This document shows, in pieces, positions 1 through 34,940 of a DNA stretch of 34,940 nucleotides. The notes beneath the pieces were generated by a model. That model was not told where the DNA came from and ran no database searches. It saw only the letters and a list, made by a program, of their open reading frames with translations. The position numbers and the translations under genes are program-made. This DNA comes from Chloroflexota bacterium (GTDB lineage Bacteria; Chloroflexota; Anaerolineae; Anaerolineales; Anaerolineaceae), in the NCBI GenBank assembly GCA_012522475.1, contig JAAYKH010000056.1, positions 1 to 34,940 of the forward strand, given 5' to 3'. Each line of letters opens with the position of its first letter. Within the stretch, counting starts at the first letter, position 1.

Positions 1-816
1 AATCTGCTTTGTTTTGATGGCCTGGATGAGCGCATTTTCATCGACCAATCCACCGCGTCCCACGTTGACCAGGTACGCGGAGGGTTTCATGGCTTCAAAG
101 GCTTTTGCATTGAGGATATGTTGGGTTTCACGGGTTAGGGGCAGAGCGACCACCACAAAATCGCAGCTGGCTAAAAAACTGTGCAGCGCTTCAAAGGGAT
201 AGAGGCGGTCGAAGAAATCACCGCGAGGATCGCCCATGCCCTCCCGGGTGAATTCGCGGTCTTCAGGGTGCATAACGTCTCTTTTTACCGCTAAGATCGT
301 CCCACCAAAGGGTTTTAGTAAACGCGCGACCTGGCGACCGATACTGCCATAACCCAGGATACCCACGGTGCTATGGCGCAATTCAACGGGCAATAATTCC
401 TCCCATTTGTCCTTATTCGCGGGCCAATGATGCTTGTATTGTTGTTGAAGCAGTTGTGGGAGTTTTTTCCCCAGCGCCAGGAGGGTCATCAGGACGTATT
501 CAGCAATCTGGCTGGTGATAACCCCGCTCATAGTAGTGATGCGTACCTCCTGGCTTCGGAAAAGCGGGTGGTCTAACTGTGAGTCAACCCCCGCCCGGTT
601 GACCTGCACCCATTTCAGGTTGGGTGCTTCATCCGGGTTGGGCAGTAGATTGGTGGTATACAGTATATCGACATCTGCCCAGGTTGTTGGCGCCAGCTCC
701 CCCGGTTTATCCGTGGAGGCCAGGGTCAGTCTGATCTGCTCTGATACGTCTTTGATGCGCTTTTCGCCACCATCCGGCAGCGTGGCTGCAACCAGAATGT
801 TAATTATCTCTGTCAT
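1..816 (-). CDS. D-2-hydroxyacid dehydrogenase (partial, C-terminus beyond window)
   Basis: The minus strand reads open from an ATG at 816 to the window edge (about 272 codons), so the C-terminus is missing. An N-terminal substrate-domain half is followed by the NAD-binding Rossmann fold (VGILGYGSIGRQVA, about residue 150) and the family signature LVNVGRGGLVDE near the edge. This is the D-isomer-specific 2-hydroxyacid dehydrogenase family, which reduces 2-oxoacids to D-2-hydroxyacids with NAD(P)H; substrate cannot be read from the sequence. It lies 39 nt downstream of the CoA-transferase B subunit on the same strand, so it probably ends the same operon. A role with 2-oxoglutarate or 2-hydroxyglutarate is tempting from context but is inference. 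The family is clear; a phosphoglycerate or glyoxylate/hydroxypyruvate substrate is equally possible. Confidence 0.88.
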   Translation of the reverse strand, partial: MTEIINILVAATLPDGGEKRIKDVSEQIRLTLASTDKPGELAPTTWADVDILYTTNLLPNPDEAPNLKWVQVNRAGVDSQLDHPLFRSQEVRITTMSGVITSQIAEYVLMTLLALGKKLPQLLQQQYKHHWPANKDKWEELLPVELRHSTVGILGYGSIGRQVARLLKPFGGTILAVKRDVMHPEDREFTREGMGDPRGDFFDRLYPFEALHSFLASCDFVVVALPLTRETQHILNAKAFEAMKPSAYLVNVGRGGLVDENALIQAIKTKQI

Positions 817-855
817 GGGTCTATCCAGTTCTACTACTTTTGTCAACAACTTTGG

Positions 856-1620
856 TCAGATATAAATACGGTTGGGGTCCAACTTTTCCCGTAAAATCTG
901 CAATTCCATTTCAGTTGGCGGGGTGGTTACCTGGCAATTCAAGGCTTGCTTTAACGTCCAGCCAGTGTTTTCCTGTACTTCTTCGAAAACCACACCCGGA
1001 TGGATGGCTGCCAAAACCAGTTCACCGCTTTCGTCCGGTTGAAGGATGCCGAGGTTTGTGACCACAGCTTGCGGGCCTCCGCCGCGCACGCCTGTTTTGG
1101 TACGGGCATCGCCGCCCGTCAGGAAGCCCGCCGAGGTGTGGAAATCAACCCTGGCGGGAAAACGGCGCTTTTGGTGCGGTGTGATGATATAACAGCGATT
1201 GGCCCAGGCTGCGATCTCCATCGAGCCGCCAGAGCCTGGCAGACGCACCTTCGGATGATCGTAATCGCCGATGACCGTGGCGTTGATGTTTCCGAACTGG
1301 TCGATCTGGGCACCGCCCAAAAAACCAACATCAACATTGCCGCGCTGCAAATAAAGCGAAAAGATGTCGTACATGCTGCAGACCGCAGTTGCGCCGGTCA
1401 CCAGTGTTGGGTCGCCAATCGAGAGGGGCAGCCGTGCCGGTTGGGCGCCGATCACCCCTGCTTCGTAGATCATTTGTAAATTTGGGGCATGGGTACGCAT
1501 GGCCAGGTTACAAGCCAGGTTAGGGATGCCCACGCCAACAAACACCACATCATGATCTTTTAATAACCGGGCGGCATTCACCACCATCAGTTCCTGGGCG
1601 TTGTATGGTAATTCATCCAT
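856..1620 (-). CDS. CoA-transferase family I, subunit B (glutaconate CoA-transferase GctB-like)
   Basis: This is a 254-residue protein starting at ATG 1620, preceded by GAGG eight bases upstream. A GTG at 1629 is also open but lies too close to any SD. It resembles the B subunit of glutaconate CoA-transferase throughout: IYEAGVIGAQP supplies the glutamate (residue 53 from this start) at the position of the catalytic Glu54 of Acidaminococcus GctB, and FLGGAQIDQFGNINAT, DYDHPKVRLPGSGG and HQKRRF follow in family order. The enzyme moves CoA between acids through a glutamyl-CoA intermediate and works as a heterotetramer with subunit A, encoded 16 nt upstream. Related IpdAB-type hydrolases of ring degradation share this fold; the retained Glu favours true CoA transfer. 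Substrate is not determinable. Confidence 0.9.
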   Translation of the reverse strand: MDELPYNAQELMVVNAARLLKDHDVVFVGVGIPNLACNLAMRTHAPNLQMIYEAGVIGAQPARLPLSIGDPTLVTGATAVCSMYDIFSLYLQRGNVDVGFLGGAQIDQFGNINATVIGDYDHPKVRLPGSGGSMEIAAWANRCYIITPHQKRRFPARVDFHTSAGFLTGGDARTKTGVRGGGPQAVVTNLGILQPDESGELVLAAIHPGVVFEEVQENTGWTLKQALNCQVTTPPTEMELQILREKLDPNRIYI

Positions 1621-1636
1621 AAGTTTCACCTCGTGA

Positions 1637-2539
1637 TTAGTATGCGCCGTAATTTACCGGTTGCGAGAAGTGTTCACCAGCCTCCAGCCGGCGGTGAGTC
1701 TCTGACCCCAGTTTTTCCCAGTAAGCAGCCCTGTCGGGCAAGCCAAACACCCACGCATCCAGATATTCCTGGGCGCCTTGCGGGGTTTTACTGAGCTTAT
1801 CCCAGGCCAGGTAAAACTCGTTATCACGATCGTAATAGCCCTGGGTATATGAAGGGTGAGCGCAGAACGGTACATGGCAGACGGCATCGACCACCATTCC
1901 AGGGATGATCGTCCGGTTGGGGTCAGCGCGGATAATCGTTTCATCGACGATCTCTTCCACCGTCAGGATCACGCGCTGGCTGGCAAAGGCCGCTAATTGT
2001 TGTTCGCCTAAAATGCCCCAAATTTGTGCGTTGCCCAGCGCATCAGCGCGCTGGGCATGAATGATGGCTATATCAGGCGTCAGCGGGGGCACAACGACTA
2101 CCGCCCTCCCGGAATAGGGGTCAGTGACCTGTTGGTAACAGGGGTTGCGCTCTGCCAGGTCTGCCGCGCCGGAGGGGTTCATAGGCATAAAGGGCAAGCC
2201 GCTGGCCCCGGCCTGTAAGCGGCTGATCATGCCGAAGTGGGAATATTCTTCCCATTCAAGCTGGCCAGATTCAAGGGCCGCCCGTATCCGGTGCAAGGAA
2301 CCTACTCCGGGGTTGCCGATGTAAGAAAAGATGAGTTTGCGGGCGCAACCCGCGGCCACCATTTGATCGTAAATTAAATCGGGGGTGGCCCGGGCCAGGG
2401 TCAGATCTTTCAAGCCCTGGCGGATGATTTCATGCCCGGCGGCAAAGGGGATTAAATGTGTGAAACCGCTGGCGTAGACCAGGTCGCCGGTGTACACATG
2501 TTGGCGAATAGCTTCGGGTAAAGATGTTATTTTACTCAT
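1637..2539 (-). CDS. CoA-transferase family I, subunit A (glutaconate CoA-transferase GctA-like)
   Basis: This 300-residue protein is the partner of the B subunit that follows after a 16-nt gap. I chose ATG 2539 over the in-frame GTG 2548 because MSKITSLPEAI begins the family fold and GGGAGC lies upstream at a workable distance. Recognisable parts are the N-terminal VYTGDLVYASGF loop (CoA-binding fold), the FSYIGNPGVGSLHRIRAALE helix region and a central aromatic/glycine-rich stretch typical of the GctA half. Subunit A shapes the substrate pocket and carries no catalytic Glu of its own. Neighbours (P5C dehydrogenase upstream, hydroxyacid dehydrogenase downstream) suggest organic-acid CoA activation during amino-acid degradation. 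IpdA-like subunits are the main alternative. Confidence 0.88.
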   Translation of the reverse strand: MSKITSLPEAIRQHVYTGDLVYASGFTHLIPFAAGHEIIRQGLKDLTLARATPDLIYDQMVAAGCARKLIFSYIGNPGVGSLHRIRAALESGQLEWEEYSHFGMISRLQAGASGLPFMPMNPSGAADLAERNPCYQQVTDPYSGRAVVVVPPLTPDIAIIHAQRADALGNAQIWGILGEQQLAAFASQRVILTVEEIVDETIIRADPNRTIIPGMVVDAVCHVPFCAHPSYTQGYYDRDNEFYLAWDKLSKTPQGAQEYLDAWVFGLPDRAAYWEKLGSETHRRLEAGEHFSQPVNYGAY

Positions 2540-2677
2540 AAAAACCACGCTCCCAGGGATGATCCGATTGATCTGGCTGGCGATAGAAAACCGGGCTTTG
2601 GTTGGGGTGTACTTGCAGCAACCTCGAAAACAGCGCCGTGCCCCGATGAACAGAAGTTTCAGTACAGGTCGTTCGGA

Positions 2678-2764
2678 TTACACCGACGTGATGCCGATGG
2701 ACAAGCCGACAGAGCCGTGACCCAACATCAGCCAGCCGCTACGAGCCGGCAGATCGTGGGTCAT
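2678..2764 (-). other. 28-codon open frame of uncertain status
   Basis: An ATG at 2764 opens 28 codons ending in TAA at 2678, inside the 299-nt gap between the P5C dehydrogenase and the CoA-transferase. The peptide has a charged N-terminus followed by GWLMLGHGSVGLSIGITSV, which reads like a first membrane helix. No strong SD is visible and nothing recognisable continues in other frames. It may be a chance ORF, a leader peptide or the stump of a transporter gene. Confidence 0.15.
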
Positions 2765-2779
2765 CTTATTTGTTTTTAA

Positions 2780-2810
2780 AACCGGAGGCACAGCCAGCAA
2801 TCATCCGGTT
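2780..2810 (-). terminator. Weak hairpin after P5C dehydrogenase gene
   Basis: AACCGGA (2780-2786) and TCCGGTT (2804-2810) form a 7-bp inverted repeat just downstream of the dehydrogenase stop. On the minus strand the stem is followed by a short T-rich stretch (TTTTAAAAAC). The loop is long, so this is a weak terminator candidate and does not exclude readthrough into the CoA-transferase genes. Confidence 0.3.
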
Positions 2811-2838
2811 GATCAAGCGCAGTTAACGCCGATTTAGG

Positions 2839-4425
2839 TCAGGGACGGCGCACTTGATTTTGAATTTGTTCACGCATATACAGCGGTAAATAATAAAGAC
2901 CGCCTGCGTTTTTTCCGCTGGCACCGGAGCCTTTCCAGCCGCCAAAGGGTTGGTAGCCTGGCCAGGCACCGGTTGTAGAACCCAGGGGCCGGTTGGCGTA
3001 GACCACGCCGGCTTGAATATGGTCGTAAAACCAGCCCACCTCTGTTTCAGTGCCGTAGAACCCGGCTGTCAAACCGTATCCAATATCATTGGCCAGCAGC
3101 ATTGCTTCATGTAAATCCTTTACCGGGTGAACCATGACAATGGGTAAAAACATTTCGTGCTTCCAAAGCCGGTGATCGAGGGGAACATCGGCGACCACAG
3201 TTGGCTGGCAAAAATAACCTTTTGCCAGGGCACCTTCGGAAAGCACTTCACCACCCGCCACGATTTTCCCAGCGGCTTTTAGCTCGGCAGTAAAGGTTTT
3301 AAAATCATCGTAAGAAGCTTGGTCAATCACCGGGCCCATGTAAGTGTCGCGTTCGGTGGGGTCACCCACCTTGAGTTTTTCGGTCAGTGCGGCCAGTCGT
3401 TCAACCAGTGCAGCGTACGCTTCTGTTTCAACAAAAACCCGCGAGCAGGCGGAGCATTTTTGCCCCTGCAGACCGAAGGCTGAACGGGCGATGCCGATGG
3501 CCGCATCATCTAGATCGGCGTGTTTGGAGACGATAGTCGGGTTCTTGCCGCCCAACTCCAGGATGACCGGGCGGACATAAGCACCCTGCGCAAAGCGACG
3601 ATAGATATCCATACCAACTTCGTAAGAACCTGTGAAGGTAATCCCGTCGATATCTTTGCTCTCGACCAGGGCGTTGCCCACGGTTGAGCCAGGGCCGGTG
3701 ACAAAATTGATGACCCCATCCGGGATACCAGCCTGGCGGAAACATTCCACCAATAAGGACGGCGTCCAGACAGTATTCGAGGCTGGTTTGATCACCACGG
3801 TATTGCCTGCTACCAGTGCTGCTCCAACCGGTCCGCCGGTGAGCGCAGATGGAAAGTTGAAGGGGCTGATTACCACCCATACGCCGTAAGGCTTGAGCAC
3901 CGAGGTGTTGGAAGAATCTAATCCGACCAGGGGATCTTTGCCCATTTTAGCCCGATAGCCGCGATGAGCTTCCATCTGGTCACAGGCATAGCGGATCAGA
4001 TCGGCTGTTTCTGCTACATCGCCCAGGGCTTCCATGCGGTTTTTGCCAACTTCCAGTGTGAGTGAGGCGCTGATTTCAAACAAGCGCCGGTCAATCAGAT
4101 CCGCAGCTTTGCGGAGGAGGTAGACCCGCTCATCCCAATACATGCGGCTCCAGCCAGGGAAAGCCTGGCGAGCGGCTGCAATTGCATCCTGGGCATCTTG
4201 GGTGCTCCCTTTTTGATAAGTTACCAGGTGTAAGTCGGTATTGATGGGTGAGCGTTCGGTGTGTTTTTCTGCCACGACCCGTTCTTCACCATTAATCAGC
4301 ATTGAGATTTCCTGCCCCAGGTTTTGCTTCAGTGTATCCATTGCCTGAGCAAATTGGGTGTGTAATTCCTCGGGTGGGTCGAACATGGTGGAATAAGTCA
4401 GCCTGAATGGTGTTTCATGGGTCAT
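2839..4425 (-). CDS. 1-pyrroline-5-carboxylate dehydrogenase (RocA/PutA-type aldehyde dehydrogenase)
   Basis: The 528-residue protein fits monofunctional P5C dehydrogenases. It oxidises glutamate-5-semialdehyde to glutamate with NAD+, the last step of proline and arginine degradation. Visible motifs are SPFNFP (about 187-192), the NAD-fold glycine turn FTGSYEVG (264-271), the general-base motif ELGGKNP with Glu290, and the P5C-dehydrogenase-specific GQKCSACSR with catalytic Cys324. The C-terminal GAWPGYQPFGGWKGSG is also typical of this subfamily rather than of generic ALDHs. No PutA proline dehydrogenase domain is fused and none lies in the window. It is the first gene of a minus-strand set with CoA-transferase and hydroxyacid dehydrogenase genes, though a 299-nt gap separates it from the CoA-transferase. 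Confidence 0.92.
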   Translation of the reverse strand: MTHETPFRLTYSTMFDPPEELHTQFAQAMDTLKQNLGQEISMLINGEERVVAEKHTERSPINTDLHLVTYQKGSTQDAQDAIAAARQAFPGWSRMYWDERVYLLRKAADLIDRRLFEISASLTLEVGKNRMEALGDVAETADLIRYACDQMEAHRGYRAKMGKDPLVGLDSSNTSVLKPYGVWVVISPFNFPSALTGGPVGAALVAGNTVVIKPASNTVWTPSLLVECFRQAGIPDGVINFVTGPGSTVGNALVESKDIDGITFTGSYEVGMDIYRRFAQGAYVRPVILELGGKNPTIVSKHADLDDAAIGIARSAFGLQGQKCSACSRVFVETEAYAALVERLAALTEKLKVGDPTERDTYMGPVIDQASYDDFKTFTAELKAAGKIVAGGEVLSEGALAKGYFCQPTVVADVPLDHRLWKHEMFLPIVMVHPVKDLHEAMLLANDIGYGLTAGFYGTETEVGWFYDHIQAGVVYANRPLGSTTGAWPGYQPFGGWKGSGASGKNAGGLYYLPLYMREQIQNQVRRP

Positions 4426-4562
4426 GGGGTTGTTTCCTTTTTAAGATCTGACAATTTTGCAACTTTCTACCTGTAGGATTTTATCACATTTCGAGGGAGG
4501 AGACCGCAGAAGATTGAGAAGCGGTAGCTGATAAGCGGGGAGAATGACAGATCAACGGTGCT

Positions 4563-6758
4563 TTAATTCTTGGTAACGGCCACTTTCCTCTCAAAGCGCA
4601 GGGCACGCAGACCGTTCAACGTCACCAGCAGCGAAACGCCCATATCCGCTAATACGGCCAGCCATAGGGGTGTGTAACCAAAAAGCGCCAGTATTGCCAC
4701 CAGCAGCTTGCTGCCCAGGCTGAAGCTGATGTTGGCTTTGATCAACCGGTTGGCAAAAGCCGACAGCCGGATGGCAAAGGGTAGTTTGTGAATGTCATCC
4801 GCCATCAGCACCACATCGGCTGTTTCCATAGCCTGGGTGCTGCCAACCCCACCCATGGCGATCCCCAGGTCTGCGGCAGCCAGCGCGGGAGCATCGTTGA
4901 TCCCATCGCCCACCATAGCAATCGGCCCATGCTCCGCTCGCAGTACTTCCACAATCTGCTGCTTATCATCGGGCAATAAACCCGCGTGCACGGTATCAAT
5001 ACCGACGGCAGCACCGATCGTCCTGGCAACGGTGGGGTTGTCACCGGTCAGCAAGATGGTTTTCTTTCCCATCTCCCTCAGCGCCTCAATCACGCCTGGC
5101 GATTCCGGTCGCAGAGCGTCGGCTACGGCGATAAATCCGCGCACTCGCTCGCCATCGCATAAAAGCATGGCGGTTTTCCCTTCGGTTTCCGCTTGATGTA
5201 CCCAGGTTTCTACCAGGGGCGGAACCTGGTGTTCCTCGAAAAATAAACGTCGACTGCCAATCGTCATCTTCTGCCCGTTAATCAGCCCTTCCAGCCCGCG
5301 GCCGCCGCGGGCGACCAGGTTTTCTGCTGGTGGGTAACACTCCGTCAATCCGCGCGCTTCGGCTTCCCTGGTGATGGCTTGCGCCAGGGGGTGGGTGCTG
5401 TGGCGCTCCAGGGCATACGCCAGAGCGAGCATATCATTACAGGGCTCGCAATTGGTTTCTCCCAGGCAGTCCAGGTCCTTGCTGTCCACCACCTGCGGTT
5501 CGCCGCGGGTGAGGGTGCCGGTTTTATCAAAGGCAAAAGCCCGGATTTTGGATAGAGCCTCCAGGAAGAGACCGCCTTTGAATAAAACGCCCTCCCGGGC
5601 GGCCCGGGTCAGGCCGGCCACCATCGTTACCGGTGTGGAGATCACCAGCGCACAGGGGCAGCCGATGATCAGCAGCGCTAATGCCCGATAGAGCCAGCCG
5701 CGAGTTCCGTCGAGTGGGTTTAGGAAGGGTGCGCCCAGCAACAGGGGCGGGATGGTCGCCACCAGCAGAGCCAGTACCACCATTGATGGGGTGTAATAAT
5801 GGGCAAAGCGATCGATAAACTTCTGACTGCGCGCCTGCCGTGACTGCGCCTGCGTGACCATTTCGACGATGCGGTGCAGCGAACTATCGCCCACCAGCCG
5901 GGTAACCTGGATCACCAAGCGACCCGCCCCGTTAACCGTGCCGCTGAAAACCTCATCATTTGGTGTCTTCCAGATCGGGATGCTCTCACCGGTGATCGGC
6001 GCCTGGTCCACGTCGCTATGCCCCTCCAGGACAGTACCATCTATGGGGATACGCTCGCCCGGGCTGACCACGATCACATCACCAGGGCTCAATGCCTCAA
6101 CCGGTACCAGCTGCTCCTGTTCAGCATCCCGCCGAAGCGCGTGTGCCGGGGATAATGCCTTCAATTGAGCAATTGCGCTGCGCGCCCGTTCGTTGGTGAA
6201 GCCTTCCAGCGCCTCTGCCAGGTCGAACAGCAGGATCAGGCTGGCCGCCTCAGCATATTGGCCAATGGCGACCGCTCCCAAACCTGCTAGGGTCATCAAA
6301 AAATTGATGTTCAAGGAGCGATTGACCCATAAGTTAACCAGGCCGCTGCGCGCAATCGGCCACCCGGCTAAAACCAACACTCCAATTTGCAACGTAACGA
6401 CAGTCCAGCCTGGGGCGTTCAATCGGTTGGCTGCGAAGGATAGCAGAATTACCACGCCTGCAATTAAGGCCAGTCGGGTTTCCTTTTGCTGTGCCAGATA
6501 ACGCCAGAACCCCACCAGCACGTTTGGCTCGGCCGCGGGCGGCAGACTGGCAGATTGACCATCATCCACGCTATAACCCAACGTGGTGACCAGCTTTCGT
6601 AATTGCGTTTCATCGACATCGCCGCGCACCATGAGCGTGCCATCAAAAAACTGCAGTTCAGCCGCTTCTACCCCCGGCGCGGCGGTCAGCGTGGCTTCCA
6701 GCCCCCGGGCACAATCTAAACAATCTAAACCCGTAATTTTCAATCTTGTTTCAGTCAT
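4563..6758 (-). CDS. P1B-2 type Zn2+/Cd2+/Pb2+ exporting ATPase (ZntA/CadA-like)
   Basis: This heavy-metal P-type ATPase exports divalent soft metals. The frame opens from TTG 6776 (737 residues), but ATG 6758 is a better start because the HMA domain follows at once. Numbering from TTG: the HMA metal-binding motif GLDCLDC (Cys19, Cys22), phosphatase-loop TGES (263), CPC in the metal-binding helix (373-375), the phosphorylated DKTGTLT (Asp417), the HP dipeptide (462-463) and GDGINDAP (623-630). Lys690 and Asp711 in the last two helices sit where ZntA has Lys693 and Asp714, the signature of P1B-2 pumps rather than copper pumps. A cysteine pair, NCEPC (442-446), in the nucleotide domain is unusual. 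The gene directly follows its probable repressor, whose stop overlaps the TTG region. Confidence 0.94.
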   Translation of the reverse strand: MTETRLKITGLDCLDCARGLEATLTAAPGVEAAELQFFDGTLMVRGDVDETQLRKLVTTLGYSVDDGQSASLPPAAEPNVLVGFWRYLAQQKETRLALIAGVVILLSFAANRLNAPGWTVVTLQIGVLVLAGWPIARSGLVNLWVNRSLNINFLMTLAGLGAVAIGQYAEAASLILLFDLAEALEGFTNERARSAIAQLKALSPAHALRRDAEQEQLVPVEALSPGDVIVVSPGERIPIDGTVLEGHSDVDQAPITGESIPIWKTPNDEVFSGTVNGAGRLVIQVTRLVGDSSLHRIVEMVTQAQSRQARSQKFIDRFAHYYTPSMVVLALLVATIPPLLLGAPFLNPLDGTRGWLYRALALLIIGCPCALVISTPVTMVAGLTRAAREGVLFKGGLFLEALSKIRAFAFDKTGTLTRGEPQVVDSKDLDCLGETNCEPCNDMLALAYALERHSTHPLAQAITREAEARGLTECYPPAENLVARGGRGLEGLINGQKMTIGSRRLFFEEHQVPPLVETWVHQAETEGKTAMLLCDGERVRGFIAVADALRPESPGVIEALREMGKKTILLTGDNPTVARTIGAAVGIDTVHAGLLPDDKQQIVEVLRAEHGPIAMVGDGINDAPALAAADLGIAMGGVGSTQAMETADVVLMADDIHKLPFAIRLSAFANRLIKANISFSLGSKLLVAILALFGYTPLWLAVLADMGVSLLVTLNGLRALRFERKVAVTKN

Positions 6759-6772
6759 TTTACAGCTTTGCC

Positions 6773-7102
6773 TCAATCATGCAAAATATGTTCAAAGGTG
6801 CGTTGTAAGATGTCTCGCACATGGTCATCTGCCAGATCGTAATAAACCTCGCGGCCCTGCTTGCGATAACGTACAATGTTCAGGTTGCGTAAGAGCCGTA
6901 ACTGGTGGGATACTGCACTTTGTGAAACAACCAAATGTTCGGCTATTTCCCCCACGCTGAGAGTTTCAGTAAACAACAGCGCCAGGATTTTCAGGCGCGT
7001 AGGGTCGGCCAGGATTTTAAAACTTTCTGCCATGGTGAGAAACATCGCTTCCGAGGTGGCCTCGTGGATTAATTGTGAGAAAGACTCCGTGGTAACAAGC
7101 AT
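6773..7102 (-). CDS. ArsR/SmtB-family metal-sensing repressor, CzrA-type
   Basis: This is a small winged-helix repressor. ATG 7102 is preferred over ATG 7114 because GGAG lies six bases before it and the longer start would run into the operator. The recognition helix region contains VVSQSAVSHQLRLLRNLNIV. The C-terminal helix carries D-x-H-(x10)-H-x-x-H in DDHVRDILQRTFEHILH, exactly the spacing of the Asp84/His86/His97/His100 alpha-5 zinc site of CzrA. The cysteine-rich alpha-3 site of CadC/SmtB is absent (TETLSVGEIAEH instead), so the sensor should respond to Zn2+ or Co2+ rather than Cd2+/Pb2+. The stop overlaps the downstream ATPase reading frame, so the two are translationally coupled. Confidence 0.93.
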   Translation of the reverse strand: MLVTTESFSQLIHEATSEAMFLTMAESFKILADPTRLKILALLFTETLSVGEIAEHLVVSQSAVSHQLRLLRNLNIVRYRKQGREVYYDLADDHVRDILQRTFEHILHD

Positions 7103-7116
7103 AATTAACTCCATTG

Positions 7117-7140
7117 ATATATGAGCATATATTCATATGT
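7117..7140 (-). promoter_or_regulatory. Probable ArsR/CzrA operator
   Basis: ATATGA (7119-7124) and TCATAT (7133-7138) are inverted halves separated by eight AT-rich bases. The arrangement TGA-n8-TCA matches the ArsR/SmtB operator core. It lies between the predicted -10 box and the start codon, so a bound repressor would block initiation of the repressor-ATPase operon. Confidence 0.75.
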
Positions 7141-7168
7141 ATTGTAGGTTGTTTTTTGTTTTTGTCAA
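7141..7168 (-). promoter_or_regulatory. Sigma-70 promoter of the metal-efflux operon
   Basis: On the minus strand, TTGACA (7163-7168) is followed by a 16-base spacer and TACAAT (7141-7146). The -35 box is a perfect consensus and the -10 box has one mismatch. The operator at 7117-7140 falls on the expected transcription start. Confidence 0.8.
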
Positions 7169-7311
7169 GCTTTTTGATGGTTATTTTTATACACAAAAGT
7201 ACAAGTCCCCGTTATATTTTCACTGAATGAGCTTAATAACTTACCATCAACATCGGTGTAATAAGCCCCCATTCTTGGCTAAATTACCTTGTATACCCAG
7301 ATGGTCTATGG

Positions 7312-8289
7312 TTAAAAAATAGAATCTGCGTATTTCATCCTTTCCATAACCCAACAACCAAAGTAAGCCTTTATTTCCTGTTGTCTGCCGTACAGTGTGA
7401 AATCATCCAAAAGCTCACAAAGATACTGAAAAAACGTATGATAACAACAAAATGCGAGACGTTCCGGGCGCAACTTATATGAGATATTGCCTTGTTTAAG
7501 AGCGTTACTGAAGGCCTTCAATACCCAGTCATAACAGCACATGACCCATGCGTCGCGTTCAAGGGGAGCGTACATAACTTCATCCCAATCAACGATGTAA
7601 TCATTTTCGTTGCCGATAAGCAGGTTTCCCCCTGCGTCACCATGTGTGAAGTAAAATTGCGGTTTATCCTTTTGGCAGATTTCTGAAAAATACGATAGCC
7701 GCGAAGCATAATGTCTAAGAACTTCCTGGTGCTGTTCAAAGATTGCAAGAATGGTGTTGCTTTCTTTGCTCGGAGGCGCCATTTTAAGTTGCTCCCACTT
7801 TGCAAAAAATTTTGATGACCTCTCGTCTGAAAATTCTAACGAAGGAATTTCAAACCCTTGTTTTGTTAGTGGGTATATTTTACTCAGCATTTTATATTCA
7901 CGAAATTTTGTTTCATCAGTTTCAATGTTTTTGCCGTTAACCCAAACAAAAACGCCTAGAACTGCTGAGTTGAAAGTTGAAAATAAATTGTCTGCCCTTG
8001 TTTTAACTAACTTGCTGATAAAATCTATTCCATTCGCGCATAGATATTCCACGACCTCTAGACTGTTACGGTATTTTGTTTGGTGTTGGGGAGAATAATC
8101 TAACTTGAGAAAATAGCTATCGTTTTCTGTGTCTATGCACCATGTTTCACCGTAATAACCTTGCTTCGCAGGAACGATAGAAATAGCCGCGATACCATAT
8201 TGCTCGTAAATAAAATCTACAAGGTGGGTCATGTACTGACTGTCTCGTATAATCTGGTTCATTACGAATTGTCTTTCTGATGTCGACAT
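7312..8289 (-). CDS. Aminoglycoside-phosphotransferase/choline-kinase fold protein
   Basis: The frame opens at TTG 8301; ATG 8289 or ATG 8262 are likelier starts, none with a strong SD. Numbered from the TTG, the kinase-fold small-molecule phosphotransferase has an N-lobe with a YFLKLD lysine strand (about 63-68), the catalytic loop HGDAGGNLL (His220, Asp222, Asn226) and the Mg-binding VDWDE (Asp238, Asp240). Substrate could be an aminoglycoside, another antibiotic, a sugar or an amino alcohol; the sequence does not say, and resistance should not be assumed. The gene is markedly more AT-rich than its neighbours, with many AAA, TTT and ATT codons. It lies beside a fragment of another gene, which suggests horizontal acquisition. 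No operon partner is evident. Confidence 0.8.
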   Translation of the reverse strand: MSTSERQFVMNQIIRDSQYMTHLVDFIYEQYGIAAISIVPAKQGYYGETWCIDTENDSYFLKLDYSPQHQTKYRNSLEVVEYLCANGIDFISKLVKTRADNLFSTFNSAVLGVFVWVNGKNIETDETKFREYKMLSKIYPLTKQGFEIPSLEFSDERSSKFFAKWEQLKMAPPSKESNTILAIFEQHQEVLRHYASRLSYFSEICQKDKPQFYFTHGDAGGNLLIGNENDYIVDWDEVMYAPLERDAWVMCCYDWVLKAFSNALKQGNISYKLRPERLAFCCYHTFFQYLCELLDDFTLYGRQQEIKAYFGCWVMERMKYADSIF

Positions 8290-8511
8290 CAACAATACCA
8301 ATCAATTAATAGTTCTTGTGCTTTTTTTGTTCTACAACTGTATTAGAACATAGTTTACATTTACCCTATCTTTACAACCCTATAGGTGTTATTTTACATA
8401 GCCACTCAACGTTACTTTCATTTTCTGACTTGTCGATATGTTTCCTCAAACGCAAAAACATGCTTTTATACCAAGTCATTATTTCGGATGTCATTTTGAG
8501 ACGATTTATTT

Positions 8512-8580
8512 TCAAAGATTTACGCGTGATATTAATACCACGCGCTCGAAGTGTGCAGTGTAGGGAAACAGGTCAAAGGA
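8512..8580 (-). pseudogene. C-terminal remnant of a 23S rRNA (uracil-5)-methyltransferase-like gene
   Basis: On the minus strand, ending in TGA at 8512-8514, the frame reads SFDLFPYTAHFERVVLISR plus three residues. This strongly resembles the last strand of RlmD/TrmA-family RNA methyltransferases (consensus DxFPxTxHxExVxLLSR). The frame stays open upstream to about 8640 but loses family similarity there, and the SAM-binding and catalytic-Cys regions are absent from the window. It appears to be the stump of a gene whose front was lost, next to the AT-rich phosphotransferase gene. The match is short, so chance resemblance is possible. Confidence 0.4.
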
Positions 8581-8829
8581 GGTTCTCTCCTGGATAATTG
8601 CGATGATGGAACAATTATATAATGTCACGCTCGTCAAAACGGCATAGAAAATAGAGGTTGTGCCCAAGATTGATGTAGATAAGTAACCATTTTTGTGCTG
8701 TAATCCTCATAATTTTATTTTAGTGAATGGCGCGTTGTAGGGGGTGAATGCTTTTTGTTGCTTGATAGAAACAGATGTATAATCAATGCGTGTTTGAAAG
8801 TTGCATTCCCGATCAGCACCCGGGTGGTG
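8581..8829. other. Gene-free stretch
   Basis: No convincing gene is present between the methyltransferase remnant and the leader promoter. A TATAAT hexamer lies at 8778-8783 and a perfect 10-bp palindrome CACCCGGGTG near 8817-8826; neither has a clear partner feature. Base composition is AT-rich up to about 8790. Confidence 0.4.
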
Positions 8830-8835
8830 TATAAT
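8830..8835 (+). promoter_or_regulatory. Candidate -10 box for the leader and metal-transport operon
   Basis: A perfect TATAAT lies about 240 nt before the first start codon and just upstream of the structured leader. No good -35 box is found at 16-18 nt spacing, so the call rests on the hexamer and its position. Confidence 0.4.
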
Positions 8836-8841
8836 AAACAC

Positions 8842-9069
8842 ATCAAGATCAGTGAGTGTATGAACTTTTTACAATGATAGAAAACAGTGAATCAAGCACG
8901 TTAGACAGTGATAGTACCAGCGGCGACCAACGCCGGGTACATATACGGATCGCCAGATGCGAATGATTTAGGCTGTGCTCACCTCTTAATTACAGCAAGA
9001 GCCCGGTTTGCATCGGGCTCTTGTTTTTATCCGATCGCTGATTAAGAAATTTCGGAAAAGAGGTGCACA
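8842..9069 (+). ncRNA. Structured 5' leader, candidate metal-responsive attenuator or riboswitch
   Basis: The leader has several nested pairings. AGCAC (8895-8899) can close on GTGCT (8975-8979) as a basal stem. Inside it, GTACC/GGTAC (8914-8918, 8936-8940) and CGGCG/CGCCG (8921-8925, 8931-8935) form a strong hairpin interrupted only by an AG bulge. CACCTCTT (8980-8987) is a perfect 8-base complement of the ribosome-binding site AAGAGGTG (9058-9065). Its CTCTT part can instead pair with AAGAG (8997-9001), the 5' arm of the terminator. I could not match it to the M-box, yybP-ykoY or other metal riboswitch consensus sequences I know. Downstream genes encode an MgtE-N/CBS protein and an NRAMP transporter, so a divalent metal is the natural ligand guess. 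Confidence 0.55.
8997..9028 (+). terminator. Intrinsic terminator inside the leader
   Basis: AAGAGCCCG (8997-9005) pairs perfectly with CGGGCTCTT (9014-9022) around an 8-base loop, followed by GTTTTT. This strong rho-independent terminator sits 42 nt upstream of the start codon at 9070. Because no gene ends just before it, it is best explained as an attenuator of the downstream operon. Confidence 0.85.
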
Positions 9070-10329
9070 ATGATTTATGTCAGCCAATTGATTAACCAAT
9101 ATATTTGGGATGGCTATGGGGGCGTGATTGGACGCTTGGAAGATATCCTTGTCAATGGAACCGAGAAAAACTTGCCGCCGATTGTGGCGCTGGCTGTTAA
9201 GAAAAACCCCCTTGGGGTTGAACTGATTCCCGCTAGCCAGATTGCCAGCCTGTGGCCCAGTATGACGTTAAGAGTTGGTGTGGACCGCATCAAGCCCTAC
9301 CAACCGAGTGGGCATGAATTACTGCTTTTGGAACGGGTGCTGGATCAACAAATTGTGGATACCGAGGGAAAACGATTGGTACGGGTCAACGATCTGCAGA
9401 TTGCCAGGGCAGGCGATCAATTTATCCTCACCGGCGTAGATGTGAGCGGGGTGGGCCTCTTGCGCCGCCTGGGGCTGGAAAGAATCGGGCGTTCCATTGG
9501 AAATGTCCTCAAACGGCCGGCTCAAACTGCGGTTATCCCGTGGGAATTTGTCGCTTCGATTGAGCGTGATGACCCCCTGCGTCTGAGCGTCTCGCAGAAC
9601 AAACTGGTGAAAATGCCACCGGCTGACATTGCCGCCATCGTGGATGAACTGGACCGCCACACTTCGACAGCCCTGCTGGAGGGTTTTGACAATCAAGCCC
9701 TGGCAGACACTCTGGAAGAATCCTCCCCGGAACTGCAGATGAGCATCCTTTCGAGTATGCCGCCGGAACGGGCAGCCGATATCCTAGAGGAAATGGACCC
9801 GGATGAGGCAGCTGACCTGCTGGCCGATTTACCCGAAAAGACCAGTGAAGCCTTACTGGAGTTGATGGAATACGAGGATGCCGAGGAAGTGCGCACCTTG
9901 CTGACCTTCCCCGAGGATGCCGCCGGGGGCATTATGACCACTGAGTTTGCCTATGTTCCTGAAGACCTGAATGCCGGCGAAGCACTCGATTATTTACGCA
10001 CCTCTGAAGATGCGCAGGATGATGAAGGGATGCACTATGTTCATATCCTGGATGATGACCGACGCTTGCGCGGGGTGGTCACCCTGCGCGATCTGGTGAT
10101 GGCCAACCCAAACAGCGACTTGGAACAATGGGTGATTGCCGAAGAAGTAACTGTCGACCCTATGACGCCGCAAAAAGAAGTCGCGTACCTGATTGCCAAG
10201 TATGATTTGGCCTCGATCCCGGTGATCGATCCAGGGACCAGTGTCATGCTGGGGATTGTAACCGTTGACGATGCCATCGATATCGTCCTGCCTACGGCTT
10301 GGAAGAAACGCCTGCCCCGATTATTCTAA
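9070..10329 (+). CDS. PRC-barrel / MgtE-N / tandem CBS domain protein without membrane domain
   Basis: This is a 419-residue soluble protein with start ATG 9070 behind GAGGTG. Residues about 1-165 form two PRC-barrel-like beta units (GRLEDILVNG; GKRLVRVNDLQIA). Residues about 190-290 match the MgtE intracellular N domain, an acidic helical superhelix with repeats such as MPPERAADILEEMDPDEAADLLADLPE. Residues about 295-415 are two CBS motifs (FAYVPEDL...HYVHILDDDRRLRGVVTLRDL and ASIPVIDPGTSVMLGIVTVDDA). The channel-forming MgtE membrane domain is absent. In MgtE, the N and CBS domains sense Mg2+ and gate the pore. Here they probably regulate the NRAMP-family transporter encoded 22 nt downstream, an inference from gene order. 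Confidence 0.85.
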   Translation: MIYVSQLINQYIWDGYGGVIGRLEDILVNGTEKNLPPIVALAVKKNPLGVELIPASQIASLWPSMTLRVGVDRIKPYQPSGHELLLLERVLDQQIVDTEGKRLVRVNDLQIARAGDQFILTGVDVSGVGLLRRLGLERIGRSIGNVLKRPAQTAVIPWEFVASIERDDPLRLSVSQNKLVKMPPADIAAIVDELDRHTSTALLEGFDNQALADTLEESSPELQMSILSSMPPERAADILEEMDPDEAADLLADLPEKTSEALLELMEYEDAEEVRTLLTFPEDAAGGIMTTEFAYVPEDLNAGEALDYLRTSEDAQDDEGMHYVHILDDDRRLRGVVTLRDLVMANPNSDLEQWVIAEEVTVDPMTPQKEVAYLIAKYDLASIPVIDPGTSVMLGIVTVDDAIDIVLPTAWKKRLPRLF

Positions 10330-10351
10330 AAAGAAAACTAGGAGGGATTCA

Positions 10352-11608
10352 ATGCGGAAGAAATTCAAAGCTCCCCTGTGGTTACAAAAGATTGGCGTTT
10401 ATCTGGCTGTTCTCGGGCCCGGATTGATCACTGCCAGCGCTGATAACGACGCCCCGGGCATTGCCACCTATTCCATGGCTGGCTCGATTTATAATTATAA
10501 ATTTCTTTTCATCATCATGGCCGTGACTGTCGGCGAGGTCGTTATCCAGGAGATTGCCGCCCGTATGGGTGTGGTGACCGGCAAAGGAACAGCGGACCTG
10601 ATTCGTGAACGCTTCGGGGTGAAGATCACGGCCTTTACCATGTTTTCGCTGCTGCTGGCCAACCTGGGCACCACGGTTGCACAAATTGCGGGGGTGGCTG
10701 CCTCGGCAGAGCTGTTTGGTATCAGCCGCTATATTGCTGCACCGCTCGCAGCCATATTGGTGGGCCTGACCGTACTGCGCGGCTCTTATAAGCATATCGA
10801 GAAAATACTGTTAGCCCTGTCGCTGGTTGCCATCAGCTATATCATCACCGTGTTCATGATGAAACCGGACTGGGGAGAGGTGCTTCATGGCATGTTTGTC
10901 CCCCAATTCGAGCTGGAGCCAACCTTTATCCTGGCGGTATTGGCCACCATCGGGACGACCATCACCCCCTGGGGTATATTTTTCATGCAGTCCTCCGTGG
11001 CAGATAAAGGTCTGGCCCTCAAGGACTACCCTTATACAAAAATTGATGTAACTTTTGGCGCGGCCTGGGGCAACGTTATCTCGGCTTTTGTGGTCATTTC
11101 CACAGCGGTCACCCTATACGTGGCCGGCATCCCGGTGGAGACCGCAGAAGATGCCGCCCTGGCACAGGCGCCGCTGGCAGGAAATTCTGCCAAGATGTTG
11201 TTCTCGGCCGGGTTGTTGGGTGCCTCCCTGCTGGCACTTTCGGTACTACCGCTCTCGACCACCTATGCCTTCTGTGAGGCCTTTGGGTTTGAGCGTGGCT
11301 TGAACCGCCGCGTTAGGGAAGCCCCCGCGTTTTACGGCATTTTTGCAGGCATCATTGGCATCAGCGTGCTGATTGTGCTCATACCGGGCATTCCCTTGTT
11401 CCCGATTATGTGGCTTTCGCAAACATTGAACGCATTTTTCCTACCGGTGCTGCTATTTTTGGTATTGAAGCTTTCCAGCAGTGAAAAATTAATGGGCTCA
11501 TGGAAGAACAGCCGCCTTCAAAACATCCTGGCAGCTGGGTTGACGGTGTTCATTAGCCTGATAACGCTGACGTTATTTGTGACCATGTTTTGGAACCCAG
11601 CACTCTGA
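10352..11608 (+). CDS. NRAMP/SLC11-family divalent metal transporter with non-canonical metal site
   Basis: ATG 10352 is set by a perfect AGGAGG at 10340-10345; the longer open frame upstream overlaps the previous gene and is not coding. The 418-residue protein has about eleven hydrophobic helices in the NRAMP fold. The TM1 segment GPGLITASADNDAPG has DNDA (31-34) where manganese/iron transporters have DPGN. TM6 reads TPWG (205-208) where they have MPH, so the metal-binding methionine is missing. Such substitutions are known from NRAMP-related magnesium transporters (NRMTs). With an MgtE-N/CBS protein in the same operon, Mg2+ is the favoured substrate, by inference. A structured leader with a terminator lies upstream of the pair. 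Confidence 0.9.
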   Translation: MRKKFKAPLWLQKIGVYLAVLGPGLITASADNDAPGIATYSMAGSIYNYKFLFIIMAVTVGEVVIQEIAARMGVVTGKGTADLIRERFGVKITAFTMFSLLLANLGTTVAQIAGVAASAELFGISRYIAAPLAAILVGLTVLRGSYKHIEKILLALSLVAISYIITVFMMKPDWGEVLHGMFVPQFELEPTFILAVLATIGTTITPWGIFFMQSSVADKGLALKDYPYTKIDVTFGAAWGNVISAFVVISTAVTLYVAGIPVETAEDAALAQAPLAGNSAKMLFSAGLLGASLLALSVLPLSTTYAFCEAFGFERGLNRRVREAPAFYGIFAGIIGISVLIVLIPGIPLFPIMWLSQTLNAFFLPVLLFLVLKLSSSEKLMGSWKNSRLQNILAAGLTVFISLITLTLFVTMFWNPAL

Positions 11609-11621
11609 GTGGGGTGGCGCT

Positions 11622-11924
11622 TCACTCCGGAGGATTTTCATCGCGAGGGGCGGTTTCAGCGGGAGGGTGATACGAACGTAAATTCAGCCTGTATTCCACG
11701 CGGGCCAGGAGGATCCCCAGCCCGATTAGCGCTGCGGGCAAAAGTAAAATCCGGGTTCTGAACCGGTCGGTGATGAGCAACAGCCCAACCGCCGCGGCGA
11801 AAACCAGTATCCCGGAAATTAGGACAATGCGGAAAACTACGGCAAATAAGTGGGTGCTTGCGGCCAGACAAGCTTTCTGTCTGGTGCTATCTTCCCGCGA
11901 ATGTTGATCCTGCTCTGCCGTCAT
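11622..11924 (-). CDS. Small two-helix membrane protein, unknown function
   Basis: This is a 100-residue protein with a charged N-terminus (about 1-22), two hydrophobic segments (about 26-50, VFRIVLISGILVFAAAVGLL, and 58-73, ILLLPAALIGLGILLA), and a hydrophilic, proline-rich tail. I recognise no family. It lies 24 nt after the prolyl oligopeptidase gene on the same strand and is probably the last gene of that operon. Its 3' end is 13 nt from the convergent transporter gene. The SD is weak. Confidence 0.6.
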   Translation of the reverse strand: MTAEQDQHSREDSTRQKACLAASTHLFAVVFRIVLISGILVFAAAVGLLLITDRFRTRILLLPAALIGLGILLARVEYRLNLRSYHPPAETAPRDENPPE

Positions 11925-11948
11925 ATATCACACTTCAGATTTAAGCGA

Positions 11949-13997
11949 TCAGTGACCCTGCATGTGCATACGCGCGAAGGTCCACATATCCGTAAACTCT
12001 TCAATCAGTTTGGCTGTGGGCTTACCAACCCCGTGCCCAGCGCGGGTTTCAATGCGAATCAGCATCGGGGCCTCGCCTGCCTGGGCTTTTTGCAGGGCAG
12101 CAGTAAATTTAAAGCTGTGTCCAGGGAAAACCCGGTCGTCATGATCGCCTGTCAGAACCATGGTGGGTGGGTAGGCCGCGCCGGTCTTGATGTTGTGATA
12201 AGGCGAATAAGCCAACAAGGTGGCAAACTCGTCCGGGTCATCAGGGGAGCCATAATCTGAAGTCCAGGCCCAGCCAATCGTAAATTTGTGGAAGCGGAGC
12301 ATATCCAGCACCCCTACATTGGGCAAGCACACGCCGAACAGGTCAGGACGCTGGGTCAGGCAGGTCCCCACCAGCAGACCACCGTTGCTGCGACCGCCAA
12401 TCACCAGTTTCGGGGTGGCGGTGTAGCCTTCATGAATCAGGTATTCTGCTGCGGCAATGAAATCATCAAAGACATTCTGTTTGTTCGCTTTCATGCCGCC
12501 TTCGTGCCATTCACGACCATATTCACCGCCGCCGCGCAGGTGCGCCTGGGCGTAGATCCCGCCCATTTCCATCCACACCAGGTTGGGTACGCTGAAACTG
12601 ACCGGCACCGAGATATTAAAACCACCGTAACCATATAAATAGGTAGGAATTTCGCCGTTCACCTGTAAATCAGCTCGATGGGTGATGAAGAGGGGCACCT
12701 GTGTGCCATCTTTGCTGGTATAGAAGACCTGTTTGGTAAGATAGTCTTCTGGATTGAAAGCCAGATCTGGTGCGCGAAAGACGGTGACAGTGCGAGTCTG
12801 AACATCGAGGCGGTAAACCGTGCCGGGTGTGGTAAAACCGGTGAATTTGTAAAAAGTTTCAGGGTCATCACTGTGCCCGCTAAACCCCATCACAGTGCCG
12901 ATATCCGGCAGCGAAAGTTCGCCATCGGGTGAGCCATCGGGGGTGAAAAAGCGCGCCTGATGCGCCGCATGATGAAGGTAGGTGCACACAAAACGGCCAC
13001 CCACAAAATCAACGTCTTCGAGTTTGTCTTCGTTTGCGGGGATGATGGTTTCCCAATTAACAGCCGCCGGGTTATCAATATCAACGGCGATGACGCGATT
13101 CAGGGGGGCATCCAGATCGGTTTTGAAGAAGAAACGCCGATCATCGTTCCATACCAACGCATACGCCGCGTCGAAATCGGTCAATAAATCCATGACTTCA
13201 GCCTGGGGGTCTTCCAGGTCGAGATAAAAGACGCCATTCTCCTCGGCAGTACCCTGCGAGGCGTAGATTATCAGGTAGCGTCCGTCCTCGGTCACCTGGC
13301 CATAAAAGCCCCATTTTTTGTGATCCGGGCGTTCATAGATCAGACGGTCAGCAGATTGCGGGGTTCCCAGGCGGTGATAGTATAGTTTTTGGTAATAATT
13401 AGCGGTTTTGAGGGCATCACCTTCCGGGGCATCGTAACGGCTGTAGAAGAATCCGGTGTTGTTTTTATCCCAGCTCGCCCCTGAAAACTTAACCCATTCG
13501 ATCTTGTCAGATAAGTCCTGTCCGTCATCCACGCGGCGGACGTACCAGGTCTGCCAGTCGGAGCCCGCATCTGAAAGGCCGTAAGCCAGCAGGCGTCCAT
13601 CGCGGCTGATGGCGGCACCGCTCAGGGCGATGGTACCGTCTTCCGAGAGGGTGTTTGGATCGAGTAAAACCTTTGGCTCATCCTTCAGGTTTTCTATCCA
13701 ATACAAGATGTCCTGGTTGAGTAAACCGGTGTTATAGGTGAAAAAATAACGCCCACCGCGCTTGATCGGCGGTGAATACTTCTCATAGTCCCATAATTCG
13801 AGCATACGCGCTTGAATCTTCTTTCTCAGCGGAGAAGTCTCGAGGAAGCCATTTGTTAATCGGTTTTGAGCTTCAATCCAGGCTTGAATTTCATCGGATT
13901 CCAGGTCTTCCATCCAACGATAAGGGTCTGGGATTCTGTGACCGTGGATTTCTTCGACCAGGCTTTGTGTGCGCGTTTCAGGGTAGGTGATGGGCAT
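11949..13997 (-). CDS. Prolyl oligopeptidase (S9A family serine peptidase)
   Basis: At 682 residues this matches prolyl oligopeptidases, which cleave short peptides after proline. The N-terminus (TQSLVEEIHGHRIPDPYRWMEDLES) is family-typical, followed by a seven-bladed propeller (about 75-420) and an alpha/beta-hydrolase domain. The triad is visible as GGRSNGG with Ser537, the Asp in TGDHDDRVFPG and the His in RAGHGVGKP. There is no signal peptide, so it is cytosolic. Start ATG 13997 has GGAGA seven bases upstream. It lies 21 nt after the exonuclease gene and 24 nt before a small membrane-protein gene, all on one strand. Confidence 0.95.
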   Translation of the reverse strand: MPITYPETRTQSLVEEIHGHRIPDPYRWMEDLESDEIQAWIEAQNRLTNGFLETSPLRKKIQARMLELWDYEKYSPPIKRGGRYFFTYNTGLLNQDILYWIENLKDEPKVLLDPNTLSEDGTIALSGAAISRDGRLLAYGLSDAGSDWQTWYVRRVDDGQDLSDKIEWVKFSGASWDKNNTGFFYSRYDAPEGDALKTANYYQKLYYHRLGTPQSADRLIYERPDHKKWGFYGQVTEDGRYLIIYASQGTAEENGVFYLDLEDPQAEVMDLLTDFDAAYALVWNDDRRFFFKTDLDAPLNRVIAVDIDNPAAVNWETIIPANEDKLEDVDFVGGRFVCTYLHHAAHQARFFTPDGSPDGELSLPDIGTVMGFSGHSDDPETFYKFTGFTTPGTVYRLDVQTRTVTVFRAPDLAFNPEDYLTKQVFYTSKDGTQVPLFITHRADLQVNGEIPTYLYGYGGFNISVPVSFSVPNLVWMEMGGIYAQAHLRGGGEYGREWHEGGMKANKQNVFDDFIAAAEYLIHEGYTATPKLVIGGRSNGGLLVGTCLTQRPDLFGVCLPNVGVLDMLRFHKFTIGWAWTSDYGSPDDPDEFATLLAYSPYHNIKTGAAYPPTMVLTGDHDDRVFPGHSFKFTAALQKAQAGEAPMLIRIETRAGHGVGKPTAKLIEEFTDMWTFARMHMQGH

Positions 13998-14018
13998 GAT
14001 AGTGTCTCCTAAGATTAA

Positions 14019-14591
14019 TTAAGATGTGTAATTGGCGATATGATTGAACAGGGCGGCGGTTATCTTGGCATCATCCACAGCCCGATGCGAGTTGGGCAGC
14101 GGGATGCCAGAATCTGCACCGGCAGCTTCCAGTTTATGAAAACGATAACTGTTGCCATGTGGGGTGACCTGACCGTAGAAGGCGGAATACAGCTTCATCA
14201 CACAGAAAAATAACTGGTCATCCAGGGGCCAATGCTGCCAGTAACGGGCATGGGTTTGCTTCAACATCCGCAAGTCAAAATCGGCGTTGTAAGTGCCGAT
14301 AAAACGACCGGCCAGCACCTGTTGCAAACCCTCCCAAGCCTCGAGCCAGCTGGGCGCATTGGCAACCATAGCGTCTCTGATCCCGTGAACGGCGATAGAC
14401 TCTGCTGGGATGGGTATGGGGGGCTTGACCAGGGTCTCATACAGAGTGTTCCCGCTTAGATCGACCACGCCCACTTCGATGATGACATCCTGGGGCGAAA
14501 AGCCGGTGGTTTCCGTATCAAGAAAGATGGGGTTGTAGGCCAGGACTTGCCGGGCGCGCTGGATTACTTTTGGGTTGGCAAGTGGGTACAT
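14019..14591 (-). CDS. DEDDh 3'-5' exonuclease (DnaQ/RNase T superfamily)
   Basis: This 190-residue single-domain exonuclease has all the acidic residues: DTETTG (Asp25, Glu27), NADFD (Asp104), and HRAVDDA (His169, Asp174), which makes it a DEDDh enzyme. It hydrolyses nucleotides from a 3' end with two metal ions. It has no polymerase, BRCT or UvrC domain, so it is not recognisably the replicative proofreading subunit; roles in DNA repair or RNA trimming are open. An AAGG precedes ATG 14591 at a usable distance. It is the first gene of a minus-strand trio with prolyl oligopeptidase and a membrane protein; a functional link is not obvious. Confidence 0.88.
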   Translation of the reverse strand: MYPLANPKVIQRARQVLAYNPIFLDTETTGFSPQDVIIEVGVVDLSGNTLYETLVKPPIPIPAESIAVHGIRDAMVANAPSWLEAWEGLQQVLAGRFIGTYNADFDLRMLKQTHARYWQHWPLDDQLFFCVMKLYSAFYGQVTPHGNSYRFHKLEAAGADSGIPLPNSHRAVDDAKITAALFNHIANYTS

Positions 14592-14866
14592 AAAAATGCC
14601 TTTTTAAATGCAATTGATCATCAAAGTCTACCACTTTAAAGGCGGCCCTTCAAAGCGTTGAATAGTTAAACCACATAAAAAGTAACAAAAATATAAAATG
14701 TTTTCCTTGTTCTGTGTACGCTTTGCGGTTTTTTTTAAAATACAAGCATCCATCAGTTGAAAACACACTGGGCGCTGACCGTACTGGTGTTTTATCGATC
14801 TGTCATCCCGGGGCAGTTTTTGGGTATAATTTCGTTGTTCTTGAAATCACTGGATGATTGGCAAAT

Positions 14867-15931
14867 ATGTCTGAAAAAAACCCCACTGGCCGTCAGATTC
14901 GCTTAACCTCGCTTTCCTCCTGCGCAGGTTGAGCATCCAAACTGCACGCGGATGTGCTGGCGCAGGTTCTGCAGCCACTTTCGAACATTTTCATACCTGG
15001 GCAATACCCCGATTTGTTGATTGGCTTGGATACCCCCGACGATGCTGCGGTTTGGCGTCTGGACAACGGTCGGGTGCTGGTAATTACTACGGATTTTTTC
15101 ACGCCCGTGGTGGATGACCCTTATGATTACGGCGCGATTGCAGCCGCCAACAGCCTTTCTGACGTCTACGCTATGGGTGCCACGCCTTTCCTGACTTTGA
15201 CCGTGGCTGCGCTGCCGCCCGACCTGGATGTGAGCATTTCGCAGGCGATCATGCGCGGCCTGGCGGAAAAAACCGTTGAAGCAGGGGCGGTGATTGCGGG
15301 CGGGCACACAATCACTGACAAAGAACCCAAGATCGGCCTGATAGCCCTGGGCTTTGCCAACGAAGAGGCACTTTTACGAAAGGACACACTACAAGTTGGC
15401 GATTACCTGGTATTGACCAAACCCCTCGGTTTCGGGGTGACCACTACTGCTATCAAACAAGATCAGGCCTCAGAAGAGGATGTAACCGAAGTGGTCAGCT
15501 GGATGACGCGCCTGAACCGGGATGCCGCTCGGCTGGCCGTCCAATGCAAACTGCGTGCGGCCACCGATATCACGGGTTTCAGCTTCCTGGGGCATGCCTG
15601 GGAGATGGCCAAAGCTGCAAATGTCGGTTTGCGGATCAATTACAGTGCGGTACCTTTTATCTCCCCTGCAAAAGAACATGCCCGCGCCTGGCGTTTCCCA
15701 GGTGGTGCTTTTGATAATCAGCTGTATTACCGTGAAAATGTATCTTTCGATCCTCTGATCACTGAAGAGGAACAAATGCTGCTATTTGACCCCCAAACTA
15801 GCGGTGGTTTACTGCTGGGCGTTCCGCGGGAGACCGTGGATGAATTCATGGCTGCTGCCCAAGATACTCAACAACCAGCCTGGTTGGTGGGCGAGGTCAT
15901 CGCGGGTCAGCGGATTGAAGTTGTTCATTAA
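14867..15931 (+). CDS. selD: Selenide, water dikinase with selenocysteine (UGA) at the catalytic position
   Basis: SelD makes selenophosphate from selenide and ATP, the selenium donor for Sec-tRNA. The real start is ATG 14867: the frame reads LTSLSSCAG, then UGA at 14930-14932 (codon 22), then ASKLHADVLAQVL. This aligns with the family N-terminus, where the catalytic Cys or Sec is followed three residues later by an essential Lys (here Lys25). The full product is 354 residues including Sec. Later motifs fit SelD: DDAAVW, TTDFFTPVVDDPYDYGAIAA, NSLSDVYAMGATP, and DPQTSGGLL near the end. Calling the gene from ATG 14954 would lose the catalytic region. The organism should therefore also have selA, selB and selC elsewhere. 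A TATAAT at 14825-14830 may be its -10 box. Confidence 0.93.
14930..14957 (+). promoter_or_regulatory. Sec UGA codon with candidate bacterial SECIS hairpin
   Basis: Directly after the UGA (14930-14932), GCAC (14944-14947) and GTGC (14954-14957) form a stem around the 6-base loop GCGGAT. The loop begins 16 nt after the UGA and starts with G, which meets the bacterial SECIS rules for SelB binding. The stem is short, so the prediction rests mainly on its position. Confidence 0.6.
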
Positions 15932-15963
15932 GCAGCTAAAGCGCGCTTGAGATTAGGACCATT

Positions 15964-17049
15964 TTGAGTAGAATCCTCTCACCCATGAAACCAAAGCCAG
16001 GATCCTTTTCCAACTGCAGATCAAATAAAGCCAATTCGGGTCAGTTTCAGCATCACCTTCTGATGTTTGTGATGCTGGTCAGCTTGGTTGTACTTGTTTT
16101 TGGCACACCTGAACCTGCTCATGCTCAGGCGGGTACGCCCAATGAAGTGTTGGCAGAGATCAACGGCCTGCGTATTGCCAATGGGCTGGAGCCCCTGGTG
16201 GAAAATTTGTATTTAACCCTGGCCGCTCAAAACCATGCTGATTGGATCGCAGCAACCCGGCAGGGCGGGCACACCGGCGCGGGTGGCAGCACGCCAGCCG
16301 ATCGAGCGCTTGCCGTTGGCTATGGTGGCGGCGCCAGAGTCAGCGTCACCGAGAACTGGGCGCGCGGCCCAGGTCTCGACGCGCATAGCTGTGTCTATGA
16401 CTCGTGGGCGCCCTCATCAGCGCATATCAATAACATGCTCACCACATGGCACAATGAATTTGGTGCTGGCGTGGCGCTGGACAGCCAAGGGATGACGGTT
16501 TATGTGGTGAAATTTGGTCACGAGCTTGGCGGCAGTACCCCCTCACAACCCACCACGGTACCCAGCGGACCGGCCAGTACCCCCGCCACCCCCGCACCTC
16601 TGGTTCAACCGATTGCTACAGCGAAGCCCAACACAGATGATTCGGTGATCCACGTGGTGCAATTCGGCCAAACCCTGTGGGGGATTGCCGAGGCTTATCA
16701 GATCAATATGGTCACCTTGCTGGAACAAAACTATCTCACCGAGGATTCAGCCATCTATGTAAATCAGGAACTCTTGATCGTACCTGCCCGTGTTGAGAAT
16801 AAAAAAGACGCCGACGTCACTCGCACACCCACCGAAGTGGCCACCCCGACGTCAACGTCTACAGCCACACGCACGCCCTGGCCGACCCGGACGGCGATCA
16901 GTGTTACCCCCACTCCGGAGTCCAACCAGCCGGGAGAATTTTTTATAAATGTCTTTCGAAAAGATACATTGGGGGTAGGCATCGGCCTTGTGACGGTGAG
17001 CTTATTTGGGATCGCGCTGCTGTGGTTTACGTCGTCGCGGCTGAAGTAA
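15964..17049 (+). CDS. Secreted CAP (SCP/PR-1) domain protein with LysM and C-terminal membrane anchor
   Basis: The TTG start at 15964 has AGGA six bases upstream; ATG 15985 is the alternative. The 361-residue protein has a signal peptide (hydrophobic about 32-47, cleavage near AHAQA at 55). A CAP domain follows (about 58-190, with QNHADWIAA, GHTGAGG, SVTENWA, SWAPSSAHINNML and YVVKFGHE). After a Pro/Thr/Ser linker comes a LysM module (about 229-277, HVVQFGQTLWGIAEAYQINMVTLLEQN), a second Thr/Pro-rich linker and one C-terminal helix (about 337-356). LysM suggests attachment to cell-wall glycan; bacterial CAP proteins have no single known activity. It follows selD by 32 nt, probably in one transcript, though no selenium link is visible. 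Confidence 0.88.
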   Translation: MSRILSPMKPKPGSFSNCRSNKANSGQFQHHLLMFVMLVSLVVLVFGTPEPAHAQAGTPNEVLAEINGLRIANGLEPLVENLYLTLAAQNHADWIAATRQGGHTGAGGSTPADRALAVGYGGGARVSVTENWARGPGLDAHSCVYDSWAPSSAHINNMLTTWHNEFGAGVALDSQGMTVYVVKFGHELGGSTPSQPTTVPSGPASTPATPAPLVQPIATAKPNTDDSVIHVVQFGQTLWGIAEAYQINMVTLLEQNYLTEDSAIYVNQELLIVPARVENKKDADVTRTPTEVATPTSTSTATRTPWPTRTAISVTPTPESNQPGEFFINVFRKDTLGVGIGLVTVSLFGIALLWFTSSRLK

Positions 17050-17087
17050 GCTGGTAGGGGATGGGGACGGAGTACTTTTAGGCGGCC

Positions 17088-17240
17088 AAGACTCTTTCTT
17101 GAGGACGTAGGGTGTGCGGTGTCTTTCCGCACACCATTCTCTCGATAATATATGTGGTGCGCACAAAAAGCCGTGCGCACCCTACGTTTGTAGGATGTAC
17201 GATGTTTTTCCACACACGATTATTGCGAGCGCATTTATAA
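17088..17240 (+). repeat. REP-like palindromes upstream of the RAYT gene (left part of array)
   Basis: A linker-like TTTCTTGAGG (from about 17092) precedes one full composite unit at 17107-17185. It consists of GTAGGGTGTGCGG/CCGCACACC as hairpin A, a 16-18-nt spacer, and GGTGCGCAC/GTGCGCACC as hairpin B, ending CACCCTAC. The outer GTAGGGTG and CACCCTAC are inverted copies of each other. A second, degenerate A half begins at 17190 and stops just before the transposase start at 17248. Confidence 0.85.
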
Positions 17241-17247
17241 TCATATT

Positions 17248-17799
17248 ATGCCAGAATATAGACGGGTCCTGATTCCGGGAGGGGTGTATTTCTTTACCTT
17301 GGTCACCTATGAACGGCGAAAAATATTTTCATCGCCAATCGCGCGAAAGCTGTTTTTCAAAGCCGTCGAGCATGTTCATTCGTATCATCCTTTTACGATA
17401 ATCGCATATTATCTCTTACCTGATCATATTCACTTTATCTGGCAGATGCCTGAAAACGAATGTGATTATTCAAAGCGGATCAGTGCGATCAAACGCCGTT
17501 TTACAATTTTATATCGGCAGTACGTTACTGTTCCTTTGCCAGAAAACGAGTCAAGAATTAAAAGGAGGGAATCAACTGTCTGGCAGCGTCGATTTTGGGA
17601 GCATTACATCCGAGATCAGAAAGATTTAGACCAACATCTTGATTATCTTCATTACAACCCCGTCAAACATGGCCTTGTTGATCAGGTCAAGGATTGGAAG
17701 GCATCCAGTTTTTCGCGTTACGTGAAATTAGGATATTATGATCTGGATTGGGGTGGAAAATACCCAATTAATGATTATAAGATAAATTTTGGCGAATGA
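17248..17799 (+). CDS. REP-associated tyrosine transposase (RAYT, Y1 HUH family)
   Basis: This 183-residue protein is of the Y1 transposase superfamily (IS200-like fold). It has the opening beta strand GGVYFFTLVTYERR, the metal-binding HUH motif LLPDHIHFIW (His60, His62), and the C-terminal helix signature QRRFWEHYIRDQKDLDQHL and DYLHYNPVKHGLV typical of RAYTs. Tyr120 in FWEHYI is the likely nucleophile, by family position. RAYTs cut single-stranded REP hairpins and are thought to spread them; they are domesticated and usually single-copy. It lies inside an array of such palindromes, which is the expected arrangement. The gene is more AT-rich than its neighbours. All key residues are present. 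Confidence 0.92.
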   Translation: MPEYRRVLIPGGVYFFTLVTYERRKIFSSPIARKLFFKAVEHVHSYHPFTIIAYYLLPDHIHFIWQMPENECDYSKRISAIKRRFTILYRQYVTVPLPENESRIKRRESTVWQRRFWEHYIRDQKDLDQHLDYLHYNPVKHGLVDQVKDWKASSFSRYVKLGYYDLDWGGKYPINDYKINFGE

Positions 17800-17823
17800 T
17801 CTTGCAAATTTGTCATGGGCATT

Positions 17824-18313
17824 GTAGGGTGTGTGGTGTTTTTCCACGCACCATTGTTTTGATGGGGTAGGTTGGTGCGCACAAAAGCAGTGTGCACCTA
17901 CGGTTAATAGATTTCTTGAGGTCGTAGGATGTGCGGTGTGGTTTCGCACACATTATTTTATTTTGATGCGGTATGTTGGTGTGCACAAAAAGCTGTGTGC
18001 ACCCTACTTTAATAGACTTCTTGAGGTCGTAGGGTGTGCGGTATATTTCCGTACACGATTATTGTGAGTTTTGCTGCGATGTTTGGTGTGCACAAAAAGC
18101 CGTGCACACCCTACGGGTAATAGATTTCTTGGGGTTGTAGGGTGTGTGGCGTCTTTCTACACACCATTATTTTGATGAGGTACTTTGTGGTGCGCACAAA
18201 AGGCTGTGCGCACCCTACTAATAGATTTATTGGGATTGTATGTTTTGATGGGATGTGTTGGTACGCGCAAAAGACCGTGTGCATTCCATGCTTTAATAGA
18301 TTTCTTGAGTGCG
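17824..18313 (+). repeat. Tandem array of composite REP palindromes downstream of RAYT
   Basis: Four full units start at 17824, 17924, 18029 and 18137, with periods of 99-108 nt, and a degenerate B-only unit follows at about 18236-18300. Each unit has hairpin A (GTAGGGTGTGCGG...CCGCACACCAT), a spacer often containing TTTTGATG, and hairpin B (GGTGCGCACAAAAAGC...GTGCGCACCCTAC). Units are joined by a conserved linker close to TAATAGATTTCTTGAGGTC. Paired changes occur in the stems (for example GTGCGCAC against GTGTGCAC), so the fold is conserved more than the sequence. Open frames here are artefacts of the repeats. Confidence 0.9.
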
Positions 18314-18336
18314 GTGCAATAGAGCCATTTAGAGCT

Positions 18337-19152
18337 TTAAGCAGAGCAGCGCTGGCAGGATTTGTGGACCAGCAGAGCGCCCAAATAGGTGACCCCGGCG
18401 ATTAGGATGATGGTGGCACCTGAAGTCAGGTTGAAAAAGAAGGACAGCAACAGGCCGCCGGTGGTGAACACCAGGCTCAGGGCCATGGCCAGCCACATGA
18501 TGTGTTTCATGTGTTTAAGGAATAAGGCGCCAATCGCGGCGGGGACGGTCAGCAGAGCGATGATCATGATCAAACCTACCACGCGCATCAGCATCACCAC
18601 TGCCAGACCAATCATGGCGACCAGAGCAACATAGAGCAGGTCAACCGGCAGGTTGCGTACCCGGGCAAAGGATTCATCAAAGGCGACTGCCTGAAGTTCC
18701 TTGTAGAATAAAACTACGAAAATGAGCACTAAAAGGTTCACGGCCAGCATCATCCACAAATCAGCCTGGGTGACCGCCAAGATACTGCCAAAAAGATAGC
18801 TCATCAGGTCCGCTTTGTAACCAGGGGTCATATCGGCAAAAATGATACCCACTGCCATACCGATGGCCCACATGACGCCGATGAGAGTATCCTGCCGCTG
18901 GCGCGTCTGACGCTGGACGTAGCCCATTAAATATGAAGCGATCAAACTGAAGGCAACTGCGCCCAGCATGGGGGTCACACCCAGGTAAAAGGCCAGTCCT
19001 ACACCGCCATAGGCTGTGTGGGCGACGCCCCCTGAAATAAACACCATCCGTTTGAGGACCACCAGGGTTCCGATGATTCCACAGGCCAGGCTGACCAGAG
19101 CGCCGGCCATCAGGGCGTTGCGCATAAAGCCGTAGCTGAGTAATTCCGCCAT
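18337..19152 (-). CDS. znuB: Zinc ABC transporter permease (ZnuB/MntB family)
   Basis: The 271-residue protein is a membrane subunit of the ABC-3 metal-importer family, with about eight hydrophobic helices and the family motifs GGVAHTAYGGVGLAFYLG (about 38-55) and VVGLIMIIALLTVPAAIG (about 207-224). Its ATG overlaps the stop of the ATPase gene (TAATG) and has AAGGAG seven bases upstream. With the ATPase and the binding lipoprotein it forms a zinc (possibly manganese) importer. Zinc is favoured because the operon begins with a Zur-like regulator and the binding protein has a histidine-rich loop. Confidence 0.92.
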   Translation of the reverse strand: MAELLSYGFMRNALMAGALVSLACGIIGTLVVLKRMVFISGGVAHTAYGGVGLAFYLGVTPMLGAVAFSLIASYLMGYVQRQTRQRQDTLIGVMWAIGMAVGIIFADMTPGYKADLMSYLFGSILAVTQADLWMMLAVNLLVLIFVVLFYKELQAVAFDESFARVRNLPVDLLYVALVAMIGLAVVMLMRVVGLIMIIALLTVPAAIGALFLKHMKHIMWLAMALSLVFTTGGLLLSFFFNLTSGATIILIAGVTYLGALLVHKSCQRCSA

Positions 19153-19955
19153 TATTTTTCTCCTTCGTGTTCAGCCAGCACGCGATGAGGTAACCCGTGG
19201 GCGATCAAATCCACCGGGCAACCATAGGTGGCGCTCAGCATGTCATCGGTGATCTGTTTTTCACCATGGTAATGCAGGTTTCGGTTCAAACAGCCGATGG
19301 TTTTGACATAGCTTGAGATGACATTCAAATCGTGCGTCACCAAAAAAATCGCCACGCCTTCCTTGTTGATCTTGTACAACAATTCGTAGATGTGAGTGCG
19401 TGCTTCGATATCGACGCTGACAGTCGGCTCATCCAGCACCAACAGGCGCGGATCTGAAGCCAGGGCCCGAGCGATATAAACCCGCTGACGCTGTCCGCCT
19501 GAAAGCTCGCGAATGGCCCGGTCTTGATAATCGAGCAGGTCTACCCAGACCAGGCGCTCTTCGACAACCCTGTCATCTTCTGCAGAGTAGGGCTTGAACA
19601 GGCGCTTATTACTCAGGCGCCCCATTCTGACCACATCGCGCACGCTGATGGGAAATTCAGCATCGTATTCGGCAAATTGGGGCACATAGCCGATGTGCTG
19701 CCGGCCCTTTTCAGGCGGCTCACCCATCACCTGGATGGTGCCGCTTTTCGGCTGGAGTAAGCCAAGAATGACCCGAAGCAGGGTCGTCTTCCCGCCACCG
19801 TTGGGCCCGATCAACCCGATGAAATCGTCCTGTTCGATGGTCAGGTTGATGTCTTCCAGTATGGTTTCGTGACGATAACCGGCAGATAGATTTTTGATTT
19901 CAACCAGCGGTTGTGGGGTTTTGAGCGTATCAGCGATGATCATTATTTTTTCCAT
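19152..19955 (-). CDS. znuC: Zinc ABC transporter ATP-binding protein
   Basis: The ATPase of the metal importer has Walker A GPNGGGKTTLL, signature LSGGQRQRVYIA, Walker B LLVLDEPTVSVD and the switch histidine in VTHDLN. The frame opens from TTG 19970; ATG 19955 is chosen, but ATG 19943 is also possible and no start has a clear SD. The product is about 267 residues. It drives import through the permease encoded immediately downstream and lies 40-55 nt after the lipoprotein gene. Its C-terminal extension (about 45 residues, LNRNLHYHGEKQITDDMLSATYG) is normal for this family. Confidence 0.94.
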   Translation of the reverse strand: MEKIMIIADTLKTPQPLVEIKNLSAGYRHETILEDINLTIEQDDFIGLIGPNGGGKTTLLRVILGLLQPKSGTIQVMGEPPEKGRQHIGYVPQFAEYDAEFPISVRDVVRMGRLSNKRLFKPYSAEDDRVVEERLVWVDLLDYQDRAIRELSGGQRQRVYIARALASDPRLLVLDEPTVSVDIEARTHIYELLYKINKEGVAIFLVTHDLNVISSYVKTIGCLNRNLHYHGEKQITDDMLSATYGCPVDLIAHGLPHRVLAEHEGEK

Positions 19956-20009
19956 TACTTGTTTTTGCAATCTTTTATCAGGCGTTAAAAGACCTGTTGT
20001 TTAAGGAAA

Positions 20010-20945
20010 TTAATTTTCCAGGGCGGCGGCAAAAGCATGGGCTACCAGTTCCAGGTTGGTCAACCAATCCCGTGCCAGGGGGTCTACCACCGCGACCTCG
20101 GCGTTGATCTCTGCGGCGATTGCTTTTGCGCTGGCGGTGCTATGCGTGGGCTGGATGAAAATCACGCGAATATTTTCCTCCTGGGCGATGGTGATAAGGG
20201 CAGCCATGTCACTGGCGCTGGGCTCCTGACCGCCGATCTGGACAGGGATTTGCTCGAGGTTGTATTGCGCAGCAAAATAGCCCCAGGCGGGGTGGAATAC
20301 CACAAAAGCCCGCCGCCCAAGTCCGACGAGCAAGCCCTCAAGTTGGGCATCCAATTTTTCAATATCGGCCATCAGGGCATTGAAATTGGCCTGGAATGCA
20401 TCTGTATGTTCGGGCATGTGGGCGGAAAGGGCGTTAAGGATGTTTTTGGCGATCACTTTCGCGTTAGCGGGCGCCAGCCAGATATGAGGGTCGAGCCCGC
20501 TTTCATGATTGTGTTCGATCTGATCTGTGTCGGCCTTTTCAGTTGCGTGATGATCGTGCGGGTCGGTCAGGGGAATACGCTGGATACCCTCGGCACTATC
20601 GATAAAGCGCATCTGCGGGTTGGTTTCTCGCAAACGCGGCAGCCAGGCATCTTCGTATTCGGTGCCGATGGTAAAAAATAACGCTGAATGGCTCAGCGCC
20701 CGCATTTGTTCGGGTTTGGGCTCATAGGTGTGTGGGTCTTCACCCGGGCCGACCATCACGTTGACCGCTACGGCATCCCCACCGATGCGCTCCACAAAAT
20801 AAGCCTGAGGTAAAATACTGACGGTGACCAGCACGTGAACCTCATCTGCTGACCCCTGGTTGACCCCTGGCGTGCATCCTATGAGAAAGAGGATCAATAC
20901 AGCGACCAGAGCGAATTTCCTTGAGGTTTTATGTTTTCTAATCAC
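20010..20945 (-). CDS. znuA: Zinc-binding lipoprotein of the ABC importer (ZnuA-like)
   Basis: The start is GTG 20945, inside the 3' end of the zur gene (8-nt overlap). The N-terminus is a lipoprotein signal with lipobox LIGC (Cys24). It is a cluster A-I solute-binding protein, with His72 in GEDPHTYEPKP, the DPHIWLAP segment (His154) and the FHPAWGYFA segment as metal ligands. A charged loop between residues 130 and 147 carries several histidines (DPHDHHATEKADTDQIEHNH), a mark of zinc rather than manganese binders. It is anchored outside the membrane and hands zinc to the permease. Length (311) is normal. Confidence 0.94.
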   Translation of the reverse strand: MIRKHKTSRKFALVAVLILFLIGCTPGVNQGSADEVHVLVTVSILPQAYFVERIGGDAVAVNVMVGPGEDPHTYEPKPEQMRALSHSALFFTIGTEYEDAWLPRLRETNPQMRFIDSAEGIQRIPLTDPHDHHATEKADTDQIEHNHESGLDPHIWLAPANAKVIAKNILNALSAHMPEHTDAFQANFNALMADIEKLDAQLEGLLVGLGRRAFVVFHPAWGYFAAQYNLEQIPVQIGGQEPSASDMAALITIAQEENIRVIFIQPTHSTASAKAIAAEINAEVAVVDPLARDWLTNLELVAHAFAAALEN

Positions 20946-21369
20946 GGATATCCGTTTTCCTTTGACAGTCGGGGCACAGACCAGAAAATTGCAGCAGGTG
21001 TTCGTTGATCGTAAAACCGGTTTCTTCTTCGATGTGGGTAATCAGGGATGAGAGGTCCTCTACCCCGCTGAATTCCACCGTTGCATCACAGCTATGACAC
21101 ACCAGGTGGTGATGATGACCGGGTGAAGCCAGCACATACCCCTGACATTCACTGTGACCATGTACTCGCCGGACTAACCCCAGCTCGGTGAATAGTTCCA
21201 GGGTGCGATAAACCGACACCAGCCCGATTTCCTCGTTAGCGTCCAGGGAACGCTGGTGGATAGCCTGTGGCGAAAGCGAGGTATCTGCCCTTTCCAGCAC
21301 CGAGATGATCGCCCGGCGCGGGTGGGTTAGCCTGAGCCCCTTCTGGTTGAGTTTTTCCTGCCAATCCAT
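20938..21369 (-). CDS. zur: Fur-family zinc uptake regulator (Zur)
   Basis: ATG 21369 is preferred over the in-frame TTG 21375, as AAGGA lies six bases before it. The 143-residue protein has the winged helix (LTHPRRAIISVLE; VSVYRTLELFTELGLV), the regulatory histidine cluster GHHHHLVCHSC and a second CxxC (CPDC), which together give the structural Cys4 zinc site plus a His-based sensory site. It heads the importer operon, overlapping znuA by 8 nt, and a palindrome covers its own start region. This supports zinc-dependent autoregulation. Fur or PerR function is less likely given the genes controlled. The stop codon is TAG. Confidence 0.92.
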   Translation of the reverse strand: MDWQEKLNQKGLRLTHPRRAIISVLERADTSLSPQAIHQRSLDANEEIGLVSVYRTLELFTELGLVRRVHGHSECQGYVLASPGHHHHLVCHSCDATVEFSGVEDLSSLITHIEEETGFTINEHLLQFSGLCPDCQRKTDIRD

Positions 21370-21373
21370 GACC

Positions 21374-21406
21374 AATCCTTATTGAAAAATATTTTCAATA
21401 AGGATT
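21374..21406 (-). promoter_or_regulatory. Zur operator: perfect 15-bp inverted repeat
   Basis: AATCCTTATTGAAAA (21374-21388) and TTTTCAATAAGGATT (21392-21406) are exact reverse complements around ATA. The core TGAAAA-n3-TTTTCA is the same pattern as the actinobacterial Zur box. It overlaps the ribosome-binding region of zur, so repression could act on transcription and possibly on translation. Confidence 0.85.
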
Positions 21407-21580
21407 CTACCGAATTGAAACTGAACAGTCAAGCTGATGAATTCAAACTTGGGCATTTGGTGACAATCGACAGTGAGCAGTTTTCAACGATCAGCTACCA
21501 GAGAATAAAGGCCGCTTTTCAGCTGCCATTTACCGTTCACCAGCATCAGTTTTCCCGTATAATTGAGGTAGGATAAGGCC

Positions 21581-23491
21581 ATGTCAGTTGTTGATGAAAT
21601 TAAAGCCAGGTTAGATATTGTCGATATCGTCTCCGAGACAGTAAATTTGCGGCATTCGGGGAAGAATTACACCGGGTTTTGCCCCTTCCACACCAATACT
21701 AAAACGCCGGCATTTGCTGTGTTTCCCGATTCACAATCCTGGCGCTGTTTTGGCCAGTGCAATGAGGGCGGCGATATCTTCAATTTTGTGATGAAGCGCG
21801 AGGGTTGGGATTTTCCTGAAGCCCTGCGCCACCTGGCAGAGCGCGCTGGCGTAATACTGCAAGAATTTACCCCTGAAGAGCAAGAACAGGTTGAAGAGAA
21901 CGATCGTCTGCGCGAGATTCTCAGCATGGCAGTGACTTTCTTTCAGCATCAATTGCGTAACACGCCCGCGGGGCAGGCTGCCCTGGACTATCTCTATGGC
22001 CGTAAATTGACCGATGAGACCATCGACACGTTTGCACTGGGGTATGCGCCCGATTCGTGGGAGGCCCTCACCAGTTATTTAACCTCACGCCAGGTCTCTC
22101 CTGAAGACCTGATCAACGCAGGACTGGTCTCTGAACGGGAGGATGGTGGGGTGTACGACCGTTTCAGGCACCGTCTGGTGATTCCCATCCGCGACCAACA
22201 GGGGCGCATGGCTGGCTTTGGTGGTCGGGTTCTCCGTGAGGAGGATGTTCCTAAATATCTCAACTCTCCGAAAACCCCTGTTTTCGATAAAGGGCACCTG
22301 CTATATGGGTTGGATATGGCCCGCAGAGAGATCCGCATGCAGGACCAGGTGGTGATTGTAGAAGGCTACTTGGATGTGATTGGCCCCTACCAGGCGGGTT
22401 TTAAAAACTGTGTTTCTGCAATGGGTACTGCCCTGACGGAAGACCAGTTCCGCCTGATCAAACGCTATTCGCGTCGGATTGTCCTGGCGCTTGATGCTGA
22501 TGCTGCTGGACAGCGTGCTACCCTGCGCGGTCTCGAGATGGCCCGGCAGTCTATGGATCGGGAAGGCGAACTGTTTTTTGATTCGCGTGGATTGATGGGT
22601 ATCGAGGGGCGAATCAAGGCTGATATCCGGGTGACAACCCTGCCTGAAGGCCTTGACCCGGACGAGATCGCCCTGGAAGACCCCGATCGTTGGGCAGAAC
22701 TCATCAAAGATGCCAACCCGGTCGTAATCCACGTGATGGAAACCCTAGCGCAACGCGAAGACCTTGACGACCCCAAAACCAAGGAGGAGATTGCCACGCA
22801 GGTTTTACCGTTAATTGAAGATGTCAGGGGCAGTGTAGAACGGGAGGCTTACCGTCAGCGGTTGGCCCGCTTGCTAAAGGTTGATGAGCGCGCCCTGGTC
22901 AGGCGCGCGACTGGAAGGCCGCCGCGCCGACGTGGGCCTTATCGACCTGCTCAAGAACCTGCCATAGATGTTGTCAGGACACACCTGGCGCCTCACCGCC
23001 AGCTTGAGCGGGGCTGCCTGCTGGCATTGCTTTCAGACCCCACCCTGTTAAATTTTGTCGATCGGGCTTTCAGGGGCTTTGAGCTGGGCTGTATTCACTT
23101 TGAAGATTTTTCTCACACTGATCATCGTGAATTATTCAAACTGGTGAAAGAATCCATTGATCAAGAAACAGAAGACCCGCTGAATTTCATCCATACGCGC
23201 GCACCCGTCGAGATGATTGAGGCGTTCCTCGAAAATGCACCTGAAGAGAAGTATCCCGACTGGCGCATTCAATCAGCAGACCCGAAATTAGAGGCATTAT
23301 TGCGCATGTTCATTCGCTTGCGGCGGGTTCGAATTGACGAGGGCTTGGATCAACTGGTTTTCCTTCAAACCCAGGAAGAGGACGAGCCCGGGGAAATCAT
23401 GCTCGATTTTAAAAAGACCGCCCTGGATTTCGCCCAGGCCCGGGCAAAACTGGATCAGGCTTTCCATCAATCTTTTTCTAAACTAAAATAA
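21581..23491 (+). CDS. dnaG: DNA primase
   Basis: The 636-residue protein lays RNA primers for replication. It has a CHC2 zinc finger near the N-terminus (Cys34, His37, Cys56, Cys60; CPFH...CFGQC), where the last pair is spaced Cys-x3-Cys instead of the more usual Cys-x2-Cys. The DnaG catalytic core and TOPRIM fold follow, with [10 protein letters not shown] and [13 protein letters not shown] supplying the acidic metal-binding residues. A C-terminal helicase-interaction region (about 470-636) completes it. ATG 21581 has AGGATAAGG just before it, and a TATAAT lies at 21558-21563. The sigma-factor gene starts 5 nt after its stop, the classic dnaG-rpoD part of the macromolecular synthesis operon. 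Confidence 0.96.
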
Positions 23492-23496
23492 CGGCC

Positions 23497-24960
23497 ATGA
23501 CTGAAAACGGATCGGACCGAGCACGACCTGAACAATCTCACCTGGACAGTCGCGAGGCGAGCTCCTCTTTGGCTGATGGTGATGCTGCCTTCAGCAAGCA
23601 GAATGACCCGGTCAGATTGTATATGCGCGAAATTGGGCGCACCGACCTGCTGAACGCTGATGATGAATTTTGGCTTTCCAGTCAAATGAAGGCCCAGGAC
23701 CTGGTAGAAACGTTGGCCGGACAACTTACGGCATCAACACAGGGAGAGAAGACGGTATTAATGCTGGCAGTTATTGATGAAACCCTGGCGCTTAATCGTA
23801 CATTGAGAGGGTTGGTTCGAAAAAAACAGGTCAGCATGCCAGATTTAAGCCAGATGGTGATGGAAACACAAAAGCTAAGGCAAACCTGGCAGAGCGATGA
23901 ACCTTTATATTTGCGCAAATTTTTTGAAACCAATTTTTGGAGACCCGATCAAAAAGATAAGGAAGATAAGATTTTAATAGACCAAATTTACCGGTTATAC
24001 CTTTGCTTGTATGCCATGCCGCCGGTACTTGTACAAAAATTAGAAACGCATCTGACGCAAAGGGCCAAGCTGCCGGGACAGATGTTCTTTAAAAACAATC
24101 TGCCAGCGGTAGAAACGCTGGAAGAAAATTTTACAAAAATCGATTTTCTGAACGGTGAAGCCCATCAGGTGTTAACTGTGGCGAACCTTCGCCTGGTGGT
24201 CAGTGTTGCAAAACGATATATGAACCGCGGGATTTCCTTTCTTGACCTGATCCAGGAAGGGAACCTGGGCTTACTGCGGGCGGTACAAAAATTTGATCCG
24301 ACCCTGGGCTTTAAGTTCAGTACCTATGCCACCTGGTGGATCCGGCAGTCGATCAGCCGGTATATTGCAGAGCATTCGCGTACGATTCGCATCCCGGTGC
24401 ATCTGTATGAATCGATCTCGCGTGTTTTACGAATTCAGCACACATTGACGCAATCTTTAGGGCGTGAGCCGAACCTTGAAGAGATGGCTCTTGAATCGGA
24501 GTTTATCGACGATAGCACAGCCAAAACGATTCAACGCGCGCTAGCTGAAAATATTCCTCTGGATGCCCCGCAAACAGCCATCCTGGAAGATGCGATGAGT
24601 AAGATCAGTCAAATCCTCAAGGTCAGTGAAGAACCGATCTCCCTGGAAAGACCGGTCGGTGATGAAGAAAACAGTACCCTGGCGGATTTCATCGAAGACC
24701 AGGAGGCGATTGTGCCCGTAGACGAGATAGACAAGGACGTATTACGAGAACAGATTAGAAGCTCGCTGTCATCTTTGTCTGAGCGCGAACGCTAGGTCTT
24801 GGAACGGCGGTTTGGGCTGATTAATGGGCATAACCAGAGCCTGGAGGAGGTCAGCCAGTATTTCAATGTGTCGCGTGAGCGCATTCGCCAGATTGAAGCC
24901 AAAGCACTGCGTAAACTGCGTCACCCCAGCCGCAGCAGCGGCTTGCGTGATTTCCTTTAG
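23497..24960 (+). CDS. rpoD: Primary-type sigma-70 factor interrupted by in-frame UAG before region 4.2
   Basis: The frame runs 432 codons, meets TAG at 24793-24795, and continues in the same frame for 54 more codons to a second TAG at 24958-24960. Before the stop: region 1.2 ([11 protein letters not shown], about 30-40), region 2 ([46 protein letters not shown]) and region 3. After it: VLERRFGL and the region 4.2 helix-turn-helix with [20 protein letters not shown]. Homologues have a residue such as Gln, Glu or Lys at the amber position; CAG to TAG is one transition. A 432-residue product would lack -35 recognition. UAG is a normal stop for zur and the VOC gene, so general reassignment is unlikely. 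Sequencing error, a real nonsense mutation and readthrough all remain possible. Confidence 0.85.
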
Positions 24961-25053
24961 TTGATAGGACCATGTTTCTATGTTCGCCCTAAAGCATACA
25001 CCTGCGATGAAGCGGATCTACCAAACGCTGCCTGGTGGTGGCGAAGGTGAGGA

Positions 25054-25380
25054 ATGGAACAACTTTACGAGCGCATCTACGCGCTGGTGCGCCTGATTCC
25101 ACCCGGCAAAGTGACCACCTACGGGCGGGTTGCCGAGCTGGTAGGCGGCTGTACTGCACGTATGGTCGGCTATGCCATGGCGGCCCTGAAACACCGATCT
25201 TTTCCCGATGTGCCCTGGCAACGGGTGATTAACGCCCAGGGGAAGATCAGCATTCGCGGTGACGGTTTTGGGCATATCGTTCAGCGTGCACTTTTGGAGG
25301 AAGAAGGCGTGTTATTTGACGCAGATGGTCGGGTTGATTTTTCTAAATTTGGCTGGTCTGGCCCGGATGGAATCTATTAA
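25054..25380 (+). CDS. Alkyltransferase-like protein (ATL; MGMT-family lacking catalytic Cys)
   Basis: The 108-residue protein corresponds to the DNA-binding domain of O6-alkylguanine-DNA alkyltransferase: TTYGRVAELV and ARMVGYAM are the helix and arginine-finger region, but the active site PCHRV is replaced by PWQRV, with Trp55 where the acceptor Cys belongs. ATL proteins bind O6-alkylguanine without repairing it and recruit nucleotide excision repair (known for E. coli YbaZ and yeast Atl1). AAGG lies six bases before ATG 25054. It follows the sigma-factor gene by 93 nt on the same strand. Confidence 0.93.
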   Translation: MEQLYERIYALVRLIPPGKVTTYGRVAELVGGCTARMVGYAMAALKHRSFPDVPWQRVINAQGKISIRGDGFGHIVQRALLEEEGVLFDADGRVDFSKFGWSGPDGIY

Positions 25381-25442
25381 TCGTCAGGGCAGGCTTCGTT
25401 TACCCAGGTTTGTGCATATTTCTTAAGTGAAGATAAAAACCA

Positions 25443-25799
25443 ATGACAGGGACTTCAATTAACCAAATTATTTTGTTTGTTAGAAACATGGCGGCAGAGG
25501 TACATTTCTACCGGGACATAATGGGGTTAGAACTCCGCTTTCCAGGCGCGATGGAAGACTATAGCAATGCGTTGTGGGTTGAATTTGACGCCGGAGGATG
25601 TTCACTGGCTTTACATGGTGGTGCGGATGAAGCGCCAAGTCAACAGCATCAGATTGTCTTTCGGGTGGATGACCTTGAACGGACCCGGAACGAGTTGCTG
25701 AACGCCGGGATTGAAATCGGCGAAATCCGTCTTTTGGAAGATGGTAAGCCGGCAGCCAAAGGCATTGACCCCGAAGGGCACCCCTTCACAATTCGTTAG
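25443..25799 (+). CDS. Glyoxalase/VOC-superfamily protein
   Basis: This 118-residue protein is a single VOC module pair: INQIILFVRNMAAEVHFYRDIMGLEL opens the first beta-alpha-beta unit, and QIVFRVDDLERTRNELLNAGIEI with GIDPEGHPFTIR forms the second. Possible metal ligands are His59 and a conserved acidic residue, but no full glyoxalase I ligand set is evident. It could be a dioxygenase-like, isomerase-like or binding protein; function is not assignable. SD is weak (GAAG). The stop is TAG, showing that UAG terminates normally here. Confidence 0.8.
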   Translation: MTGTSINQIILFVRNMAAEVHFYRDIMGLELRFPGAMEDYSNALWVEFDAGGCSLALHGGADEAPSQQHQIVFRVDDLERTRNELLNAGIEIGEIRLLEDGKPAAKGIDPEGHPFTIR

Positions 25800-25915
25800 A
25801 CACGTTTGCCAGGCCGGCCTTAACCTTTGAACCGGCGCCTAATTGGCGGTCTGGAGCTGATCAGCAGGGCGCTGATGGATTTAAACCCATGAGTGCTTAA
25901 GTTCAAATCTGGCTA

Positions 25916-25924
25916 TGTTATAAT
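25916..25924 (+). promoter_or_regulatory. Extended -10 promoter element for the PurA-like gene
   Basis: TGT followed by TATAAT (25919-25924) gives an extended -10 element, with no clear -35 box. It lies 58 nt before the start codon at 25982. Confidence 0.55.
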
Positions 25925-25981
25925 CGGGGCTTGGCTTGTAATCTGGCATGTATTAACTTGAAGAACGGAAAGGTAACAGAA

Positions 25982-27064
25982 ATGGGTGCAAACATAGTTG
26001 TTGGTGGTTTTTGGGGTGACGAGGGCAAGGGCTTGGTGAGCGCCTGGCAGGCACATCGCGATCGTTCACTGGGTGTGTTCCGCGGCTGTGGCGGGACCAA
26101 CCCCGAGCACGGCCTCTTTTTTGGCGAAGATTATATTATCACCAACCAGCTTCCACTGGGTTTTATTTTTGGCGAGGCATTGGTTGGGCTGGGCCCGGGA
26201 ACTGCTGTAAATGTAGAGAAATTTCTTTACGAAGTCCATCGCTTTCGGTTACCGGTTGAAAAAGTGCGGGTGGACCCGCTATGCCCGATCATCACGCCAG
26301 AGAACATTCAGGAAGAGATGCGCAGCGCCAGCATGAATGCGATTGGCAGCACCAAGAGCGGCACCGGCATTGCTATGGCGCATGCAGCCCTGCGTATTGC
26401 ACCTATAGCCAGGGATATCAAAGCCCTACAGCCTTATCTCGATGACATCCCGGCGCTGGTTAACCGCCTGGCCGAACAGGGAACCATCAGTCTTGAAGCG
26501 ACTCAGGGCACCTTTCTTTCACGCTATCATGGTGAATATCCTAATGTCACCTCGGTTGATGTAACTACGCCCTCGGTGATCGCCGGTGTGGGCTTAAATT
26601 GGCGCCTGGTTGAAAATGTAATCGTCTGCGTTAAGGCGTTGCCCACCCGCGAGGGAGCGGGCCCGATGGGCGCGGTAGATGAGTTTACCGTTGAGGAGAT
26701 GCAAGCATTGGGGATCGTTGAATACAGTTCGATCATCGACCCGAATACTGGGCAACGCCAGGTCAGAAGAAAAGCTAAAGACATCGATTTCCCCTTGTTG
26801 GAACGCATTATCAAACTCAATGGCGCTAACCAGATCGCGCTGACCTTTGCGGAACACTACGATCCGGAGGTCAGGGATGTGCGCCAATGGGGTGGGCTGA
26901 CGTCCAAAGTGAAAAACCTGATCAGCAAGATCGAACGACGCACGGGCGTTGAGGTGACTCTGGTCAACACTGGAAAACAATGGACCAGCATGGCCAGCAA
27001 GCACGATGATTTGCCCGCCGTCGATGATGCGCTGGTGGCGCGGTTGAAAACCTATTGTATTTAA
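25982..27064 (+). CDS. Divergent, shortened adenylosuccinate synthetase paralogue
   Basis: ATG 25982 (AAGG upstream) starts the family N-terminus; the frame is open further up but without homology. It is 360 residues against about 430 in PurA. The P-loop reads GGFWGDEGKG, keeping the catalytic Asp of PurA GDEGKG. GGTNPEHG replaces GGHNAGHT, keeping only the final His. STKSGTGIA replaces the TTGRGIGPAY loop. EATQGTFL and YPNVTSVDVTTPSV match EGAQGTLL and YPYVTSSNTT. TGQRQVRR and LNGANQIALTFAEHYD replace TGRxRRTGW and LTKLDVLD. It probably joins an amine or carboxylate to a purine nucleotide using GTP, but the altered loops suggest a substrate other than aspartate/IMP. Its convergent neighbour is a phosphoribosyltransferase. 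Confidence 0.85.
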   Translation: MGANIVVGGFWGDEGKGLVSAWQAHRDRSLGVFRGCGGTNPEHGLFFGEDYIITNQLPLGFIFGEALVGLGPGTAVNVEKFLYEVHRFRLPVEKVRVDPLCPIITPENIQEEMRSASMNAIGSTKSGTGIAMAHAALRIAPIARDIKALQPYLDDIPALVNRLAEQGTISLEATQGTFLSRYHGEYPNVTSVDVTTPSVIAGVGLNWRLVENVIVCVKALPTREGAGPMGAVDEFTVEEMQALGIVEYSSIIDPNTGQRQVRRKAKDIDFPLLERIIKLNGANQIALTFAEHYDPEVRDVRQWGGLTSKVKNLISKIERRTGVEVTLVNTGKQWTSMASKHDDLPAVDDALVARLKTYCI

Positions 27065-27086
27065 ACCCAATCAGATCGGGGAGCGC

Positions 27087-27731
27087 TCAGCGCTTCTGGT
27101 TTTGTTGAGCAACTTGCTGATCAACCCAGGCTTGCCCGGCAGGCGTCAACACCCTGATCTCTTTTCCGCTGCGGCCAAACTCCCTGTAATCCAACCCATA
27201 GCCAACGACAAATAAAGGTTCGATGAACAGACCCACATGCCGTACCTCGGGGAGGTGCCGGTAGCCATTTAAGCCGGTATCGCGCCATTCAATATTCTCT
27301 GGACGCTCTTTAAACAAAAACGTACAAATATTGCGCCGAGCGACCCTTTCTTCGTCCAGATAATTACACACCCGGACAATCGTAGCAGAGGAATCGATGA
27401 TATCTTCCACGATGATCACCAACCTGTCGGTCAGTTCAGGGCCCTCGTAGGAAATCACCTTTACTTCGCCGCTGCCTTCAGTCCCCCGATAATAATGACG
27501 GGTTTTAAGCCAGGCGCTTTCAAAATCAAAGGACAACTTGCGCAGTTCATCAATCAGGTCGCGATGAAAAGGGGCCGCGCCCTCGCGCAGGCAAAGTAAG
27601 ACAGGCACCTTGCTATAATAATCGATACTGTAAAACATCTCCTTGGCTAGACGTTTGACCACCGATTGAATCCGCTCCTGGCTGGCGACAAACTCCCCTA
27701 AATATTCTTCCGGGATAGAAAATGAACCCAT
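27087..27731 (-). CDS. Hypoxanthine phosphoribosyltransferase-like protein
   Basis: The 214-residue protein has the type I PRTase fold with the PRPP-binding loop LVIIVEDIIDSSAT (canonical VEDIIDTGLT), a flexible-loop region SAWLKTRHYYRGTEGSGEV, and the HPRT-style end VGYGLDYREFGR. HPRTs form IMP or GMP from hypoxanthine or guanine and PRPP. The loop Thr-Gly is replaced by Ser-Ser, and an N-terminal extension of about 30 residues precedes the fold. AAGGAG precedes ATG 27731. The gene converges with the PurA-like gene, leaving 22 nt between them. The pair suggests purine-nucleotide metabolism, with base specificity uncertain. Confidence 0.85.
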   Translation of the reverse strand: MGSFSIPEEYLGEFVASQERIQSVVKRLAKEMFYSIDYYSKVPVLLCLREGAAPFHRDLIDELRKLSFDFESAWLKTRHYYRGTEGSGEVKVISYEGPELTDRLVIIVEDIIDSSATIVRVCNYLDEERVARRNICTFLFKERPENIEWRDTGLNGYRHLPEVRHVGLFIEPLFVVGYGLDYREFGRSGKEIRVLTPAGQAWVDQQVAQQNQKR

Positions 27732-27791
27732 TAAACAACTCCTTATAAAATAACGTGCTTATTGTAACCGATAATTCAGCGGGCGCTGGCA

Positions 27792-27824
27792 ACGAGTACG
27801 AGATATAAAAAAAGACGTACTCGT
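27792..27824. repeat. Inverted repeat between HPRT-like and ATP-grasp genes
   Basis: ACGAGTACG (27792-27800) and CGTACTCGT (27816-27824) are exact inverted copies around a 15-nt loop containing a run of seven A. On the minus strand the loop carries the T run, unlike a standard terminator. It may be an operator upstream of the HPRT-like gene or part of termination for the ATP-grasp gene. Confidence 0.45.
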
Positions 27825-27920
27825 GGGGCGCGTGGTTTGTTACATGGCAGCAATGGATGGCTGAATGCTGGGCAGATTTACTTACGCACCTGTGATGAAA
27901 TTTTTAGGATGAACCAGGGT

Positions 27921-28985
27921 CTATGAGATCAACCCGTATCGCTGGAGTGAGGTTTCGAGGATCATGTTCACCAGTTCGGTGTGGCTGACCCCGTCGGCAG
28001 CAGCCTCGATAACGATATCTGAGATGCCGGGGGAGAGCCCGGGCAAGGGGTTAATTTCCAGGATGTAGGGCTTCCAGCCCTCATTTGCGTTCAAACGAAA
28101 ATCTACCCGGGCTACGTCCAGTGCGCCGGTCACCCGGAAGACGGCGGCAGCCAGCCAGTTAAGTTCGTCGACCTGGTCTTCCTCCAGCGGTGCTGGGCAG
28201 AGGTAGTTGAGCTGGTCGGCCAGGGCTACCTTCAGCCGGTTATCGTAGACCACGTCCGTCTCCAGGTAGGGAGTGAGGTCAACCTCCAGTGGCGGGAAAA
28301 ATCGTAACCCGGCCTGGATGCGGGGCAACTTCTCATCATGTGGCATTCGGCGAGCCACCGGGCCTACCAGGTTGCCAACCATGCCCACCGTTACCTCACG
28401 GCCTTCAATGAAGGTCTCTACCAGGGCCGCCTGGTGATAGTGTTCGATCATGATCCGTACCTGTTGGCGCAGTTCAGTTTCATCTTTGACGATAGATTTG
28501 GCAGAAACCCCCATACCGGTGCCCTCCTGGCTGGGCTTAACAAATAAGGAGAATTTCATCTTTGCATCCAGAGGCTCGTCAACACGTTCGAAAGTTTGAA
28601 AATCTGGCGTGGGCAGGTCGTGATAGGTCAGAACGCGTTTGGTCATCGGTTTATCAAGGGTTAACGCCAGGCACAGCACCTTTGAGCCCGTGTAAGGAAT
28701 GCCCAGCTTTTCCAGGATCGCTGGTACCTGGGCTTCGCGTGCATTACCAGAGTGACTTTCGCAGAGGTTAAAACAGATATCTGGTTTAAATTTTCTGACG
28801 GTGTCGATGATGGTGATATCGCCCTCCAGGAATTCGCAGGTATGCCCGCCGGCCCGAATTGCATCGCTCACAGCCTGGATGGTTGTTTCGCTATCCAGGT
28901 CATCCCATTGATCTTCGGGCATGCCCTCCCAGTGTGGGGCGTTTTTCTTCAGGTTGGCCAGTAAGGCCACGCGAAAGGTCTTCAT
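27921..28985 (-). CDS. ATP-grasp ligase of the D-alanine-D-alanine ligase family
   Basis: The 354-residue protein has the Ddl layout: N-terminal domain with DICFNLCESHSGNAREAQVPAILEKLGIPYTGS (the AxVPxxLExxxIPYTG pattern), central ATP-grasp domain (KFSLFVKPSQEGTGMGV; ALVETFIEGREVTVG) and the metal-binding end ARVDFRLN and LEINPLPGLSPG. Genuine Ddl enzymes end with the same INTLPGF/NPLPGL signature, but this one is divergent in the middle and lies away from murein genes. It may therefore ligate other amino acids or peptides. A TATAAT on the minus strand (29030-29035) is a possible -10 box. SD is weak. Confidence 0.85.
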   Translation of the reverse strand: MKTFRVALLANLKKNAPHWEGMPEDQWDDLDSETTIQAVSDAIRAGGHTCEFLEGDITIIDTVRKFKPDICFNLCESHSGNAREAQVPAILEKLGIPYTGSKVLCLALTLDKPMTKRVLTYHDLPTPDFQTFERVDEPLDAKMKFSLFVKPSQEGTGMGVSAKSIVKDETELRQQVRIMIEHYHQAALVETFIEGREVTVGMVGNLVGPVARRMPHDEKLPRIQAGLRFFPPLEVDLTPYLETDVVYDNRLKVALADQLNYLCPAPLEEDQVDELNWLAAAVFRVTGALDVARVDFRLNANEGWKPYILEINPLPGLSPGISDIVIEAAADGVSHTELVNMILETSLQRYGLIS

Positions 28986-29121
28986 GGCAGTGCGCTTTCA
29001 TCTTTTAAAAGTGAGGAATTCTACCCATAATTATAGACTCTGGTGTGTGAACCGGATAGCTTTTGATCAAATCGGGGGCAAATCAGGGTTACTCAAAGCA
29101 CGGGGTGGATCGCATCCATGC

Positions 29122-29164
29122 AAGCAAAAATCGAGGCTTTTGGATAACATCTCGATTTCTGCTT
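29122..29164 (-). terminator. Stem-loop downstream of the MFS transporter gene
   Basis: AAGCAAAAATCGAG (29122-29135) and CTCGATTTCTGCTT (29151-29164) form a 14-bp stem with one mismatch and a 15-nt loop. It lies 26 nt past the stop of the minus-strand MFS gene. There is no T-tract after the stem, so factor-independent termination is uncertain. Confidence 0.4.
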
Positions 29165-29189
29165 GTTATGCTAATAGAAAAAACGTGAA

Positions 29190-30506
29190 TCAGGAGGTCG
29201 CCTCTGCTGCGGAAGCCTGAATGAACCGTTCCTCCTCTTCCTTGGCGACGCGCATGCCTTCGTTTTCGTCAACCCGGGTCAGTAAATAACCACCCAGGAT
29301 GAAGAATATGATCAGGGAGACAATTGAGACGCGGCTGCCGCCCATGATGGAACTGACAACACCAAAAAGGAGCGGCCCCATCGTCCCAGCTACTTTTTCA
29401 GAAACGCTGAAAAAACTATAGAATTCTGCTGACTTACTTGGCGGCAGCATCCGGCTGAACAACGAGCGGGATAAAGCCTGACTGCCGCCTTGTACAATGG
29501 CAACGCCAAAACCTAAAATCCAGAAGTGAATTTCCTTATACATGAAGTAACCGGCGATGGCTATCACCGTGTAGATGCCCAAACTGACGAAGATTGAGCG
29601 CTTGGTACCCAGCTTTTCCGCCAACTTTCCAAACAACAACGAGAACGGGATGCCCACGAACTGCACCATCAACAAGGTGCCGATGGTGGTGATCTCACTG
29701 AATTGAAGCTCGGTGCCATAAATTGTCGCCATGACGATGATGGTACCGATGCCATTGTTGTAGAGCCAGAAAGCGACGATGAATTTGAACAGCTCTTTAA
29801 ACTTACGGATTTCGCTGAAGGTATGAGCCAGGCGGCTAAAACTGGCCTGAACCGGGTTGAAATGCTCTTCGCCTTTAAGGATCCGGCGCACAGGTTCCTG
29901 AACATACTTCCAAAGCGGGATGGTGAAGATCAGCCACCACACAGCCACGGAAAGAAAGCTTAATCGGCTCATCAACGCGGTGGTCTCGCCATCAGGTGCA
30001 AGCATGATCATCGCCAGGTTGATTGCTAATAAAAGACCGCCGCCCAGATAACCATAAGCATAACCCTTGGAGGAGACCATATCGCGTTCGTCTTCGCCTG
30101 CCACATGTGGCAGCAGCGAATCGTAGAAGACATTCGCGCTGGCAAAGCCGACATTGCCGATGATATAAAAAATGGACGCCATCAGCCAGTCACCTTCGGT
30201 GACAAAAAATAAAAGGGCTGCCCCTGCGCTTCCAATCAGGGCGAAGATGGTTAAAAAGCGTTTCTTGGCACCGCTGAAATCTGCCATGGCCCCCAGGATA
30301 GGCCCCAGCAGGGCGACAATCAACAGCGCAATGGTGGTGGTATAACCCCAATAAGCCGTGCGGACATGAGCCGGCAGGTGGGCTGCCGCTACATTGCTGA
30401 AATATACTGGTAACACCGCCGCGGTGATCGTGGTTACAAAGGCAGAATTAGCCCAGTCGTACATGATCCAGCCCAATTGGGCACGTTTTTTCTGTTTGTG
30501 TTCCAA
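29190..30506 (-). CDS. MFS transporter of the UMF1 (Atg22-like) family
   Basis: The 438-residue protein has twelve predicted membrane helices. The N-terminus GWIMYDWANSAFVTTI is the signature of the UMF1 branch of the major facilitator superfamily, related to fungal Atg22 vacuolar amino-acid effluxers. Bacterial members are mostly uncharacterised, and substrate is unknown. The start is TTG 30506, supported by AAGGAG seven bases upstream. It appears to be transcribed alone; the ATP-grasp gene lies over 200 nt downstream on the same strand. Confidence 0.9.
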   Translation of the reverse strand: MEHKQKKRAQLGWIMYDWANSAFVTTITAAVLPVYFSNVAAAHLPAHVRTAYWGYTTTIALLIVALLGPILGAMADFSGAKKRFLTIFALIGSAGAALLFFVTEGDWLMASIFYIIGNVGFASANVFYDSLLPHVAGEDERDMVSSKGYAYGYLGGGLLLAINLAMIMLAPDGETTALMSRLSFLSVAVWWLIFTIPLWKYVQEPVRRILKGEEHFNPVQASFSRLAHTFSEIRKFKELFKFIVAFWLYNNGIGTIIVMATIYGTELQFSEITTIGTLLMVQFVGIPFSLLFGKLAEKLGTKRSIFVSLGIYTVIAIAGYFMYKEIHFWILGFGVAIVQGGSQALSRSLFSRMLPPSKSAEFYSFFSVSEKVAGTMGPLLFGVVSSIMGGSRVSIVSLIIFFILGGYLLTRVDENEGMRVAKEEEERFIQASAAEATS

Positions 30507-30877
30507 TAATTGCTCCTTAATAAATAGAGTTAATACCGTAATTATAAAACCAAATTGATAGTATCCGTCTGTATTTGTGTGGATGCCTTGGCCCTGGATT
30601 TAACCCATTTAATCACCCATGACAGACGTTTGAAAACCAGGTGATCTTTGATGTGGTAACCGGGTATGTGTCGAAAAAGGAAAGGTTTTACGCAGGTTAT
30701 GGCGTATCCAGATGAACGGGATTGAAACCTGCCAGACCCTACTAAACTGTTTTCTGGGTGATCGTTGCAAAGCCCACCGGACATTGGGAGTATAATCGCC
30801 CTTAATCGCGTAGAAATGTGCTAAAGTTTAAATACGGTCTTCTGCTTTGAGACCTTAATTTTACTTGGAGGTTGGTG
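30507..30877. other. Intergenic region between divergent genes
   Basis: This 371-nt stretch separates the MFS gene (minus) from the hydrolase gene (plus). It holds a minus-strand TATAAT (30541-30546) and a plus-strand TATAAT (30791-30796), both without good -35 boxes. I see no RNA gene, repeat or conserved ORF in between. Confidence 0.5.
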
Positions 30878-31885
30878 ATGAACAAAACTGAGAAAAATCC
30901 CGCCAGAGATGCAGCCTTAGGGATAGCAGGGTTGGTTTCTGCCGCAGCCGCGGCCGTTAGTGGTTGGATCCTCTTCAGCCGCAAATATATTCGTCACGAT
31001 ATGCCCTTAGACCAGGCCCTCGAAGCAGACCGCCGCGACACCCTCTCCCCTCATGCGGGGCGGATGAGCTATTATGCCGATACACGCGGCAAGGGGACGC
31101 CGCTGATTCTGCTGCACAGCGTCAACGCGGCATCCAGCGCATTTGAGATGAAACCCATCTTCGAACACTACCGGGGTCAACGACCGGTATATGCGCTCGA
31201 CCTGCCCGGTTTTGGCTTTTCGGAACGCTCTGATCGACTGTACAGTCCGCTGCTTTATCAGAATGCGATCAGCGACTTTCTGCAAGAAGTGGTAAAAAAG
31301 CCAGCCGATGTGATCGGGTTTTCGGTTTCCTGTGAATTTGCAGCCCGCGCTGCTGTCCACGTGCCCGAGCTGTTCCGATCGCTGGTGATGATCTCTCCTA
31401 CAGGTTTCAAGCCCCCCCGCATGGATAAGTTCGCCCAGCGCGCCGATCAGCGCGGGCGGAAGAACAAACTTTATGCGGGCCTGGCGGTGCCTGTGTGGAA
31501 CCGACCCGTGTTTGACCTGGTTACCAGCCGGCTCAGCATCCAGTTTTTTCTCAATAAAAGCTTTGAAGGGCTGGTTCCGGATGAGTTTGTGGATTATGCC
31601 TACCAGACTGCACATCAACCCGGGGCTGAATATGCCCCCACCTACTTCTTGAGCGGCAAATTGTTCACACCAGCGGTGCGAGAGATGGTCTACATGGCGC
31701 TCAAACAGCCCGTGCTGGCGATCTACGACCGCGATCCCCACACCAATTTTGAAATGCTGCCCACATTATTGCATGAATGCCCGAACTGGAAGGGTGTCCG
31801 CATTTCACCCACCAAGGGGCTCCCGCACTGGGAAGCGCCCCAACGGGTATTCAACGTGTTGAATAATTTTTGGTCGGAGCTGTAA
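30878..31885 (+). CDS. Alpha/beta hydrolase with N-terminal membrane segment
   Basis: ATG 30878 is fixed by GGAGG at 30867-30871; the TTG and GTG just upstream are not needed. The 335-residue protein has a hydrophobic segment (about 12-33, IAGLVSAAAAAVSGWILF), then an alpha/beta-hydrolase core: oxyanion loop LLHSVNAASSAF, nucleophile elbow GFSVSCEFA, acid in YDRDPHTNFEML and His in KGLPHWEAP. Esterase, lipase or C-C hydrolase activity cannot be told apart. The DUF1638 gene begins 9 nt after its stop, so the two form an operon. Confidence 0.88.
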   Translation: MNKTEKNPARDAALGIAGLVSAAAAAVSGWILFSRKYIRHDMPLDQALEADRRDTLSPHAGRMSYYADTRGKGTPLILLHSVNAASSAFEMKPIFEHYRGQRPVYALDLPGFGFSERSDRLYSPLLYQNAISDFLQEVVKKPADVIGFSVSCEFAARAAVHVPELFRSLVMISPTGFKPPRMDKFAQRADQRGRKNKLYAGLAVPVWNRPVFDLVTSRLSIQFFLNKSFEGLVPDEFVDYAYQTAHQPGAEYAPTYFLSGKLFTPAVREMVYMALKQPVLAIYDRDPHTNFEMLPTLLHECPNWKGVRISPTKGLPHWEAPQRVFNVLNNFWSEL

Positions 31886-31894
31886 GGCAGCCCA

Positions 31895-32629
31895 ATGCGC
31901 ATCAGATGCATCGCTTGTGACGTGCTGGCGCGCCCGGTCTACCTGGCAGCGGCTCAATCTCCGCATGTGGTGGACGTGGTTTTAGAACGTTTTGGCCTGC
32001 ACATCACCCCCAAGAAATTACGCCAAACCCTGCAAGCCCATATCCACGCCGCAGACGAGGTGGGAGGTTATGACGCGGTGGTTCTGGCTTATGGTTTGTG
32101 CGGTCAGGCCGCACAGGGCTTACAAGCGGGGACGGTTCCGCTGGTGATCCCGCGGGCACACGATTGCATTACCCTTTTCTTGGGTGGACGGGGGCGTTAT
32201 GACCGGGAATTTTCTGCTTGCCCGGGCACCTATTGGTACGTACAGGACTTTGTTGAGCGTGGCGATTCTGAAACGACATCTTTATCAATCGGCGCGTTTA
32301 CCGCCGGAGATGCGGAAGCCGTGTATGCTGAATATGTTGAAAAATACGGTGCGGATAACGCCGCCTATTTGATGGAGGTAATGCAAGCCTGGCAGGAGCA
32401 TTACGAACGCGCTGCGTTTATAGAATTGGGGGTTGGTGAGGGCCAGAATGCCCTGGCGTACGCTGGCGAGATAGCCCGACGTCGTGGCTGGCGCTTTGAA
32501 CGTCTGGTGGGTGACCTGGCGTTGATCTCGCGTCTACTCAACGGTGATTGGGCAGATGATTTTCTCATTCTGCAGCCCGGACAGTTCATTGAAGCGACCG
32601 GAGATGAAGAAGTTATGCAGGCCAAGTAG
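31895..32629 (+). CDS. DUF1638 family protein
   Basis: The 244-residue protein shows the DUF1638 pattern: an N-terminal CIACDVLARP strand-turn, YDAVVLAYGLCGQAAQGL, PLVIPRAHDCITLFLG and a CPGTYWYVQDF motif. Conserved cysteines and histidine (Cys in YGLCG, His-Asp-Cys in RAHDC) look like a metal- or cofactor-binding set. Members are often found beside corrinoid methyltransferase and methylamine genes, but none lies here. Biochemical function is unknown. ATG 31895 has AAGG seven bases upstream. Confidence 0.85.
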   Translation: MRIRCIACDVLARPVYLAAAQSPHVVDVVLERFGLHITPKKLRQTLQAHIHAADEVGGYDAVVLAYGLCGQAAQGLQAGTVPLVIPRAHDCITLFLGGRGRYDREFSACPGTYWYVQDFVERGDSETTSLSIGAFTAGDAEAVYAEYVEKYGADNAAYLMEVMQAWQEHYERAAFIELGVGEGQNALAYAGEIARRRGWRFERLVGDLALISRLLNGDWADDFLILQPGQFIEATGDEEVMQAK

Positions 32630-32684
32630 GGCGGGTTGGCTGTGCCACACATTGTTTCTATGAAAAAATTTCGACTTAAAGAAC

Positions 32685-32711
32685 CAACCCACCCGGTTGC
32701 CGGGTGGGTTG
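32685..32711. terminator. Bidirectional hairpin between convergent genes
   Basis: CAACCCACCCGG (32685-32696) pairs perfectly with CCGGGTGGGTTG (32700-32711) around TTG, a very stable 12-bp stem. It lies between the ends of the DUF1638 and zinc-ribbon genes and probably ends both transcripts, though neither side has a long T-tract. Confidence 0.75.
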
Positions 32712-32751
32712 TCGAGTTATTTCATCGCACTCTCAGATAGGACTTTGAATT

Positions 32752-33747
32752 TTAATTGGCAGGCTCCAAAGATTGTACAGCCCCTAACTGGTTGATATGC
32801 AAAATCCAGCGACTGCCGATCTGTGCCTGCTCGAAAAGCTGGAGGTTGGGGGTTTTGAATTGGTAGGTATCGCTGCCATCGCGGAAATTGATTACATAGG
32901 CCTCTGTGCGCTCACCTTCACGCTCGTCGGTCAGTAAATCAACCGCCGGCCAGGCGGCCGCATGGTTATAACCGCTGTCCATGACAGTTTCCACAACCAC
33001 CCAGTCCATGGCTGTATATTCGCAGTAATCGTCGTAGACCTCATAGGAACAATCTTGCACCACCTCACCGACGCCGGTGCCGGTATCTTCCACGTAGGGG
33101 TCTCCGCACACCTCGACAGCGCCCGAAACGTAGGTGTCGGAGGTGTACCGGTGAGCAGAGGAACACCGGGTTACATCGGCGCCAAAGGGGATTTCATCGC
33201 GCCAGGCGCTTTCGGCAATCATTGTATAGGCTTCAATGTTAATTGAACGCTCCCATTGCACATCGGAGACGGTTGCCTTGACGTCATCCGTTTTCAGGGA
33301 CATGAACAGCAAAACTGCACATCCCACGATAACCGCCAGAAGAATGAAAATAATGATCAGGGTAACGCCCTTTTTCTTTTTCTTCGGGGTTGCTGCGGCA
33401 GGTTGTTCTTGGGACTGGGCTTCGGTGACGGTGCGGATGCGCTGACCAGCCTGACGTTCTTTACCGCCCCAGGATAGATCGCCATTGCATTTTTTGCAAA
33501 ATTCATCGGTCGCGCTATTACGTGTCCCGCAGAAAGGGCAGTGAATATCGGGCCCGGCTTTTGCCATGCGAACCAGGGCTTCATCTTTAATGAAGTTGAA
33601 CTTTTCTTCATCGACCTGCAGGAATTCAACATCCTCAGGCTGAGGTGCGCCGCAACTGGTACAGCTTTTAATTGGGCCGGGATTCTGGGTGTTGCAAAAA
33701 GAGCACTGCCAAATCAGGGGTACAAAGCCAAGTGATTTACGGGTCAT
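32752..33747 (-). CDS. Double zinc-ribbon membrane protein with extracytoplasmic domain
   Basis: This 331-residue protein has two zinc-ribbon modules: CSFC...CTSC (Cys15, 18, 29, 32; RanBP2-like) and CPFC...CKKC (Cys70, 73, 84, 87). A linker ends in KKKKK (122-126), then one membrane helix (about 128-150), then a C-terminal domain of about 180 residues with four cysteines (195, 214, 233, 242) and many aromatic and acidic residues. The Lys cluster puts the zinc ribbons inside the cell and the C-terminal domain outside. I do not recognise the outer domain. AGGAGG precedes ATG 33747. It is transcribed alone from a good promoter. Confidence 0.75.
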   Translation of the reverse strand: MTRKSLGFVPLIWQCSFCNTQNPGPIKSCTSCGAPQPEDVEFLQVDEEKFNFIKDEALVRMAKAGPDIHCPFCGTRNSATDEFCKKCNGDLSWGGKERQAGQRIRTVTEAQSQEQPAAATPKKKKKGVTLIIIFILLAVIVGCAVLLFMSLKTDDVKATVSDVQWERSINIEAYTMIAESAWRDEIPFGADVTRCSSAHRYTSDTYVSGAVEVCGDPYVEDTGTGVGEVVQDCSYEVYDDYCEYTAMDWVVVETVMDSGYNHAAAWPAVDLLTDEREGERTEAYVINFRDGSDTYQFKTPNLQLFEQAQIGSRWILHINQLGAVQSLEPAN

Positions 33748-33790
33748 ACATCCTCCTTGGATAATCTTCAGCGTTATAAGGCTGGTCTTT

Positions 33791-33819
33791 ATTATAAATA
33801 GAATTGAGCTGGATGTCTA
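33791..33819 (-). promoter_or_regulatory. Sigma-70 promoter of the zinc-ribbon membrane protein gene
   Basis: On the minus strand, TAGACA (33814-33819), a 17-nt spacer and a perfect TATAAT (33791-33796) lie 44 nt before the start codon. The -35 box has one mismatch. Confidence 0.7.
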
Positions 33820-33948
33820 ATCGTGACATTAGGAAGTGTGCGATCAGAAAACAGTGATTAAGGTTTTTATAAAAGGTTGATGTTCGATGAAACGCCTGGT
33901 TTTTAATCGTAGGGGGTTGATCTCAATTTCTGTTTTCAAACCCCAGGC

Positions 33949-34491
33949 TTACTCTCGAAGCAGCCCTTCATCCTGCAGAGCTTGCAGCAAGCGGGGATGT
34001 GCACGCGGGTCTTCGCCGGTGAAATTATCCTTGCTGGGGTAGCCCAGCTCGATATACAGGGTCTGCCCGGCCGGGTCTGTGGGCTGGAGAACTACGATCC
34101 CATCAAAACTCAGCGTAGAAAAGGGCGCCCAAAATGCGCCCGCATAAACTGGCTGTTCGTAAGCCACCAGCACAAAGGGTACGCCACTGGAGGGCAGACC
34201 GCTCATGAACAGGGTTAATAATTTAAAATAAACGTTTTCCGTCAGATTCATTCCGTGACGTTCCCAATCATAGTCAACCAGGTCATCCGTGGTGAGGATG
34301 GGTGTGGCATTCAATGGCAGGTCGGCCAGGGCATAACTTTTCAGTTCCGGGCTTGTGATTTGCGCATCTCCCAGCAGGTAGATCGCGAAGGGTTCGCCCT
34401 CCAGTGGTGCGGGCTCTTCTTCCACGGGGGGGTGGCAGCCACTCAGAATGAACAGGATCAATAGCAGGGCAGGTAGGAAACTTTTCTTCAT
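33949..34491 (-). CDS. Putative lipoprotein, unknown function
   Basis: ATG 34491, with GGAG seven bases upstream, is preferred to the GTG one codon before. The protein of about 180 residues begins with a short lipoprotein signal: MKKS, hydrophobic stretch, lipobox LSGC (Cys19). The mature part is acidic at first (PPVEEEPAPLEGE), then alternates hydrophobic strands without a family I recognise. It should be anchored on the outer face of the membrane. A TATAGT preceded by TGG at about 34575-34583 (minus strand) may be its promoter. Confidence 0.7.
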   Translation of the reverse strand: MKKSFLPALLLILFILSGCHPPVEEEPAPLEGEPFAIYLLGDAQITSPELKSYALADLPLNATPILTTDDLVDYDWERHGMNLTENVYFKLLTLFMSGLPSSGVPFVLVAYEQPVYAGAFWAPFSTLSFDGIVVLQPTDPAGQTLYIELGYPSKDNFTGEDPRAHPRLLQALQDEGLLRE

Positions 34492-34632
34492 CACATCACT
34501 CCGTTTGAAAAATGTGCATCCGTTTGAGCAGCGCCTCCTCTGGGGTAGAACTCTGCTTGTGGAGCACGACCTAAACTATACCACATTTAGCCTTACACAC
34601 TCGAAATGAATTTTAGATCAACCTGGTTAGTA

Positions 34633-34940
34633 TCAGCGTTTTTTCGACAGGCTTTTTATCATTTGCCAGGACGGCTCGATGACACGATGAACGATGCCAT
34701 CCGGGTCTTGATATGACCAGACGCCCGGGCGCGAGCTGCTAATTTCGTAACCCAGACGCTGGTATAAGCGTAAAGCTCCTAGGTTTTCTTTCGCGACGTT
34801 CAGGGTCACAAATTGAAACCCGCGTTTTCGCAGGTCATCTTCAATGAATTGCATCAGGTGGCTGCCAATCCCCCGGTTACGCCAGCCTTCTTTAACCCGA
34901 AAGGAAAACACATACGCGCGGGTGCTTCCGTCCGCTGCAT
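34633..34940 (-). CDS. GNAT-family N-acetyltransferase (partial, N-terminus beyond window)
   Basis: The frame is open from the right window edge to a stop at 34633, about 102 codons, so the N-terminus is missing; the GTG at 34911 lies inside the fold and is not the start. The acetyl-CoA loop RNRGIGSHLMQF (motif A) and the following LNVAKENLGALRLYQRLGYEI (motif B) are typical of GNAT enzymes, which transfer acetyl from acetyl-CoA to an amine. The C-terminal part is short, and substrate is unknown. Confidence 0.88.
   Translation of the reverse strand, partial: AADGSTRAYVFSFRVKEGWRNRGIGSHLMQFIEDDLRKRGFQFVTLNVAKENLGALRLYQRLGYEISSSRPGVWSYQDPDGIVHRVIEPSWQMIKSLSKKR

Follow-up and report, generated by a model that had tools for sequence, protein, structure and literature searches.

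A putative acidic leader peptide and terminator/antiterminator switch ahead of an MgtE_N-CBS/NRMT operon in Anaerolineaceae

The analyzed window, 34,940 nt of contig JAAYKH010000056.1 from a Chloroflexota bacterium of the family Anaerolineaceae, carries on its forward strand a divalent-metal operon preceded by a structured leader. The first structural gene (9070-10329) encodes a cytoplasmic protein with Pfam MgtE_N and CBS domains but without the MgtE transporter domain; its score against TIGR00400 is 177 bits, below the cut-off of 233, and the PRC label given to this product by the first-pass annotation has no Pfam match. The gene that follows (10352-11608) encodes an NRAMP-related transporter with a Pfam Nramp match, for which EleNRMT (7qia) is the best solved match at 343 bits, followed by 10ky (104 bits) and MntH (5kte, 69 bits). 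The alignment displays the motifs NDAPG and TTITPW, in which Gly replaces the Asn of the Mn2+-type TM1 motif and the TM6 Met is absent; TM1 is shared with EleNRMT, and at the TM6 position Thr stands in place of the Ala of EleNRMT, the roles of these residues being taken from the available text of PMC8806188. This protein is predicted to be an NRMT-type transporter, closest to EleNRMT, which is a solved Mg2+ transporter. An NRAMP-type transporter is located downstream in 54 of the 62 related loci, while three lack a transporter despite room for one and five are cut, a count in which some contigs appear twice and two loci contain a gap (1.9 kb in L030 and 0.3 kb in L032). It is the MgtE_N and NRAMP genes of L030 that are separated by 1.9 kb, and L051, L060, and L061 have no NRAMP gene within approximately 1.5 kb. 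Elsewhere in the window, positions 4563-7114 encode a heavy-metal P-type ATPase, which has immediately upstream, on the minus strand, an ArsR-family regulator that may form a metal efflux pair with it, and positions 7312-8301 on the minus strand encode an APH-family phosphotransferase divergent from the leader.

The 228-nt leader of the window folds at -71.4 kcal/mol (z -4.81), and none of 200 shuffles was equally stable; the structured leader ahead of the metal operon is genuine. Every piece of the leader named by the first-pass annotation was found in the sequence where it had been placed. The strong internal hairpin is located at 8914-8940 by sequence and fold. The intrinsic terminator (8996-9028) consists of a stem formed by 8996-9005 and 9014-9023, an 8-nt loop, and TTTTT at 9024-9028; its stem is perfect, as described earlier, with a length of 10 bp rather than the 9 bp given at that time. 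Upstream of the terminator, the anti-SD strand CACCTCTT (8980-8987) is complementary over the claimed eight bases to AAGAGGTG (9058-9065), the Shine-Dalgarno region of the first structural gene. A simple terminator scan reported no terminator in the window leader, which may be attributed to a stem-extension rule that consumes the T-tract. No Rfam family matched at its gathering score across the window, and at E values up to 10 the sole match was to the terminator region (BSnc120, 17.7 bits against 114) and none was credible; the M-box covariance model (RF00380) gave no match at the window leader. The earlier description of an unrecognized leader that can adopt alternative structures, precedes a divalent-metal operon, and matches no known metal riboswitch agrees with these results.

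The leader appears to be largely coding. A candidate leader-peptide uORF of 30 codons on the forward strand (8874-8966, with the stop codon TGA at 8964-8966), which encodes MIENSESSTLDSDSTSGDQRRVHIRIARCE and escaped the first-pass annotation, includes the internal hairpin at its GDQ codons; a good SD is not found before it in the window (GTATGAACTTTTTACA). Homologues of the first gene were gathered from 32 loci of species genomes and from genomes related to that of the window, which yielded 78 distinct leaders in which the start could be placed; 10 loci with no N-terminal match were dropped. A uORF was scored as acidic if it starts with ATG and has at least four Asp/Glu residues and a net charge of -3 within the first 20 residues; this threshold and the leader groups (A, which includes the window, and B to D) were fixed after the sequences had been viewed. 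Such a uORF is present in 38 of the 40 close homologous leaders and in one of 47 other genes of the same loci used as a control (two of 47 with any start codon). Distant or short-fetched leaders carry it in 9 of 37 cases, some of them probably by chance (L032 and L091); L086-L089 were counted as distant, since only 300 coding bases were fetched, and L017 was excluded from the acidity count owing to a stretch of N, with its readable 3' part kept for the antiterminator and covariation tests. The leader peptides of L046 and L087, distant homologues with a terminator-like hairpin in the leader, contain the motif DLDPDP, which comes close to EPDP in MgtL.

The details of the peptide vary and the acidic pattern is common: group A has DSDS..GDQ, group B has SGSDSYPGEDQAQPPS, and group C has the acidic stretches ESESLSADDQPDPAS and GSEPASDDQSGPAS, with Ser abundant beside Asp/Glu. 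Compared with shuffles leader by leader, acidity is mixed (0.18 for L001 and 0.16 for L028), and weight is therefore placed on conservation and on the gene controls. When alignment columns were permuted and the translations scored, values at least as high as those observed were obtained in 0 of 2000 permutations for group A (six leaders), 2 of 2000 for group C2 (six leaders), and 13 of 2000 for group B (eight leaders), tests that related sequences inflate; a coding signal was absent from group C1, whose seven leaders are near-identical (833 of 2000). The group A coding test and alignment A2 do not include L005, the group B coding test does not include L028, and L011 is missing from the all-group tests. 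The pN/pS ratio over the first 24 codons is 0.47, 0.43, and 0.59 in groups A, B, and C, respectively, and over the remaining codons 0.87, 2.47, and 0.70. Furthermore, GATGCRAA is kept although the reading frame at the 3' end of the uORF differs between the window and L001. This split in pN/pS, together with the kept GATGCRAA, suggests that constraint acts on the 5' part of the uORF at the protein level and on the 3' part more at the RNA level.

The 3' end of the uORF carries a putative antiterminator strand, which may be covered by a ribosome located at the stop codon. Its first part, GATGCGAA in the last uORF codons (8956-8963), is the complement of TTTGCATC, located in the terminator loop at 9007-9014, and its second part, AGGCT just past the uORF stop (8970-8974), is complementary to the 5' arm of the terminator according to duplex prediction, with counterparts recognized by eye in L004 (GTCT/AGAC) and L005 (AAGC/GCTT). 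The antiterminator and covariation tests in group A used 8 of its 11 leaders, with L062, L041, and L042 left out. Covariation in homologous leaders, proposed in the first-pass annotation as a check on its helices, is seen over seven related leaders in the terminator stem, where four of the nine counted pairs changed on both sides and 95% of cells are paired; the anti-SD helix shows no two-sided change in the same number of leaders, with 91% of cells paired and a nonsignificant swap test (11392 of 20000). The six pairs of antiterminator part 1 are paired in 97.6% of cells over seven leaders with one two-sided change, and part 2 lies outside this count because MAFFT shifts it in L004. Swapping strands among eight leaders gave pairing as good as their own in 497 of 20000 cases, and in 42 of 720 on the six distinct sequences; covariation of the antiterminator is modest. 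Shuffled antiterminator strands were as good in 21, 33, 1, and 46 per 1000 cases for the window, L017, L005, and L007, respectively, and were not significant for L001 (55), L002 (274), L003 (75), and L004 (710). The swap test for the internal hairpin gave 13 of 20000 over 34 leaders but only 445 (A), 673 (B), and 847 (C) of 20000 when the groups were taken separately.

Folding of the nascent RNA predicts how ribosome position could act on this strand. For the window RNA folded up to the terminator loop, 14.0 antiterminator pairs are expected when the strand is free, a value that a ribosome at the stop codon lowers to 0.7, and such a ribosome costs more than half of these pairs in six of seven leaders; L004 does not fit, since its pairs change from 4.5 to 6.2. 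A ribosome parked at codon 15 lowers the pairs as well (6.5 for the window and 2.8 for L001), so that the model needs the ribosome to drop off rather than to stall there. When the complete window transcript is folded, the predicted terminator probability is 1.00 whether there is no ribosome, one at the stop, or one at codon 15, and the value is approximately 1 in L002 and L007 as well. Because the window terminator wins in every full-length fold, the switch would have to be kinetic. The full transcripts of L001 and L003 shift towards the terminator with a ribosome at the stop, from 0.45 to 0.95 and from 0.20 to 0.77, respectively.

Relatives appear to place other structures after the same kind of uORF. 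A segment such as CATCCGCA is predicted in group B to mask the RBS and the start codon; 2 of 20000 permutations were as good, three displaced controls were null, and two-sided changes occur in three of six pairs of the helix (2 of 500 shuffles). A helix at the group B stop codon is conserved without covariation (7864 of 20000). Group C has a hairpin with the uORF stop in its loop, for which 0 of 20000 permutations were as good and three displaced controls were null; two-sided changes affect five of its six pairs (5 of 500 shuffles) and 14 cells (0 of 500). This hairpin was tested in 13 of 17 leaders, the near copies L013, L014, L016, and L027 being left out. Further pair types were not unusual in either the group B RBS helix (142 of 500 shuffles) or the group C stop hairpin (138 of 500). 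By sequence comparison, the groups have in common an acidic uORF and a regulatory helix at or near its stop, and the output differs. As a separate observation, the SD of the acidic uORF in L050 and L053, GGAGGTGGTC, resembles a copy of the 3' arm of the terminator, GGAGGTGGCC, and L057 is similar by eye; in these leaders, the very act of initiating the uORF might set the terminator.

With respect to distribution, 40 leaders were chosen outside the order, 32 of which had a placeable start and three of these 32 had an acidic ATG uORF; L167, from the same class, and L168, from another class, look plausible and L204 does not. A phylum-wide spread, considered as a candidate, is not borne out by three of 32 scored leaders. 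The acidic-uORF device, as judged from these leaders, occurs densely within part of the window's family and patchily within the order, and is rare beyond.

A link to Mg2+ is suggested by the element that occupies the same position in other genomes. M-box riboswitches control MgtE_N/NrmT operons elsewhere, according to the available text of PMC4072509. In three loci (L132, L133, and L190, in genomes G037, G061, and G724), an M-box occupies the leader slot of the homologous operon. Eight of 101 relatives carry an M-box, among which G037 and G061 have it ahead of the homologous operon, and the leaders of these two contain no acidic uORF as scored here. The one M-box match in the window's own genome is on another contig (L135, G000:C29:18108-18264), before an MgtA-like magnesium-translocating P-type ATPase.

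Based on these comparisons and folds, the window leader is probably a translation-coupled leader-peptide attenuator, similar to MgtL and MgtQ, with the operon switched on at low Mg2+. Comparison of leaders shows the uORF, the constraint on its coding sequence, the terminator, and, in relatives, covarying helices, and the antiterminator switch is a prediction of folding alone; we infer that Mg2+ is the signal and that it is sensed through ribosome drop-off. In the proposed mechanism, RNA polymerase would start upstream of 8874 and a ribosome would begin to translate the acidic uORF. When Mg2+ is ample, the ribosome could reach the stop codon at 8964-8966 and cover the antiterminator strand (8956-8974), upon which the terminator at 8996-9028 may form and transcription would stop; in any message that reads through, the RBS may be masked by CACCTCTT. 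At low Mg2+, the ribosome may fall off in the acidic stretch SESSTLDSDSTSGD, as in MgtL. The freed antiterminator strand could then pair with the 5' arm and loop of the terminator while these emerge, leading to transcription of the MgtE_N-CBS/NRMT operon. The sensor is likely to be the translating ribosome and not a metal-binding aptamer. The earlier suggestion of a protein-controlled attenuator was in this respect nearer to the uORF evidence than that of a riboswitch: attenuation is retained, and control by a protein gives way to the likely role of the ribosome.

The same leader-peptide attenuator could respond to something other than Mg2+, such as the charging of Ser or Asp tRNA, a ligand of an arrest peptide, or Mn2+. 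The richness of the peptides in Ser as well as in Asp/Glu could be read in this way, and according to the available text of PMC4072509 one NrmT relative, from Acidobacterium, can supply Mn2+ and behaved more like a Mn2+ transporter. However, attenuation by an amino acid is, from general knowledge, unexpected for a metal transporter, and M-boxes hold the leader slot in three homologous loci; a signal other than Mg2+ is considered rather unlikely.

How much RNA precedes the uORF bears on whether an aptamer could be accommodated. A candidate -10 element, TATAAT, is located at 8778-8783 on the forward strand, 90 nt before the uORF, a spacing as in L001, L002, and L003, where the only exact TATAAT within 200 nt lies 88-90 nt before the uORF. 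A second candidate, also TATAAT, lies at 8830-8835 on the same strand, 38 nt before the uORF, and fits the leader start of 8842 given in the first-pass annotation, which is less sure in view of the element farther upstream. The 90-nt spacing shared with L001-L003 suggests that the window transcript may start near 8790, with approximately 80 nt ahead of the uORF. Over all groups, 23 of 35 leaders have an exact TATAAT 18-32 nt upstream of the uORF, and none of these 23 belongs to group A; a -10 element with at most one mismatch within 90 nt is present in 32 of 35 leaders but also in 51% of shuffles, and is a weak sign. The proposition that no RNA precedes the uORF was rejected for the window's group, which has the likely -10 element about 90 nt upstream, and holds for groups B-D.

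A metal-binding riboswitch, with the uORF incidental or secondary, would be in keeping with the strong fold of the leader, the covarying helices in relatives, the M-box in the same slot elsewhere, and the approximately 80 nt that may precede the uORF in the window's group, and the argument against an aptamer is weaker in that group because of the likely -10 element 90 nt upstream. Against these points, Rfam gave no match, the part common to the groups is the coding sequence, and each group has covarying helices of its own, which engage the RBS, the terminator, or the stop codon of the uORF. The stretches before the uORF in the window's group align poorly, with 46% mean column identity (62 nt of the window included). 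A riboswitch is therefore regarded as very unlikely, and the new Mg2+- or Mn2+-sensing RNA put forward in the first pass is not favored as the sensor, since the best-conserved part across groups is the coding sequence and groups B-D have little RNA before the uORF. Most improbable is an action of the uORF in trans or via reinitiation with a constitutive terminator, for which the conserved peptide could speak, since the C-terminal part of the peptide is poorly conserved as protein, the uORF stop lies approximately 80-125 nt before the gene in leaders where it was placed, and a terminator or an RBS-masking helix intervenes between the two in groups A and B.

The evidence leans towards a wider view in which Anaerolineae evolved a nascent-peptide Mg2+ sensor independently of enterobacteria, placed in the M-box slot and joined, among close relatives, to interchangeable outputs, namely an intrinsic terminator, RBS masking, and a stop-codon hairpin. 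In the literature so far as it was available, Mg2+ sensing via ribosome destabilization is described for transporter genes of E. coli and Salmonella, and titles and abstract openings of the open-access literature mention no leader peptide in Chloroflexota or before an MgtE_N/NRMT operon. Finding the mechanism again in a different phylum, in a further family of leader peptides and with another transporter type, would make its generality directly testable, and ribosome destabilization by acidic peptides, if this reading is true, would sense Mg2+ in bacteria at large and not be a peculiarity of enterobacteria. The differing platforms in relatives would form a natural series in which the output of the attenuator changes and the sensor is kept. 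Strongly folded, terminator-bearing leaders should be checked for a uORF before they are labeled as riboswitches.

In the trp and ilv leaders, the position of the ribosome on the uORF sets the choice between antiterminator and terminator, and ribosome position is proposed as the switch in the window too. Those attenuators contain a run of codons for the product amino acid, whereas the window leader has acidic residues and precedes a metal transporter. The M-box (ykoK, RF00380) resembles the window device in the MgtE_N/NrmT operons that it controls and in the slot that it takes in L132, L133, and L190; it senses through an aptamer, in contrast to the window leader, which has no RF00380 match and for which the ribosome is the suggested sensor. 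MgtQ, before mgtB of Salmonella, is an acidic uORF that overlaps alternative stem-loops and frees the RBS, and so resembles group B; as described in the available text of PMC8092293, its Asp2 and Glu5 are needed for mgtB translation, and it sits inside the operon and acts at translation. Loss of the MgtQ start codon lowers mgtB, whereas the model for the window predicts that loss of the uORF start would turn the operon on. MgtL, in the mgtA leader of E. coli and Salmonella, is likewise a short uORF with early acidic residues before a Mg2+ transporter gene; in the available text of PMC11282234, completed translation keeps mgtA off, and the acidic EPDP near the start causes ribosome drop-off at low Mg2+ that turns it on, the same logic as that proposed for the window. 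MgtL acts on a Rho-dependent terminator, whereas the window has an intrinsic terminator and a proposed antiterminator that overlaps the uORF stop. The transporter family and the phylum also differ, and the proposed likeness is one of mode of action.
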